The notes under the pieces: generated by a model
Told to the model about the DNA's origin: nothing
What the model saw: only the letters and a program-made list of their open reading frames with translations
The model's database searches: none
In this document: positions 1 through 59,846 of the stretch, one piece after another
How positions within the stretch are numbered: the first letter of the stretch is position 1
Layout of the letters: each line of letters begins with the position of its first letter
Translations under genes and position numbers: made by a program
Origin: Bryobacterales bacterium
Lineage (GTDB): Bacteria; Acidobacteriota; Terriglobia; Bryobacterales; Bryobacteraceae
Direction: 5' to 3'
Assembly (NCBI GenBank): GCA_947446025.1
Contig: CANFEY010000025.1
Span: 1-59,846 of the forward strand
DNA length: 59,846 nucleotides

Positions 1-4
1 ACTT

Positions 5-148
5 GGCTCGCCCGGACAGGTTCGTCCGCAGGCCCCCTACTCCGCTGCCCCTTCCAAAGGAGGTCTGGATCAACAAACCACAAAGCTCAGACGAAAATAC
101 TCTCTAAACTCCATCCCGGAGTGTCTCAAAGTCGTTGACACGCACCGG
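5..148. repeat. Left copy of 144-bp inverted terminal repeat, probable mobile-element end
   Basis: These bases are the exact reverse complement of 59703-59846, so the window ends in the same sequence in opposite orientation. Identity stops abruptly at 148/149, where a truncated PEP-CTERM reading frame begins. Read outward from that edge the repeat starts CCGGTGCGTGTCAACGACTT; the TGTCAACG...GAGACAC pattern reminds me of IS21-family ends, but no transposase is visible. The simplest inference is that the assembly stopped inside a dispersed element present at both sites. Confidence 0.7.
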
Positions 149-336
149 CTGACTACGCGCTTCGGTTCACAGTGGCTTCCCCAGGCGTGCCCAGCGGCAA
201 CGGTACTCTCGGATTGCCTGGCAACCTAACCCAGTCCGGCACGCTGGATAACGCGGTACCGGAGCCGTCCTCGGTGGGACTCGGCCTGTTGGGCTTGGCA
301 GCCCTGGGCTTGCGGCGCAGAGCTTTCAGGACATAG
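149..336 (+). pseudogene. 3' remnant of a PEP-CTERM exported protein
   Basis: The frame read from 151 encodes about 60 residues ending in a PEP-CTERM sorting signal: VPEPSSVGLGLLGLAALGLRRR, i.e. a PEP box, a hydrophobic helix and an Arg cluster before the stop at 334-336. In family members this tail directs the protein to exosortase and the cell surface. Upstream, the frame meets a stop codon (136-138) inside the terminal repeat, so the signal peptide and body are missing. Either an element inserted here or the assembly joins unrelated sequence; the C-terminal call itself is secure. Confidence 0.7.
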
Positions 337-404
337 GCATACGGTGCCCGGCAGTCTGCGGAGAGCTACAGCGTTGACCCTACCCCGCCGATCTCCCTGG
401 TACT

Positions 405-2387
405 ATGTCCAGCACCCACCGGCCCGCGTTCTTGGATTTCTCTAAGTCCCTGCTCCGGTTCAAGATAGCTGCCACGTTTCTGGCGTTCGCCGTGGTGCTG
501 GGCTTCATCGCCTACCGCTTCCAGACCCGAACCTACGTGATCACCACGCCCGCCGGCATGATCGCCCAGCGCTTTGACCGGGTCTGGTTCGATTCCCGCA
601 ACGCCCTGGTGGGCGCGCGCACGGACGCAGGACTCCTCACCATCCGCCGCGAGGCCAGCCCCGGCACCGCGGCCCGCCAATTCCAGATTCCAGCAGCCAA
701 CTCTGCCTGGGCAGCCGCCCCGGACCTGGACGCAGTCGCCTGGATCGCACCGCCGCGGCTGTGGATCCGCACTGCGGACTCCGAATCCCCCCGGAGCTTC
801 CCCCTGCCCTCCGGGAATCCGCGCACGCTTACCTTTCTCTCCGATGAGAGCATCGCGGCTGTCTTCGCGGATGGCGTGGTCCACCGCTGGGACCCGAACA
901 CCGGCGAAGCGTTTCCCGCGCATGCCCTCGGGGCTGGTGCCTTGGAACAGGCCGTCAGCAACGGCGACTACCTGGCTACCGGAACCGCCGCCACGGCGAG
1001 CCTGTACCGCTACCGCAATGGCCACTGGACCAGTGGAGAAACCCTGCCCGCCCCGGCGAGTCCCTACACCCTTGTAATTCCGGCTCCTGGAGCCATGGCC
1101 GCCATCTCGGGCGGCCTCTTGCGCTACCAGGGCGAAACGCGCAACACCCCCGGTGCGGTGCAGTCGGTCGCCTCTCACCAAGGCACGCTAATCGCCACTG
1201 GAGCGTTTGATCAGGTTTGGGTGGCCACCAGTCCACGGCAAAAGGAGGAAGACTACCAGATCGCCGACGCAGCGCCTGGGTCGGTTCTGGCATCGTCTTC
1301 CGGACGACTGGCCGTCAGCGGAACCTCCGGCACTGCCTTATTCAAACTGGGGTCCGAAGCACGGCTCACGTCGCAGGGCCGCATGGCCACCATGCTCGCA
1401 CTGCTGAACATGATGGTGGCGCTCCTGGTCGCCTTGGCGCCCACGCTGCTGCGCCAACTGCTCAAACTCTTCGCGAAGATACTGGGAGGCCGGGCTGGCG
1501 GCGTAGGTGGAGAATTAGCTCCCGCTACCCTTTCGCCGCCTCCCACCCTCCTCATCGAACGGACCGCCGCTTCGCGCAGCGTGCTGTGGGCCGGCGCGGG
1601 ACTCAGCATGCAGTCGGGCTTCCCCAGCCGCTCCGCGTTGGTCATCAACATTGTGAATCGCGGCATCGTGGAAGGGTGGCTCAATCCCGCCGCCTCAGAC
1701 CGCCTACAACGCCTGATGGCCACCTCCGGCACCGAGGCCGTGGTGAACCAGCTGTGCGCGGAAAATCGTGAGCACATGAACTGCGGGCAGATCCAAGCCA
1801 TGATCCCGAAGTACTCTCAGCTCTCCCGCTGCCATGAGCTGCTGGCCGCCATCCCCTTCGCCGCCGCCATCACCACCAATTACGACGACCTGCTGGATCG
1901 CATGCGGGCCCGCTGGACAGGCATGATCGTCACGCCGCAATCGGAGGAAATCCCACGTCTGCGCGGCATTCCGTTTCTGCTGAAGCTCTACGGTCATCTC
2001 TCCACGCCGGAATCCGTGCGTCTCTCGCGCAGCAAGCTGGCGGAAGCCTTCCCCGCCTCCGCGCGCGAGCTGGTCAATCGCGTAGGCAGCATGAACACTC
2101 TGCTATTCTCCGGTGCGTCGCTCGAAGGACTGCTGGCGGACTTGGACGCGCTCGGCCTGGCCGAGGTCCGCGGCGGCACGCACTTCGCCCTGGTCGGCAC
2201 CGCCAACCCGCAGTGGAAGAAGATCGCGGCCGAGTTGAAGGGCCGCTATGCCATCGAAGTCCTGGCTTGCAGCGAGGAGACCATCGCCGTAGAACTACCG
2301 AAGTTCCTCACCGAACTGCAGGCCGCCGTGGAAAAGGTCCAGCAAGCAAAGGCAGAAGAGCCGGTACTGACGGAAACAGCGGCTTAG
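405..2387 (+). CDS. Membrane protein with propeller-like domain and C-terminal SIR2-family domain
   Basis: 660 residues. A membrane segment lies at about 20-37, a beta-rich repetitive region resembling a WD/propeller fold at about 45-315, a second membrane segment at about 327-347, a Gly/Pro-rich linker, and a SIR2-like domain at about 391-640. SIR2 hallmarks are intact: GAGLS (397-401), TTNYDD (490-495), YGH with the presumed catalytic His at 531, and FSGASLEGLLADLD (568-581). The two helices imply a propeller outside and SIR2 inside the cytoplasm. SIR2 domains of this kind hydrolyse NAD in several antiphage systems; a defence or stress role here is inference. It stands alone and converges on the HIT gene with a 4-bp overlap. 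The propeller call is less certain than SIR2. Confidence 0.75.
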   Translation: MSSTHRPAFLDFSKSLLRFKIAATFLAFAVVLGFIAYRFQTRTYVITTPAGMIAQRFDRVWFDSRNALVGARTDAGLLTIRREASPGTAARQFQIPAANSAWAAAPDLDAVAWIAPPRLWIRTADSESPRSFPLPSGNPRTLTFLSDESIAAVFADGVVHRWDPNTGEAFPAHALGAGALEQAVSNGDYLATGTAATASLYRYRNGHWTSGETLPAPASPYTLVIPAPGAMAAISGGLLRYQGETRNTPGAVQSVASHQGTLIATGAFDQVWVATSPRQKEEDYQIADAAPGSVLASSSGRLAVSGTSGTALFKLGSEARLTSQGRMATMLALLNMMVALLVALAPTLLRQLLKLFAKILGGRAGGVGGELAPATLSPPPTLLIERTAASRSVLWAGAGLSMQSGFPSRSALVINIVNRGIVEGWLNPAASDRLQRLMATSGTEAVVNQLCAENREHMNCGQIQAMIPKYSQLSRCHELLAAIPFAAAITTNYDDLLDRMRARWTGMIVTPQSEEIPRLRGIPFLLKLYGHLSTPESVRLSRSKLAEAFPASARELVNRVGSMNTLLFSGASLEGLLADLDALGLAEVRGGTHFALVGTANPQWKKIAAELKGRYAIEVLACSEETIAVELPKFLTELQAAVEKVQQAKAEEPVLTETAA

Positions 2388-2872
2388 GACAGCGCATCCT
2401 TCAGGCGTTTGTAGGTTACCGCCAGTTCCTCTGGCAGCATCCGGGTTTCCGCCACCGTCGAAAGAAAACTCGCATCGCCCGACCATCGCGGCAACATATG
2501 CAGGTGAATATGCCCCGCCACCCCGGCCCCGGCCGCTTGACCCAGGTTCATGCCAACGTTGATGCCGTCTGGATTGTACAGCGCCCGCAGCGCCGCCTCA
2601 CAGCGCACCGCCAGTTGCATCATCTCCGTCAAGGTGTCCGGATGCGCGTCCACCAGCTTATCGACGTGCTCATACGGCGCGATCAGCAGGTGCCCGTTAG
2701 TGTACGGGAACAGATTCAGCATGACGAAGTTGCGGGCCGCGCGCAGCACGATGTAGTACTTCTCGTCTTCGTTCGCCGCAGGCTGGGTACAGAAAATGCA
2801 GCGGTCCGGCGAGGTTTCTCCCGAATGCGAAGAAACGTAGCGATAGCGCCACGGAGTCCACAGCCGATCCAT
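2384..2872 (-). CDS. HIT-family nucleotide hydrolase/phosphorylase
   Basis: 162 residues. The histidine triad HIHLHML is at 121-127, within GHIHLHMLPRW, and the family's N-terminal CIFC pair is at 25-28. HIT proteins with this LW-PWR-Y start and Cys pair resemble bacterial Ap4A phosphorylase-like enzymes, which cleave dinucleoside polyphosphates or nucleotide conjugates through a histidine-bound nucleotidyl intermediate. The substrate cannot be told from sequence. It is followed upstream on the same strand by the HU/IHF gene with a 15-base gap, so the HU/IHF and HIT genes are probably co-transcribed. Confidence 0.85.
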   Translation of the reverse strand: MDRLWTPWRYRYVSSHSGETSPDRCIFCTQPAANEDEKYYIVLRAARNFVMLNLFPYTNGHLLIAPYEHVDKLVDAHPDTLTEMMQLAVRCEAALRALYNPDGINVGMNLGQAAGAGVAGHIHLHMLPRWSGDASFLSTVAETRMLPEELAVTYKRLKDALS

Positions 2873-2887
2873 TATTCAGGCTTCACT

Positions 2888-3181
2888 TTACTCAGTCTTC
2901 GCGGGACTACCGTTGACCAAGTCCTTCAATTCCTTGCTGGGCTTGAAATACGGGATGCGCTTGGCGGGAACGTCCACCCGGTCCCCGGTCTTCGGATTGC
3001 GACCCACGCGAGGCTGGCGGCTGCGCGTGCGGAAGCTGCCGAACCCGCGGATCTCAATCTTGTCGCCCGTGCGCAACGCCCGGACCACGCTACCGAGAAT
3101 GGCCTCGACGATCACTTCGGAATCCTTGCGGGTCATCTCCACGACGCGCGAGACTTCTTCGATCAATTCTGCCTTGGTCAT
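2888..3181 (-). CDS. HU/IHF-family nucleoid DNA-binding protein
   Basis: 97 residues, usual length for the family. It starts MTKAELIEEVSRV and carries the conserved arm region GFGSFRTRSRQPRVGRNPKTG followed by VPAKRIPYFKPSKELKD. Proteins of this family bind and sharply bend DNA as dimers, compacting the chromosome and assisting promoters and recombination. The position directly downstream of rpsA matches the rpsA-ihfB order of many bacteria, which favours an IHF-beta-like role. The sequence alone does not separate HU from IHF. Confidence 0.92.
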   Translation of the reverse strand: MTKAELIEEVSRVVEMTRKDSEVIVEAILGSVVRALRTGDKIEIRGFGSFRTRSRQPRVGRNPKTGDRVDVPAKRIPYFKPSKELKDLVNGSPAKTE

Positions 3182-3198
3182 ACGTTTGTAGCGGCCGG

Positions 3199-4941
3199 TT
3201 ACCGGCTATCCCCTTTTTGTCTTCGATTCATGGCTTCTTCCATGGTCATGGTAGCGGCGGCGGCCTGACGCTGGTAATCTTCCAGACGCCCGCGCTCTTC
3301 GTCCTCAGCCACGGCACGAAGGCTCAAGCCGATCTTCTTGTCGCCTTCGTTCATCTTAACGATCTTAAAATCATACTCTTCCCCGAGCGGCAGCGGGGAA
3401 TCCCCATCACCGGCATTGGCCCCGGCGTCCGGCATCGCCGGAATTTCCGACTTGTGGCACAACGCTTCCACGCCCGGCGCCAACTCTACAAACACCCCGA
3501 ACGCCGCCGTCCGGATCACCCGTCCGCGCACCAAATCGCCCGCCTCATGCGCCCGGAAGAAACTCTCCCACGCGTCCGGCTGCAACTGCTTGATGCCCAG
3601 CGACAGCCGCCGGTTCGGAGCGTCGATGCTCAGGATCACCGACTGCATCGTCTGACCTTTTTTCAGAAGCTCCGACGGATGCTTGATGTGCTTGGTCCAC
3701 GAAATGTCGGACACATGCACCAGTCCATCCACACCTTCTTCGATTTCCAGAAACGCGCCGAAGTCCGTCAGCTTCCGCACCCGGCCCTCAACCACGCTGC
3801 CTATCGAGTAGCGGTCACCCACTGTGGTCCAAGGGTCGGCTTCCAGCTGCTTAATCCCAAGAGAGACACGGCGCTCTTTTTGTTTCACCTCAATGACCAC
3901 GGCTTCCACCTGATCACCCGGCTTCATCACCTTGTTGGGATGCTTCATGCGCCGGCTCCACGTCATTTCGGAAACGTGGATCAGCCCTTCGACGCCCGGT
4001 TCAATCTCCACGAACGCGCCGTAGTCGGTCACGCTCATCACCCGGCCCACGATGCGGCTGCCCTGCGGCAACCGGTCCGTCATGCTCTCCCACGGGTCCG
4101 GCGTCATCTGGCGGATGCCCAGCGAAATGCGCTCCTTGGCGCGGTCGAACTTGAGTACCCTCGCGGTGACTTCCTGGCCCACCTGCAAAACCTGCGAGGG
4201 GTGCGTCACGCGCCCGTGCGACATGTCGCTGACGTGCAGCAGCCCATCAATGCCGCCCAGATCGACAAACGCGCCGTAGTCGGTGAGCGTTTTGACCACT
4301 CCGGTGACCGTGCCGCCTTCGGCTACGTTTTCCAGCGCGGCGGATTTTCGCGACTTGCGCTCTTCCTCCACCACCAACTTGCGCGAGACCACCACGTTGC
4401 CGCGCCGGCGGTTAACCGTGACCACGCGCACCTGCATGTCCTGTCCCACGAACTGGTCCAGGTTGTGTACAGGCTGCGAATCCACTTGTGATCCTGGCAT
4501 GAACGCATCCACGCCCACATCGACTCTCAGCCCGCCCTTGGTGACTTCCAGAACCCGCCCGGTGAGCAGCCTGTGATCGCGCTCAGCTTCTTCGAGCGTG
4601 TCCCACACGCGCAGCCGCGCGGCGTTCCGGTAGGAGAGCAGTACGTAGCCTTCAGGCGGTGGACCTGAGCGGTCCGCCATCACGTCAATCGTATCGCCGC
4701 GCTTGACCGTAGTTGTGCCATCGGGACTGCGGAACTGCTCCAGCGGCACACTGCCTTCCAGCTTGTAGCCGAAGTCGACAATGACGTCCTTGGCGGTGAC
4801 GGCCACCACCAGCCCTTTGAGCAGCTCTCCCTCGGCCGGTGGAGCCAAGTGACTATGCTCATCGAGCATATGCGCGAAGTCTTCGTCGCCTTGAGCGGCG
4901 GCTTCGCGATCCAGATCCTCGAGATTTTCGTCTTGCGCCAT
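3199..4941 (-). CDS. rpsA: 30S ribosomal protein S1
   Basis: 580 residues from the ATG at 4941 (MAQDENLEDLD); an upstream ATG at 5013 would add 24 residues unlike S1 and is less likely. Six S1 RNA-binding repeats are visible at roughly 40-105, 120-190, 205-275, 290-360, 378-448 and 465-540. The central ones share the DYGAFV-GV-GLLHVSDM signature. S1 binds mRNA on the small subunit and helps initiate translation, especially of structured leaders. The HU/IHF gene follows after 17 bases. Confidence 0.95.
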   Translation of the reverse strand: MAQDENLEDLDREAAAQGDEDFAHMLDEHSHLAPPAEGELLKGLVVAVTAKDVIVDFGYKLEGSVPLEQFRSPDGTTTVKRGDTIDVMADRSGPPPEGYVLLSYRNAARLRVWDTLEEAERDHRLLTGRVLEVTKGGLRVDVGVDAFMPGSQVDSQPVHNLDQFVGQDMQVRVVTVNRRRGNVVVSRKLVVEEERKSRKSAALENVAEGGTVTGVVKTLTDYGAFVDLGGIDGLLHVSDMSHGRVTHPSQVLQVGQEVTARVLKFDRAKERISLGIRQMTPDPWESMTDRLPQGSRIVGRVMSVTDYGAFVEIEPGVEGLIHVSEMTWSRRMKHPNKVMKPGDQVEAVVIEVKQKERRVSLGIKQLEADPWTTVGDRYSIGSVVEGRVRKLTDFGAFLEIEEGVDGLVHVSDISWTKHIKHPSELLKKGQTMQSVILSIDAPNRRLSLGIKQLQPDAWESFFRAHEAGDLVRGRVIRTAAFGVFVELAPGVEALCHKSEIPAMPDAGANAGDGDSPLPLGEEYDFKIVKMNEGDKKIGLSLRAVAEDEERGRLEDYQRQAAAATMTMEEAMNRRQKGDSR

Positions 4942-5075
4942 GGCCCTGTTATCCGGGAAAAACCCGACAACTGATTGAAAGAGAAGTACTTCAGGCACTA
5001 TAGCGGAGGCCAATCCGGCTTGTCAACCAAACGCGTGCGACGGAGCGCACGCCTTTCTAATGTTAAGATGAGGCC

Positions 5076-5969
5076 GTGATTCAACGCATCCTTGCAACTC
5101 TCATTCTGGGCGCATCGCTCTTGTTCCCCCAAGGCTTGTTCTCCCAAGGCGTGGACTTCAACACGCAGCAAATTGAGACGGTCAAGATCGCCGACAACCT
5201 GCACGTCCTCATGGGCGGCCCGGCGCAAGGCAACGTCCTGGTCTCCACCGGACCCGACGGCATCTTCCTGGTGGATAGCATGTACGCGCCCATGCACCAG
5301 AAGATCGTGGACGCGATCCGCAAGCTGAGCTCCGCCCCCATCCGCTACGTGGTCAACACGCACATGCATGGCGACCACACCGCCGGTAATGAGGCCATGG
5401 CCAAGCTGGGGGCGGTGGTCCTCTCACAAGACAACATGCGCAAACGCATGGCGGAGGCGAAAGGGGCCATCCCCGGCAACCTGCCCGCCGCCACCTACGG
5501 CACCAGCATGACGCTGCATTTCAACGGCGATGAGATCCTGATCTTCCACCCCGACCCCGCGCACACCGACGGCGATTCCATCATCTACTTCAAGAAAGCC
5601 AACGTGATGCACGTGGGCGACGTGCCAGCCTCGCTGCGCTACCCCAACATCGGTGTCGACGACGGCGGCTCAGTGGACGGCATGATCGCCGCCGGCAACC
5701 AGGTGATGAAGGTGGCCAACGCCACCACCAAGATCATCCCCGGCCACCTAGGCCCTGTGATCGGCTTCAACGAAATCAAGCAGCAGCTCGAAATGTTCGC
5801 AGCGATTCGGGCCCGTGTGGTCACGGCGATCCGTGAGGGCAAGACGCTGGAACAAGTGGTCGCGGCCAAGATCACGAAAGACTTCGACCCCGACAGATTG
5901 GGTGGCGCGATCACCCCCGACCGTTTCGTCACTTTGGTCTACACGGACTTGTGGCGCAGGCTGAGGTAG
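5076..5969 (+). CDS. Exported metallo-beta-lactamase-fold hydrolase
   Basis: 297 residues with an N-terminal signal peptide (hydrophobic 5-23). The zinc-site motifs are HMHGDH at 96-101, His163 in AHTDGDS and His224 in PGHLGP, all in the expected order and spacing. It resembles secreted MBL-fold enzymes related to class B3/quinoprotein-relay-type hydrolases rather than a proven beta-lactamase. Translation starts at GTG 5076, since the nearby ATG at 5068 reads into a stop after three codons. The gene is divergent from rpsA and stands alone. Confidence 0.85.
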   Translation: MIQRILATLILGASLLFPQGLFSQGVDFNTQQIETVKIADNLHVLMGGPAQGNVLVSTGPDGIFLVDSMYAPMHQKIVDAIRKLSSAPIRYVVNTHMHGDHTAGNEAMAKLGAVVLSQDNMRKRMAEAKGAIPGNLPAATYGTSMTLHFNGDEILIFHPDPAHTDGDSIIYFKKANVMHVGDVPASLRYPNIGVDDGGSVDGMIAAGNQVMKVANATTKIIPGHLGPVIGFNEIKQQLEMFAAIRARVVTAIREGKTLEQVVAAKITKDFDPDRLGGAITPDRFVTLVYTDLWRRLR

Positions 5970-5972
5970 CGT

Positions 5973-7781
5973 TCAACGAATGGTGATGCGCACGGGATTG
6001 GCGGCCTTGCCATCCGCGCTGAGCGCGACTTCAACCTCACCCCGCCCCGCCAGCGATCTCGATAAGCGCAGGTTTACTTGGTCCAGTCCCACAAGCCCCG
6101 GTGCCGCACCGGCATAGAGCACATCACTACTAACCCCGCCAACGGTGACGTTGACCGCGGCCAGCGCGCTCCGAGACCTAATCCCGGTGCCGTAGAGAAT
6201 CAGGAAGACTTGATCGCTTGCCGGCCCCAGATCAATCGGCGAGGTCACGGGTTCGACCTGCTGCGTGCCATCGGCCCTGACTCGCAACACCTGAGCCGCT
6301 CCCGCGAAGAATCCCGGCGCCACTCCTGCGATCTCAACTAAACCAGCCGCGACGAGACTCTCGCCCCTGTTCACGGTGACGGTGGCCAAACCGCCCACCG
6401 CCGTGCCACCCGGAATTTGGTAATTGATCTGTGCGGGCGAGACAAAGAACAACGGAGCCACCCGTTCCGTGCCCGTACGATCACGAACCTTTACACTCAC
6501 TCCCGCCATCTGAGTCAGCGGAGGATCTGAGGCCCCTATCTGAGTGTTCGCCGCCAGACTCGCCCCGAACCCGGAGGCGATCGATTCCGGCGCTAGCGCC
6601 CCGCCCGCCACAAAGCTCGCCGCCGAGACGCTGGTCACACTTGCCGCGCCGCTGTCGAATAGCTCGGCGCTATTGGCTCCTCCCCCTGCCACCAGCACCT
6701 TACCGTTCGTGAGCAGTGTAACCGTGTGACCGGAGCGGAATGTCTTCAGGCTCGCGGTGGCGCTCCAGCTTCCGGTTGCGGGGTCGTAGAGGTCCGCGCT
6801 GTCCAAGGAGTTGCACCCCGGACTAAGCCCACCAACAACGAGCACTTTGCCATTAGGCAGCACGGTTGCGTAGTTATTATGGGAGTAATCGTTACGGGTT
6901 GAGATCGATTTATCGGTGGGACTCCATCGTCCCGTCGCGGGGTCGTAGAGTTCCGCGCTATCCACGCCGTTGCAGAAGTCATCCCCGTCAATTCCCCCGC
7001 CAGAAACCAACACATTCCCGCTGGGCAGCAGAACCACTTGGTGATCCCATAAATGAGCAACGCGGGTACTGCCGGTTGCCGTCCATTTCCCGGTGGTGGG
7101 GTCGTAGAGTTCCGCGCTCTCCGGAAGACCCTGACGAAAGGCGCCACCCACAACCAAGACCTTGCCGCCGGGCAATAAGGTGGCCGTGTGACCGGAACGT
7201 ACCGTTGTCATCAGCCCGACTGGACGCCATGCGCCGGTGGCCGGATCGTACAACTCCGCGCTACTGTGTGAAGAAAACCGATTGGGTTTACCGCCCGCCA
7301 CCAGGACCCAGCCATCTGCCAGCAGAGTAGCCGTGGCGCTCATGCGGGGAACGCTGATACTGCCGGCACCGCTCCATGTTCCCGTTTCCGGATCATAGAT
7401 CTCCGCGGTGGTCACGCCGATGTCGTAACCATTGTCGCCGCCGACCACCAAGACTTTGCCGTTGGTCAGCCGCACCGCGAGGTGCCCTCCACGCGGAGTA
7501 CTGAGGCTGCCCGTAGCGCTCCATCTACCCGTCGCAGGATCATAGAGTTCCGCGCCTTCGATCCCGCGCCAAGAGGGCGGGCTGTTTCCCAAAAATTCTC
7601 TGCCGCCCGCGACTAGCACTTTGCCGTTTGCGAGCAAGGTTGCCGTGTGCGCCCGCCGCGGCGTACCGAGCGATCCAGTGACGCTCCAGTTCGGTTGTTG
7701 TGCCTGGACCGAATCGGCACGCCCCAATAGAAAGATCAACACTGAAGTGCCAACCAGCGTGAAACGAGTATGCGGATTCAT
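5973..7781 (-). CDS. Secreted kelch-repeat protein with Solibacter-type C-terminal domain
   Basis: 602 residues. A signal peptide (about 1-28) precedes a run of kelch repeats to about residue 380, each carrying variants of TATLL-NGKVLVAGG and SAELYDPATG-WSATG, which form a beta-propeller. Residues from about 385 to the end match the domain catalogued as TIGR03437, including FFVSPAQINYQIP and LILYGTGIR, typical of Solibacter-lineage exported proteins. The role is unknown; surface binding or scaffold functions are usual for such propellers. The gene is divergent from the AraC regulator, with only about 70 bases between likely starts. Confidence 0.85.
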   Translation of the reverse strand: MNPHTRFTLVGTSVLIFLLGRADSVQAQQPNWSVTGSLGTPRRAHTATLLANGKVLVAGGREFLGNSPPSWRGIEGAELYDPATGRWSATGSLSTPRGGHLAVRLTNGKVLVVGGDNGYDIGVTTAEIYDPETGTWSGAGSISVPRMSATATLLADGWVLVAGGKPNRFSSHSSAELYDPATGAWRPVGLMTTVRSGHTATLLPGGKVLVVGGAFRQGLPESAELYDPTTGKWTATGSTRVAHLWDHQVVLLPSGNVLVSGGGIDGDDFCNGVDSAELYDPATGRWSPTDKSISTRNDYSHNNYATVLPNGKVLVVGGLSPGCNSLDSADLYDPATGSWSATASLKTFRSGHTVTLLTNGKVLVAGGGANSAELFDSGAASVTSVSAASFVAGGALAPESIASGFGASLAANTQIGASDPPLTQMAGVSVKVRDRTGTERVAPLFFVSPAQINYQIPGGTAVGGLATVTVNRGESLVAAGLVEIAGVAPGFFAGAAQVLRVRADGTQQVEPVTSPIDLGPASDQVFLILYGTGIRSRSALAAVNVTVGGVSSDVLYAGAAPGLVGLDQVNLRLSRSLAGRGEVEVALSADGKAANPVRITIR

Positions 7782-7853
7782 TCCGTGCTCCTTTGGGCTG
7801 CGACCATGCTACCGCTTATCTTGCTACAGAATGCAAATGGTGGCATAGTACAA

Positions 7854-8708
7854 ATGCGTCATCGTCCGAGAAAGGAACGTAGGCTTTTGCAGGTGCTTCA
7901 GACACAGAAACCCAGCGGGGCGCTGCGGGCAGTGGTCAGAACCTATGCACAACGCGACGTTGAAGCTAGCGACGCAGCCTTCAGGCAAGTGGGTCCGGCC
8001 AGACTGGAGCCGACTTTGGAGTTCCAGTTTCACGGGGCTTTTGACGTGCGGCGCCCGGATGGTCTCGTCAACGCTGCACCTAGCCTAGTTGTTGTGGGCG
8101 GGTACTCAGAACCTGTCGAGCTCATTTCTCGAGGGCGAATCCAGACTTTCGCCGTCTTCTTTCAGCCAACCGGGTTCTCGCGTTTGTTCGGGATCGGTAA
8201 CCGCGAGTTGTTCAATCGTTTCCATGACGCCCACGCGGTCTTGGGAAGCCAAATCGAAGCACTGCGGTGCCAATTGGCGGAGACCGAGAGTTTTGACAAA
8301 CGGGCACGGATTACCGACGCGTTTTTGTGTAAGCAACTGAGCAGGGCTAGGCGAGCGGAGTCCATGTGGCAGATCGCGGATCACATGTTCGAAGAAAAGG
8401 GTGTACTAAGAATGCACGACGTCGCCTATTTACAAGGAATGGGCATGCGGCAATTCGAGCGGACATTCCAGCAGCAGATCGGCACCACGCCCAAACAATT
8501 CGCTCGTATTGCGCGCTTTACGTCCGCGCTCGACGCCAAAGCCGCTTCCCCGCATCGCCCATGGCTGTACATTGCGCATACGTTCGGCTATTACGATCAG
8601 ATGCACATGGTCCGGGATTTCCACGAGCTCGCTGGCTGCGCGCCTGGAACGATGCTTGCCAATATCGGCGACAGCCGCCCGCCCTCACAATTATTGGTTA
8701 GCGTCTAA
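7854..8708 (+). CDS. AraC-family transcriptional regulator
   Basis: 284 residues from the ATG at 7854; longer frames from 7770 would run into the divergent kelch gene's start. The C-terminal third holds the two helix-turn-helix motifs of AraC proteins: MHDVAYLQGMGMRQFERTFQ followed by TPKQFARIARF and the later YYDQMHMVRDFHELAG. The N-terminal half resembles the sensory domain that accompanies this HTH type in many soil bacteria. The likely target is its own promoter or the divergent kelch gene, inferred only from position. Confidence 0.82.
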   Translation: MRHRPRKERRLLQVLQTQKPSGALRAVVRTYAQRDVEASDAAFRQVGPARLEPTLEFQFHGAFDVRRPDGLVNAAPSLVVVGGYSEPVELISRGRIQTFAVFFQPTGFSRLFGIGNRELFNRFHDAHAVLGSQIEALRCQLAETESFDKRARITDAFLCKQLSRARRAESMWQIADHMFEEKGVLRMHDVAYLQGMGMRQFERTFQQQIGTTPKQFARIARFTSALDAKAASPHRPWLYIAHTFGYYDQMHMVRDFHELAGCAPGTMLANIGDSRPPSQLLVSV

Positions 8709-8716
8709 GCCGGCAT

Positions 8717-10225
8717 CTACTTCGCGCGCAGATCCCGCCCGCTCATCTCCACCGGCTGATCCACCCCGAACATCCCCAGCACCGTCGGCGCGATATCCTG
8801 CAAACTTCCGCCGGAGCGCAACGGACGCTTTTCTTCATCCACAACGATGAACGGCACCGGATTGGTCGTGTGATACGTGTGCGGACCCTTGGTCACCGGG
8901 TCAATCATTAGCTCCGCATTGCCGTGATCGGCGGAAATGATCCAGCGGCCGCCGGAGCGTCGCAGCGCGGCATAGATCCGCCCCAGCCCGGCGTCCACAG
9001 CCTCCACCGCACGCACCGTCGGTTCCATCTGCCCGGAGTGGCCCACCATGTCGGCGTTGGCGTAATTCATCACGATTACGTCGTGCTGGCGGCCTTCGAT
9101 GGATTTCACCACCACCTCGGTGACCTCGTCCGAACTCATCTCCGGCATCAGATCGTAGGTGGCCACGTGTGGCGACTGCACCATTTCACGGTCTTCGCCC
9201 AGGTAGGCGCTCTCATTGCCGCCATTGAAAAAATACGTCACGTGCGCGTACTTCTCCGTCTCGGCAACACGCAGGTTTTTCCACTTGTGCGCCGCCATGA
9301 CGTTCGCCAGGATGTTCGTGGGCAACTGCCTCGCCAGCACGAACGGCACGGGAAACTTCTTATCGTATTGCGTCATGGTGGTGAAATGCAGCTTCAGCGC
9401 CGAATCCACCAGAGACTGCGTCATCTGCCGGCCCCGGTCCGCGCGATAGTTGAAGAAGAAGCAGGTGTCCTCGGCCCGGATCGAGCCAACCGGCTCACTG
9501 CGTTCATCCACAATCGTCACCGGCAGCATGAATTCGTCGGTGATCCCGTGCTCGTAGGAGCGCTTCACGGCTTCTACAGGATCGGTTGCCTTGTGCGCCA
9601 CGCCCACGGCCATTGCCAGCCGAGCCTTGTTGATGCGCTCCCAGCGCTTGTCGCGGTCCATGGCATAGTAACGCCCGGACAAGCTGGCGATCCGCCCCAC
9701 GCCGATCTCGCGAATCTTCTTCTGTATTTCCTCAATGAACTCGACGCCGCTGTGCGGAGCCGTGTCCCGCCCATCCATAAAGCAGTGGATGCAAACGTCG
9801 CTCACGTGCTCACGCTTGGCCAACTCCAGCAGCGCGTACAGGTGCGTGTTCATCGAATGCACGCCGCCGTCGCTCACCAGCCCCATCAGATGCAGCCGAC
9901 CGCCCTTGCGGGCCTCATGCATCACCTGATGCAAAATCCCGTCGCTGTAAAAGTCGCCCGACGAGATCATACGGTCAATGCGCGTGACATCCATCAGCAG
10001 AATGCGCCCCGCCCCGATGTTCAGATGCCCGACTTCGCTGTTCCCCATCTGCCCTTCCGGCAAGCCGACCGACGGACCAGAGGTCTGGATCAGTGTATGA
10101 GGATAGTCGCGCAGCAGACTGTCATAGGTCGGCTTCTGCGCCGCCGCGATCGCGTTGCCTTCGCGTGAGGCTGAATAACCCCATCCATCTAAAATAGTAA
10201 GGACCAGCGGACCGCTCTTGCTCAT
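8717..10225 (-). CDS. gpmI: 2,3-bisphosphoglycerate-independent phosphoglycerate mutase
   Basis: 502 residues, normal for the family. It interconverts 3- and 2-phosphoglycerate in glycolysis with two manganese ions. The N-terminal DGWGYS metal site, the catalytic-serine region GNSEVGHLNIGAGR (about 60-75), and the C-terminal metal ligands in SADHGNAELM are all present. It lies 4 bases downstream of eno on the same strand, so two consecutive glycolytic steps form one operon. Confidence 0.97.
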   Translation of the reverse strand: MSKSGPLVLTILDGWGYSASREGNAIAAAQKPTYDSLLRDYPHTLIQTSGPSVGLPEGQMGNSEVGHLNIGAGRILLMDVTRIDRMISSGDFYSDGILHQVMHEARKGGRLHLMGLVSDGGVHSMNTHLYALLELAKREHVSDVCIHCFMDGRDTAPHSGVEFIEEIQKKIREIGVGRIASLSGRYYAMDRDKRWERINKARLAMAVGVAHKATDPVEAVKRSYEHGITDEFMLPVTIVDERSEPVGSIRAEDTCFFFNYRADRGRQMTQSLVDSALKLHFTTMTQYDKKFPVPFVLARQLPTNILANVMAAHKWKNLRVAETEKYAHVTYFFNGGNESAYLGEDREMVQSPHVATYDLMPEMSSDEVTEVVVKSIEGRQHDVIVMNYANADMVGHSGQMEPTVRAVEAVDAGLGRIYAALRRSGGRWIISADHGNAELMIDPVTKGPHTYHTTNPVPFIVVDEEKRPLRSGGSLQDIAPTVLGMFGVDQPVEMSGRDLRAK

Positions 10226-10229
10226 GCGG

Positions 10230-11519
<1,290 letters not shown>

Positions 11520-11581
11520 CTAGCTTAGAGCTTTCCCCGGCCACGCGGCAATACCGTAACCCGTGATGGTAGGCTAGAACA

Positions 11582-12367
11582 ATGCGCCGATTTCTCGCTT
11601 GCACCTCTTTTTCTTTGACGATGTTCCTGGCCGGCTGCGGTTCAGCCCCAGCACCCGCACCCACGGAGACCAAGTCGGCCACGCCGGCGGAGACCGCTGC
11701 GCCCGCCACCCCGGCGGCTCCGGCGGAGACGCCCGCTGCTACTGCGGCGGCACCCGCTGCCCCCGCGCCCGCAGCGTTGACCACCGATGAACAGAAGACG
11801 ATTTACGCGGTCGGCTTGGTGATGAGCCGCAACCTGGGCCAGCTGGGACTCTCCGATGCGGAATTGGACTTGGTCAAGCGCGCTCTGTCTGACGCGGCTA
11901 GCGGCAAGCCCGCAGTGGATGTCGACGTGTATGGTCCGAAGATCGACAGCTTGATTCAGACCCGCGCCGGCAGCCTCGCAGGCAAGGAAAAGACCGCGGG
12001 CAAGACCTATGCCGACAACGCCGCCAAGCAAAAGGGTGCGGTCCGCAGCCCCAGCGGGCTAGTGTATCGCGAGATCACCGTCGGCAGCGGCGCGTCCCCG
12101 AAAGCCACGGATAAGGTCAAGGTTCACTATCGCGGCACGCTGCTGAACGGCACCGAGTTCGATAGCTCCTATAAACGCAACGCACCGGCAGAGTTCCCGT
12201 TGAACGGCGTGATTCCCTGCTGGACCGAAGGCGTGCAGAAGATGAAGATTGGCGGTAAGTCGGCCCTGGTCTGCCCGGCCGATATCGCGTATGGTGACGG
12301 CGGACGCCCCGGCATCCCCGGCGGCGCCACGCTGCTCTTTGACGTGGAACTGCTGTCGATCAACTAA
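11582..12367 (+). CDS. FKBP-type peptidyl-prolyl cis-trans isomerase lipoprotein
   Basis: 261 residues. A lipoprotein signal with lipobox FLAGC puts Cys19 at the mature N terminus. An Ala/Pro/Thr-rich spacer runs to about 66, then a helical FKBP N-terminal domain to about 150 and the FKBP catalytic domain to the end, with VKVHYRGTLLNGTEFDSSYKR and a GKSALVCPADIAYGDGG-PGIPGGATLLFDVEL core. It should assist folding of envelope proteins. It converges on a cyclophilin lipoprotein gene, so two unrelated isomerase families sit side by side. Confidence 0.93.
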   Translation: MRRFLACTSFSLTMFLAGCGSAPAPAPTETKSATPAETAAPATPAAPAETPAATAAAPAAPAPAALTTDEQKTIYAVGLVMSRNLGQLGLSDAELDLVKRALSDAASGKPAVDVDVYGPKIDSLIQTRAGSLAGKEKTAGKTYADNAAKQKGAVRSPSGLVYREITVGSGASPKATDKVKVHYRGTLLNGTEFDSSYKRNAPAEFPLNGVIPCWTEGVQKMKIGGKSALVCPADIAYGDGGRPGIPGGATLLFDVELLSIN

Positions 12368-12377
12368 GCCTGCCCCA

Positions 12378-12974
12378 CTACGGCACGAACTCAGCCTTCT
12401 TGATGTAATCCAGCTTTGGGAAGCGTGGGACCAAATACGCGTTGGCCGCTTCCTCCACTTTGCCCGCGTCAATCGGACCTTCCGGCATCATCTCGCCATA
12501 GCCGGAATAGAGCCGGTCCACCACATCCATGCCTTCAATCACCCGCGCGAAGGGGGCGAATTTCTGTTCGTCCAGCAGCGGATTGTCGCGCAAGTTAAAG
12601 AACATCTCCGTGGCGCGCGTCGTGGGACCGGCCTGCGCGTAGGTCAGCGTACCCCGCGTGTTGCTCAACACCCTCGGGTCATCCAGGATGAAAAACTGCC
12701 GCCACATGCGGTTGGTCTCGTAATCCTTATGGACGCCGAACTGCGCGATGAAGCCCGGCACCACGCGGTAAAAGCGGCTCTCCTTGAAGTGGCCCGTCCC
12801 AATGAGTTCATGAAAACGGTCGACGCCGCGCGGTGCCCACTTCCGCTGCGCCTCCACCACGATGTCTCCGGCCGACGTAGTGAACTTCACCTGGAACATC
12901 TCCGGCACGGTGACGGGTTCCTTGGCGCACCCAGCCAACAAGGTCAACAGAGCCAGCGGTATCCACAAGCGCAT
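12378..12974 (-). CDS. Cyclophilin-type peptidyl-prolyl isomerase lipoprotein
   Basis: 198 residues from the ATG at 12974; the upstream extension has no signal and overlaps the divergent TPR gene. Residues 1-16 form a lipoprotein signal (LLAGC, Cys16). The body has cyclophilin features: FTTSAGDIVVE, APRGVDRFHELIGTGHF, SRFYRVVPGFIAQFG, and a FARVIEGMDVVDRLYSGYGE end. It is predicted to catalyse proline isomerisation in the periplasm. The start codons of this gene and the TPR gene lie about 30 bases apart, back to back. Confidence 0.9.
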   Translation of the reverse strand: MRLWIPLALLTLLAGCAKEPVTVPEMFQVKFTTSAGDIVVEAQRKWAPRGVDRFHELIGTGHFKESRFYRVVPGFIAQFGVHKDYETNRMWRQFFILDDPRVLSNTRGTLTYAQAGPTTRATEMFFNLRDNPLLDEQKFAPFARVIEGMDVVDRLYSGYGEMMPEGPIDAGKVEEAANAYLVPRFPKLDYIKKAEFVP

Positions 12975-13005
12975 TGCAACGATTCTAGCGCTGTATGATG
13001 ACGGT

Positions 13006-14103
13006 ATGCGATTCCTCATCGTGCTTGTAGTGGCTGGCTCGGCGTTCGCGCAGGAGACGGCGGCGGAGCTGGACGCGCTGGCGGCGCAATACCGTTCCGC
13101 AGGCCGCTTGGCCGACGCGGACGTGGTGCTGGACCGCCTGCGCACCATGGACGAAACCGTCAGCCACGTGGAGCAATCCGCTCGTGTGAAAGCAGCGCTG
13201 GGGCGATGGGCGGATGCGCAGGTGCTCTATGAGCGCGCGCTGCGGCTGCGGCTCGACGCGGACCCTCAGCCCACAGCGTCGATTCCCACGCGGCACCAGT
13301 TGGTGCAGACGCTGGTGGCGCAGAAGAAGTTCGCCGAAGCTACGCAGCAGGCCTACCTGGCTACGCGCCTGCGCATCATCGAGCTGGGGCCGTCGCATCC
13401 CGACGTCGCCAACGACACGGCGGTGCTCGCGCGTGTGTATCAGACGGAGCGCAACTGGCGGCCGGCAGCGGAGACGTGGGAAACGGTGGTGCGCATTCAA
13501 GGAGAGGCCCACGGTCCCGAGGACTTACGGCTGGCGAATTCACTCGATGACTTGGCGGTGGCCTACAAAGAATTGCAGTCCATCCCGCAGGCCGAAGCCG
13601 TGCTGCGCCGCGCGCTGGCCATCCGCGAGCTGAATCAAGGTCCGTCGCATACAGACGTTGCGCACACCACCGATGAGCTCGGCCAGCTGCTGTACGGGGC
13701 GCAGCGTTATGCCGAGGCCGAGCCGTTCTTCGAACGTTCGCTGGGGATCTACACGGCGTTCTGGGGTCCTGCAAATCCGCAACTGGCACGCAACCTCGAC
13801 AATCTGGCGGTCACCCAGGCAATGCTGCAGAAGTTCGCGGAGTCGGCGGAGCACTATGGGGCCGCGCTGAAGATCCGGGATGGAGAGACCGCGCTGAACT
13901 TGCATCATCTCGCGCTGATCGAGGCCGCCAGCGGGCATGCGGAAGCAGCGGAGCCGTTGTATCGCCGCCTACTGACGCTGCTCGATACGCCGGGCAACGA
14001 GCGGCCCGAGCTTCGCGCCGCGGCGGCCAAGGAATATGACGAGCTGCGGCCGAATCTGCCGGCCAAGCGTTCCAAGGCCCCGGTGGCGGCAAAACAAAAA
14101 TAG
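13006..14103 (+). CDS. Exported tetratricopeptide-repeat protein
   Basis: 365 residues from ATG 13006, which begins a clear signal peptide ([16 protein letters not shown]). The rest is tandem TPR/NPHP-type helical repeats of about 42 residues, with [25 protein letters not shown] and [13 protein letters not shown]. Such repeats bind protein partners. No catalytic domain is visible and the role is unknown. It ends in a basic [12 protein letters not shown] tail. The DAHP-synthase leader begins about 40 bases downstream. Confidence 0.85.
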
Positions 14104-14125
14104 GCCCGCACGGCTTGCAGACGTG

Positions 14126-14134
14126 TGGTATACT
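14126..14134 (+). promoter_or_regulatory. Extended -10 promoter of the aroF leader
   Basis: TGGTATACT is a TGn-extended -10 (TATACT at 14129-14134). No good -35 lies 16-18 bases upstream, which extended -10 promoters can tolerate. Transcription should start near 14141, only 1-2 bases before the leader-peptide ATG at 14143, so the mRNA would be essentially leaderless. Predicted from sequence only. Confidence 0.6.
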
Positions 14135-14142
14135 AGTTTTTC

Positions 14143-14196
14143 ATGACTCGCTCCTTTACCTACTCGTTCCGATTTTGGTTCCGGTTTCTCGGCTGA
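14143..14196 (+). CDS. Aromatic-amino-acid leader peptide of the DAHP synthase attenuator
   Basis: A 17-codon frame encodes [17 protein letters not shown] and then TGA. Seven residues are aromatic (five Phe, one Tyr, one Trp), six of them within 11 codons. It lies directly upstream of a terminator and of the first gene of aromatic amino-acid synthesis, as in the pheL/pheA type of attenuator. When charged tRNAs are scarce the ribosome should stall on the Phe/Tyr/Trp codons and favour the antiterminator. No Shine-Dalgarno precedes the ATG; translation is probably leaderless. Confidence 0.85.
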
Positions 14197-14201
14197 CCAA
14201 A

Positions 14202-14241
14202 GAGTGGGTGTGCGCGATTCGCAAGTTTTCACAGCCCACTC
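14202..14241 (+). promoter_or_regulatory. Predicted antiterminator hairpin upstream of DAHP synthase
   Basis: GAGTGGGTGTG at 14202-14212 can pair with CACAGCCCACTC at 14230-14241 (seven pairs, one bulged G at 14234, four more pairs). The 3' arm contains most of the 5' arm of the downstream terminator, so the two structures exclude each other. The 5' arm starts 5 bases after the leader stop codon, so a ribosome resting at that stop would cover it and allow termination. Confidence 0.7.
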
Positions 14242-14263
14242 GAAAGAGTGGGCTTTTGATTTT
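14233..14263 (+). terminator. Rho-independent terminator (attenuator) before DAHP synthase
   Basis: AGCCCACTC (14233-14241), a GAAA tetraloop and GAGTGGGCT (14246-14254) form a perfect 9-bp stem, followed by a T-rich tract TTTTGATTTT. It stands 28 bases before the aroF start and after the leader peptide, the position of an attenuator, not an end-of-operon terminator. Confidence 0.88.
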
Positions 14264-14291
14264 AGAGAAGAAAATAACTGAGGTGAGACCC

Positions 14292-15332
14292 ATGATCGTA
14301 TCCATGCGCCGGCACGCCACCAAGCAAGAAGTGGAACAGGTCCGTGCTCGAATTGAAGAGCTGGGGCTGAAGGTCCACTCGATTGAAGGCGAGGAGCGAG
14401 TGGTCATCGGTGCCGTGGGCGTGGGCGACATCACATCGTGCCTCGAATCGCTGGAGGCGATGGAGCAGGTGGAAAAAGCCGTCCGCATCTCGGCTCCCTA
14501 TAAGTTCGTCAGCAAGGAGTTCCGCGCGGCGCGCACGGAAATCAAGGTCGGCAAAATGGTGATCGGCGGCGGCGACAACTTCCCGGTGATGGCCGGTCCG
14601 TGTTCGGTGGAAGGCGAGAAGCAGATCATGGAGTGCGCGGAGATCGTCGCCAAGCATGGCGGCCAGGCGCTGCGCGGCGGAGCGTTCAAGCCCCGCACCT
14701 CTCCCTACGATTTCCAGGGCATGGCCGAAGAAGGCCTCAAGCTGCTGGCCAAGGCCCGCGACGCTTTCGGCCTGCCGATCGTCACGGAAATCATGAGCGA
14801 CACGGAAGTCAGCCTGGTTGCGCAGTACGCCGACGTGCTGCAAGTGGGCGCGCGCAACATGCAGAACTTCTCGCTGCTCAAGACGCTGGGCAAGTGCGGC
14901 CGTCCCATCCTGCTGAAGCGCGGCATGAGCGCCACCGTTAAGGAACTGCTGATGTCTGCCGAATACATCGTCGCGCACGGCAACCCCGACGTGATGTTGT
15001 GCGAACGCGGCATCCGCACCTTTGAGACGGTCACGCGCAATACCTGCGACATCGGCGCAGTGGCGGCGTTGAGCGAACTCACCCACCTGCCCGTCATCCT
15101 CGACCCCAGCCACGCCACCGGTAAACGCAGCCTGGTTACCGCTGTTGCCCGTGCGGGTGTTGCCGTGGGTTCCGACGGTTTGATTGTCGAGATGCACCCG
15201 AATCCGGAAAAGGCCTGGAGCGACGGCGCGCAATCGCTGACGCCCAAGCAGTTCGCGGACATGATGACGGAACTGCAGCCCTACATCGCGCTGTGGAAGA
15301 AGTCCCGCGCCGCGGAAGCCGCGCACGCCTAG
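14292..15332 (+). CDS. aroF: 3-deoxy-7-phosphoheptulonate (DAHP) synthase
   Basis: 346 residues. It condenses phosphoenolpyruvate and erythrose-4-phosphate, the entry step to Phe, Tyr and Trp. An N-terminal ferredoxin/ACT-like regulatory domain (about 1-70) precedes the TIM-barrel with [42 protein letters not shown] and [10 protein letters not shown]. This is the AroA-I-beta/AroG-type single-domain form seen in Thermotoga and Bacillus-like enzymes. The start at 14292 is chosen because GAGGTG precedes it by 6 bases and the longer frame would cross the terminator. Expression is probably set by the leader-peptide attenuator; the N-terminal domain suggests feedback control as well. Confidence 0.96.
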
Positions 15333-15356
15333 CACGATGATGCGCCGCCGTACGCA

Positions 15357-16283
15357 ATGAGAAAGTGGATTCCAGTGATGGTTCTGGGAGGCGTCCTCAT
15401 GGGCGGTTCCGCTTACTGGTTCCACTCGCGCGCCTACAATTCCTCGCAGCTGGTGCAGATGCTGCCTCCGGACCGCTCGGCGTATGTGTACCTCGACGTC
15501 GCGCTGCTGCGCTCGGCGGGCGTGCTGGATGAGATCGCCGGTTCGCCGTCGCTGGAGGATGCGGACTACAAGAAGTTCATCTCCGAAACAGGCTTTGACT
15601 ACCGCGAAGACTTGGACGGTCTGGCAATCGCCTTCCGCGATGGCGACCGTTACTTCGCCGCGCAGGGCCGGTTTGAATGGGAGAAACTCGCCGCCTATGC
15701 TCCCGCGCACGGCGGGAAGTGTGAGCGGTTTCTCTGCACCGCGCCGGGTAGCGAACCGGGACGCAACGTGTCTTACTACATGCCGCGGAACAACATCCTG
15801 GCCATTGCGACGTCCCGCACCGCAACGGCCGGGGATATGGTGGCGCCCGGTTCCTGGCAGAACGGACCGCGCGTTCCCGACGTCGGCCTGTGGGTGCTGG
15901 TGCCGCCCTACGTGCTGACGGATCTGGGTCAGGCACCCGCGATTGCCAAGCCGTTCCTCACGCCGCTCGCCCAAGCGGCGTCCACGGTGTTCACGCTGGG
16001 CGCTGCACGCGGCAAAGAAGGCTTCGAAGTGCGCATGGAAGTCACAGCCAAGGACCCCGCGGGCGCAGCGAAAATCTCGGCGCAATTCACCGAAGGCACC
16101 GCCCTGCTGGTGAAATTAATGGGGCGCGAAAAAGTCCAAGCCGATCCCGCAGACCTAAGCGGCGTGCTGGCCGCAGGCAAGTTTGAGGCCAAAGACGCAA
16201 CCGTCACCGGCACCTGGCCCATCTCCCGAGCCTTCGTAAAATCACTAGCCTCCGGCGTCAGCCTAGGTGGTCAGGCGAAGTAG
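15357..16283 (+). CDS. Membrane-anchored protein of unknown function
   Basis: 308 residues. A signal anchor lies at about 5-23, then a soluble region starting LVQMLPPDRSAYVYLDVALLRSAGVLDEI, a phrase resembling the opening of DUF3352-like envelope proteins. There are two Cys residues (in KCERFLCTAP) that could form a disulphide outside the cytoplasm. It follows aroF by 24 bases on the same strand and may be read through from it, but nothing links it to aromatic synthesis. No catalytic motif is recognised. Confidence 0.7.
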   Translation: MRKWIPVMVLGGVLMGGSAYWFHSRAYNSSQLVQMLPPDRSAYVYLDVALLRSAGVLDEIAGSPSLEDADYKKFISETGFDYREDLDGLAIAFRDGDRYFAAQGRFEWEKLAAYAPAHGGKCERFLCTAPGSEPGRNVSYYMPRNNILAIATSRTATAGDMVAPGSWQNGPRVPDVGLWVLVPPYVLTDLGQAPAIAKPFLTPLAQAASTVFTLGAARGKEGFEVRMEVTAKDPAGAAKISAQFTEGTALLVKLMGREKVQADPADLSGVLAAGKFEAKDATVTGTWPISRAFVKSLASGVSLGGQAK

Positions 16284-16289
16284 ACCCCG

Positions 16290-18122
16290 CTACCAGCCGA
16301 TCGCTTTCCCAGCGTTCTGCTCATCCAGCCACTTCTGCAGCGGAGCGAAATAGTCGCGGATCGCGGTGGCGTCCATCTCGCGCTTGCCGGTGATCTCGAA
16401 CAGCGCGTCCTGCCACGGCTTGCTGACGCCCAGCTTCAGCATCGAATCCAGCTTCGCGCCGGCTTCCTTACTTCCGTAGATCGAGCAGCGGTGCAGCGGC
16501 GTCGCGCCCGTACCGGGGCAACCCGCCGTCTGCGCCAGTTCCCTGTGGAACTGGAATTGCAGAATATGCGCCAGGAAATAGCGCGTGTACGGCACGTTCG
16601 CCGGGACGTGATACTTCGCGCCCGCGTCAAAGAACATCGCGTCCGGACGGTCTTCCGGAGCGCCCACGCCTTGATACTTCTGGCGCAGTTCCCACCAGAC
16701 CTTGTTGTAGTTTTCCGGCGTCACTTCTCCCGAGAAAACTTTCCAGCGCCACTGGTCGATCATCAGCCCGAACGGCAGGAACGCTACCTTTTCCAGCGCC
16801 CGCTGCATCAGCAGGCCGATGTCCTTCGACGCATCCGGCGTCGTGGGGATAAAGCCCAGCTTGACCAGATATTCCGGCGTGATCGAAAGCGCAATGGTGT
16901 CGCCGATGGCCTCGTGGAACCCGTCATTCGCGCTGTCGCGGAAGATCAGCGGCAGCTTGTTGTAGCTGCGTTGATAGAAGTTATGGCCCAGTTCGTGATG
17001 AATCGTGGTGAAGTCTTCGTCGTTGGCCTGAATGCACATCTTGATACGCAGGTCGTCCACATTGTCCAGATCCCAGGCCGAGGCGTGGCACACCACGTCG
17101 CGGTCTTTCGGGCGCACGAACAGGCTGCGCTCCCAGAAGGTGCCCGGCAGCGGAGCAAATCCAAGCGAAGTGAAGAAGCCTTCGCCGTACTTCACCATCT
17201 GCTTGGCGTCCGTGTTCTTGGCCTTCAGAATCGAGGTCAGATTGTAGCCCGGGTCCGCGCCGCCGGGGGCCACCATGTCATAGATGTTGGACCAGTCCTG
17301 CGCCCAGATGTTGCCCAGCAGGTGCGCCGGGATGGGTCCTTTTTCCGGCACCACGTTCGCGCCGTACTTCGCCACCAGCCGGCTGCGCACATAGGCGTGC
17401 AGCGACTTGTACAGTGGTTCCACCTGCGCCCATAGCCGGTCGAGTTCCTTGCTGAAATCATCAGCAGGCATATCGTACTTGGACCGCCACATCGCGCCGG
17501 TGTCCTTGTATCCCAACTCCTTCGCGCCTTTGTTCGAGAGCTCGACAAAGCGCTGGAAGTCCTTCTTCATGGGCGGCGAAACGGCGTGCCAGCCCTTCCA
17601 CACGTCCAGCAGTTCAGCAGGATCGTGGCTGGTCTTCATGATCTCCGTGATCTGATCGATGTCCAGGCACGTGTCGGGCGTCTTGCAATACTTGCCCTTG
17701 CCGTAAGTGGCCTCCAGGCCTGCGGCGATCTTGGTGACCTCTTTGCTCTCCGCCGGGTCGGCGGGAGCGGCCAGCGTGAGGCCGCGCTTCAGCAGATCCA
17801 TCTTGCGGCGCTCCTCGGCGGGCAACTCGACCCCGTCGTATTTGGCGGCTTCCTTGGCCAGTTCCACGCCGTAGTTGATCGCACGCTCATTGGCGACTGC
17901 CGAAAGCGCTTCCGTGTCCTGGGTAATGAAGTTCGCCTGCACCCAGGAAGCTTGCGCGAATTCGAGAAACAGATCGTTCATCTTCTTCTCGGCCCCGTCA
18001 AGGAAGGTTTTCGCCGATTCGGCCGAGGGCTTTGCTCCGCCCGCGCTGCAGCCTGTCAATCCAACCGCGGCGAGGAAAACGAAAGAACACGAAACAAGGT
18101 AGGTGGTCCGCATAGACGCCAT
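16290..18122 (-). CDS. M2-family peptidyl-dipeptidase lipoprotein (ACE-like)
   Basis: 610 residues from ATG 18122; an alternative ATG at 18113 gives a near-identical product. The N terminus is a lipoprotein signal with lipobox GLTGC. The zinc site HHELGHNFYQ fits HEXXH with the downstream FHEAIGDTIALS carrying the third ligand Glu, as in angiotensin-converting-enzyme homologues. Such enzymes remove C-terminal dipeptides from peptides in the periplasm. Length fits single-domain bacterial ACE proteins. It converges with the preceding hypothetical gene, 6 bases between stops. Confidence 0.92.
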   Translation of the reverse strand: MASMRTTYLVSCSFVFLAAVGLTGCSAGGAKPSAESAKTFLDGAEKKMNDLFLEFAQASWVQANFITQDTEALSAVANERAINYGVELAKEAAKYDGVELPAEERRKMDLLKRGLTLAAPADPAESKEVTKIAAGLEATYGKGKYCKTPDTCLDIDQITEIMKTSHDPAELLDVWKGWHAVSPPMKKDFQRFVELSNKGAKELGYKDTGAMWRSKYDMPADDFSKELDRLWAQVEPLYKSLHAYVRSRLVAKYGANVVPEKGPIPAHLLGNIWAQDWSNIYDMVAPGGADPGYNLTSILKAKNTDAKQMVKYGEGFFTSLGFAPLPGTFWERSLFVRPKDRDVVCHASAWDLDNVDDLRIKMCIQANDEDFTTIHHELGHNFYQRSYNKLPLIFRDSANDGFHEAIGDTIALSITPEYLVKLGFIPTTPDASKDIGLLMQRALEKVAFLPFGLMIDQWRWKVFSGEVTPENYNKVWWELRQKYQGVGAPEDRPDAMFFDAGAKYHVPANVPYTRYFLAHILQFQFHRELAQTAGCPGTGATPLHRCSIYGSKEAGAKLDSMLKLGVSKPWQDALFEITGKREMDATAIRDYFAPLQKWLDEQNAGKAIGW

Positions 18123-18153
18123 GATATCCCAACTGGCGCGCGTAGTGTCCGGC

Positions 18154-18871
18154 CTAGGCCAGCGCCGCAATGTACGTGTTGATGTCGTGGTTGGCAATAA
18201 TTGAACTGTTGTTGACCGTGAAATTCACGGCGGTGCCAACGTGCGTGTAGTCCAGCTTTTCCATCAACGCGACCAGCGTGGCTAATGCGCTCAGGCCTTG
18301 CTCCACCCCGAGCCTGGGTGTCGCCAGTGGCACAGTGGTCACGCTATCTTCCGTGTTTACGATGCGCCAACGCGCCTTGATCAGCCCATTCGCGTTGAAC
18401 GCGGCGGCAAATTCCGTATTCCCCGTCCGCGGGCTGGCGATGTTGTACATAGCCGAGGCAATCCCGTTAATTGCCAGGTCCGCCGTGGCCAGCGTGGCTA
18501 GAGCGCCGCCCAGGCTGTGGCCGGTAACAAAGACGTTCGCACCCGGAACACGCCGCACGGCCGTCAGCACTGACCCGCTGCACTGCTGGTAGATGCGTGA
18601 GAATCCCTCCTCGGCCTGGCCCCAAGCATGTGGGACCTGCTTGCCACCCAATCCAAAGGCGTCTGCGTGCCCGGAACACCACGAACACATTCTGCGTCGT
18701 CAGATTCCGCGCCACGAAACCGAAGCGCTCCCCCTGCGCGTGAAGCGAGCCCAATTCCTGGTAGCCGCTCCCAAGATTCCACGTGGAGTTCCGGAATTGT
18801 TCGTAGGCCAGCCATACAAGGAACGCAGCGTCCTGGGCAATACGCTGGTCGAACTCCGCTGGAAATGGCAT
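18154..18871 (-). pseudogene. Frameshifted class-3 lipase-like gene
   Basis: The start at 18871 (MPFPAEFDQRIAQDAAFLVWLAYEQF) has a good GGGAG ribosome site. The frame reads to NVFVVFR, then continues in a second frame as GTQTPLDWVAS and in a third as VPHAWGQAEEGFSRIYQQC, which carries the lipase elbow VTGHSLGGALA and runs to the stop at 18154. The first break is one base missing in a G run near 18672; the second, near 18640-18650, is a further indel or small deletion. Joined, the pieces form one alpha/beta hydrolase of the lipase-3 family. It is either decayed or mis-sequenced. Confidence 0.72.
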
Positions 18872-18942
18872 GCTTGCTCCCTTGGACATATAGTGTACCC
18901 GAAGGATTCCCGGACCAAGTACGAACCGGGAACATCGCTCGA

Positions 18943-19857
18943 ATGCGGCATCTTGATTTGCGATCCATTGTCATCGCCACGCTGTGTTTGTGCGCGCAGG
19001 CGCGGTCTGAGATTCGAGTTTCCGGTCCGTACACGCACAGGAATCTCTCCGTGTTTCTCTTGCACCAAGACCCCGCGGCTGCGCGGATCTATCTCACCTT
19101 GCAGCAAGCAATGAAACAGAAAAAGGTGGTGGTGTACGAAACAGAACAGGTGAACGAACTGGCCATCGAGAATATCTCCAGCCAGCCCATGTTCTGCAAC
19201 GCGGCGACATGTTGCAGGGAGGCAAACAGGATCGCATGCTGAGCAGTGACTTCGTCGTGCCACCCAGGTCAGGCCGCATTCCGGTCAACGCGTTTTGCGT
19301 TGACGAACACCGGTGGAGCGGCCGCGGCAGAGAAGATGTGAGCCGGTTTGAAAGCTCCACTGAATTTAGGGGCGGTCGCCTTCGAGCCTTTGTCCATGTG
19401 GAATCAGCTTTCTGTGTGGGCCGCGGTCAGCGGGATCACAAAGGCCCTGGCGCAAAAGCTAGCCCCTGCCCCGGCCGCCCACTCCAGTAGCCTCATTCTC
19501 GCGCAGATCAGCGGTCCGGTTGAACAAGCAGTCAGCGCTTACACGAAAGCCCTGACGCCTGCGCTCCTCGGAAAACAAGACGTCGTTGGTCTTGCGTTTG
19601 CCGTGAACGGAGTGCTGAAGAGTGCGGATATCTATGTATCCGCCGCGCTGTTTGTGTCCATGCGGGATAAACTTCTGAAGGCCGGTGCCGTCGAGGCGAT
19701 CCGGCTTCCCTTCCTGCAATCGCTGGGACAAAGCCCGGAGACCGTTGCGACGGTCGGCGGCAACTTCAACGTGGCCCGGCGGCAGAGCGCAACCACCTCC
19801 TGGCTGGAATCGCGCGACGGGACCAACTTCCTTCACCGGAGCCTATTGAAGCGCTAA
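18943..19857 (+). pseudogene. Frameshifted exported ARPP-1-like (DUF6569) gene
   Basis: ATG 18943 begins a signal peptide and VSGPYTHRNLSVFLLHQD, with KVVVYETEQVNELAIENIS matching the ARPP-1 type as I know it. Near 19196 the frame is lost; the next frame continues QRGDMLQGGKQDRMLSSDFVVPPRSG to about 19350. A third frame carries NQLSVWAAVSG through VVGLAFAVNGVLKSADIYV to the stop at 19857. All expected blocks are present in order, so two single-base indels explain the breaks. It is divergent from the similarly broken lipase gene. Function of the family is unknown. Confidence 0.68.
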
Positions 19858-20037
19858 GCGCCGGGCCGACGTCCCGTCCTTGGGAGTGATGGCCTTGGAT
19901 ACACATAAGCACTAGTACGTGCGGGGGAGTCAATCTATGGACCGTGGGTAGTACTTATAGTATTATCAGGGCAGGTTGCCTGATCTGCTGACCCAACGTC
20001 AGGTATCGGGCTTGCAACCCGGCTCGGAGGAGCAATA

Positions 20038-20871
20038 TTGACCCGTTTCAAGAATCAGTGGTTCTGCTTGGCGTTTCTCGCCACAACCCTGGCTACAACC
20101 GCAGCGCACGCCACCACGATCACCAGCGGAACCAGTTCCGCCACGTTCACTGACGCCTCGAATTCGTTCGACGCGACGCCCACCGCGAACTTCACCGTCG
20201 GGGGATATCCTGGGGACCAGGTATTCGAATTTGGATGGTGGCTGCGGCAGGCAACGGATAGTGGCCAGTTCACATTTGGCGCGCCGACCAGTTTCGTCGC
20301 CGGTGCAGACCAGGTGACCTACACTTGGGCTGCTCTCCCGGGTGGACTCAGCGGCCTTTCCGCAACCCTGACGTACCTGGTGGTGGAGAATGCTGGTATC
20401 GCCTCTTTGACATCCCAGTTGACACTCACCAACAACACGGGGACAGCGATTGCGCTGGTTGCCTATAACATGGTGGACATCGACTTGGGTGGCACCGCCA
20501 GTGGTGACAGTGCAACCGGCGGGCTCGGAGGAATTGCGGTGACGGATCCTGGCACAACGCTATCCCTCAATTTCTATGGAACGGGAGCTTCCAGCTATCT
20601 GGTTCGTGCGTTTAACTCCACTACCGATGTTGCGGGCATCCTGTCCGCCGCGGCTGCCGCGAATTTCGACAACAGCGGCCTGCCCTTCGGGGTGGGCGAT
20701 TTTACCGGGGGATTCCAGTGGGACGGCATCAACCTCGGGGCGGGCGGCAGCATCAGTCTGACGTCTGGGATCACAAACGCACCGCTTTCTGGATCTGAGA
20801 CGCCGGAACCTGGCACGCTTTCGTTGGTTGGGCTGGGTTTAGCGGCGGTTGCACTGCTCCGCCGTCGCTAG
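20038..20871 (+). CDS. PEP-CTERM sorted exported protein
   Basis: 277 residues. Signal peptide at about 1-26 (ends AAHA), a Thr/Ser/Gly-rich beta body, and a C-terminal sorting signal TPEPGTLSLVGLGLAAVALLRRR. Such proteins are exported and processed by exosortase, and commonly belong to extracellular matrix. The start is TTG at 20038, chosen because a GGAGG site sits 8-12 bases upstream and the signal peptide begins there. The stop overlaps the lon stop convergently by 4 bases. Confidence 0.85.
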   Translation: MTRFKNQWFCLAFLATTLATTAAHATTITSGTSSATFTDASNSFDATPTANFTVGGYPGDQVFEFGWWLRQATDSGQFTFGAPTSFVAGADQVTYTWAALPGGLSGLSATLTYLVVENAGIASLTSQLTLTNNTGTAIALVAYNMVDIDLGGTASGDSATGGLGGIAVTDPGTTLSLNFYGTGASSYLVRAFNSTTDVAGILSAAAAANFDNSGLPFGVGDFTGGFQWDGINLGAGGSISLTSGITNAPLSGSETPEPGTLSLVGLGLAAVALLRRR

Positions 20872-23231
20872 TCGGCCGTCACCAGTTCACCCATTTCGCG
20901 GCGAGCCGCTGCCTTCAGCGTCGGCAACATCTCCGTGAGCACGTCGCTCACGCGTTCGGCGAACGTAAAGTGCATCTCCGCGCGGACCTCTTCGGGCAGG
21001 TCGCGCAGGTCCTTTTGATTGCCCTTGGGCAGGATCACGCGCTTGATCCCCATCCGGCGCGCAGCCAGGACTTTTTCCTTCACGCCGCCGATCGGCAATA
21101 CCAGACCGGTGAGCGTCACCTCGCCGGTCATTGCCGTATCGCTGCGCGCGGGAATGCCGGAATAGAGCGAGGCCAGCGCCGTCGTCATAGTCACGCCGGC
21201 CGACGGGCCGTCCTTGGGAATGCCGCCCGCGGGCACGTGAATGTGCAGGCCGCACGTCATGAACTTCTTGGGGTCCAGGCCGAACTCCGCCGCGTGACTC
21301 CACAGATAGCTGCGCGCGGTCTTAGCCGATTCCTGCATCACTTCACCGAGCTGGCCGGTGATGGTGACCTCCTTGCCGTCAGGCAGCAGCGCCGCTTCGA
21401 TATAGAGCACGTCGCCGCCGGATTCGGTCCAGGCCAGGCCAGTCGCCACGCCCGCGGGCAGATCCTTGCGGGCATCGTCGGGCAGGATCGCCTCCGGGCC
21501 AAGCAGGTCCGGAACCTCGTTGGCGTCCACGGTGTAGGGCTCGGTGCGCCCCTCGGCGAACTTCACCGCGACTTTACGGATCACGCGTCCCAGCACTTGT
21601 TCCAGCTTGCGGACGCCGGCTTCACGCGTGTAGGAGCGGATGACTTTTTCAACCGCCGCGTCCGTCAAGACACACTGGTCGGCTTTGAGGCCGGTATGCT
21701 CCAGCTGCTTGGGCAACAGGTAGCGCCGCGCGATCTGCGTCTTCTCTTCTTCGCTGTAACCAGAGAGGCGCAGGATTTCCATGCGGTCCAGCAACGGAGC
21801 CGGGATAGAATCGAGCGTGTTCGCCGTGGTGATGAACAGCACCTTCGAGAGGTCAAACGCCAGGTCAAGGTAGTTGTCGCGGAACGTTTTGTTCTGCTCC
21901 GGGTCCAGCACTTCGAGCAGTGCGTTGGCCGGATCGCCGCGGAAGTCGCGGCCCAGCTTGTCGATTTCATCCAGCATCAGCGCGGGATTCGAGAAACCCG
22001 CACGCCGCATGGCCTGGATCAGGCGTCCCGGCATGGCTCCAATGTAGGTGCGCCGATGGCCGCGCAGCTCCGCTTCGTCGTGCAGGCCGCCCAAGCTGAG
22101 GCGTTCAAATTTGCGCCCCAGCGAGCGCGCAATCGACTGCCCCAGCGACGTCTTGCCAACGCCCGGGGCTCCCACCAGGCACAGAATGGGCGCCTTAGCC
22201 TCGGGGTTCAGCTTGAGAACCGCAAGGTGTTCAATGATGCGGTCCTTGACCTTTTCAATACCGTAGTGGTCTTCGTCGAGCACCGAGCGCGCGTTCTTCA
22301 GGTCCAGATTGTCGTCACTGCGTTTAGTCCACGGCAGCTCGATGACGTATTCGAGCCACGTGCGGATGACGTTGTGCTCGGGCGATGCGGAGTTTATTTT
22401 TTCGAGGCGGCCCAACTCACGCTCGGCTTCCTTGCGGACATCGGCGGGTAACTCAGTTTTTGCCAGACGCTCACGCAAGCCTTCGGCTTCGGCCCCGTCG
22501 CCGTCTTTTTCACCCAGCTCCTGTTCGATGGCTTTCTTCTGTTGGCGCAGCACGTATTCACGTTGCTCGCGCGAAATTTCGCTGCGGGCGTCCTCGGCAA
22601 CTTTGGCACGGATCTCCGCTATTTGCACTTCGTGCGTCAGCCAGCCCAGCACCATGCGCAGCGCCTCGAGGCGCGACGGTGTCTCCAGCAGCGCCTGCTC
22701 TTTTTCGACGTCCAGGTTCAGCACCGACGCCACCATAAAGGTGAGGTGCAGCGGGTCGGCATGCTGCGAGAACATCTTCGCGATGTCGACGGGCGATTGG
22801 CCCTGCACCAGTGTGACGAGTTTGGAGCCGGTCTCCACGATCGAGATCGTAAGCGCTTCGGTCTCATTGGTGGAATCATCCGGCAGCGGCAACGCGCGGT
22901 AGCGCGCCTTAAGGTAGCCGTTCTGATCGAGCTTGACCAGCACCACGCGCTCGACGCCCTGCACGAAGATCTCCCGCTGCCCGTCGCCCTTCTTGGCGCT
23001 GCGGATGACGGCTCGCGTGCCGACAGTGTAGAGGTCGGAGGCACCCGGCACATCCACCGAGTTGTCACGCTGCGCGACGACGATGATTTCCTTGTCCTCG
23101 GTCATCATGGCCGCGTCCACCGCGGCGACGGATGAGGCGCGGCCTACCGACAGCGGCATCATCAGCGCCGGGAAGAGCACGGAGTTCTTCAGCGGAAGTA
23201 CAGGGAGCGTTCTGAGTTCAAGTTCTGGCAT
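20868..23231 (-). CDS. lon: ATP-dependent protease Lon
   Basis: 787 residues, normal length. N-terminal substrate domain (ELRTLPVLPLKNSVLFP onward), coiled region, AAA+ module with Walker A GAPGVGKTS, Walker B MLDEIDKL, and the C-terminal protease domain with the Ser of PKDGPSAGVTM and the Lys of GGVKEKVLAARR forming the Ser-Lys dyad. Lon degrades misfolded and regulatory proteins in the cytoplasm. It lies downstream of clpB on the same strand, separated by a 180-base segment that holds a large palindrome. Confidence 0.98.
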   Translation of the reverse strand: MPELELRTLPVLPLKNSVLFPALMMPLSVGRASSVAAVDAAMMTEDKEIIVVAQRDNSVDVPGASDLYTVGTRAVIRSAKKGDGQREIFVQGVERVVLVKLDQNGYLKARYRALPLPDDSTNETEALTISIVETGSKLVTLVQGQSPVDIAKMFSQHADPLHLTFMVASVLNLDVEKEQALLETPSRLEALRMVLGWLTHEVQIAEIRAKVAEDARSEISREQREYVLRQQKKAIEQELGEKDGDGAEAEGLRERLAKTELPADVRKEAERELGRLEKINSASPEHNVIRTWLEYVIELPWTKRSDDNLDLKNARSVLDEDHYGIEKVKDRIIEHLAVLKLNPEAKAPILCLVGAPGVGKTSLGQSIARSLGRKFERLSLGGLHDEAELRGHRRTYIGAMPGRLIQAMRRAGFSNPALMLDEIDKLGRDFRGDPANALLEVLDPEQNKTFRDNYLDLAFDLSKVLFITTANTLDSIPAPLLDRMEILRLSGYSEEEKTQIARRYLLPKQLEHTGLKADQCVLTDAAVEKVIRSYTREAGVRKLEQVLGRVIRKVAVKFAEGRTEPYTVDANEVPDLLGPEAILPDDARKDLPAGVATGLAWTESGGDVLYIEAALLPDGKEVTITGQLGEVMQESAKTARSYLWSHAAEFGLDPKKFMTCGLHIHVPAGGIPKDGPSAGVTMTTALASLYSGIPARSDTAMTGEVTLTGLVLPIGGVKEKVLAARRMGIKRVILPKGNQKDLRDLPEEVRAEMHFTFAERVSDVLTEMLPTLKAAARREMGELVTAD

Positions 23232-23245
23232 TTTGGTTGTTGGAT

Positions 23246-23396
23246 GTTGAGCGTCTGTCGGCTCCCTAACGGTCGCCGTTCAGTGCTGGGGTGAGCAGTT
23301 GCCCGCCGATCCCCAGCACAGGCAGTGTATCCCCAGCACTGAACGGCGACCGTTAGGGAGCCGACAGGCGGTAGATACTAGCGACAGACGCTCAAC
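23246..23396. repeat. Nested inverted repeat between clpB and lon
   Basis: A perfect 35-bp arm at 23257-23291 is matched in reverse complement at 23331-23365. An outer 14-bp pair (23246-23259 and 23383-23396) extends it, offset by an extra 17 or so bases on the right. The 39-base loop holds a further CCCCAGCAC copy. The motif CTCCCTAACGGTCGC recalls intergenic REP-like sequences of soil and planctomycete genomes (from memory, unverified). It lacks a terminal T tract, so a simple terminator is unlikely. Confidence 0.8.
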
Positions 23397-23410
23397 ACCT
23401 CCTCTCCTTC

Positions 23411-25933
23411 TTACGATGCCGCAGGCACGGCCATCGATTCCACTTCCAGCACGATTTCCCCGCCACTCACATCCGCCACCACTTTCTGTCCGTCGCGAAT
23501 CTCGCCTCCAACTAACCTACGCGCCAGCTTGGTCTCCATTTCCTTCTGAATCGCCCGCTTCAGCGGACGCGCCCCGAAAGCCGGGTCATACCCCACGCGA
23601 ATGATGTGCTCGCGCGCCGCCTCGGTGAGCGTCAGCTCAATCCGCCGCTCGGCCAAACGAGCCTTCAACACCGCCAGCTGAATGTCGACGATCTTCTTGA
23701 GATCCTCTTCGCTCAAGCTATGGAACTCGATAATCTCGTCCACCCGATTCAGGAACTCTGGCCGGAACAAGCGAGGCAGCTCCTCGCGCGGTGCGTTCGA
23801 AGTCATGATCACCATGGAGTTCTTGAAGTCCACCGTGCGCCCCTGGCCGTCCGTCAGCCGGCCGTCGTCGAGCACTTGCAACAGCACATGGAATACGTCC
23901 GTATGCGCTTTCTCGATCTCGTCGAGCAAGACCACGCAGTAAGGCTTGCGCCGAACAGCTTCGGTCAGCTGCCCACCTTCGTCGTAACCCACGTAGCCCG
24001 GAGGCGCGCCGACCAGCCGCGAGACCGAATGCTTTTCGCCGTACTCGGACATGTCGATCCGGATCATGCTCCGCTCGTCATCGAACAGGAACTGGGCCAG
24101 CGCCCGGGCCAACTCGGTCTTGCCCACCCCGGTAGGACCCAGGAACAGAAAACTGCCCATCGGCCGCTTCGGGTCCTTTAACCCACCGCGGGCACGCATC
24201 ACCGCGTCGGCCACCGCCTCCACAGCCTGTTCCTGGCCCACCACCCGCTCGTGCAGTTCGCTCGAAAGGTGCAGCAGCTTCTGCACCTCACCTTCGATCA
24301 GCTTCGAAAGCGGGATGCCGGTCCAACGGCTGACGATGGCGGCGATGTCCTCTTCATCCACTTCCTCCTTAAGCAGGGTGGGTGCCTGAGTTCGTTTTGT
24401 AATTTCCTGTTCCAGCGCGATCAGCTTGCCGTACTTCAGTTCGGCGGCTTTGTTAAGGTCGTAGGCGCGCTCGGCTTGCTCGATTTCCTGTTTCACGGCC
24501 TCGATGCGGGCGCGGATATCGCGCTGCGCCTTCAAAGTTTGCTGGTCGGCCTGCCACTGCGCTTGCAACGAGGCGGACTGGGTTTTGAGGTTTCCCAGCT
24601 CTTTCTCTATTTTTTCAAGCCTTTCTTTTGAAGGCTGATCGGACTCTTTCTTTAAAGCTTCTCTTTCAATTTCAAGCTGCATCTGCCGCCGCAGGGATTC
24701 GTCTAGCTCCGCCGGCATGGAGTCGATTTCGGTACGCAGCTTGGCGGCAGCTTCATCGATCAAGTCGATCGCCTTGTCCGGCAGGAAGCGGTCCGATATG
24801 TAGCGCTGGCTCAGCACCGCAGCCGCAACCAAGCTCGAATCCTTAAGTCGTACACCGTGATGGAGTTCGTAGCGCTCTCGAAGGCCGCGCAGGATGGAAA
24901 TGGTGTCCTCGACCGACGGCTGGTCCACCAGCACCGTCTGGAAACGCCGCTCCAGCGCCGCGTCCTTCTCGATGTGTTTGCGGTATTCATCCAGCGTCGT
25001 GGCCCCGATGCAATGCAGTTCCCCGCGCGCCAGCATCGGCTTCAGCAGGTTACCCGCATCCATCGCGCCTTCGGCCTTCCCTGCCCCGACTACGGTGTGT
25101 AACTCATCTATAAACAATATGATACGACCTTCGGCTGCTTGTACTTTTTTAAGAACTGCCTTGAGCCGTTCCTCGAACTCGCCACGGAACTTAGCACCTG
25201 CGATCAGGGCCCCCATGTCTAGGGAAACAAACTTCTTATCCTTGAGCCCCTCGGGCACATCCCCGCGCACGATGCGCTGCGCCAAGCCCTCCACAATAGC
25301 GGTCTTACCCACGCCCGGTTCGCCGATCAGCACCGGGTTATTCTTGGTGCGCCGCGACAACACTTGGATGACCCGCCGGATCTCCTCGTCCCGGCCGATG
25401 ACCGGATCAAGCTTGCCCTGCGCCGCAGCCTGCGTCAGATCGCGCCCATATTTTTCGAGCGACTCGTAGGTGGCTTCCGGATTCTGCGTAGTCACGCGCT
25501 GGCTGCCCCGGACCTCCTGCAGCGTCCGCATCAGGCGGTCCTTACTGAGGCCGAGTTCCCTAAAGACCTTCTCGTCCACAGCGGCCAGAAGGACATGCTC
25601 GACGGAGATATAAGCGTCCTTGAGCCGCTTCGCTTCCGCCTCCGCCCCAGCAAATACCTTCTGTGAGCGCGCGGTGAGGTAAACCTGTTCCATCGCCGCC
25701 GGAGCCCCGGCAACCTTGGGGAGCCTCTCCAGCTCGGCATTCAGCCGCTGGTGCAGCGACTTTAGATCAACATTTGTTTTCAGAAAGATAGACTGCGCCA
25801 ATCCGCCGTCTTGCTCAAGCAGAGCAAGCACAAGATGCTCGACATCCAGCTGCTGGTGCCCGCGCTGGCCCGCCAAAGACTGGGCGGCCCGGACGCCTTC
25901 TTGAAGTTTTTCGGTGAAGCGATTGAAGTCCAT
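23411..25933 (-). CDS. clpB: ATP-dependent chaperone ClpB
   Basis: 840 residues. N-terminal Clp repeat domain ([16 protein letters not shown]), first AAA+ domain with Walker A GEPGVGKT, long coiled-coil middle domain at about 400-530 that distinguishes ClpB from ClpA, second AAA+ with GPTGVGKT and [12 protein letters not shown]. It disaggregates proteins together with DnaK. The coiled coil and lack of a ClpP-binding IGF/L loop support ClpB. It may be co-transcribed with lon. Confidence 0.97.
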
Positions 25934-25975
25934 AGGTTGGCCTCTGAGAAGGATTCTAACACATGAGTCTACTAA

Positions 25976-25997
25976 AATACAATAAGTTTAGTGTATT
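25976..25997. promoter_or_regulatory. Possible operator upstream of clpB
   Basis: AATACA and TGTATT form 6-bp inverted arms separated by 10 bases in an AT-rich stretch 43 bases upstream of the clpB start. On the minus strand TAGAAT lies between it and the gene and could be a -10. Neither the CIRCE nor the HAIR heat-shock element is present. Weak evidence. Confidence 0.3.
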
Positions 25998-26042
25998 GCT
26001 ATAAGATCTTTTCTGCGAACCTGCGGTACAATCGACCCTGGT

Positions 26043-26567
26043 ATGCCCTACCTCGACGTCGGCTGCGGAATCAATAAGAAACCCGGCTCCATCGGAATCG
26101 ACCGCAATCCGAGCACCAATGCCGATGTTCTGGTCGAACTCGACCGCTTCCCCTACCCCTTCCGCGACGCTGCCTTCGACGGCCTGCAAGCTATCCACGT
26201 CATTGAGCATGTCTCCGACGTGATCCGCGCCATGGAGGAGTTTCACCGCGTCGTCCGCCCCGGCGGCGAGGTGTTCATCGTCACGCCGCACTACACTGAT
26301 TTCTCCAGTTTTTGCGATCCCACCCACCGCTGGCACCTCAACAGCTTCAGCCTGCGCTACTTCGGAGCCGACAATGCCGGCTACGGCTACTACTCCAAGG
26401 CAAAATTTCAAGAGATTTCCGTCCACGTAAAGCTACTAGCTCTGTGGCGATGGCTTGGCTTCCAATTTATGGTGAACGCGTCCCCTCGGTTCCGCCGGTT
26501 CTGGGAGCACTATCTCTGCTACGTGGTCCGCGGCAAAGTCATCGAATGGCGTCTAAAAGTGGTTTGA
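26043..26567 (+). CDS. Class I SAM-dependent methyltransferase
   Basis: 174 residues. Motif I LDVGCGINKKPGSIGIDRNP binds S-adenosylmethionine; FDGLQAIHVIEHV and FHRVVRPGGEVFIVTPHY are motifs II and III. The protein is short and lacks an obvious substrate domain, so the target cannot be named; members of this group often act in lipid, sugar or small-molecule modification. It is divergent from clpB and followed by a palindrome that overlaps the start of the next gene. Confidence 0.8.
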   Translation: MPYLDVGCGINKKPGSIGIDRNPSTNADVLVELDRFPYPFRDAAFDGLQAIHVIEHVSDVIRAMEEFHRVVRPGGEVFIVTPHYTDFSSFCDPTHRWHLNSFSLRYFGADNAGYGYYSKAKFQEISVHVKLLALWRWLGFQFMVNASPRFRRFWEHYLCYVVRGKVIEWRLKVV

Positions 26568-26571
26568 CACC

Positions 26572-26664
26572 GAGGAGGGACAGTATACTCAATCCCCGAT
26601 CTCTTGCATCCCCGGGCTTCCTGCCCATCAAGGAGATCGGGAATTGAGGATACTGTCCCTCCTC
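26572..26664. repeat. Imperfect 32-bp inverted repeat overlapping the YraN start
   Basis: Arms at 26572-26603 and 26633-26664 match at 30 of 32 positions when one is reverse-complemented, separated by 29 bases. The right arm contains the presumed TTG start codon and first codons of the YraN gene. Size and structure fit a miniature inverted-repeat element or a translational-control hairpin. There is no T tract. Confidence 0.75.
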
Positions 26665-27063
26665 GACCGCCTGCGTGACCGCCGTCGCCGCCAGTTGTGG
26701 ATTCCTACGGCAGCCACCGGGCGCCGAGGCGAAGACCTGGCCCACCGCTACCTCCGCCGCCAGGGCTACATCGTAGTCGCCCGCAACTACCGCCTAGCCG
26801 CCGGTGACGCCGAGGCCGACATCATCGCCTGGGACGGCGAGACGCTGGTCATCGTCGAAGTAAAGACCCGCGAATCGGACGCCTACGGCCCACCGGACCG
26901 CGCCATAGACGAAGACAAACGCCGGGCGCTCGCGCGAGTGGCCCGCGAATACTCCCGTAAAACCGCCAAGACCCCGCAAGTCCGCTGCGACGTCGTGGGC
27001 ATCGTCCTGGGCAAATCCCCGCGCATCGAACTCTTCCGCGACGCGATTTCGCTACCAAGATGA
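26644..27063 (+). CDS. YraN/UPF0102-family predicted nuclease
   Basis: 139 residues. The family core is GRRGEDLAHRYLRRQGYIVVARNYR, then DIIAWDGETLVIVEVKTRES with the Asp, Glu-x-Lys pattern of restriction-endonuclease-like nucleases. The cellular role of UPF0102 proteins is unsettled; DNA processing is inferred from fold. The TTG start at 26644 lies inside an inverted-repeat arm, so the first dozen residues may derive from a repeat insertion and the original start may be different. It overlaps the next gene by 4 bases. Confidence 0.85.
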   Translation: MRILSLLDRLRDRRRRQLWIPTAATGRRGEDLAHRYLRRQGYIVVARNYRLAAGDAEADIIAWDGETLVIVEVKTRESDAYGPPDRAIDEDKRRALARVAREYSRKTAKTPQVRCDVVGIVLGKSPRIELFRDAISLPR

Positions 27064-27344
27064 TATCCCGTAAGAAAGGTCTCGCCATGCATAGACAAAA
27101 GAGTTTCCCGCTGCGCTTCGCCGAAGATGAGCGTGCCCGCGCGCGCCAGTTGGCTCGCGCCATGGGGCTTTCGGAAAACCTCTTGTACTCGGATCTCATT
27201 CAAGAGGGACTGCTGATGCGCGAGCAGATAGAGTGCATAACCAGGCTGCGCAGCATGCAGGTTCCTTCCACCAAGAGTATCGAGCTGCTGGACATTGCTC
27301 CCGATGTCCCCGCCGCGCCCGAGGATAGTATCCTAGAAGCTTGA
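27060..27344 (+). CDS. Small protein, possibly ribbon-helix-helix-like
   Basis: 94 residues from ATG 27060 (overlapping the YraN stop), or 85 from ATG 27087, which follows AAAGG. The KSFPLRFAEDERARARQLARAMGLSENLLYSDLIQEGLLM segment has the strand-helix-helix pattern of small DNA-binding or antitoxin-like proteins, but the match is by eye. No toxin gene follows; a transporter gene overlaps its end by 4 bases, so it belongs to the same transcription unit. Confidence 0.55.
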   Translation: MISRKKGLAMHRQKSFPLRFAEDERARARQLARAMGLSENLLYSDLIQEGLLMREQIECITRLRSMQVPSTKSIELLDIAPDVPAAPEDSILEA

Positions 27345-27754
27345 CCGCCACTCCATCCACGCCCTCACAGCGCCGCAATGCGCTGGTCGCTGTCGCCTTC
27401 GCTACCCTCATTCAAGTGGTGGCGCAGCTCCTCATCAAAGAGGGCACGGGCCAGTTGCCCCCGGAGGCGACGCTCACGCAGAATCTGGTGGGCATGTTCA
27501 CCATCCTGCCCTTGTTCGTCGGCTTTGCCTGCTACGGACTCTTCACCGTCATCATGGTGCTGGCGCTGCGGCATGCCGAACTTTCCATGACCTTTCCCAT
27601 CCTGGCGCTAAGTTACGTGGGCGTCGCGGCCGGAGCGGTGGTCTTCCGCGGCGAGCAGATGAACGCGATGAAGGTGGCCGGAATCGCTGTCATCGTGGCG
27701 GGCGTGGCCATCCTGGGCTTGAGCGATAAGTCTCTGCGGGACCAGCGGCAATGA
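27341..27754 (+). CDS. Small DMT/EamA-type membrane transporter subunit
   Basis: 137 residues with four predicted membrane helices (about 14-30, 50-72, 80-98, 108-126). Half-length proteins of this drug/metabolite type act as pairs, like EmrE or ArnE/ArnF. The next gene encodes a similar 4-helix protein and overlaps it by 4 bases, which strongly suggests a heterodimer. The substrate is unknown; undecaprenyl-linked sugars or small cations are both possible. Confidence 0.75.
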   Translation: MTATPSTPSQRRNALVAVAFATLIQVVAQLLIKEGTGQLPPEATLTQNLVGMFTILPLFVGFACYGLFTVIMVLALRHAELSMTFPILALSYVGVAAGAVVFRGEQMNAMKVAGIAVIVAGVAILGLSDKSLRDQRQ

Positions 27755-28110
27755 ACGCGACTCCGATTTCCTCCATGCTGTGGATTCTGGGCGGCGGCGT
27801 CATCGGCAGTGTGGGCGCCGTGGGCCTGAAGGCCGGCGCGGGACGCCTGCAATTCACCGTCATGGGACTGCTCACCAATTGGCAGCTCATCGGCGGTGTG
27901 GCGGCCTATGTAGCCTCGGCGCTGCTGTTCATGAAGGGCATGAAGTACGGCGAGATCAGCGTGCTCTATCCGCTGGTGGCGGTAGCCCAGATCTGGACGC
28001 TGCTGCTGGGATGGCTGTTCTTCAAGGAACCCATCACGCGATACAAGGTGATCGCGGTGGTGCTGATCCTGATCGGGGTGACGCTCATCGGCGCCGGCAG
28101 CACGCGGTAG
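27751..28110 (+). CDS. Second small DMT/EamA-type membrane transporter subunit
   Basis: 119 residues, four hydrophobic helices (about 8-28, 43-62, 70-89, 98-116). YGEISVLYPLVAVAQIWTLLLGWLFFKEP is typical of EamA/SMR halves. It is translationally coupled to the preceding gene through ATGA and probably forms a complex with its product. The 142-bp dispersed repeat begins 12 bases after its stop. Confidence 0.75.
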   Translation: MNATPISSMLWILGGGVIGSVGAVGLKAGAGRLQFTVMGLLTNWQLIGGVAAYVASALLFMKGMKYGEISVLYPLVAVAQIWTLLLGWLFFKEPITRYKVIAVVLILIGVTLIGAGSTR

Positions 28111-28121
28111 AGACACGCGAG

Positions 28122-28263
28122 TGGACTGCGTCGCAAGCCTTGTTCGGGAAAAGTCTGATGCGCAAAAAAGGGACTGGCTCGAATTTCGCCGCCTTTGCGA
28201 AATTACGTGCCTGTACCCTTTTTGCCCCGTCGGATTCATGCCATTTAGAATCAGCGGCGCACT
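28122..28263. repeat. 142-bp dispersed repeat, copy 1
   Basis: This segment aligns without gaps to 49621-49762, with 130 of 142 bases identical, in the same orientation. Both copies contain an internal imperfect hairpin: an AAAAAGGG...TTTCG arm, a short loop CCGCCTTTG, and a CGAAA...CCCTTTTT arm. Both lie in intergenic space immediately after a stop codon. No terminal repeats or target duplication are obvious. It looks like a small non-autonomous element or intergenic palindromic repeat unit. Confidence 0.85.
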
Positions 28264-28346
28264 CTACCTCTGTCTGTCCTTGGAACTGAGTCATCTCCTA
28301 GCCACGGTGTAGCTGACATTCTGATAAAATTCATCGGGAGATCCAA

Positions 28347-29438
28347 ATGAAACGCACCTTCATCGCCGCCAGTTTCGCTGCAAGCCTCAGCCTGCTTGCA
28401 TTCCAGATTTTCGGTCAAGCGCCCGCGCCGGCCCAGACCAAGGGCAAGGACAAAGCCGCTCCCTCGGCCGACCCCTACGCCAACAACGCGGCGGCGGGAG
28501 CATTGCGATTCCCGCTGGCTGCGCCCGCGGGGAAGAACAGTGACGCCATCAACACGCCGCTGCCTGGAGGCGTAAACGCCGGCAAGATCGACCCCGGCAC
28601 ATGGACCTACGGTCCGCAAGCCAAGCCGCCCGCCAACGCCAAGATTTGGAATCCTGTGAAACTGAAACTCAACGCGGGCGAAAAGGTGACCGGCGGCACC
28701 AACTTCAGCTCCACCGATCCCGCCACCTACTGCGCCTTCGCCAACGCCGGCTACGATTTCATTTGGATGGAGATGCAGCACGATCAGCGCGACTGGAACC
28801 AGGTCGCAAAGATGTGGGCGACGTGCCCCTTCGCAAAAGCAGTTCCGGGTGTCCGCGTGGCTTACGCCGACGAGCGCGAAATTCAGCGTGCGACCGACGC
28901 GGGCGCGCTGGTGATCGTGGTGCCCACCGTAGACACCGTGGAAGAAGCCATCGCGGCCCGCAACTGGACCTATTTCCCGCCGCTCGGCCGCCGCAGCAAC
29001 GGTGGCGGCCAGGCCTTCGGCGGAGCCATGTGGGGCGGCGTCCCCGGCGGCTATCGCGCGACGTTTAATGACAACGTGGTGCTGATCCTGATGATTGAAA
29101 CGCTGGAAGGCGTGAAAAACGCCGCGGAGATCGCCAAGGTCCCCGGCGTGACCGCCTTGTTCGCGGCCAGTGGCGACTTGGGAAATTTCTCCGGCTACGC
29201 CCAAGGCTCGCCCGACTACGAGCGCCTCATTAACGCGGTGCACGACGCCGCAATCGGCGCAGGCAAACGCCTATGCGGCCCCTTCGCCTGGCGCGACCGC
29301 CCGGACTTCACCTGCTTCCAAAACGGCAGCGAGACCGCCGCCATCGCCCGCGGCGTCCAGGCCGAGCTGGGAGATCTGGCCAACAAGCAGGGCAAGGTGG
29401 AAGTTGGTCCACTAGCCCCCGCTGCTCCCGGGCGCTAG
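28347..29438 (+). CDS. Exported HpcH/HpaI aldolase-like protein
   Basis: 363 residues. A signal peptide (about 1-25, ending FGQA) and a low-complexity Pro/Ala-rich region precede a barrel with FSSTDPATYCAFANAGYDFIWMEMQHDQRD, GVRVAYADEREIQRATDAGALVIVVPTVDTVEEA and MIETLEGVKNAAEIAKVPGV, the layout of the HpcH/HpaI/citrate-lyase-beta family. Those enzymes are normally cytosolic class II aldolases using a divalent metal; here Glu in WMEMQ and in MIETLEG could be metal ligands. Export is unusual but seen in this lineage. The reaction is unknown. Confidence 0.8.
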   Translation: MKRTFIAASFAASLSLLAFQIFGQAPAPAQTKGKDKAAPSADPYANNAAAGALRFPLAAPAGKNSDAINTPLPGGVNAGKIDPGTWTYGPQAKPPANAKIWNPVKLKLNAGEKVTGGTNFSSTDPATYCAFANAGYDFIWMEMQHDQRDWNQVAKMWATCPFAKAVPGVRVAYADEREIQRATDAGALVIVVPTVDTVEEAIAARNWTYFPPLGRRSNGGGQAFGGAMWGGVPGGYRATFNDNVVLILMIETLEGVKNAAEIAKVPGVTALFAASGDLGNFSGYAQGSPDYERLINAVHDAAIGAGKRLCGPFAWRDRPDFTCFQNGSETAAIARGVQAELGDLANKQGKVEVGPLAPAAPGR

Positions 29439-29794
29439 AAATACGCTTCCAGCCACAACTTGAGGGTCAGGTCATGCCGAGCTTCATGAGCAACCAGATT
29501 CGGGCGCAGCTCCCGATAGTAGCGCTCACGAAGCACGGTCGCGTCGAGATGGCCTGCGCGGGCCGGGGCTTGCACATCCCCGCGATCTCGCTCCAAGTTT
29601 CTTTCGAGCTTTGACAGCGCGATGTCATGTGCCTCCATGGCGAACAGCTGTAGGCGATCCCAGCTTCCCGGGAACAGCGGGATGAGCCTATCTTCGTAAT
29701 CCTCGGGCGGCGCAACAGTGCAACTGAACTGGTTCGCGAAGTTGAGTATCAACTTCGGCAAAAAATCAGCGCCACGGCCCCGGCGGAGTTTCAT
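29435..29794 (-). CDS. DUF6036-like protein (possible toxin), possibly N-terminally truncated
   Basis: 119 residues from ATG 29794. LFAMEAHDIALSKLERNLERDRGDVQ followed by LRERYYRELRPNLVAHEARHDLTLKLWLEAY resembles the C-terminal half of DUF6036 nucleotidyltransferase-like proteins. The usual N-terminal GS-x-R nucleotidyltransferase motif is not visible in this frame or just upstream, where the XRE gene lies. It is therefore a short form or a fragment. The gene order fits an antitoxin-toxin-like pair. Confidence 0.5.
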   Translation of the reverse strand: MKLRRGRGADFLPKLILNFANQFSCTVAPPEDYEDRLIPLFPGSWDRLQLFAMEAHDIALSKLERNLERDRGDVQAPARAGHLDATVLRERYYRELRPNLVAHEARHDLTLKLWLEAYF

Positions 29795-29828
29795 TGGACA
29801 TAGGGCAGTTGCTCGGCCGTCAGGCTGG

Positions 29829-30455
29829 TCAACAAGTTCCAATGCGCGGCAGCGCCGGACGATTCGTGCGCACCCACTCACGCTCCCGCTCCGGCATCGA
29901 ATCGCGGCACAGCGTACCTTCGCCGGCCAGACGGGCTTCTTCAAGCTCCGCTTCCCACTTGGACAGGGCCTGCGCGGCATTCGCCGAAGCGGTTCTGCGC
30001 GCCATGTACACCAAATACCCCAGGCGATTTTGAGCATTGTGCAGCTTTGCGCGGTCCCGCAGCCAGTCCCATCGAAGATCGGGATAGGTTCCAAGCACCC
30101 AAGGCAGCGCCTCCACAAGCCGTGTATCCAGATCGCGATTCAAGACCGCATGCAGGACGGCCTCAGCAGGGTTACACGCGGCACGGGAACGGACGTGTTC
30201 GAACCCCGGATAACCGAGCGAACCCAGTTCCTTCTGTACGGTATCAGGCGTGGCCTTGACCCCTTGTGACACAGGCAGCACCGTCGGCGGCAGCTTGTAA
30301 AGCTTTGCCGCTTTATGGGATAGTCCGGCGCTTCCCGCGCGCAAGCCCTTCTCCAGTTGCGATAGATACAGCTGCGATACCTTCAAGGCACGCGCGGCTT
30401 CTACCTGGGTTAGCCCAGCTTGGTCCCGCCCGGTTCTCCATTGCTCCGTGGTCAT
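29829..30455 (-). CDS. XRE-family helix-turn-helix regulator (possible antitoxin)
   Basis: 208 residues. The N terminus is an HTH: GLTQVEAARALKVSQLYLSQLEKGLR. The rest is helical and unassigned. The predicted promoter (TTGCAG, 16 bases, TATATT) encloses a perfect palindrome, and transcription should begin at the ATG itself. The frame ends at 29829, but a one-base shift near 29840 would give WNLLTSLTAEQLPYVQ and a stop that overlaps the next gene's ATG as ATGA; a frameshift at the 3' end is therefore possible. Confidence 0.75.
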   Translation of the reverse strand: MTTEQWRTGRDQAGLTQVEAARALKVSQLYLSQLEKGLRAGSAGLSHKAAKLYKLPPTVLPVSQGVKATPDTVQKELGSLGYPGFEHVRSRAACNPAEAVLHAVLNRDLDTRLVEALPWVLGTYPDLRWDWLRDRAKLHNAQNRLGYLVYMARRTASANAAQALSKWEAELEEARLAGEGTLCRDSMPEREREWVRTNRPALPRIGTC

Positions 30456-30461
30456 GCGAGA

Positions 30462-30483
30462 AATATAGCATCCATGCTATATT
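30462..30483. promoter_or_regulatory. Perfect palindromic operator and promoter of the XRE gene
   Basis: AATATAGCAT and ATGCTATATT are perfect 10-bp inverted arms with a 2-base spacer. On the minus strand the palindrome spans the spacer and -10 of TTGCAG (30484-30489), 16 bases, TATATT (30462-30467). It ends 6 bases before the ATG. The arrangement is that of an autoregulating XRE repressor; predicted, not tested. Confidence 0.8.
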
Positions 30484-30523
30484 CTGCAAGCGGCGAAAGC
30501 CAAGCCTGAGTTTGATCTTGAAT

Positions 30524-31150
30524 CTACTTCTGCACTGACCCGTCCAGCGCGTTCACCACCACCAGGAACCCGCTTTTCTCCCCGCCCCACAGCACGCCCC
30601 ACACCGGTGCCGGATACTTGCTTTCCTTACCCAGATAGAAGCTCACTTCCTTGCCCGGATTCTCCTTCGCCCACGCCGCGGCCTTCTCTGATGCCTTGGC
30701 GAACGCTTCGTCCGAATCCAGCTTCATCTCCCCGGTGCTGAACGGCTGGCCGTTCGCAGTGGGGCCGCCCCACGGCTGCACCGCGCCGGAGTTCACGCCG
30801 CGGCGTTTGCTGCCTTCGGTGATAGCTCGGTAGCTGAACTCGTGGGCCTCCTTCTTGCTGGGCGAGGCGACCATCAGCGTCCACTGCGTCGCTTCCCCGC
30901 CCTTGCCCTTCGCGTCCACCCCTTCCAGCTTGCCGCTCTTGAGGTACAGCACTTGCATATCGGCCGCCCACGCATGGCCCAGCTTATACATTTCCCAGAA
31001 AGCTGTCTTGCCAGTAACCGGAGTTTCCACGACGGCGGCTTTCTCGGGAGCCTTATCCGCCTTCGCTGTTTCCGTGGTCGCACTGGAACACCCAATCGTC
31101 AAAAGAAACACTCCTGCAACCAGGCTCGTCTGCAAAAACCGCTTGTTCAT
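30524..31150 (-). CDS. Lipoprotein of unknown function
   Basis: 208 residues from ATG 31150, which follows a strong GGGAGAAG site. Signal with lipobox TIGC (Cys21), an Ala/Thr/Lys linker to about 50, then a soluble domain with WEMYKLGHAWAADMQVLYLKS and the C-terminal APVWGVLWGGEKSGFLVVVNALDGSV. The domain resembles a small-ligand or pilin-like sensor fold but I recognise no family. It is divergent from the STAS operon. Confidence 0.75.
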   Translation of the reverse strand: MNKRFLQTSLVAGVFLLTIGCSSATTETAKADKAPEKAAVVETPVTGKTAFWEMYKLGHAWAADMQVLYLKSGKLEGVDAKGKGGEATQWTLMVASPSKKEAHEFSYRAITEGSKRRGVNSGAVQPWGGPTANGQPFSTGEMKLDSDEAFAKASEKAAAWAKENPGKEVSFYLGKESKYPAPVWGVLWGGEKSGFLVVVNALDGSVQK

Positions 31151-31232
31151 GTTGATCTTCTCCCTGACCAAACATTGTTGTCTCCGTTCCGCCGGAATGC
31201 AAGCGGCCCCCGTGTTGCACTGCCAGCTTACG

Positions 31233-31550
31233 ATGATGCGAATTGCACAAGAGAACCGCTCCGGCTGGCTGATTATCAGCGTGACAGGACGCGCGGACGC
31301 GCTGGCAGCCCAGGCACTCGAAGAAGCGCTGGACGCGGCCACCATGCTCTCCACCAAGATCGCGGTGGACCTATCCGGGCTCGACTATATTTCCAGCGCC
31401 GGCCTGCGAAGCTTACTGCAAGGCGCGCGCGCCGCACAGACCCGCAACTGCGAATTCGTGGTCTGCGGCCCGCGCGACGGCGTCAAAACAGTGTTCGACA
31501 TCAGCGGCATGCAACACGTTCTGCGGATCGAGGACGCGCTGCCATGTTAA
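31233..31550 (+). CDS. STAS-domain anti-sigma-factor antagonist
   Basis: 105 residues from ATG 31233. ISVTGRADALAAQALEEALDAA and KIAVDLSGLDYISSAGLRSLL form the STAS core, with the phosphorylatable Ser in YISSAGL at about 57-58. In partner-switching systems this protein releases a sigma factor when dephosphorylated. The third gene downstream encodes a matching HATPase kinase/anti-sigma factor. The GPP34 gene starts inside its last codons (overlap ATGTTAA). Confidence 0.88.
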   Translation: MMRIAQENRSGWLIISVTGRADALAAQALEEALDAATMLSTKIAVDLSGLDYISSAGLRSLLQGARAAQTRNCEFVVCGPRDGVKTVFDISGMQHVLRIEDALPC

Positions 31551-32194
31551 CCATTCTGGAGCAGACCGTACTGCTGGCTCTGGACGAACAGACCGGCAAG
31601 CTGCAATCGTCCCAAGGATTCAACACCGGGTATGCGCTCGCCGGAGCCGTGTTCTTCGACCTCGCGCTGGCGAAGAAAATCGACACCGGCACCGATACCG
31701 TGCAGCTGCTGAACACCACTCCCAGCGGGCACGCGGCCTCCGACTTCTGCCTGGCGGAGATGGCGAAGCGGCCGGACAAGACCACGGTCCGCGCGTGGAT
31801 CGAAGAATTCATGCAGTACGGCGAGTTCCTGGAAGACACCGCCCTGCAAGGCCTGGTCGCGCGCGGTATCCTGCGCCATGAAACGTCCACCATGCTGTGG
31901 ATCATCGACGTGGAGCGCTTTCCCATGGTGGACGATAAGCCACGCCAGGACGTCAAGCTCCGCTTGGTGGAAACAATTCTGAGTGACGAAATTCCCGCCG
32001 CCGAAGACGTCATGTTGGTCAGCATCGCCGAAGCCAGCGGCCTGCTCAACGCCGTGCTCAGCCAGCAGGAACTCGACGGACGGCAGGAGCGCATCCGGGT
32101 CCTGTGTAACCTGGAGTCCATCAGCCGCGCCGTGTTCGCCGCGATTCGGGAACTCGACCTGCACATCCGCTCAGCTGTGATGACGTCGTACTAA
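31544..32194 (+). CDS. GPP34-family protein (Golgi phosphoprotein 3-like)
   Basis: 216 residues. Features of the family: TILEQTVLLALDEQTGKL at the N terminus, GYALAGAVFFDLALAKKI, ARGILRHE and a C-terminal helix bundle. Eukaryotic GOLPH3/Vps74 binds phosphatidylinositol-4-phosphate; the bacterial members, common in actinobacteria, are little understood. Here it sits between an anti-sigma antagonist and an anti-sigma kinase in one tight operon, suggesting a signalling or membrane-sensing job, which is inference. Confidence 0.82.
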   Translation: MLTILEQTVLLALDEQTGKLQSSQGFNTGYALAGAVFFDLALAKKIDTGTDTVQLLNTTPSGHAASDFCLAEMAKRPDKTTVRAWIEEFMQYGEFLEDTALQGLVARGILRHETSTMLWIIDVERFPMVDDKPRQDVKLRLVETILSDEIPAAEDVMLVSIAEASGLLNAVLSQQELDGRQERIRVLCNLESISRAVFAAIRELDLHIRSAVMTSY

Positions 32195-32198
32195 GACC

Positions 32199-32600
32199 GT
32201 GGCTTCCTTTTCCAGCGTGACCCTGCGGAACGACGTAGCAGAGTTGGCGCGCGTCGAGAGGTTCGTCACGGACTATTGCGAACAGCACGCGCTCCCCGCA
32301 ATGGAGCTAAATCTGGTGGCCGAGGAGTGCTTCGTCAACATCGTCCAGCACGGTTCCCCGCGCCAGATTGACCTCTCCATGGAAATACAAAGCAGCAGCG
32401 TGACCATGACGTTCGAGGATGATGGCGTAGCGTTCGACCCGCGCTCGGTCCCGGAATTCGACCCGGCCACACCAACGGAGCTGCGCCGCGTAGGCGGCCT
32501 CGGCATCCATCTGGTCCGCACGTTGGTGGATGAGTTGCACTACCAGCGCGCGGACGGCAGAAATCGCCTGACCCTGCTCCGGGCGTTACGGGAACACTGA
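32199..32600 (+). CDS. RsbW-like HATPase anti-sigma factor/kinase
   Basis: 133 residues, GTG start at 32199, 4 bases after GPP34. N box EECFVNIVQH, G1 box DDGVAFDP and G2 box GGLGIHLVR of the GHKL ATPase fold are present. Such proteins bind a sigma factor or phosphorylate a STAS partner. No sigma factor or PP2C phosphatase is encoded in the neighbourhood, so those partners must lie elsewhere. Confidence 0.85.
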   Translation: MASFSSVTLRNDVAELARVERFVTDYCEQHALPAMELNLVAEECFVNIVQHGSPRQIDLSMEIQSSSVTMTFEDDGVAFDPRSVPEFDPATPTELRRVGGLGIHLVRTLVDELHYQRADGRNRLTLLRALREH

Positions 32601-32820
32601 TCTGCTCCGCGCGAGGACGTTGGGTGTTCACCCCGGACGACCAATGCATCGAAGGCAAGAACCTTAAGTGACGCTCGCGCGTCAAAATAGCCACGTGGCG
32701 TCACCTTCTTTCTCTCTCCCGGCGCCCGACCGTGCATTCCGCAGGCCCACAGGTTGAGCGAAGAACGATATTTTCCGCTTCGGCACCAAACATGCACCGG
32801 GTACAGCGGGAGCCTCCTTC

Positions 32821-33621
32821 ATGAAATCCTTTGCCGTCGTCACGCTTTTCGTCATTTCGCCTATGAGTGTCTACGCGGCGTTGTCCTTCAACAGCCAACT
32901 AGAGACGGCTGGCGCTTTCGCCATCCTAGGGGGATCGACCATAACCAACACAGGGCCAACCATCATCAACGGAGACTTGGGCCTGTGGCCAGGCACCGAC
33001 GTGGTTGGATTTTTCCCCACGCCGTTGGGCCCGGGAATTGTGAACGGGACCATCCACACGACGGATGCGGTTGCGCAACAAGCGCAAGTAGATCTGATCA
33101 GCGCCTACACCTCCCTCGCTGGTGAACCATGCGGCACCAATCTTAGCGGCCAGGATCTTGGGGGACTTACTCTCTTGAGCGGGGTCTACTGCTTTGATTC
33201 TTCGGCGCAACTTACCGGAACGCTCACGCTAAATGCGCAAAATCAGGCAGACGCGTTCTTTGTTATCCAAATAGTGAGCGCCCTTACCACCGAAAGCTTT
33301 TCGAATGTTGTATTCACGAACGGCGGGCAGGGGAGCAGTCTCTATTGGCAAGTGGGGAGTTCTGCGATGATCGGCACGTCCACTAGTTTTGCTGGAAACC
33401 TCGTGGCCCTGACGTCGATCACCTTAAACACCAACGCAACCATCTCGTGCGGACGCGCGTTGGCCATTAATGGCGCGGTGACACTGGATACGAACGTAGT
33501 TTCAATTGGAGGGTGCGGCAGCAGCGCCGCAATCCCAGAGCCGTCCAGCGCCCTGCTTCTGCTGATCGGACTGCCCGGTCTGTATTGGTTACAGAAGTTG
33601 AAATCCCCCCTCCGGGTGTGA
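32821..33621 (+). CDS. Ice-binding-like (DUF3494) PEP-CTERM protein
   Basis: 266 residues. A signal peptide (about 1-19) is followed by the DUF3494 beta-helix: AGAFAILGGSTITNTGPTII, GDLGLWPG and a YWQVGSSAMIGTSTSFAGN repeat near the C terminus. It ends in a PEP-CTERM tail, IPEPSSALLLLIGLPGLYWLQKLK. The fold is shared with ice-binding proteins and with bacterial adhesins, so surface attachment is as likely as antifreeze activity. An AGCGGGAGCC-type site precedes the start. Confidence 0.85.
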   Translation: MKSFAVVTLFVISPMSVYAALSFNSQLETAGAFAILGGSTITNTGPTIINGDLGLWPGTDVVGFFPTPLGPGIVNGTIHTTDAVAQQAQVDLISAYTSLAGEPCGTNLSGQDLGGLTLLSGVYCFDSSAQLTGTLTLNAQNQADAFFVIQIVSALTTESFSNVVFTNGGQGSSLYWQVGSSAMIGTSTSFAGNLVALTSITLNTNATISCGRALAINGAVTLDTNVVSIGGCGSSAAIPEPSSALLLLIGLPGLYWLQKLKSPLRV

Positions 33622-33744
33622 TCAGAGAAGGATCTACCGCGCCCCCTGCGTCGGCAATTACGCGGGGTCCGGCGCACGTGTTCGAGTGGTCATACGGTGA
33701 GCGCCACTGATGGAAGTATTAATATTTCTCATCGCCAACCAGTC

Positions 33745-33773
33745 TTGCATTTGCCCTGCTTGCCTTGTACACT
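33745..33773 (+). promoter_or_regulatory. Promoter of the ilvB leader and operon
   Basis: TTGCAT (33745-33750), a 17-base spacer and TACACT (33768-33773) make a good sigma-70-type promoter. Transcription would begin near 33780, giving about a 12-base untranslated leader before the ATG at 33792. It is upstream of the leader peptide and attenuator. Confidence 0.65.
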
Positions 33774-33791
33774 AAATCCAAGAGACGGACG

Positions 33792-33890
33792 ATGACTTTC
33801 CCCAACGCCAACCAGGTTCTTGAGCAAAGCATCGCCGTCGTAGTACTGCGAACCGTTATTATTGTAGGGGTCGTACCCGGCCCCGCCTAA
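33792..33890 (+). CDS. Branched-chain leader peptide of the ilvB attenuator
   Basis: A 32-codon frame starting MTFPNANQVLEQS and rich in branched-chain residues: positions 14-28 are IAVVVLRTVIIVGVV. In all there are 8 Val, 3 Ile and 2 Leu of 32. It resembles the E. coli ivbL leader in layout, with a hydrophobic Val/Ile run near the end. Ribosome stalling on these codons at low Val/Ile/Leu would favour transcription into ilvB. A weak purine-rich site precedes the ATG. Confidence 0.9.
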   Translation: MTFPNANQVLEQSIAVVVLRTVIIVGVVPGPA

Positions 33891-33931
33891 CGGACGAGTT
33901 CGTAACACACGGATCTTGGCCACTGGCGGGG
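33881..33931 (+). promoter_or_regulatory. Predicted antiterminator pairing upstream of ilvB
   Basis: CCCCGCC (33881-33887), the last codons of the leader, can pair with GGCGGGG (33925-33931), which lies in the 5' half of the terminator. A ribosome that reaches the leader stop (33888-33890) would cover the first segment and leave the terminator free to form; one stalled earlier would not. Confidence 0.65.
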
Positions 33932-33956
33932 AACATCCCCGGACAGTGGCTTTTTT
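33919..33956 (+). terminator. Rho-independent terminator (attenuator) before ilvB
   Basis: GCCACTG (33919-33925) pairs with CAGTGGC (33944-33950), with an inner CGGGG/CCCCG stem around an AACAT loop, followed by six T residues at 33951-33956. It lies 76 bases upstream of ilvB and 28 bases after the leader stop, as expected for an attenuator. Confidence 0.9.
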
Positions 33957-34032
33957 GCTTTAAGTGCACAGGGAGCGGCGAGTTTTACCGCTCTCCGTTG
34001 TGCGCGGTTCAAGTGCTTAATAGGAGAATGTC

Positions 34033-35757
34033 ATGGCTCGATTGATGACTGGCGCGGAGATCGTTCTAGAGTGTTTGATCCGGGAAAAGGTCGACACCTT
34101 CTTTGGCTACCCGGGCGGCGTCACGCTACCTCTCTACGACGCGCTGTACGATTCCAAGATCAGGCACATCTTGGTAAAGCACGAGCAGAACGCGTGCTTC
34201 GCAGCCCAAGGCTACGCTCGCGCCACCGGCAAAGTCGGTGTGTGTTGTGCCACCTCGGGTCCCGGCGCGACCAACCTCATCACGGCTTTAGTCGACGCCT
34301 TGATGGATTCCATCCCCGTCGTCGCGATCACGGGCCAGGTTTCCACCAAGCTCATCGGCAGCGACGCGTTCCAGGAAGCCGACACCTTCGGCATCACGCG
34401 GCCTTGCACCAAGCACAACTACATGGTGAAGAATCTGGCGGAGTTGCCGCGCATCATTCACGAAGCCTTCCACATCGCCTCCTCTGGGCGGCCGGGGCCG
34501 GTGCTTGTCGATATTCCGAAGGACGTCTTCCAGGCCCAGGGGCATTACACGCCGGTGACCTCGGTTCACCTGCCGGGCTACAAGTTCAGCATGGACGGCC
34601 ACGCGGGACAAATCCGGCGCGCGGCGCAGATGGTGTGGGAAGCCGAACGGCCCATGGTCTACGCGGGCGGCGGCATTCTGCACTCGGAGGCCTCAAAGGA
34701 ACTGCGCGAGTTCGTCGAATTCGCCGACATCCCTTCGGTCTGCACCTTGATGGGTCTCGGCGCGATGCCGTCCGAGCATCCAAACTACATCAGCATGCCC
34801 GGCATGCACGGCAGCTACGCCGCCAACATGGCGCTGACGGAATCAGACCTGCTCATCTGCCTGGGCGTGCGCTTCGATGACCGCGTGACAGGCCGCCTGG
34901 CCGCGTTTGCGCCGCATGCGCGCATCATTCACGTGGACATCGATCCCGCCGAGATCAGCAAGAACCGCGTCGCCGATATTCCGATCGTAGGCGACGCCAA
35001 ACGCGTGATCGAAAAGATCACAGAGAACCTGAAAGAGCTGGCTCCCGAGATGCGCGCCAAGAATTCTTCGGCCCGCAAAGCATGGTGGAAGCAAGTGCGC
35101 GATTGGAAAGCCGAGCATCCTCTCGTCCCCGAATTCTCCACCGAAGAGATCAAGCCGCAGCACCTCATGGCGGAAATTGACCGCATCTCCGGCGGCAACG
35201 CCATCGTCTCCAGTGACGTCGGCCAACATCAGATGTGGTGCGCCCAGCTGATCCGCTTCAATGAACCTCGCTTGTGGATCAACTCTGGCGGCCTCGGTTC
35301 GATGGGCTTCGGCCTGCCGGCCGCCATCGGCGCGCAGTTCGCGCAGCCCGATAAACTGGTCTTCGCGGTCTGCGGCGACGGCGGCTTCCAAATGTCGATC
35401 CCCGAACTCGGCACCATCGCCAACAACAACCTCCCCGTGAAGATTGTGATCATGAACAACGGCTACCTGGGCATGGTCCGCCAGTGGCAGGAGTTGTTCT
35501 ACAAGAACCGCCTCAGCTCAGTGTTGCTGGAAGGCTTCCCGGACCCGGAGAAGCTGGCCGGAGCCTACGGCTTCACCGGCAAAACCGTCACCAAGCCCAG
35601 CGAGCTGCGCGCGGCGCTACAAGCCGCCGTGGATCACCCGGGTCCCTACCTGCTCAACGTAATGGTGACCCAATTCGAAAACGTGTACCCCATGGTCCCC
35701 GCAGGCGGCGCGATCAATGAGATGGTGCTGGCTCCGCCGACACCGGTTGGAGTCTAA
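34033..35757 (+). CDS. ilvB: Acetolactate synthase large subunit
   Basis: 574 residues. It joins two pyruvates, or pyruvate and 2-oxobutyrate, in valine and isoleucine synthesis using thiamine diphosphate. The catalytic Glu lies in KHEQNACFAAQGYARATGKVG, and the cofactor motif is GDGGFQMSIPELGTIANNNLPVKIVIMNN. AGGAG precedes the ATG by 5 bases. It heads the ilvB-ilvN-ilvC-cimA operon and is controlled by the upstream leader-peptide attenuator. Confidence 0.98.
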   Translation: MARLMTGAEIVLECLIREKVDTFFGYPGGVTLPLYDALYDSKIRHILVKHEQNACFAAQGYARATGKVGVCCATSGPGATNLITALVDALMDSIPVVAITGQVSTKLIGSDAFQEADTFGITRPCTKHNYMVKNLAELPRIIHEAFHIASSGRPGPVLVDIPKDVFQAQGHYTPVTSVHLPGYKFSMDGHAGQIRRAAQMVWEAERPMVYAGGGILHSEASKELREFVEFADIPSVCTLMGLGAMPSEHPNYISMPGMHGSYAANMALTESDLLICLGVRFDDRVTGRLAAFAPHARIIHVDIDPAEISKNRVADIPIVGDAKRVIEKITENLKELAPEMRAKNSSARKAWWKQVRDWKAEHPLVPEFSTEEIKPQHLMAEIDRISGGNAIVSSDVGQHQMWCAQLIRFNEPRLWINSGGLGSMGFGLPAAIGAQFAQPDKLVFAVCGDGGFQMSIPELGTIANNNLPVKIVIMNNGYLGMVRQWQELFYKNRLSSVLLEGFPDPEKLAGAYGFTGKTVTKPSELRAALQAAVDHPGPYLLNVMVTQFENVYPMVPAGGAINEMVLAPPTPVGV

Positions 35758-35766
35758 AGAGAGACA

Positions 35767-36309
35767 ATGCTGCAACTAATTTCCCTGCTGGTCGAAAACA
35801 AACCCGGAGCGCTCATGCGCGTCACCGGAGTGCTGGCGGCCCGCGGCTACAACATCGAGAGCCTGACCGTCGCCCGTACGCTGGACCCCGAACTGTCGCG
35901 CATGAGCATCACCGTCGACGTGGAACCCAGCCAGTGCGCGCAGGTGATCAAGCAGATCAACAAACTCATCAACGTGCTGCAAGCAACCGACCTCACGGAA
36001 GCCCCGGCGGTGCGGCGGGAGTTGGTTCTAGTCCGCGTGCGGTCCGCCAAAGAAGACCGGACGACAATCCTCAAGGAAGCTGACATCTTCGGTGCCCGCG
36101 CGGTGGAAAGCTCGGTAGACGGCTTCGCCCTCGAAGCCACCGGTGATTCTGAGAAGATGGACGCGTTCATCCGCGTCATCGAACGTTACGGCGACATTGA
36201 AGTGACGCGGTCCGGTATGGTCGCTGTGTCAATGGAACCCAAGAAATTGAAGTTAGCGCCTCCTGTGCGAAAAGAGTATTTGGAAGCGCAAGAAGTTACC
36301 ACTGAATAG
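35767..36309 (+). CDS. ilvN: Acetolactate synthase small regulatory subunit
   Basis: 180 residues. An N-terminal ACT domain (LISLLVENKPGALMRVTGVLAARGYNIESLTV) binds valine for feedback inhibition, and the C-terminal domain activates the large subunit. It is of the IlvN/IlvH full-length type and not the short enteric IlvN/IlvM form. It follows ilvB by 9 bases. Confidence 0.95.
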   Translation: MLQLISLLVENKPGALMRVTGVLAARGYNIESLTVARTLDPELSRMSITVDVEPSQCAQVIKQINKLINVLQATDLTEAPAVRRELVLVRVRSAKEDRTTILKEADIFGARAVESSVDGFALEATGDSEKMDAFIRVIERYGDIEVTRSGMVAVSMEPKKLKLAPPVRKEYLEAQEVTTE

Positions 36310-36324
36310 AGAGAACAACCACAC

Positions 36325-37341
36325 ATGATTACGCGTTACTACGAAAAAGACGGCGACCTGGGCCTGCTCAAGGGCAAGACCTGCGCCATTATGGGCTACG
36401 GCAGCCAAGGCCACGCCCATGCGATGAACCTGCGGGATTCGGGCATCGACGTTGTGGTCGGATTGCCGGCGGGTTCCAAGAGCCGCGCCAAGGTGGAGGC
36501 CGCGGGCCTAAAGGTTGCGACTCCGGCGGAAGCCGCGAAGGTTGCCGACTTCATCATGATGCTAGTTCCGGACCATGTGCAGGCCGACCTGTACAAGAGC
36601 GACATTGAACCGCACATGAAGGCCGGCAAGACGCTGATGTTCGCCCACGGCTTCAACATTCACTTCGGTTTCATCACCCCTCCCAAGGACGTGGACGTGA
36701 CGATGATCGCGCCCAAGTCGCCGGGGCATCGTGTACGCGAAGTGTTCACCGAAGGCCAGGGTGTTCCCGGCCTCGTCGCCATTCATCAGGACGCTTCGGG
36801 CAACGCACTCAAGAATGCGCTGGCGTACGGCGCGGGCATCGGCTGCTTGCGCGCCGGCATCCTCGAAACGTCGTTCAAGGAAGAGACCGAGACCGATCTT
36901 TTTGGTGAGCAGGCTGTCCTCTGCGGCGGCGTCAGCGAACTGATCCGCGCCGGCTTCCAGACGTTGGTGGACGCGGGCTACGCGCCGGAAATGGCATACT
37001 TCGAGTGCCTACACGAAGTGAAGCTGATTGTCGATCTCATCTATGAGGGCGGCTTGAGCTACATGCGTTACTCGGTTTCCGACACGGCGGAATACGGCGA
37101 CTACAGCCGCGGCCCGCGCATCGTGACCGACGCGACGCGCGCTGAGATGAAGAAGATCCTCAGCGAAATCCAGACCGGCCAGTTCGCCCGCGAGTGGATG
37201 GCGGAAAACAAAGAAGGCGGCCGCAAGAAGTTCCTTGCGATGCGCGCCGCGCAGGAAGGCCAACAGATCGAAACGGTCGGTGCCGAGCTGCGGAAGATGA
37301 TGACGTTCCTGAAGAAAAAGAAGGAGGCAGGCGTCGCGTAA
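36325..37341 (+). CDS. ilvC: Ketol-acid reductoisomerase
   Basis: 338 residues, the short class I form. It isomerises and reduces acetolactate to dihydroxyisovalerate. The nucleotide-binding motif is [18 protein letters not shown], and the metal and catalytic residues lie in [14 protein letters not shown] and the helical C-terminal knot. The segment [11 protein letters not shown] after the motif contains the Ser/Arg expected for NADPH use. It follows ilvN by 15 bases. Confidence 0.98.
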
Positions 37342-37358
37342 GGCGGCACTGCGTAAAC

Positions 37359-38954
<1,596 letters not shown>

Positions 38955-38980
38955 CCCCGTTCGTCTGAGCGGGGCTTTCA
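38955..38980 (+). terminator. Weak terminator-like hairpin after cimA
   Basis: CCCCG (38955-38959) and CGGGG (38970-38974) form a 5-bp stem with a 10-base loop, followed by CTTTC. The stop codon lies directly before the stem. Short and T-poor, so it would be inefficient. Confidence 0.4.
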
Positions 38981-38985
38981 ACACC

Positions 38986-39571
38986 CTATTCCTTCACAAA
39001 GACGGTATCCCCGTTCTTCAAAACGAAGTTGACGTTCTTGTCCAGATTCTTGCCTTTGATGAAGGCGTCATAGTCGAAGGTGCGGCGGTCTTTGCCGTCT
39101 TCGCCAATCACAAGAACTTCCTTTTTCTTAGCGAAAACACTGGAAAATCCACCCGCGTTATTGACCGCCTCAAAAATGCGGACCTCCACGGGCATGGGGT
39201 AGGGTCCTGGTCTCACATCGGCTCCGGACACGGTGTATGTATTGCTCTGCACTTCAATAACGCTGACGTCCACGCTTGGGTCGTTGATCACCACTTTTGA
39301 GAGCTTCCGCGACATGTACACCCAGCCGTTGTGGAGTCACGCCTCCGGCCATAGCGTCACCCACGTAGGCGACCGTAATCTTTCCATCCGGCCGGACGCG
39401 GTGCAGCCTCGAAATATCCGGATGTCCCCACACATCGATTTGGAGCAGATCCTTCGGCCCGATCTGGTATGACGCCGTATCCAACGCCAATGGCCGAGGT
39501 TCTTCCGGCTTGACCTGCGCTGTCAAAATCGCAACACTTGCCAGCAAGGAAACGAACAGTATCGCGCGCAT
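38986..39571 (-). pseudogene. Frameshifted polysaccharide export (Wza/SLBB-type) gene
   Basis: The start at 39571 gives a signal peptide and SYQIGPKDLLQIDVWGHPDISR with VRPDGKITVAYVGD, the polysaccharide biosynthesis/export domain. After RLGVHVAEAL the frame breaks near 39298 at a run of four A. The next frame continues KVVINDPSVDVSVIEVQSNTYTVSG through the SLBB domain to the stop at 38986. Deleting one A restores a single frame of about 195 residues. No other capsule genes are nearby. A sequencing error is as likely as true decay. Confidence 0.72.
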
Positions 39572-39610
39572 GTGGCCGTCCTATCAGTTGGCGTCTTCCG
39601 TGCAAAGCAC

Positions 39611-39653
39611 TTGACCCACGGCAGGCACCGTCCTACAATTGAGTAAGTACTCA
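39611..39653 (+). promoter_or_regulatory. Promoter and TetR operator of the efflux operon
   Basis: TTGACC (39611-39616), a 17-base spacer and TACAAT (39634-39639) form a strong promoter. Immediately after it TGAGT and ACTCA (39640-39653) are inverted arms with 4 bases between, overlapping the predicted transcription start. This is the usual place for an autoregulating TetR operator. Confidence 0.7.
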
Positions 39654-39657
39654 CTTG

Positions 39658-40320
39658 ATGTCCGCCGCACCCGCCATCCCCATCTCCACCGTGCCCCGCC
39701 GCACGCGCTTGTCGTCCACGGACCGCCGCCAGCAGTTAATCGCGCACGCCATTGACCTGTTTTCGCAGCGCGGCTTCAGCGGCACCCGGACCAAGGACAT
39801 CGCCGCGGCCTGTGGCGTCAGCGAAGGCATCCTCTTCCGCCACTTCGCCACCAAGGAAGACTTGTACCGCGCCATCCTCGAATCGCACGTCAACGAAGCC
39901 GGCTCGCACGAATGGATGCTGGAGATGAAGCGCTGCTCCGCCGCGCGCGACGACGCGGGGCTGATTCTCAGCTTGGTCACGCACATCATCCACAGCTTCC
40001 GGCGTGACGCCGCGTTCCACCGCCTGATGTTGTACGCCTGGCTCGAAGGGCACTCCCTCGCGGGCATGATGGAGCAACAGCTCGGCATGCCCATCTACGC
40101 TTTCCTGCGCAAGTACGTCGTATTGCGGCAGCGCGAAGGCGCCTTCCGGGCAGGCGACCCAGGCACCCTGGTGATGGCGCTGTTCTCCCCGGCCCTGCAG
40201 TTCGCGCTCAATAAATACATCTTCGCCGCGCCCTGGGTGCAGGCCGAAGACGAACCGGCGGCCGCCGACTTCGCCAGAGTCCTCCTGGCAGGCATCGAAG
40301 CGAAGAAGAAGAAAAAGTAG
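39658..40320 (+). CDS. TetR-family regulator of the RND efflux operon
   Basis: 220 residues from ATG 39658 (an in-frame TTG just before is a less likely start). The N-terminal HTH is GTRTKDIAAACGVSEGILFRHFATKEDLYRAIL. The C-terminal ligand domain has no recognisable ligand signature. It ends in a poly-Lys tail. It starts the gene series TetR-MFP-RND-TolC, only 6 bases before the next gene, and probably represses the whole operon through the upstream palindrome. Confidence 0.88.
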   Translation: MSAAPAIPISTVPRRTRLSSTDRRQQLIAHAIDLFSQRGFSGTRTKDIAAACGVSEGILFRHFATKEDLYRAILESHVNEAGSHEWMLEMKRCSAARDDAGLILSLVTHIIHSFRRDAAFHRLMLYAWLEGHSLAGMMEQQLGMPIYAFLRKYVVLRQREGAFRAGDPGTLVMALFSPALQFALNKYIFAAPWVQAEDEPAAADFARVLLAGIEAKKKKK

Positions 40321-40326
40321 ATCTCC

Positions 40327-41640
40327 ATGAACCATTCCCGCATCACAGAAATTATGCTCCCTCTCTTGGCCCTGGCAGGCGCGTTGCTGTTCGCCTCCGC
40401 CTGTGGACGCTCCACCTCCGAAGCCCCTGTGAGCGCGAACACTCAGAACAAAGTCGCGACGCAGACGCCTGCCGTGAACGCCGCCCGCGTGACTGTGCAG
40501 GAAGTCTCGGCTTCCGTACAGACCACCGGCAGCTTCGCGGCGGAAGAAACCTCGCGCGTCGCCCCCGACAGCCCAGGCGTGATCGCCTCGACCTCAGTCG
40601 ACGTCGGGAGCCTGGTCAAAGAAGGCCAAGTCATCGCCCGCCTGGACGACCGCGACGCCAAGCTCCGGTTGCAGCAAGCCCTCGCGCAGCAACAGCAGGC
40701 CGAGGCATCGGTCCGCCAAGCGCAGTCGCGCATCGGCCTGGGGCAGAGCCAAGCCTTCGATCCCAACACCGTCCCCGAGGTTCTAGCCGCGCGCGCATCG
40801 TCTGAATCCGCCGCCGCCCAAGCCCGCCTGGCCGAGGCAGACTCGCAACGCTACGCCAACTTGATCAACAGCGGAGACGTTTCCCGCAGTGCCTATGACC
40901 GGGCTCGCACCGCAGCCGAAACCGCGCAGGCCCAAGCCAACGCCGCGCGCCAACAGTACGAAGCCACGCTCAACAACGCGCGCCAGAACTATCAGGGCGT
41001 TGCCACGCAGGAAGCCTCGCTGCAGTCCTTCCAGGCGCAAGTCGCGCTAGCCCGCAAGGTGCTCGCCGATATCGAGATCAAGGCTCCCTTCGCAGGCTAC
41101 GTCAGCGCGCGCCCCATCGCCGCCGGAGAGTACGTTGCCACCAGCGCCACCATCGCCACCATTCTGCGCATCACGCCCATCAAGCTGCAGTTGCAAGTCC
41201 CGCAAACTTACGCCCCCGCCATCCGCCTGGGCCTGAACGTGGAAGCCAATGTCTCCGGCTTCAATGACCGCATCTTCCGCGGCCGCGTGACCGCCATCAA
41301 CCCGGCCGTCGAAACCAACTCCCGAACCTTCATCGTGGAGGCCGCCTTCGCCAACACCGACATCGCCCTCAAGCCCGGCATGTTCGCCACCGCGCGCGTC
41401 GTCCTCCCCGGCAGCACCAAGGGAATCTTTGTGCCGCGCACCGCCGTCCTCATCGATGCCACCACCAACTCTTCGCAAGTCTTCATGATCGTGGAAGGCA
41501 AGGCCCGCGTGGCCGTGGTGCAGATCGGCGAGACGGTGGGCGACAAGCTCCGCATCCTCTCCGGCATCCCCGAAGACGCGGTGCTCGCGCAAGATCACCT
41601 CGAAGATCTCTACGACGGACAAGCCGTCATCACCAACTAA
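40327..41640 (+). CDS. RND efflux periplasmic adaptor (membrane-fusion) lipoprotein
   Basis: 437 residues. Signal with lipobox FASAC, then a barrel-sandwich (VAPDSPGVIASTSVDVGSLVKEGQVIARLDDRD), a helical hairpin of Gln/Ala-rich coiled coil (about 115-240), the returning lipoyl half (IKAPFAGYVSARPIAAGEYV) and a beta-barrel. It links the inner-membrane pump to the outer-membrane channel. The substrate is unknown. Confidence 0.93.
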   Translation: MNHSRITEIMLPLLALAGALLFASACGRSTSEAPVSANTQNKVATQTPAVNAARVTVQEVSASVQTTGSFAAEETSRVAPDSPGVIASTSVDVGSLVKEGQVIARLDDRDAKLRLQQALAQQQQAEASVRQAQSRIGLGQSQAFDPNTVPEVLAARASSESAAAQARLAEADSQRYANLINSGDVSRSAYDRARTAAETAQAQANAARQQYEATLNNARQNYQGVATQEASLQSFQAQVALARKVLADIEIKAPFAGYVSARPIAAGEYVATSATIATILRITPIKLQLQVPQTYAPAIRLGLNVEANVSGFNDRIFRGRVTAINPAVETNSRTFIVEAAFANTDIALKPGMFATARVVLPGSTKGIFVPRTAVLIDATTNSSQVFMIVEGKARVAVVQIGETVGDKLRILSGIPEDAVLAQDHLEDLYDGQAVITN

Positions 41641-41653
41641 GGAGCCGCGCATC

Positions 41654-44600
41654 ATGCACAAATTAGCCGCCCTCTGCGTCCGCCGCCCGGTCTTCGCGAC
41701 CATGCTGATCCTCTCACTCGTCGTCGTGGGAGGCTTCTCCTACATGAGCCTCGGCGTCGATCTTTTGCCCAAGGTGGACGTGCCCACCGTCAGCATCACC
41801 ACCGTCAACCCCGGCGCGACCGCCGAAGAAATCGAGACCGAAATCACCAAGCGCATCGAAGACGCCGTCAACACCATCAGCGGCATTGACGAAGTTCGCT
41901 CCACTTCAGTGCAAGGCCTCTCCTCGGTGAACGTCAGTTTTTCGCTCGATAAAGACGGCGACGTCGCCACCCAGGAGATCCGCGACAAGGTCAACCGCGC
42001 CGTCGCGGATATGCCGGATACGGCCGAGGCGCCGGTGATCATCAAGCGCGATCCCGACGCGGAGCCCATCCTGCAGCTGGTCATTTCCGCAGATCGTTCC
42101 ATCCGCGAGATCACTGAAATTGCCGACAAGCAGATCAAGACTCGCCTCGAAAATGTGGCGGGCGTCGGTGAGATCCAAATGGTCGGCGGCATGCGCCGCG
42201 AAATCCGCGTGTGGGTCAATCCCGACCGCATGCGCGCCTACGGACTCTCCGTCGCTGACGTGGCCAACGCGTTGCGCCAGCAAAACATGGAAATGCCCGC
42301 GGGCAGCGTCACAGAAGGCGCCAATGAGTTGACGGTCCGCACACTCGGCCGCCTGGTCGAACCCGAGCAGTTCAACGAAATCGCAGTCGTATCCCGTGGA
42401 CCTTACGTCGTCAAACTGCGCGATATCGGCCACGCCGAGGACGCCGTGGAAGAACCCACCGCCGCCGCCCGCTTGAACGGCAGGCCTTCCGTCACCCTGG
42501 TCGTCTCCAAGCAGTCCGGCACCAACACCGTCGCCACCGCCAAGGAAGTGAAATTCCGCGTCGCGGAGCTGCAAGCCGAGCTGCCCAAGGACGTGAAGAT
42601 CGAGATCATCAAGGACCAGTCCATCTTCATCGAACTCGCTGTCGAAGCCATTCAGAGCCACCTCATTGAAGGCAGTTTCCTGGCTTCGGTCATCATCTTC
42701 TTTTTCCTCTCCAACATCCGCACCACGCTGATCGCGGCAGTCGCCATCCCCACGTCCATCATCGCCACCTTCGCCATGATGGCCGCCATGGGGTTCACCT
42801 TGAACCAAATCACGATGCTTGCACTCACGCTGATGGTGGGCGTGGTCATTGATGACGCCATCATCGTGCTCGAAAACATCTACCGCTTCATCGAAGAAAA
42901 GGGCATGTCGCCCATGCAAGCGGCGGTCGAAGGCACCAAGGAAATCGGCCTCGCCGTCATGGCCACCACGCTGAGCCTGCTCGCCGTCTTCCTCCCCATC
43001 GGCTTCATGGGAGGCATCGTAGGCCGCTTCATGTCGTCCTTTGGCTTCACTGCCGGATTCGCTGTCGCGGTATCGCTGATCGTCTCCTTCACGCTGACAC
43101 CGATGCTCAGTTCGCGGTTCCTGAAGGCGCCGGCAGCCAAGCCCGACGGCAGCAAACACACCTCCAAGGAATCTGGATTCTTCCGCATTCTCGACCGCGG
43201 CTACACGGCCATGTTGGTCTGGTCCATGCACCATCGCAAGACCATGGTCGCGCTGTGCGTGCTGGTGATGATCAGCATCGTGCCGCTCTTCATGGTGGTG
43301 GGAAAGAGCTTTACCCCCGTCGATGACAAGGGCGAGTTCAACGTGGAAATCCGTACTCCGGAAGGCACTTCTCTTGCCGCCACCACCACAGTGGCCGAGC
43401 GCGTTGCCCGCGACCTGCGCGATGTTCCGAACGTGCTGGCCACGCTCACCACCGTGGGCAGCGGAACCGAGCGCCAACAGAACGCCGCCACCATCTACGT
43501 CAAATTGAATGACGCGGGTGAACGCCCGGACTCCCAAGAAGCCTACATTGTGAAGGCCCGCGACATCCTCAAGAACTACCCGGCCAATCTGCGTACGCGC
43601 GTAGGTGCCGGCAACTGGAGCGGCAACGCCGACTTGCAATTTACCCTCAGCGGTCCAGAGCTGGACAAGCTGGGCGAATACTCGCAAGCCCTTCTCACCC
43701 GGGTAAAGACGATCCCCAACGTAGTGGACGCCGACACCTCCTTGGTCTATGGCAAGCCGGAACTGCGCGTGGAGATCGACCGCCAGCGCGCGGCCGACCT
43801 CGGCGTCCGCGTCTCCGACATCGCGCAGGCGTTGAACACGCTGCTGGCCGGACAAGTGGTTTCGACGTTCCCCTCCGCCGGCGAACTCTACGACGTGCGC
43901 CTGCGTGCCGAAGCCCAATTCCGCAACAAGCGCGAGGCGCTCAATCAACTGACCGTCGCGTCCACAAAGTCCGGCCCCGTGAGCCTGGACCAGGTGGTGC
44001 GCCTGCGCGAGGGCGAAGCTCCATCCAGCATCAACCGCCTCAACCGCCAGCGGCAAGTGACCATCTCCGCCAACCTGCTACCCGGCGGTTCACAAGGCGA
44101 TGTGACCAACGAAATCGCGCGCATCGCTGCCGCGGACATCAAGATGGATGTGGGCTACAGCGGCGGCGCAGCGGGACAGACTCGCGAGCTCCAGCGCACT
44201 GCCATGTACTTTCTAACCGCTGTCGCCTTGACCGGAATCTTTATGTACATCGTGCTGGCCGCGCAGTTTGAAAGCTTCCTGCACCCGATTACCATTCTGC
44301 TCACCCTTCCGCTCTCCATCCCATTCGGCATTTTGAGCCTGTGGATGTTCGGCCAAACTGTGAACGTCTTTAGCGGCCTCGGATTGCTGCTGCTGTTCGG
44401 CATCGTCAAGAAGAACGCGATCCTCCAAATCGATCACACCAACGGCCTGCGCGCCAAGGGCATGGAAATGTATGACGCCATCATCCTGGCCAACCGCGAC
44501 CGCTTACGCCCCATTCTCATGACCACCATGGCGCTGGTGGCCGGCATGCTCCCCGTCGTGCTCTCAAACAAAGCCGGCGTCGCCAGCAACCGTGCCATCG

Positions 44601-44791
44601 GCGTTCTCGTCGTCGGCGGACAATCCATGTGCCTGCTGTTGACACTGCTGGCCGTGCCGGTCTTCTACTCGCTGTTTGAAGACGCGAAGGAATCCCGCTT
44701 CGTGCGCGGCATCCAGCGCATGTTCAGCTTCATGGGCAACCGCCTGCAACCCGCTCCCGCTATCCTGCAACGCAACACCGAAGAGGTCTAA
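41654..44791 (+). CDS. RND-family inner-membrane efflux pump
   Basis: 1045 residues, AcrB/MexB-like HAE-1 group. It has 12 membrane helices in two halves, each with a large periplasmic domain. The proton-relay motif is GVVIDDAIIVLENIYRF in helix 4, and PLSIPFGILSLWMFGQTVN lies in helix 11. It exchanges protons for hydrophobic or amphiphilic compounds. An AAGGAG site precedes ATG 41654. The downstream TolC gene overlaps its stop at TAATG. Confidence 0.96.
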   Translation: MHKLAALCVRRPVFATMLILSLVVVGGFSYMSLGVDLLPKVDVPTVSITTVNPGATAEEIETEITKRIEDAVNTISGIDEVRSTSVQGLSSVNVSFSLDKDGDVATQEIRDKVNRAVADMPDTAEAPVIIKRDPDAEPILQLVISADRSIREITEIADKQIKTRLENVAGVGEIQMVGGMRREIRVWVNPDRMRAYGLSVADVANALRQQNMEMPAGSVTEGANELTVRTLGRLVEPEQFNEIAVVSRGPYVVKLRDIGHAEDAVEEPTAAARLNGRPSVTLVVSKQSGTNTVATAKEVKFRVAELQAELPKDVKIEIIKDQSIFIELAVEAIQSHLIEGSFLASVIIFFFLSNIRTTLIAAVAIPTSIIATFAMMAAMGFTLNQITMLALTLMVGVVIDDAIIVLENIYRFIEEKGMSPMQAAVEGTKEIGLAVMATTLSLLAVFLPIGFMGGIVGRFMSSFGFTAGFAVAVSLIVSFTLTPMLSSRFLKAPAAKPDGSKHTSKESGFFRILDRGYTAMLVWSMHHRKTMVALCVLVMISIVPLFMVVGKSFTPVDDKGEFNVEIRTPEGTSLAATTTVAERVARDLRDVPNVLATLTTVGSGTERQQNAATIYVKLNDAGERPDSQEAYIVKARDILKNYPANLRTRVGAGNWSGNADLQFTLSGPELDKLGEYSQALLTRVKTIPNVVDADTSLVYGKPELRVEIDRQRAADLGVRVSDIAQALNTLLAGQVVSTFPSAGELYDVRLRAEAQFRNKREALNQLTVASTKSGPVSLDQVVRLREGEAPSSINRLNRQRQVTISANLLPGGSQGDVTNEIARIAAADIKMDVGYSGGAAGQTRELQRTAMYFLTAVALTGIFMYIVLAAQFESFLHPITILLTLPLSIPFGILSLWMFGQTVNVFSGLGLLLLFGIVKKNAILQIDHTNGLRAKGMEMYDAIILANRDRLRPILMTTMALVAGMLPVVLSNKAGVASNRAIGVLVVGGQSMCLLLTLLAVPVFYSLFEDAKESRFVRGIQRMFSFMGNRLQPAPAILQRNTEEV

Positions 44792-46470
44792 TGTTCCGAA
44801 TTCAACTGTTCTGCCTGGCCGCTTGCATCGCAACGGCTCAGGAATCCTCCTCCGTTCCTCTGCCCCGCGAGTTCCGCTTGCCGCCGCGCATCGGCATCTC
44901 CGGCGAACGCCCGCTTTCGCTGCAAGAGGCCATCACCATGGCCCTCGCCAACAATCGCGACATCGACATCTCTCGCATTGACCAGCAGCGCGCGGGCTAC
45001 AACCTCACCAGCGCGCAAGGAGCCTTCGACCCGCGCATCGGCGGCGTAGCGTCCTTCCAGAAGAACGTCGTGCCCATCTCCTCCGCCCTCGGCGGCTCGG
45101 CCACCGGAGCCGTCACCAACAAGAACGGCCTGCTGGACCCTCAATTTACCGGCGCGCTCCCCGGCCTGGGCAGTTCCTATTCGATGGACCTGTCCTCCTC
45201 GCGCACCACCACCAACAACTCCTTCGCCACACTGAACCCCCAATACCCCAGCGCGCTCACCTTCAGCTACACCCAACCCCTCATGCGCGGCCTTCGATAC
45301 GACGACAACCGCCGCCGTATCGAAGTCGCGAAGAAAAATACGTCGCTCACCGACGAACAATTCCGCCAGCGCGTCATGGAAGTCGTAACGCGCACCGAGC
45401 AAGCCTATTGGGATCTCGCCTTCGCCCAAGGCAACCTCGCCGTGCAGTTGGAAGCCGTGCAGATCGCGTGGGACCAAGACGGCAGCAACCGCCGTCAGCA
45501 AGCGCAAGGCCTGCTGGCCGTCATCGATATCGTTGCCGCGCAGCGCCAGATGGCCACCTTTGAACAAGCCGCCTTCAGTGCGCAAGAAGCGCTCGCCGTC
45601 GCTGAGAACACGCTCAAAACCCTCATCCTCGCCGACCGCGACGATCCCCTGTGGTCGCTTTCCATCCTCCCCACGACGCCCGTCGACACTGCGCCGCCCA
45701 TCGTGCCGCTGGCCGACGCGATCTCTGAAGCGCTCTCCTCGCGCCCCGAACTGGCCCAACTCCGCATCACCCGCGAGATCAATCAGGCCGACAACAAACT
45801 GTTCCGCGAACAGACCAAACCGCAAGTGGACGCCATCATCACCCACTCCAACGCGGGCCTCGCCGGAGCACAACTTCCCGCGGCTCCCAACCCCTTCACC
45901 TCCGGCCTCACGTCGCTCACGGACCGCGTGGCGCAGCTCTCAACGCTCGCAGGTCTCCAGCCCATTCCCACCACTGGCGGCGGCACCGGAGGCGGCGTTC
46001 CAGCACTCCTCGTCGGCGGCTACGGCACCTCGCTCTCGAACCTGTTCGGCGGCAACTTCCCCACCACCCAGATCCAGCTCCGCATTTCCCTGCCCCTGCA
46101 TAACCGCACCGCCCAGGCGAATCTCGCGAGCAACATTGCCGAGGCGCGCCGCATTCGCGATCAGCAGCAGCAAACCGAGCTCGCCATCGAAGCCGCGGTC
46201 CGCAACGGCATGCAGTCCGTCGAATCCGCCAAGGCACGCCTAGCCGCCAGCCGTGTCGCGCGCACCTCCGCCGAAGCACAGTATGAAAGCGAGCAACGCC
46301 AATTCCGCGCTGGCACCTCTACACTGTTCTTGGTCCAGCAGCGCCAGAATGACATGATCACCGCGCGCAGCCAGGAGCGCCGGGCCGAATCGGATTTAGG
46401 CAAAGCCGTAGCCGCCTTCGAACTCGCCACCGGCCGTACCCTCCGCGTCCACAACATCGACCTGCACTGA
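44791..46470 (+). CDS. TolC-family outer-membrane efflux channel
   Basis: 559 residues. A signal peptide (about 1-16) and the TolC repeat, LSLQEAITMALANNRDIDISRIDQQRAGYNL and a second copy LADAISEALSSRPELAQLRITREINQA, with long coiled-coil helices. It should trimerise as an outer-membrane tunnel for the pump. It is larger than TolC of E. coli by Gly/Pro-rich insertions in the middle. Translation is coupled to the pump gene. Confidence 0.93.
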   Translation: MFRIQLFCLAACIATAQESSSVPLPREFRLPPRIGISGERPLSLQEAITMALANNRDIDISRIDQQRAGYNLTSAQGAFDPRIGGVASFQKNVVPISSALGGSATGAVTNKNGLLDPQFTGALPGLGSSYSMDLSSSRTTTNNSFATLNPQYPSALTFSYTQPLMRGLRYDDNRRRIEVAKKNTSLTDEQFRQRVMEVVTRTEQAYWDLAFAQGNLAVQLEAVQIAWDQDGSNRRQQAQGLLAVIDIVAAQRQMATFEQAAFSAQEALAVAENTLKTLILADRDDPLWSLSILPTTPVDTAPPIVPLADAISEALSSRPELAQLRITREINQADNKLFREQTKPQVDAIITHSNAGLAGAQLPAAPNPFTSGLTSLTDRVAQLSTLAGLQPIPTTGGGTGGGVPALLVGGYGTSLSNLFGGNFPTTQIQLRISLPLHNRTAQANLASNIAEARRIRDQQQQTELAIEAAVRNGMQSVESAKARLAASRVARTSAEAQYESEQRQFRAGTSTLFLVQQRQNDMITARSQERRAESDLGKAVAAFELATGRTLRVHNIDLH

Positions 46471-46511
46471 ACCGCAACCGTAAGGAAGCGGACAGGCCGT
46501 ATACTGACACC

Positions 46512-48326
46512 ATGCCCGCGCGCCGCGCCCACATCGCTGGATACATCACCGCCGTCGCGGTATGCTTCGCGCTGGGCATGCTGGCCGGCTGGAACCGTCT
46601 GGCTGGCCGCGTCGATAACCAGGCCTACGATCTCCTCTCCAAACCCGTCGCCTCCGAAGGTGAAGCCATAGTCGTCGCCATTGACGAGCCCACGCTCCGC
46701 GCCTTCGGCGAACGCCCCCAGATCCGCAACATCGTATCCATGACGCTCGAAAAGATCAGCGCGGCGCGCCCCACAGCCGTTGCGCTCGACGTGATCCTGG
46801 GCGGCTACTCTGACCAAGCGCAAGACGCGCGCCTGGAAGCAGCCCTCAAAACGACGCCCAATCTCATCCTCGGCTGCCTGGTCGATAGCGACGGCAAATG
46901 GGAGGACCCCGCTCCGCGCTTCCGCTCCGCCGCTGCGGCCATCGGACACGTGCACTACGAAGCCGATCAGTCCGACGGCGTCACCCGCCAGCTCGCCCTC
47001 GAAACTGTGTACGCGAACGAGCGCCGCTGGGCCATGGCCCTCGAAACATTCCGCGTATCCCGCAACGCCGAAATCTTAGAGTCGCCAGACGACCTCGAAG
47101 TCGCACACACACGCATCCCCGCCGCCCGTCAAGACTCCACACGCCCGATGTTCATCCGCTACGCGCAGTCCATCCCCGTCATCTCCGCAGCGAAGCTGGA
47201 CCAGCACCTGGGCGAGCTGGAGGGCAAGACCGTCTTCCTCGGCATCACCGCGCTTTCCATGGCGAATGACCGGCTGAAGATCCCCACCGGCGCAACCATC
47301 CCCGGAGTCACCGTCCACGCCCACGCTTACGAAACTCTCCGCCGAGGTGCCTTCCTTACTGACGCATCCTCCACTGTCATCCTTTCCATCTGCCTCGCGC
47401 TAGCCGCCGCCACCGGCCTGCTCTTCGCCTTCTTCTCCGGCTGGACCGCCTACATCTCCGTGCTCCCCTTGCTGGCCCTACCGCTCTACCTGCCGGGTCT
47501 TTTCCTGGAGCAGGACACGGTCTTCCCCATCGTCGCCCCCACCGCCGTCGCGTGGCTGTGCTTCGCCGGCTCGGCCACCTACCAGCACTTCATCGTACGC
47601 GGCACGCTCCGCCGCACCGAATCCGACAAGGCCCGCTATCAGGAAGCTATCCACTGGGCAGCGCACGAAATGCGCACGCCGCTCACCGCCATTCAAGGCT
47701 CCAGCGAACTCATGAGCCGCTACAAGCTCCCCGAAGAGAAACGCGGCGAGTTGAGCGCCATGATCAACTCCGAATCGAAGCGCCTCTCGCGCATTATTCA
47801 AACCTTCCTCGACGTAGAGCGCCTCGCCGAGGGCCAAATGGAATTGAAGAAGGAAGTCTTCCCCGCCTCAGCCGTGGTCGATACCTGCATGGCCCGCGTC
47901 GCGCCCATCGCTGAACGCAAGAACATCGCACTCACGCTCGACACACCCGTAGATGGCACACTCACCGGCGACCGCGAGCTCATGGAATACGCCCTCTACA
48001 ACCTGCTCACCAACGCCGTGAAGTACTCGCCGCCCGAAACCCACGTGCGGGTTCTCAGCGCCACCAAGGGGCACGAACTCAGCCTCTCCGTGCAGGACGA
48101 AGGCATCGGCATGGACGCCAAGGAACTCAAGAGCATCTTCAAGAAGTTCTACCGCACCAAACGCGCTGAACTGTCGGGCGAAGCCGGTACCGGCATCGGA
48201 CTATCGATTGTCCAACAAATTGTCACCCACCACGGAGGCCGCATCGGCGTCACAAGCACACCCGGCAAGGGCTCTTGTTTTACCATGGTTCTTACGGTAC
48301 AGAATGCAGAAGCTCTTAGTCGTTGA
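46512..48326 (+). CDS. CHASE2-domain sensor histidine kinase
   Basis: 604 residues. A membrane anchor at about 8-28, a CHASE2 extracytoplasmic sensor at about 35-285 (VVVAIDEPTLRAFGE, FLGITALSMANDRLKIP), three membrane helices at about 287-362, then HisKA with His385 in HEMRTPLTAIQGSSEL and a GHKL ATPase domain (LLTNAVKYSPPET, DEGIGMD, GTGIGLSIVQQI). It follows tolC by 41 bases on the same strand and overlaps the response-regulator gene by 23 bases. Confidence 0.93.
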   Translation: MPARRAHIAGYITAVAVCFALGMLAGWNRLAGRVDNQAYDLLSKPVASEGEAIVVAIDEPTLRAFGERPQIRNIVSMTLEKISAARPTAVALDVILGGYSDQAQDARLEAALKTTPNLILGCLVDSDGKWEDPAPRFRSAAAAIGHVHYEADQSDGVTRQLALETVYANERRWAMALETFRVSRNAEILESPDDLEVAHTRIPAARQDSTRPMFIRYAQSIPVISAAKLDQHLGELEGKTVFLGITALSMANDRLKIPTGATIPGVTVHAHAYETLRRGAFLTDASSTVILSICLALAAATGLLFAFFSGWTAYISVLPLLALPLYLPGLFLEQDTVFPIVAPTAVAWLCFAGSATYQHFIVRGTLRRTESDKARYQEAIHWAAHEMRTPLTAIQGSSELMSRYKLPEEKRGELSAMINSESKRLSRIIQTFLDVERLAEGQMELKKEVFPASAVVDTCMARVAPIAERKNIALTLDTPVDGTLTGDRELMEYALYNLLTNAVKYSPPETHVRVLSATKGHELSLSVQDEGIGMDAKELKSIFKKFYRTKRAELSGEAGTGIGLSIVQQIVTHHGGRIGVTSTPGKGSCFTMVLTVQNAEALSR

Positions 48327-49620
48327 AGATGACCACGCGGTCCGCACGACAATGGTCACGTGCCTGGAGCTTGAGGGCTACTCGGTGGACGCCGTCTCCT
48401 CCACGCGTGAAGCCATCGCGCGCCTGGCCGATCAAAGCTACCCCATCGTCATCTCCGACATCTACCTGGACGAGCGCACCGGCATCGACGTGCTGCAATC
48501 CGCCCGCCGCAACAATCCCTCTTGCGCCGTGATCTTGATGTCCGGCCGCGGCAGCATGGAAACCGTCATGGCCGCCACCGCAGGCGGAGCCTTCGAGTAC
48601 CTGGCCAAACCCTTTGAGATGTCGCAGATGGTGGAGACCATCAAACGCGCCGAACTCTCCTTCGCCGCACCCGAAGACGACGAAGCCGAACCCATCAACG
48701 ACCTGCCCGAGACCGAAATGATCGGCAGCAGCTCGCGCATGATCGAAATCTATAAGACGATCTCGCGCGTAGCCCCCACCGACGCGACAGTGCTGATCGA
48801 AGGCGAAACCGGTACCGGCAAGGAACTGATCGCGCGCATGATCCACCGCAACAGCCGCCGCAGCACGCAACCGTTTGTGCCCGTCGATTGCGGAGCCATC
48901 GCGCCGTCACTCTTAGAAAGCGAACTCTTCGGCACCCTCAAAGGCGCCTACACCGGAGCCGACCGTGACCGCATGGGCGTCTTCGAAGCCGCCAACACCG
49001 GCACGGTGTTCCTGGACGAAATCGGCGACATCGAGCACGGCTTCCAGTTGAAGCTCCTTCGCTTCTTGCAGGAGCGCGAAGTGCGCCCCCTAGGCTCCTC
49101 GCGCGCCAAAAAGGTCGACGTTCGCGTCATCGCCGCCACCAATCGCGACATGCAGAAGATGGTGGAAGAGGGCAAGTTCCGCGAGGACCTGTGGTATCGC
49201 CTCAACGTAGTCCGCGTCCTGGTCCCGCCACTGTGCGAACGCGCCAGCGACATCCCCTTGCTGGTCTCGTTCTTCCTAAAACGCTACAACGAGCGTTACC
49301 ACCTGGACACCCGCCTAGCCGATTCCGGCTTGAAGGTGCTCCAGGAATTCAGCTGGCCCGGCAACATCCGCCAGCTCCAGCACATGATGGAGCGCCTGAC
49401 CATCCTCGCTCCGGGAAACCGCATCGACGCCGACGCCGTGCGCCAAGCCATCGACCAAATGGACTCCCGCGACGGCACCACAGACAGCCTGGCCGACACC
49501 GAAGCCGAACAAATCCGCCGCGTCATGACGGCCACCAACGGCAACAAAAGCCGCGCCGCCAAAATCCTCGGCATTGAGCGCAAAACCCTCTATCGCAAAC
49601 TCGAACGCATGGGGCTGTAA
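48304..49620 (+). CDS. Sigma-54-dependent response regulator (NtrC family)
   Basis: 438 residues from ATG 48304, inside the end of the kinase gene. A receiver domain (phosphate acceptor Asp52), an AAA+ sigma-54 activation domain with Walker A GETGTGKE (167-174), GAYTGA at 214-219 in place of the usual GAFTGA, Walker B FLDEIGDI, and a C-terminal Fis-type HTH ([20 protein letters not shown]). It is the evident partner of the CHASE2 kinase. Tyr for Phe in the sigma-54 contact loop occurs naturally in some family members. Targets are unknown. The second copy of the 142-bp repeat starts directly at its stop. Confidence 0.93.
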
Positions 49621-49762
49621 TGGTCTGCGTCGCAAATCTTGTTCGGGAACAGTCTGATGCGCAAAAGGGGGACTGGCTCGAGTTTCGCCGCCTTTGCGAA
49701 AGTTCGTGCCTGTGCCCTTTTTGCCCCGTCGCATTCTTGCCATTTAGAATCAGCGGCGCACT
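49621..49762. repeat. 142-bp dispersed repeat, copy 2
   Basis: Aligns gaplessly with 28122-28263 at 130 of 142 positions. It begins with the base after the response regulator's stop codon and ends next to the stop of a small minus-strand gene. The two copies share one long open frame (49 codons from ATG 49620 here, with a matching frame in copy 1), but substitutions hit all codon positions, so coding is doubtful. Confidence 0.85.
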
Positions 49763-49765
49763 ACA

Positions 49766-50059
49766 CTAGCGTGAAGCGAGGATAAACCGATCCTCTTCAG
49801 TCTCTAGATAGGCGAGCTTCCCCGGCAAGCAAGATACGACTGTTCCGGTCCGGCAGCCGACGATTTCCTCTAACGCGTCATCCAATTCCATTTCCCGGCC
49901 ATCGATACAGTTTCCGAATACCAAGCATCGATCCAAAGCTCCGAGACTCCTTAGCTTCGCTGCAATCAATTCCGGAGTTTGCTCAGCCCGAGAGAGAACA
50001 CGCTTACGCTGGCTGTCAAGGAATGTTGGTCTTGGGTGATGCAACTCGTCATGGAACAC
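49766..50059 (-). CDS. Small hypothetical protein
   Basis: 97 residues. RCLVFGNCIDGREMELDDALEEIVGCRTGTVVSCLPGKLAYLETEEDRFIL suggests a compact alpha/beta fold with four Cys residues. I recognise no family. It converges on the response regulator across the repeat copy and lies 20 bases downstream of the end of the neighbouring 257-residue gene on the same strand. Confidence 0.5.
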   Translation of the reverse strand: MFHDELHHPRPTFLDSQRKRVLSRAEQTPELIAAKLRSLGALDRCLVFGNCIDGREMELDDALEEIVGCRTGTVVSCLPGKLAYLETEEDRFILASR

Positions 50060-50079
50060 GCCGCGCTTCTTAGGACTGC

Positions 50080-50853
50080 CTAAAGCGACAAGAACTCATT
50101 GACATTCCGCTCCTTAGCCGCACTCCGCAGCCCCTCCACCGCCCGAGCAGCCTCCTCCCCCTCCGGCACCAACAACACCGTCCCCTCCCGCCGAGCCAGC
50201 ACATTGCACGCCACCAGCGCCCGCATCACCCACACCGCCGACCGCACGCCCCCGCACTGCACCGCCCTCCATCCCTCCGGCCCAGGCCGCACCAGCGGAG
50301 CCTCCTTCTCCATCACGGCGAACAACTCCCCAATCTCCAGATGCTGCCGAGGCCACATGTGATCGGTCCAGTAATGGCACGTCTTCGCGATCACTGTGAC
50401 CACGTTCTTGATCTCTTTCTCCAAGCGATACTCCGCACCCGCCGGCAGATCGAGCCACCACTCGCTCGCGCGCACCGCCACGTTCTCCATCGTGATCGCG
50501 CGCAGCAACCAACCCGCCATCGCTTCGTCGTAACACTCCACGCGCACCCACCCCGCATCGCCCGCTGTCGCGTTGAGATCGGTCACCATCTTCACGCCGC
50601 GGCAGATCTCCGCCACCACTTCCTCGTAGCGCTCTCCGTCGGTGTCTCCCGGCTCCAGCAACTTACCTTTGTGCGGAGGACCGCCCGCCATCGCCAGATC
50701 GCAGAAGCTGCCCCAGATCTCATCCCATGCGACCTTGCCGTCCTCGCCGAACTTCAACCCGGCCGAGCCCATGGACACAGGCTCTACATCGCGGCCCTGA
50801 TACTCCGCCGGAAGAATCAACTTCAGCCGCTGCTCGATTACACTCAGATCCAC
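50080..50853 (-). CDS. Conserved-looking protein of unknown function, divergent from larC
   Basis: 257 residues, soluble, no signal. It begins MDLSVIEQRLKLILPAEYQGRD and contains WDEIWGSFCDLAMAGGPPHKGKLLEP and HYWTDHMWPRQHLE. The composition and codon use match the neighbours, so it is probably a real gene. Its start is about 50 bases from larC, back to back, which could mean a shared promoter region. A functional link with larC is only suggested by position. Confidence 0.65.
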   Translation of the reverse strand: MDLSVIEQRLKLILPAEYQGRDVEPVSMGSAGLKFGEDGKVAWDEIWGSFCDLAMAGGPPHKGKLLEPGDTDGERYEEVVAEICRGVKMVTDLNATAGDAGWVRVECYDEAMAGWLLRAITMENVAVRASEWWLDLPAGAEYRLEKEIKNVVTVIAKTCHYWTDHMWPRQHLEIGELFAVMEKEAPLVRPGPEGWRAVQCGGVRSAVWVMRALVACNVLARREGTVLLVPEGEEAARAVEGLRSAAKERNVNEFLSL

Positions 50854-50906
50854 CCTCTAATTTTAGGCCCCCGCCGAGCCCCGCATTTGTGCACACAATA
50901 GAATTC

Positions 50907-52070
50907 GTGACCCGTATCGCACACTTCGACGCCTTTTCCGGAATCTCCGGCGACATGACCGTCGGCGCTCTCATCGACGCAGGCGCGCCCGCTACAGCAC
51001 TCATCGACGCGCTGAACGCCTTGCCTACCGAGGCCCGCTACACAGTCGAGAGGACTATGCGAGGCGGCATCACCGCATCGAAATTCCGCGTCCACGTCGA
51101 CTCCGCTCCCGCCCGCCACCGCCACCTGGGCCACATTCTCGAGATGCTCGACCACGCCGCTCTGCCCCAGCGCGCGAAGACGAACGCTGCAGCTGTCTTC
51201 CAAAAACTCGGCGAGGCAGAAGCCGCGATACACGGCGTCAACATCGCCGATGTCCACTTCCACGAAGTCGGCGCAGCGGACTCCATCGCCGACATCGTCG
51301 GAGCGTGCCTCGCCCTCGACCTGCTCAACATCGACGAAGTCCACTGCTCCGCCATCAACGTCGGCAGCGGCACCGTGAAGACGGAACACGGCTTGCTCCC
51401 CGTCCCTGCCCCCGCCACCGCGCGCCTGCTCGAAGGCAAGCCCATCTACGCCCGCGGACCCGAGATGGAGTTGACTACGCCCACCGGAGCCGCCATCGCG
51501 ACGACCCTAGCCCGCACCTTCGGACCGCTGCCCGCCATGCGCATCTCCGCCATCGGCTACGGAGCCGGCGACCGCGACTTCAAACAGCACGCCAACGTCC
51601 TGCGCGTCCTCATCGGCGAACGCAGCACCGCGCCCGAGTCGACGCTGGTCAGCATCCTCGAAGCCAACATCGACGACAGCACTCCGCAAGTGCTCGGCTA
51701 CGCACTCGAAAAGCTGATGTCCGCCGGAGCCCTCGACGTCACCCTCTCCCCCCTGCAAATGAAGAAGAACCGCCCCGGCTCCCTGCTCCGCGTCATCGCG
51801 AAACCGGAAGACCAGGAGCGTCTGGCACAAATCCTCTTCGCAGAAACGTCGACGCTAGGCCTCCGCATCTACACCGCCGAACGCCGCATCCAAGAGCGCA
51901 CCGTTGTGACGGTCGACACCCCCCACGGCCCCATCCGGGGCAAGGTCGCTCCCAACGGCACATTCGCCCCCGAATACGACGACTGCCGCGCCATCGCGGA
52001 GAAGACCGGCACGCCGCTTCAGCAGGTTATCGCGGCAGCGAATACAGCCCATCTCGCTCCTAAGACTTGA
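50907..52070 (+). CDS. larC: LarC-type nickel-insertion protein
   Basis: 387 residues from GTG 50907. It starts HFDAFSGISGDMTVGALIDAGA, has HFHEVGAADSIADIVGACLALD and ends with a C-terminal domain (ILEANIDDSTPQVLGYALEKLMSAGALDV). LarC (DUF111) inserts nickel into the pyridinium bis-thiocarboxylate cofactor of lactate racemase and related enzymes. LarB, LarE and a LarA-type enzyme are not in this window. Confidence 0.9.
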   Translation: MTRIAHFDAFSGISGDMTVGALIDAGAPATALIDALNALPTEARYTVERTMRGGITASKFRVHVDSAPARHRHLGHILEMLDHAALPQRAKTNAAAVFQKLGEAEAAIHGVNIADVHFHEVGAADSIADIVGACLALDLLNIDEVHCSAINVGSGTVKTEHGLLPVPAPATARLLEGKPIYARGPEMELTTPTGAAIATTLARTFGPLPAMRISAIGYGAGDRDFKQHANVLRVLIGERSTAPESTLVSILEANIDDSTPQVLGYALEKLMSAGALDVTLSPLQMKKNRPGSLLRVIAKPEDQERLAQILFAETSTLGLRIYTAERRIQERTVVTVDTPHGPIRGKVAPNGTFAPEYDDCRAIAEKTGTPLQQVIAAANTAHLAPKT

Positions 52071-52101
52071 TACCTTGCGCAAATGAAGTAACCTGATCCT
52101 C

Positions 52102-52284
52102 ATGGTCACATGTAAGGCTGCCGCTCTTTCGGACGCCCCTCACGTAGGAGAGTACATTTGGTTTCCCGACGAGCAGGGTACTTTTCGCATCACTTACAAA
52201 GTCGACGAAGTTGTCCACTCATTCAGAGGCGGCCAAGCTGAAGTATTTGCAAGAAAAGAGCGGGCACCGCTGTTTCGTGGGTAG
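52102..52284 (+). CDS. Possible small protein
   Basis: 60 residues: HVGEYIWFPDEQGTFRITYK and VDEVVHSFRGGQAEVFARKE look like a beta-rich domain with regular aromatic spacing. There is no clear ribosome-binding site. It may be real or the remnant of a larger gene in this accessory stretch. Confidence 0.4.
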   Translation: MVTCKAAALSDAPHVGEYIWFPDEQGTFRITYKVDEVVHSFRGGQAEVFARKERAPLFRG

Positions 52285-52327
52285 ACTTGAATCATTGCCG
52301 TAGAGTACGAGGGGGCAACTTCACCTC

Positions 52328-52824
52328 ATGATGAACATCGACCTGGATATCAATAATGTCTCCTTCGCTCTGGGCGAACAGATGGATAAGGGAAAGCTCA
52401 ATTTGGCCAAATGCGCGGAGGCTGGTTTCTTTTTCAACTGAAGACCTCCAAAGACCAGACGGTTTTTTGGGCCAAAAACTGTAGGGTTTCCTGTTTTGGC
52501 GGAGGACTTAGAGGCTTCAGCATATGGGCGAATCTTGACACGAGTCGCGGCCCCGATTGGATGTCCGGCACCTCGGCGTACCTCTTCTTCAAAGAAGGTG
52601 TCCTTGAGAGTGTAAAGTTTCAAGTCCTGCTGAATCAGACGATCGCGGCTGGAAGCGTAGCCCAATTTGTGGCGCTTTGCCAAGATGCTTTCGGCGCTCC
52701 CAATGGGGGCACCGCATGCTGGTTCGACGACGACGCTCTCATTTTCTGCGCCCAGAATAACAACAACTCGTTGTTCGTTTGGAAGACGAAACGGCACGCG
52801 AGTGAGTATGGCCCGGTAGCGTAG
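52328..52824 (+). pseudogene. Hypothetical gene with a likely 5' frameshift
   Basis: From ATG 52328 one frame reads MNIDLDINNVSFALGEQMDK and then KLNLAKCAEAG before a stop near 52440. The next frame, open from 52411 to 52824, reads GGWFLFQLKTSKDQTVFWAKNC and on to FVALCQDAFGAPNGGTACWFDDDALIF. Adding one base near 52426 would join them into a protein of about 165 residues. I know no family for it. If no shift exists, the gene is 52411-52824 (137 residues). Confidence 0.5.
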
Positions 52825-52904
52825 AACAGAACTGTGAGTTGGCATCTTACTCAACTTTGTGGCCGTAGACTTCCTGAAAACTGGTTCTGCAATGGAGTTT
52901 GACC

Positions 52905-53218
52905 ATGCCCCACCAATACGTCGAGCAAAGGAACGGGCGCTGCTGCGTGGCAGGAACAAGCGTGTCTCTGTATTCCGTCGCCCAGCTCTACCTGGACGGT
53001 GCTTCGCCCAAACAGATCTAGGACGATTTCCCGTCCTTGACGGCTGGAACAAATTCACGGGACCCTGGCGTTCTTCCTAGCGCACAAAGCGGCTGTTGAT
53101 CGGAACATTGAAGCGGGCGAACGTGAAATCACACAAACCGCCCCCCCCACTCGCGACCGCAAAACCCGATCTCTACGCACGGCTTTTACACGCACGGCAA
53201 GAGCTGAAACACCGCTAG
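52905..53218 (+). pseudogene. Degraded DUF433-type antitoxin gene
   Basis: ATG 52905 reads HQYVEQRNGRCCVAGTSVSLYSV and AQLYLDGASPKQI, then a TAG (53019-53021) in place of a sense codon, then DDFPSLT. After a frameshift near 53045 it continues EQIHGTLAFFLAHKAAVDRNIEAGEREI. A second shift at a run of eight C (53141-53148) leads to KPDLYARLLHARQELKHR and the stop at 53218. The blocks are those of DUF433, antitoxins paired with DUF5615 toxins. One stop and two indels make it non-functional as written. Confidence 0.7.
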
Positions 53219-53219
53219 C

Positions 53220-53400
53220 GTGGCCATCCGCTTTCAGGTCGACAACGATCTCTGGCAACACAGCTTGCGTGCTCCCGACCGCCTAGTTTCGGAATTCTCG
53301 AGGACCGCACCTCATTCAAGCCGGCGTAAAACTGAGCCGCGACCGGTTAGAGAGCGGTCTACCGAGTCACGAAAATGCCCTAGACTCCGGGCCTGTCTTG
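53220..53400 (+). pseudogene. Remnant of a DUF5615 PIN-like toxin gene
   Basis: GTG 53220 follows the DUF433 stop by one base and reads MAIRFQVDNDL, the usual opening of DUF5615 toxins. After about 12 residues the similarity fades and the expected Asp-containing core is missing. It is the decayed partner of the upstream pseudogene. The end given is approximate. Confidence 0.5.
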
Positions 53401-53407
53401 AAGCGCA

Positions 53408-53424
53408 GTGCTACAATGTAGCAC
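53408..53424. promoter_or_regulatory. Palindromic operator on the -10 of the Phd antitoxin gene
   Basis: GTGCTAC and GTAGCAC (53408-53424) are perfect 7-bp arms with 3 bases between, ending right at the ATG. TACAAT (53412-53417) inside it looks like a -10, so transcription would start at or beside the start codon. No good -35 is visible. Fits autoregulation by the antitoxin. Confidence 0.7.
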
Positions 53425-53676
53425 ATGAGGAAGACTTCCGTCCGGGAACTCCACATCCACACCTCCGCGCTGATCCGGGAAGCCGAGGAGGGGGGCACCA
53501 TCGTGATCGAACGGCGGGGTGAGCCGGTGGCGGAACTGCGCCCGATTGCCCGTGAGGAAGGAATTTCGGCGGAGAAGAAAGCCCAGATTTTCGCCTCCAT
53601 GCGTAAGTATTGGGGCAAGCTGCCGAAGGGTACGGATGCTACACAACTCATCTCCGAAGATCGGGATCGATACTGA
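53425..53676 (+). CDS. Phd/YefM-type antitoxin
   Basis: 83 residues. It opens KTSVRELHIHTSALIREAEEGGTIVIERRGEPVAELRP, the DNA-binding Phd/YefM fold, with a C-terminal toxin-binding helix (AEKKAQIFASMRKYWGKLP). It neutralises the PIN toxin encoded 3 bases downstream and, with it, should repress the promoter through the palindrome that adjoins its ATG. Confidence 0.85.
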   Translation: MRKTSVRELHIHTSALIREAEEGGTIVIERRGEPVAELRPIAREEGISAEKKAQIFASMRKYWGKLPKGTDATQLISEDRDRY

Positions 53677-53679
53677 GCC

Positions 53680-54108
53680 GTGTACTTTGACACCTGCTAC
53701 ATCGTCAAGTTCTACATCGGCGACGACGCGGAGTCGGATGCCGTCCGAGCACGTGTCCTATCCGCCAACGCGGTCCGCAGCTCAAGCTTGGCGTTCACGG
53801 AGTTCCATGGAGCGCTCCACCGGCGAATGCGCGAACACTCCATGCCCCCGGACGTGGCGCACACACTGTCGGGCGAATTCCGTGAGCACGTGGAAAGCGG
53901 GCTGTGGAAGCTCCTTTCCGTAAACGACGCGCTGCTCCGGCGGACGGCAGCCGCCATCCTCTCCATACCCAGCGGTCTGTTTTTGAGGAGCGCTGATGCC
54001 GTACACTTAGTTACAGCGCGTGAAGCTGGAGAGCACGAAATCTGGACGAGTGACCGCCACATCCTCGCTGCCGCGCCTCACTTCGGCCTCACTGGCCGCT
54101 CCGTCTGA
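53680..54108 (+). CDS. PIN-domain ribonuclease toxin
   Basis: 142 residues, GTG start. The acidic PIN residues are visible: Asp4 in YFDTCYIVKFY, Glu in FTEFHGALHRR, Asp in RSADAVHLVTA and Asp in WTSDRHILAAA. VapC-type toxins cut tRNA or rRNA. The paired antitoxin is just upstream. The stop lies 1 base before metG, so the module may be read together with this essential gene. Confidence 0.85.
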   Translation: MYFDTCYIVKFYIGDDAESDAVRARVLSANAVRSSSLAFTEFHGALHRRMREHSMPPDVAHTLSGEFREHVESGLWKLLSVNDALLRRTAAAILSIPSGLFLRSADAVHLVTAREAGEHEIWTSDRHILAAAPHFGLTGRSV

Positions 54109-54109
54109 C

Positions 54110-56059
54110 ATGAAATACTTCCTCACCACTCCCATCTACTACGTCAACGCCGCCCCCCACATCGGGCACACGTACACCACCATCGCGGCGGATGCCATCA
54201 AGCGGCTCAAGCGCATGCAGGGCTACGACGTCACGCTGGTGACGGGGACCGACGAACACGGCCAGAAAATCGAACGCGCCGCCGCGGCTGCGAACAAGAC
54301 TCCGCAAGCGTTCACTGACGTGGTCTCCGCCGAATTCCGCAAGCAGTGGGCCGACCTCAATCTCTCCATTGACAGCTTCCAGCGCACTACTGACCCCAGC
54401 CACGCCAAAGTCGTGCAAGACTTCTTTGAAGCCTGCGTCAAAAGCGGCTACGTCTACAAGAACCAGTACAGCGGCGAATACTGCGTCTCCTGCGAACTCT
54501 ACGTCACCGACGCTAAGCCCGGCGACCCGTGCCCCGACTGCGGACGCCCCACCGAAACCGTCACCGAAGAGAACTTCTACTTCAAGCTCTCCGCGTTCCA
54601 AGACCGGCTGCTGAAGCTCTACCAAGACCAGCCGGATTTCATCCAACCCGAATCGAAGCGCAACGAAGTGCTCGCGTTCGTCAAACAGGGCCTCAAGGAT
54701 GTCTCCATCAGCCGCACCACCATCAAGTGGGGCATCCCGGTTCCGAACGAGGCGCCGCACGTCTTTTATGTGTGGTTCGACGCGCTCAACACCTACCGCA
54801 GCGCCGTCTCTGCCGAGACTTGGCCCGCCGACCTGCACTTGATCGGCAAAGAAATCCTGCGCTTCCACGCCATCTACTGGCCCGCATTCCTGTGGGCCGC
54901 TGGCCTGCCGCTGCCCAAGCGCATCTTCGCCCACGGCTGGCTGCTGTTCGAAAACGACAAGATGTCGAAGTCCAAGGGAAACCTGCTGCGGGCCACGCCG
55001 ATCACCCGCATCATCGGAGCCGACGCCCTGCGCTATTTCCTGCTGCGCGAAGTCCCCTTCGGCAGTGACGGCAACTTCAGCACGGATGCTCTCATTGCGC
55101 GCTACAACTCAGACCTCGCCAACGGCCTAGGCAACTTGGCCAGCCGAACTCTCGCGCTGATTGAACAGAACTGCGGCAGCAAGATTCCGACCGCCTCCAG
55201 CGACCCGGAAATCGCCGCCGCCGCCGCCGTCGCCGTCGATAGCGCGCTCGATTCCTATGAGCAGCTCAACTTCTCGAAGGCGCTCGAAACCATCTGGACC
55301 TTCATCGGCTCGCTGGATAAGTTCATAGTGGAACGCGCGCCGTGGAAGCTGGCGAAGTCCGGCGAAACCGCGCTGCTGCACAACACGCTCTACACCGCCG
55401 CCGAAGCCGTGCGCATCATCACCGCGCTGGTCTCGCCCGTTATCCCAGAGTCAGCCGCCAAGATCTGGGCGCAGCTCGGCTTCACAACTCCCATCGATGC
55501 CGTCCGCACCGCGGACCTCGCCTGGGGACAACTCGAAGAAGGACAATCCATCCACAACCCCGGCGGCGTTTTCCCGCGCGCGGATTTGAAACTTATGACT
55601 GAACAAATGAAGGAAGGTGAGGCCGCTGAGCTCGCCCGCCAAAAAGAACTCCTCGGGCAAACGCCCGCCCCAGCCGCAGCACCCGTAGCCGCAGCCCCCG
55701 CAATGGCCGAAGGCGTTGCGCCCATCGAGCCCGAGATCACCATCGACGACTTTCTCAAGATCGACCTCCGCGTCGGCCTCGTGAAGACCGCAGAGAAGGT
55801 CAAGGGAGCCGACAAACTCCTGCACCTCTCCATCGACATCGGCGAACCCGAACCGCGCTCCATCGTGGCCGGCATCGCTCTGGCCTATCAGCCCGAGCAA
55901 CTCGTCAACCGCAAGGTAGTCATCGTGGCGAACCTGGCACCCCGCAAACTGCGCGGCCTCACATCGCAAGGCATGATCGTTGCAGGGTCACTCGAAGGCG
56001 GCAATCCCGCACTAGCCTCGTTCATCGAAGAAGTCCCCATCGGCGCCAGACTCAAGTGA
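54110..56059 (+). CDS. metG: Methionyl-tRNA synthetase
   Basis: 649 residues from ATG 54110; a longer frame overlaps the toxin gene. Class I motifs are HIGHT in APHIGHTYTTIA and KMSKSKG. The zinc-binding segment has CVSC and CPDC pairs. The C-terminal part from about 545 is an EMAP-type tRNA-binding domain (DLRVGLVKTAEKVKGADKLLHLSIDIG) after an Ala/Pro linker. It charges tRNA-Met. Translation of tatD is coupled through a GTGA overlap. Confidence 0.97.
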   Translation: MKYFLTTPIYYVNAAPHIGHTYTTIAADAIKRLKRMQGYDVTLVTGTDEHGQKIERAAAAANKTPQAFTDVVSAEFRKQWADLNLSIDSFQRTTDPSHAKVVQDFFEACVKSGYVYKNQYSGEYCVSCELYVTDAKPGDPCPDCGRPTETVTEENFYFKLSAFQDRLLKLYQDQPDFIQPESKRNEVLAFVKQGLKDVSISRTTIKWGIPVPNEAPHVFYVWFDALNTYRSAVSAETWPADLHLIGKEILRFHAIYWPAFLWAAGLPLPKRIFAHGWLLFENDKMSKSKGNLLRATPITRIIGADALRYFLLREVPFGSDGNFSTDALIARYNSDLANGLGNLASRTLALIEQNCGSKIPTASSDPEIAAAAAVAVDSALDSYEQLNFSKALETIWTFIGSLDKFIVERAPWKLAKSGETALLHNTLYTAAEAVRIITALVSPVIPESAAKIWAQLGFTTPIDAVRTADLAWGQLEEGQSIHNPGGVFPRADLKLMTEQMKEGEAAELARQKELLGQTPAPAAAPVAAAPAMAEGVAPIEPEITIDDFLKIDLRVGLVKTAEKVKGADKLLHLSIDIGEPEPRSIVAGIALAYQPEQLVNRKVVIVANLAPRKLRGLTSQGMIVAGSLEGGNPALASFIEEVPIGARLK

Positions 56060-56838
56060 TCGATTCGCACTGCCATCTTGACAGCGAACGCTTCGCTGAG
56101 GACCAGGCCGAAGTCATCGACCGAGCCTTCGCCGCAGGCGTCGAGCGCATGCTGACCATCGGCACCGGCGACGGCCCGCCCGACATCGAAGGCGCGGTCC
56201 GCATCGCTGACCGTTACGAGCGCATCTTCGCAACAGTAGGCGTCCACCCGCACGACGCCTCAAAGTACGACGACAGCGTCGGCCTCCGCCTGGCCGCACT
56301 GCTCAAGCATCCCAAGGTGCTAGCCCTAGGCGAGATCGGCCTCGACTACCACTACGACCACTCGCCGCGCGAAGTCCAGCAAGCCGCATTGATCGAGCAA
56401 ATGCGCATCGCCGCCGACGCACGCCTGCCCATCGTCATCCACACCCGCGAGGCCTGGGACGATACGTTCGCACTCATCGAGCAGCACTGGAAACCAACAG
56501 GCCTGGGCGGCATCATGCACTGCTTCTCGGGCGGCCCTGCCGAAGCCCAACGCTCACTCGACCTCGGCTTCCACCTGAGCTTCTCCGGCATCGTGACGTT
56601 CCCCAAGTCGCTCGACATCCAAGCCGCCGCCCGCCTCTGCCCCGATCCCCGCCTCCTCATCGAAACCGACGCCCCGTTCCTAGCCCCCGCCCCCCACCGC
56701 GGCAAGCGCAATGAACCCGCTTACGTCACGCACACCGCCGCGAAGGTCGCGGAGCTTCGCGGCGTGAGCACGAAAGAGATCACCCGCATCACCACTATGA
56801 ATTTTCTGGCGCTGACTAGTCCGCCCGCAGCGTCTTGA
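56056..56838 (+). CDS. tatD: TatD-family metal-dependent DNase
   Basis: 260 residues, GTG start overlapping the metG stop. The metal ligands are DSHCHLD at the N terminus, GEIGLDYHYD, the His in PIVIHTREAWDD, MHCFSGG and ETDAPFLAP. TatD hydrolyses DNA and is linked to repair and quality control. The metG-tatD order is widespread. The C-terminal end is slightly extended past the usual family end and overlaps the PIN gene on the opposite strand by 23 bases. Confidence 0.95.
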   Translation: MIDSHCHLDSERFAEDQAEVIDRAFAAGVERMLTIGTGDGPPDIEGAVRIADRYERIFATVGVHPHDASKYDDSVGLRLAALLKHPKVLALGEIGLDYHYDHSPREVQQAALIEQMRIAADARLPIVIHTREAWDDTFALIEQHWKPTGLGGIMHCFSGGPAEAQRSLDLGFHLSFSGIVTFPKSLDIQAAARLCPDPRLLIETDAPFLAPAPHRGKRNEPAYVTHTAAKVAELRGVSTKEITRITTMNFLALTSPPAAS

Positions 56839-57229
56839 TCGACGGGTGTTCCAGAAGCTGTCCGTCCGTGGTGAGCAACGTGAGATCGAACACCACAGCC
56901 GTTGCGCCGATCAGCACGTCGCCGAAGTCCGGCTGTGGTAGTTGGAGCCGGGTGGCCTCCGTCCCCACGGCGAAGTTGTAGGGGACCTCGCGCAAAGGGG
57001 CCCGGTTCAGCACTTCGGCCAGCCACTCCTGGAACGTGCCCCGCAAACGGAGCTTGCGCCGCCGAACCAAATGGTGCGCCTCCCAGATGGACAGCGGCAA
57101 GAGAGACAATTCGTTCCGGTCATCGGAGAGCTGCCTCCGTACACGCGCGTTGAGCCGGTCTGGTTGCTGCGCCGGGTGTATCCAGACGTTGGTATCAAGA
57201 AGAAACCGGCTCAACTCCCCGCCTTCCAT
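56816..57229 (-). CDS. PIN-domain ribonuclease toxin
   Basis: 137 residues. FLLDTNVWIHPAQQP carries the first PIN Asp, SIWEAHHLVRR the Glu, and FGDVLIGATAVVFDLTLLTTDGQLLEHP the later acidic residues. It overlaps the upstream Phd-type antitoxin by 19 bases, the normal arrangement of a VapBC-like pair. It converges on tatD. Confidence 0.85.
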   Translation of the reverse strand: MEGGELSRFLLDTNVWIHPAQQPDRLNARVRRQLSDDRNELSLLPLSIWEAHHLVRRRKLRLRGTFQEWLAEVLNRAPLREVPYNFAVGTEATRLQLPQPDFGDVLIGATAVVFDLTLLTTDGQLLEHPSIKTLRAD

Positions 57230-57447
57230 TTCTTGAACGCGCCAATGGGCCGTGAGATATCACCCACTACTTCCATGGAGTCCGCCATGCACCCCAGCCA
57301 GCTACCCTTGGATTCCACCACCGCCGGCGTCACATCCGCCACGGGCTTGCCGAAACGGGTTACGCGCACTGGAACGCCGGTCCGCCGGACATCCTCCATG
57401 ATGCCGAGGCACTCGGCTTTGAATTTGGAAATGGCGATTTCCCTCAT
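57211..57447 (-). CDS. Phd/YefM-type antitoxin
   Basis: 78 residues: AISKFKAECLGIMEDVRRTGVPVRVTRFGKPVADVTP is the Phd/YefM core, with a C-terminal segment that should bind the toxin. A perfect 16-bp palindrome (57455-57470) lies 7 bases upstream of the ATG and overlaps the end of the DUF5615 gene, suggesting autoregulation. Confidence 0.83.
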   Translation of the reverse strand: MREIAISKFKAECLGIMEDVRRTGVPVRVTRFGKPVADVTPAVVESKGSWLGCMADSMEVVGDISRPIGAFKKWKAGS

Positions 57448-57454
57448 GTCCCCT

Positions 57455-57470
57455 ATTGACCATGGTCAAT
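57455..57470. promoter_or_regulatory. 16-bp palindromic operator upstream of the Phd antitoxin
   Basis: ATTGACCATGGTCAAT is a perfect palindrome without spacer. It lies 7 bases before the antitoxin start and overlaps the last codons of the DUF5615 gene (stop at 57466). No clear -10/-35 pair is visible around it. Confidence 0.7.
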
Positions 57471-57867
57471 CACTATGATCAATCTGGCCAGGCCTAAGGG
57501 TCTCTTTGTCGACGATCTCTTCCCGCTGAATAGTCGTCCATCCTTTTTCGCGGACCACAACGGTCCTTCCGTTCCATTCGGACTCGGGCACCTGCTCAAT
57601 CGCATCGAACACGGCGGCTACAATTCGCTCTCTATTTGGCCGGCGCAACTGGGCGACTAGTATGCCGGCGTGATCGGCCTGGCTGAAGAATTGCAGGTCC
57701 GCTCGCGGCGTGATGAAGAGCCGGCGCTCGACCATCGCTGTACCGATGGTACGATACACGAGGTTCTCGGAAGGCGGGAGCTTCCTAACCTCGCGAACGT
57801 CGTGGCCTGCCGCTCGCAGCCGCATGGCAACCAGCGGAGGCAGGTCATCGTCCACAAGGATGCGCAT
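57466..57867 (-). CDS. DUF5615 PIN-like toxin
   Basis: 133 residues from ATG 57867 (a longer frame has no homologous N terminus and overlaps ispB). MRILVDDDLPPLVAMRLRAAGHDV is the typical DUF5615 opening with the active-site Asp cluster, followed by RRLFITPRADLQFFSQADHAGILV in the core. The usual DUF433 antitoxin is not adjacent; the Phd/PIN pair follows after 18 bases on the same strand. It may be an orphan or use another antitoxin. Confidence 0.78.
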   Translation of the reverse strand: MRILVDDDLPPLVAMRLRAAGHDVREVRKLPPSENLVYRTIGTAMVERRLFITPRADLQFFSQADHAGILVAQLRRPNRERIVAAVFDAIEQVPESEWNGRTVVVREKGWTTIQREEIVDKETLRPGQIDHSD

Positions 57868-57927
57868 CGTTTCAGCATAACGTGACTTCAAGCGGGAATC
57901 GGGGGGCTTTGTTACACTCAAGAATCC

Positions 57928-58929
57928 ATGGCATTCGGCAATCTTGGCCAGAAACTTACGGCCCTTGAAATCTACGACCTGGTCCGCAAGGACCTTGACC
58001 AAGTCGAGAAGGAAATCGGCTTGGAGTCGGTTTCCTCGGTCGAAGCAGTCACCTACATCAGCCAGTATCTACAGACCGGCGGGGGCAAGCGGCTGCGGCC
58101 GATTCTGGTGCTGCTGAGCGGCAAACTCTTCGGACCCACCGAGCCCGCTCTCATCCGCATGGCCGCCGTCGTGGAAATGATCCACACCGCCACGCTGGTG
58201 CATGACGACGTGATCGACCTGGCTAAGACACGGCGCGGGCGGCCCTCCATCAACGTGGTCTGGGGCAATCACACCTCCGTGCTGGCGGGCGACTGGCTCT
58301 ACATGCAGGCCTTCCAGGTGGCGCTGCGCGAACGCAAGTTCGCACTGCTCGACATCCTGATTGAACTCACCCAGCGCATGGTCGAGGGCGAGCTGTTGCA
58401 GCTGGACCGCATCGGCAAGATCGGCGTGACCGAAACCGATTACATGGAGCTGATTGACCGCAAGACCGCCAGCCTGTTCGCGGCCTGCGCCAAGCTGGGC
58501 GCGGTGTGCGGCAACGCGACGTCGGAGCAGGAATCCCAGCTCGGCGAATACGCCTGGAACCTGGGCATCGCGTTTCAGCTCATTGACGACATCCTCGACT
58601 TCACATCGCGGGAGAAGATTCTGGGCAAGCCCGTTGGCAACGACTTGCGCGAAGGCAAAGTCACCTTGCCACTCATCTATGCGCTTGAATCAGCCGAGCC
58701 GGAAGAGCGCAAGCTGGTTGAAACCGTGCTGGCCGATGGCAGCTACGATCAGGTCCCCTTCGGCAAGATCCTGCAAATCCTGAAGCGCTACAACTCCATC
58801 GAACGCGCCGAAGAACGCGCCCGCGGCTTCACCAGCAAGGCTCGCGAGATCATCGGCGGCTTCCCCGAGTCCGCGTTCCAGCGCGCTCTGGTCAGCGTCA
58901 CCGGCCTGGTCACCGACCGCGACCACTAG
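57928..58929 (+). CDS. Polyprenyl diphosphate synthase
   Basis: 333 residues. Trans-isoprenyl synthase with GGGKRLRP, the first Asp-rich motif in LVHDDVIDLAKTRRGRP and the second in FQLIDDILDF. The residues before the first Asp motif (IHTATLVHDD) fit a long-chain enzyme such as octaprenyl or heptaprenyl synthase, which makes the quinone side chain. The exact chain length cannot be told. It converges on the SDR with a 4-bp overlap at CTAG. Confidence 0.93.
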   Translation: MAFGNLGQKLTALEIYDLVRKDLDQVEKEIGLESVSSVEAVTYISQYLQTGGGKRLRPILVLLSGKLFGPTEPALIRMAAVVEMIHTATLVHDDVIDLAKTRRGRPSINVVWGNHTSVLAGDWLYMQAFQVALRERKFALLDILIELTQRMVEGELLQLDRIGKIGVTETDYMELIDRKTASLFAACAKLGAVCGNATSEQESQLGEYAWNLGIAFQLIDDILDFTSREKILGKPVGNDLREGKVTLPLIYALESAEPEERKLVETVLADGSYDQVPFGKILQILKRYNSIERAEERARGFTSKAREIIGGFPESAFQRALVSVTGLVTDRDH

Positions 58930-59702
58930 TTCTCCTGGCTCTTGGGGTCGACCGCCGAGTTCCGCACCACGCGCCGGATGCGGTACAGCTCCAGCGGAAT
59001 GGTGGTGTTCTTCAGCTTCTTCCAGTCGTCATCCACGTGGATCATGCGCCCGGTGACGTGGCTCGACTGCGGCGACGCCAGGAACAGCGCCAGGTCGATC
59101 TGCTTTTCCGGCGTCACGCCCCCCGTCAACCGCACCTGCCGAGCGGTCTCCTGCTCCCGCCACCCCGCGCGCTCCCCCGCCGCGAGAATCTGGTCCGTCA
59201 TGTGTGTATAGGTCTCGCCCGGAGCCAGGCAGTTGACCTGGATGTTGTGGTCGAGCAGTTCCTCGGAGAGGCTCTCGGCGAAGCGGACGATTGCGGTCTT
59301 GGTCGCCGCGTGGACCGCGAAGTTCGGCCGCGACGGCATCTTGCTGCCCACCCCGGCTATGATGAGGATCTTCCCTGCCCGCCGCTCGATCATCCCCGGC
59401 AGCACCGCGCGGCACGTGTTCATCACGCCCACCAGGTTGGTCTGGACCATCTCCTGCCAGTCCTTTGGATTGGTCTCAACGAATGGTCCTATGGGTCCCA
59501 GGACCGCGGCAGCGCAGACCAGCACCTGCACCGGGCCGCCGAAGTGGACCCCGCTCCGCTCCGCCGCCGCCGTGACTTGTTCGTAGTCGCACACATCGGT
59601 CCGCATGCGCAGCGCATTGCCGCCGGCGTGTTCGATTTCGAGATGGCAGAGGTCGAGCTCGGCCTTGCTGCGGGCCACTAGGGTGACTCTGGCTCCCTGC
59701 GC
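58926..59702 (-). pseudogene. 5'-truncated short-chain dehydrogenase/reductase (SDR)
   Basis: About 258 residues remain, beginning AQGARVTLVARSKAELD, the second strand of the Rossmann fold. The TGxxxGIG cofactor motif that should precede it is missing; the frame instead runs into the terminal repeat. Later parts are typical: VLVCAAAVLGPIG, TNLVGVMNTCRAVLPGM. The catalytic Tyr of YxxxK is His (HAATK), a TAC-to-CAC change. The resemblance to 3-ketosphinganine-type or classic SDRs is general; the substrate is unknown. As written it would not work. Confidence 0.78.
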
Positions 59703-59846
59703 CCGGTGCGTGTCAACGACTTTGAGACACTCCGGGATGGAGTTTAGAGAGTATTTTCGTCTGAGCTTTGTGGTTTGTTGATCCAGACCTCCTTTGGAAG
59801 GGGCAGCGGAGTAGGGGGCCTGCGGACGAACCTGTCCGGGCGAGCC
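59703..59846. repeat. Right copy of 144-bp inverted terminal repeat
   Basis: Exact reverse complement of 5-148. It abuts the truncated SDR reading frame at 59702/59703. Through the repeat the SDR frame stays open to the window end without a start codon, but its residues (for example RRKYSLNSIPECLKVVD) are not SDR-like. Confidence 0.7.

Follow-up and report, generated by a model that had tools for sequence, protein, structure and literature searches.

Positions 14292–15332 of the plus strand of a 59,846 nucleotide contig from a Bryobacterales bacterium (the window, i.e. the whole stretch of DNA analyzed) encode a predicted 346 amino acid DAHP synthase (3-deoxy-7-phosphoheptulonate synthase), the enzyme for the first step in the synthesis of aromatic amino acids. 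A short open reading frame rich in aromatic codons and a set of repeated complementary segments lie directly upstream, which raises the question of how they act on the gene. The reading proposed here, to which we assign a probability of about 0.86, is that the locus controls the DAHP synthase gene as a ribosome-mediated transcription attenuator, the leader peptide being translated from a leaderless transcript. Translation of the leader very probably decides whether transcription continues.

Anatomy of the locus

The enzyme is of the TIGR01361 type (382 bits, cut-off 268) and also matches the NF006421 profile (475 bits, cut-off 335). It is one of two DAHP synthases in the genome. A Shine-Dalgarno-like sequence of the gene, GAGGTGAG, is found at positions 14280–14287 of the plus strand. 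The reading frame is open further upstream to a TTG codon at 14115 (positions 14115–14291), thus automatic annotation may set the start too early and hide the leader. The TTG codon was rejected as an extended DAHP synthase start; the leader is in another frame and the Shine-Dalgarno-like motif is at the position given above.

The leader open reading frame is at positions 14143–14196 (plus strand) and consists of 17 codons followed by a TGA stop. The peptide has five Phe, one Tyr and one Trp, as the first-pass annotation of this DNA had read it, and counterparts are present among 83 distinct loci, with that of the window included. An extended -10 sequence, TGG-TATACT, is at positions 14126–14134 of the same strand, 8 nt from the leader ATG at 14143, and relatives have a counterpart box. 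From this distance the transcription start is predicted at positions 14141–14143, i.e. at the ATG or within about 2 nt of it. The promoter scan gave no sigma-70-type match and a consensus -35 is absent, so the promoter call depends on the extended -10 and on the conservation of its spacing. There is no Shine-Dalgarno-like motif before the leader of the window, and there is one before its DAHP synthase gene. On the minus strand a terminator-like hairpin is seen at 14104–14122, just past the stop codon of the upstream open reading frame (12862–14103).

Four segments of the plus strand take part in pairing. Segment 1, ACCUACUCG, is within the leader open reading frame at 14158–14166 and pairs with segment 2 if the ribosome is absent, although it is not a general competitor among relatives. 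Segment 2 (14202–14212) is the 5′ arm of the antiterminator and has a GAGUGGG core at 14202–14208 and an extension; the counterpart of this helix was counted in relatives. Its core begins 5 nt past the leader stop codon. Segment 3 (14229–14241), with a CCCACUC core at 14235–14241 and an upstream extension, is common to antiterminator and terminator. Segment 4, GAGTGGG at 14246–14252, follows a GAAA loop and is the core of the terminator 3′ arm. Thus the stretches 14202–14208, 14235–14241 and 14246–14252 are mutually pairing, and the last two form the terminator.

The intrinsic terminator extends over positions 14233–14264, with a stem of 14233–14241 and 14246–14254 around the GAAA loop and a T-rich tail at 14255–14264, TTTGATTTTA. 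It was found mechanically at 14233–14254 in a scan that gave 2 terminator-like sites in 601 bases, compared with a shuffle mean of 0.7. The perfect terminator with a T tract, and the alternative hairpin at 14202–14241 that uses most of the terminator 5′ arm (GAGTGGG at 14202–14208 with CCCACTC at 14235–14241), had both been described from the letters of the sequence and are present as described. The first-pass annotation had also suggested folding of the leader region. This fold is better than shuffled sequences (z = -2.43, with 3 of 200 shuffles as good), which is a modest signal alone; the leader region is considered to be beyond chance because it is conserved in relatives.

Conservation and distribution in relatives

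DAHP synthases of the type found in the window were searched in 61 related genomes, and 70 upstream regions were read (the 30 closest and 40 more). These are a subset of the matches found, made up of the best match of most genomes and 15 that were hand-picked at 50–56% identity. An open reading frame scan, which used no promoter or hairpin criterion, led to acceptance of an aromatic leader in 35 of the 70 regions. Acceptance falls off with distance: the leader is present in 25 of the closest 30 regions, in 9 of the 25 that come after these (60–74% identity) and in 1 of the 15 hand-picked ones. The other 35 are without an accepted leader and include three candidates dropped before alignment A1, i.e. 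L028 (degenerate), L037 (no terminator) and L047 (unconvincing). Typical leader peptides of relatives are MNRSFASSYRFWFRYFSG, MLSAASSFRFSYWYFTV and MRKAYVSSFTYRYWRWAR. One locus of the same genus, L011, has kept a promoter-like TATACT and a CCCACTC/GGGTGGG hairpin upstream of DAHP synthase while the leader open reading frame is missing, and looks like a lost leader.

The hairpin motif CCCACTC-N3-8-GAGTGGG is present at a single place in the 4.43 Mb genome, which is the locus of the window. Over the 61 genomes it is found at 39 places in 35 genomes, and 33 of these are at a DAHP synthase gene (coordinates were matched by hand).

A covariance model was built from the 35 leaders (A1 and R1). In the class, 138 of 299 genomes have matches at E 0.001, a rough cut that lets in some bare terminators among the weak matches. 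The strong matches, which score at least 39.9 bits and are all full length, number 99 rows in 97 of the 299 genomes and belong to families f1, f4, f6 and f7. Sixty-two of the 99 were inspected, 13 of which are elements of the training set of the model, and 60 of the 62 have a DAHP synthase in the same orientation within about 180 nt downstream. The remaining two are L121, which is cut by the contig end just past the DAHP synthase start, and L136, which is at a contig edge. At L156 the covariance match begins inside the protein.

A search across the phylum gave matches in 39 of 297 genomes drawn from it. Two full-length matches outside of the class are among the matches listed, in G340 and G500; the others listed comprise the 3′ part of the model only, mostly the terminator, and the one that was read (L180) sits after a tRNA. 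The G500 match (L276; other class) is full length with 26.4 bits and precedes a DAHP synthase of 58% identity. A GTG-started open reading frame, MLPGSFPSSCSRSAPVCIFWYFFSPVGGRWGP, which holds FWYFF, is ahead of this gene, and a -10-like box close to the start of this frame was not seen. In named genomes, the best 80 of at least 594 DAHP synthase loci yielded 11 full-length matches, all in Acidobacteria, Terriglobia or Bryobacterales, e.g. Candidatus Sulfopaludibacter.

The 35 loci from the open reading frame scan and 48 from the covariance model make up the 83 distinct loci (L111 was removed as a duplicate of L036). Aromatic codons amount to 35.1% in the leader frame vs 9.1% and 7.5% in the other frames, where the in-frame value is inflated by the choice of loci partly for aromatic content. 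Phe, Tyr and Trp are all present in 75 of the 83 leaders.

Covariation in the terminator and antiterminator

The terminator helix is the best-paired element, with 98.1% of cells paired over the 35 leaders. Changes on both sides are seen at 5 of 9 pairs vs 2.1 in shuffles, and none of 500 shuffles reaches this.

The antiterminator is found in two forms. A short form, GAGUGGG with CCCACUC, is present in most loci of the genus of the window. A longer form, GAGUGGCGUUGG with CCAACCCACUC (one bulge), is present in most other loci and in L009, L016 and L032 of the genus. Covariation in the antiterminator was counted on 13 chosen longer-form sequences, which are 12 from outside the genus and L032, the second copy in a same-genus genome; alignment A2 left out L053, L057 and the same-genus long-form loci L009 and L016. 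In this set 90.2% of cells are paired (1 of 500 shuffles reaches this), both-side changes are at 4 of 11 pairs (3 of 500) and in 5 cells (12 of 500), and there are 7 further pair types (47 of 500).

Segments 2 and 3 were also compared as duplexes, own vs swapped between loci. Over 35 loci, one of which (L021) is mis-anchored, the values are -14.5 vs -13.6 kcal/mol (49 of 10000 permutations reach this). The 14 loci outside of the genus give -15.8 vs -13.6 kcal/mol (7 of 10000), and the 21 loci within it show no covariation in the swap test (2793 of 10000). Thus covariation of an antiterminator that competes for the terminator 5′ arm is detected outside of the genus, with no signal within it. 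The first-pass annotation had named a lack of conservation of the aromatic codons and of both hairpins in relatives as grounds for giving up an attenuator; both are conserved, and the hairpins covary.

Since segment 3 serves both helices, any change in it would need compensation at two places, and this need would explain the high sequence conservation of the arms. The conserved arms could also be read as a binding site, GAGUGG(C)GUUGG/CCCACUC, for a trans-acting protein or ligand which takes the place of the ribosome. High conservation of primary sequence is what such a site would display, but the pairing of segment 3 with both segments 2 and 4 would already force conservation at three places; in addition no Rfam family is found at its threshold and the aromatic leader is left unexplained. 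This explanation is scarcely tenable and was rejected. A T-box or other known riboswitch was likewise rejected, as no Rfam family reaches its gathering score in the window.

Predicted operation of the switch

In the proposed attenuator, transcription would start at or just before the ATG, and a ribosome would load on the 5′-terminal AUG without a Shine-Dalgarno sequence and translate the 17-codon peptide as RNA polymerase advances. A shortage of charged tRNA for Phe, Tyr or Trp would stall the ribosome between Phe5 and Phe13, on top of segment 1, with segment 2 still accessible. The latter would then capture segment 3 as the antiterminator before segment 4 is made, and transcription would run into the gene. 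When all three are plentiful, the ribosome would reach the stop codon and cover segment 2, and segments 3 and 4 would form the terminator.

Masked folding of the window agrees with this scheme. The assumed ribosome footprint reaches from the A-site codon 15 nt upstream and 12 nt downstream, with segment 4 not yet made. Any stall between the start codon and Phe13, the stretch Phe5–Phe13 included, gives an antiterminator probability of 1.00. This drops to 0.12 for Phe15 and to 0.03 for the stop codon; without a ribosome, where segments 1 and 2 pair at 0.69, it is 0.31. The alternative arm, noted earlier as starting 5 bases after the leader stop, would therefore be masked by a ribosome at the stop codon. 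Ribosome-mediated attenuation of the pheA/trp kind, as first suggested for this locus, is well supported, and the masked folds of the window follow the pheA/trp logic.

Of the seven aromatic codons, six are in the range where a stall is predicted to be sensed, and between them they stand for Phe, Tyr and Trp. The suggestion that all three aromatic amino acids are sensed would hold for these six codons and not for Phe15, where a stall is predicted to fall outside of this range; all three amino acids would probably count. The antiterminator forms just as well when the stall is at the start codon or at a non-aromatic codon as far as Phe13, thus the specificity would rest on which codons are slow.

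Masked folding was extended to the 78 loci with a recognized terminator (the finder did not recognize one in L133, L148, L149, L151 and L157, which were left out). The measure used here counts any upstream pairing of segment 3. Its mean over the 78 loci is 0.81 for stalls, 0.62 without a ribosome and 0.42 for a ribosome at the stop, and 71 of the loci score lower at the stop than on average across their stalls. An effective codon is present for Phe in 68 loci, for Tyr in 61, for Trp in 56 and for all three in 52. By the same measure 12 of the 78 loci combine at least 0.8 at the best stall with at most 0.2 at the stop. The antiterminator value without a ribosome is 0.4 or less in 21 loci and 0.7 or more in 36. 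Pairing of segments 1 and 2, which is seen in the window, is not general across relatives, thus an untranslated leader probably behaves differently between species.

The full RNA at equilibrium forms the terminator under every mask (p34 0.83–1.00). The antiterminator must therefore form first and persist, and kinetics would decide the outcome. This preference, together with the terminator being the best-paired element, is what would be seen if the hairpin were a constitutive premature terminator that just lowers transcription, with a chance open reading frame whose peptide has no role. The excess of aromatic codons in one frame only, the covariation of the antiterminator and the position of segment 2, which starts 5–11 nt past the leader stop in 25 of 35 loci, argue against it, and this explanation was rejected as hardly credible. 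The features found are those of an attenuator, i.e. a conserved aromatic leader open reading frame, a terminator between leader and gene, and a segment 2 that is predicted to be freed by a stall and masked when translation finishes.

Probable leaderless start of the leader

A -10-like TANNNT about 10–12 bp upstream of the start codon, without a Shine-Dalgarno sequence, is the mark of leaderless genes in the accessible part of a genome survey, where leaderless genes are predicted in 3 of 3 Acidobacteria genomes at an average of 13.3% (PMC3160421). Leaders of the present family carry this mark. Of the 83 loci, 75 have TANNNT at 6–10 nt upstream of the leader start codon, compared with a mean of 7.8 and a maximum of 16 in shuffles, and the spacing peaks at 8 nt (28 of 83 loci) and 9 nt (33 of 83). 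The covariance model contains this spacing, which biases the 48 loci that it contributed in favor of it, but the 35 leaders from the open reading frame scan are a promoter-blind and unbiased set, and 30 of these have the box at 6–10 nt. Thus the extended -10 spacing that had implied leaderless loading in the first-pass annotation is conserved. A Shine-Dalgarno-like 4-mer is present at 1 of 83 leader starts vs 24 of 35 DAHP synthase starts (in 7 flagged loci the DAHP synthase start is a few nt off). Together these sequence features strongly indicate leaderless loading of the leader.

Family f8 displays a different arrangement. Five loci (L137, L171, L272, L273 and L274) have an aromatic leader, e.g. 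MNSRRFYFYRGWLGR, ahead of the same gene. In 5 of 5 loci read a Shine-Dalgarno-like motif ends 5–9 nt before the leader start and the -10-like boxes are 19–59 nt away; these represent five of the six genomes listed, L171 and L272 are nearly identical, and the start codons were picked by eye. Segment 2 of f8 seems to overlap the end of the leader open reading frame. This sister family is apparently a leadered version of the switch.

It is conceivable that the attenuator is real and that the leader of the window is nevertheless on a short leadered transcript, with a start several nt upstream and an unrecognized ribosome site. The 8 of 83 loci without a TANNNT box at 6–10 nt and the leadered appearance of the related f8 loci are in keeping with this. 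It is quite unlikely, as the spacing is concentrated at 8 and 9 nt, close to the leaderless mark as given in the accessible text of PMC3160421, and Shine-Dalgarno-like motifs are nearly absent from the starts. A leaderless leader remains the preferred reading. Because the counterpart in the sister family looks Shine-Dalgarno-led, the two families offer a natural experiment on leaderless initiation in a timed race of transcription and translation.

The second DAHP synthase of the genome

The other DAHP synthase of the genome is of the aroFGH type (L278:1465–2562, minus strand; TIGR00034 487 bits, cut-off 173). The same open reading frame filter showed no aromatic leader upstream of it, where only pieces of upstream coding frames passed. 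This gene is preceded by a tRNA-like sequence (the tRNA was read by eye). The two DAHP synthases may thus be controlled differently, and as the second gene is without an aromatic leader, the switch would not be the sole control of entry to the pathway but one arm of it.

No type II DAHP synthase was found in the genome. A 31% relative was rejected as a further copy, as it is KDO8P synthase. No aromatic leader was found upstream of three other genes of the same genome, two chorismate-binding ones (trpE/pabB-type) and one of pheA type, where the filter let through coding-frame pieces only.

Comparison with known systems

The enteric pheA, pheST and trp attenuators likewise work by hairpins that compete and a ribosome that stalls. 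Their leaders are Shine-Dalgarno-led and answer to one amino acid each, and to our knowledge they are not found on DAHP synthase genes. The aroR-aroF attenuator transcripts of Corynebacterium glutamicum are said to have been called leaderless by Neshat et al. in 2014.

A close likeness is to AroR/aroF of C. glutamicum, where a leader peptide with adjacent aromatic codons (Phe-Tyr-Phe) also precedes a DAHP synthase gene and the attenuator transcript has been detected, according to the accessible text (PMC4046766). The aroF attenuator belongs to a different phylum and, unlike in the window, is described there with no mention of Trp; the likeness is one of description. A second source, as far as its accessible text goes, gives the attenuator as Phe-responsive with Tyr having no effect (PMC11802643). 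In Sinorhizobium meliloti the trpL/rnTrpL RNA begins at the ATG of the leader open reading frame and is described in the available part of the source as a possible small leaderless mRNA (PMC7298713). It resembles the window in having the leader open reading frame at the RNA 5′ end (as predicted for the window), and differs in that it controls trpE(G) and senses Trp, with trans functions reported for peptide and RNA. Several leader peptides of Streptomyces lividans (leuL, trpL, ilvL and others) are leaderless before amino acid genes (PMC8079986); unlike the window, no DAHP synthase case is mentioned in the accessible part of this account.

The best Rfam match is Trp_leader (RF00513), whose full model is covered at positions 14170–14261. 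The score of 19 bits (E 0.12) is below the gathering score of 41, thus the sequence does not belong to this family. No report of an aromatic attenuator in Acidobacteria was found among the literature matches listed, and an earlier prediction is possible; a 2016 survey names Acidobacteria, in its accessible text, solely for leader-gene distance statistics (PMC4833913).

The novelty is therefore less than the first-pass annotation had implied when it set the leaderless leader apart from enteric examples, given the DAHP synthase attenuator of C. glutamicum and, in the accessible accounts, the leaderless leaders of Sinorhizobium and Streptomyces. DAHP synthase attenuators and leaderless leader peptides are already known as kinds. 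What is new is the phylum, the trivalent peptide, an RNA family that is below every Rfam threshold and the leaderless/leadered contrast. A gene, a likely signal and a mechanism are given across a large part of a class.

Enteric bacteria have separate isoenzymes for the end products of the aromatic pathway. If trivalent sensing is true, a common-pathway enzyme would here be tied to all three end products by one peptide. A wider and rather unlikely proposal is that a single leaderless peptide of about 14–27 codons reads the charging of tRNA-Phe, tRNA-Tyr and tRNA-Trp and sets an entry enzyme of the shikimate pathway, with the loading mode having been switched between leaderless and Shine-Dalgarno-led within one class. 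The terminated RNA of about 120 nt would then be a mini-mRNA without a leader and might have trans effects of the kind reported for S. meliloti rnTrpL/peTrpL.

Other leader peptides

Several weak matches of the model in genomes of the class (L132, L135, L138 and L139) are Cys-rich leader peptides with a terminator, e.g. MTSIIIPAGNSTCCCCCCPRVPAWEGLP. The genes that follow are NirA/sulfite-reductase-like in L132 and L135, a peroxiredoxin gene in L138 and one for a YeiH-type putative sulfate exporter in L139, gene calls whose family scores are below curated cut-offs. These loci resemble cysteine attenuators, and in some of them a -10-like box sits near the ATG.

The G340 match (L172; other class, same phylum) has the leader MDVQPAGANNYFWCWYRQGGWSAF and a terminator, with TATTCT located 8 nt upstream of the ATG. 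The gene downstream is trpE-like (TIGR00564 462 bits, cut-off 517.7) and runs off the locus. L172 is likely a leaderless aromatic or Trp attenuator. Tyr/Phe-rich short open reading frames, e.g. MNKKFYAFAYNYYYYFTNVK, are also found upstream of DAHP synthase in the Clostridia-type loci L229, L238 and L260, which are possible independent aromatic attenuators.
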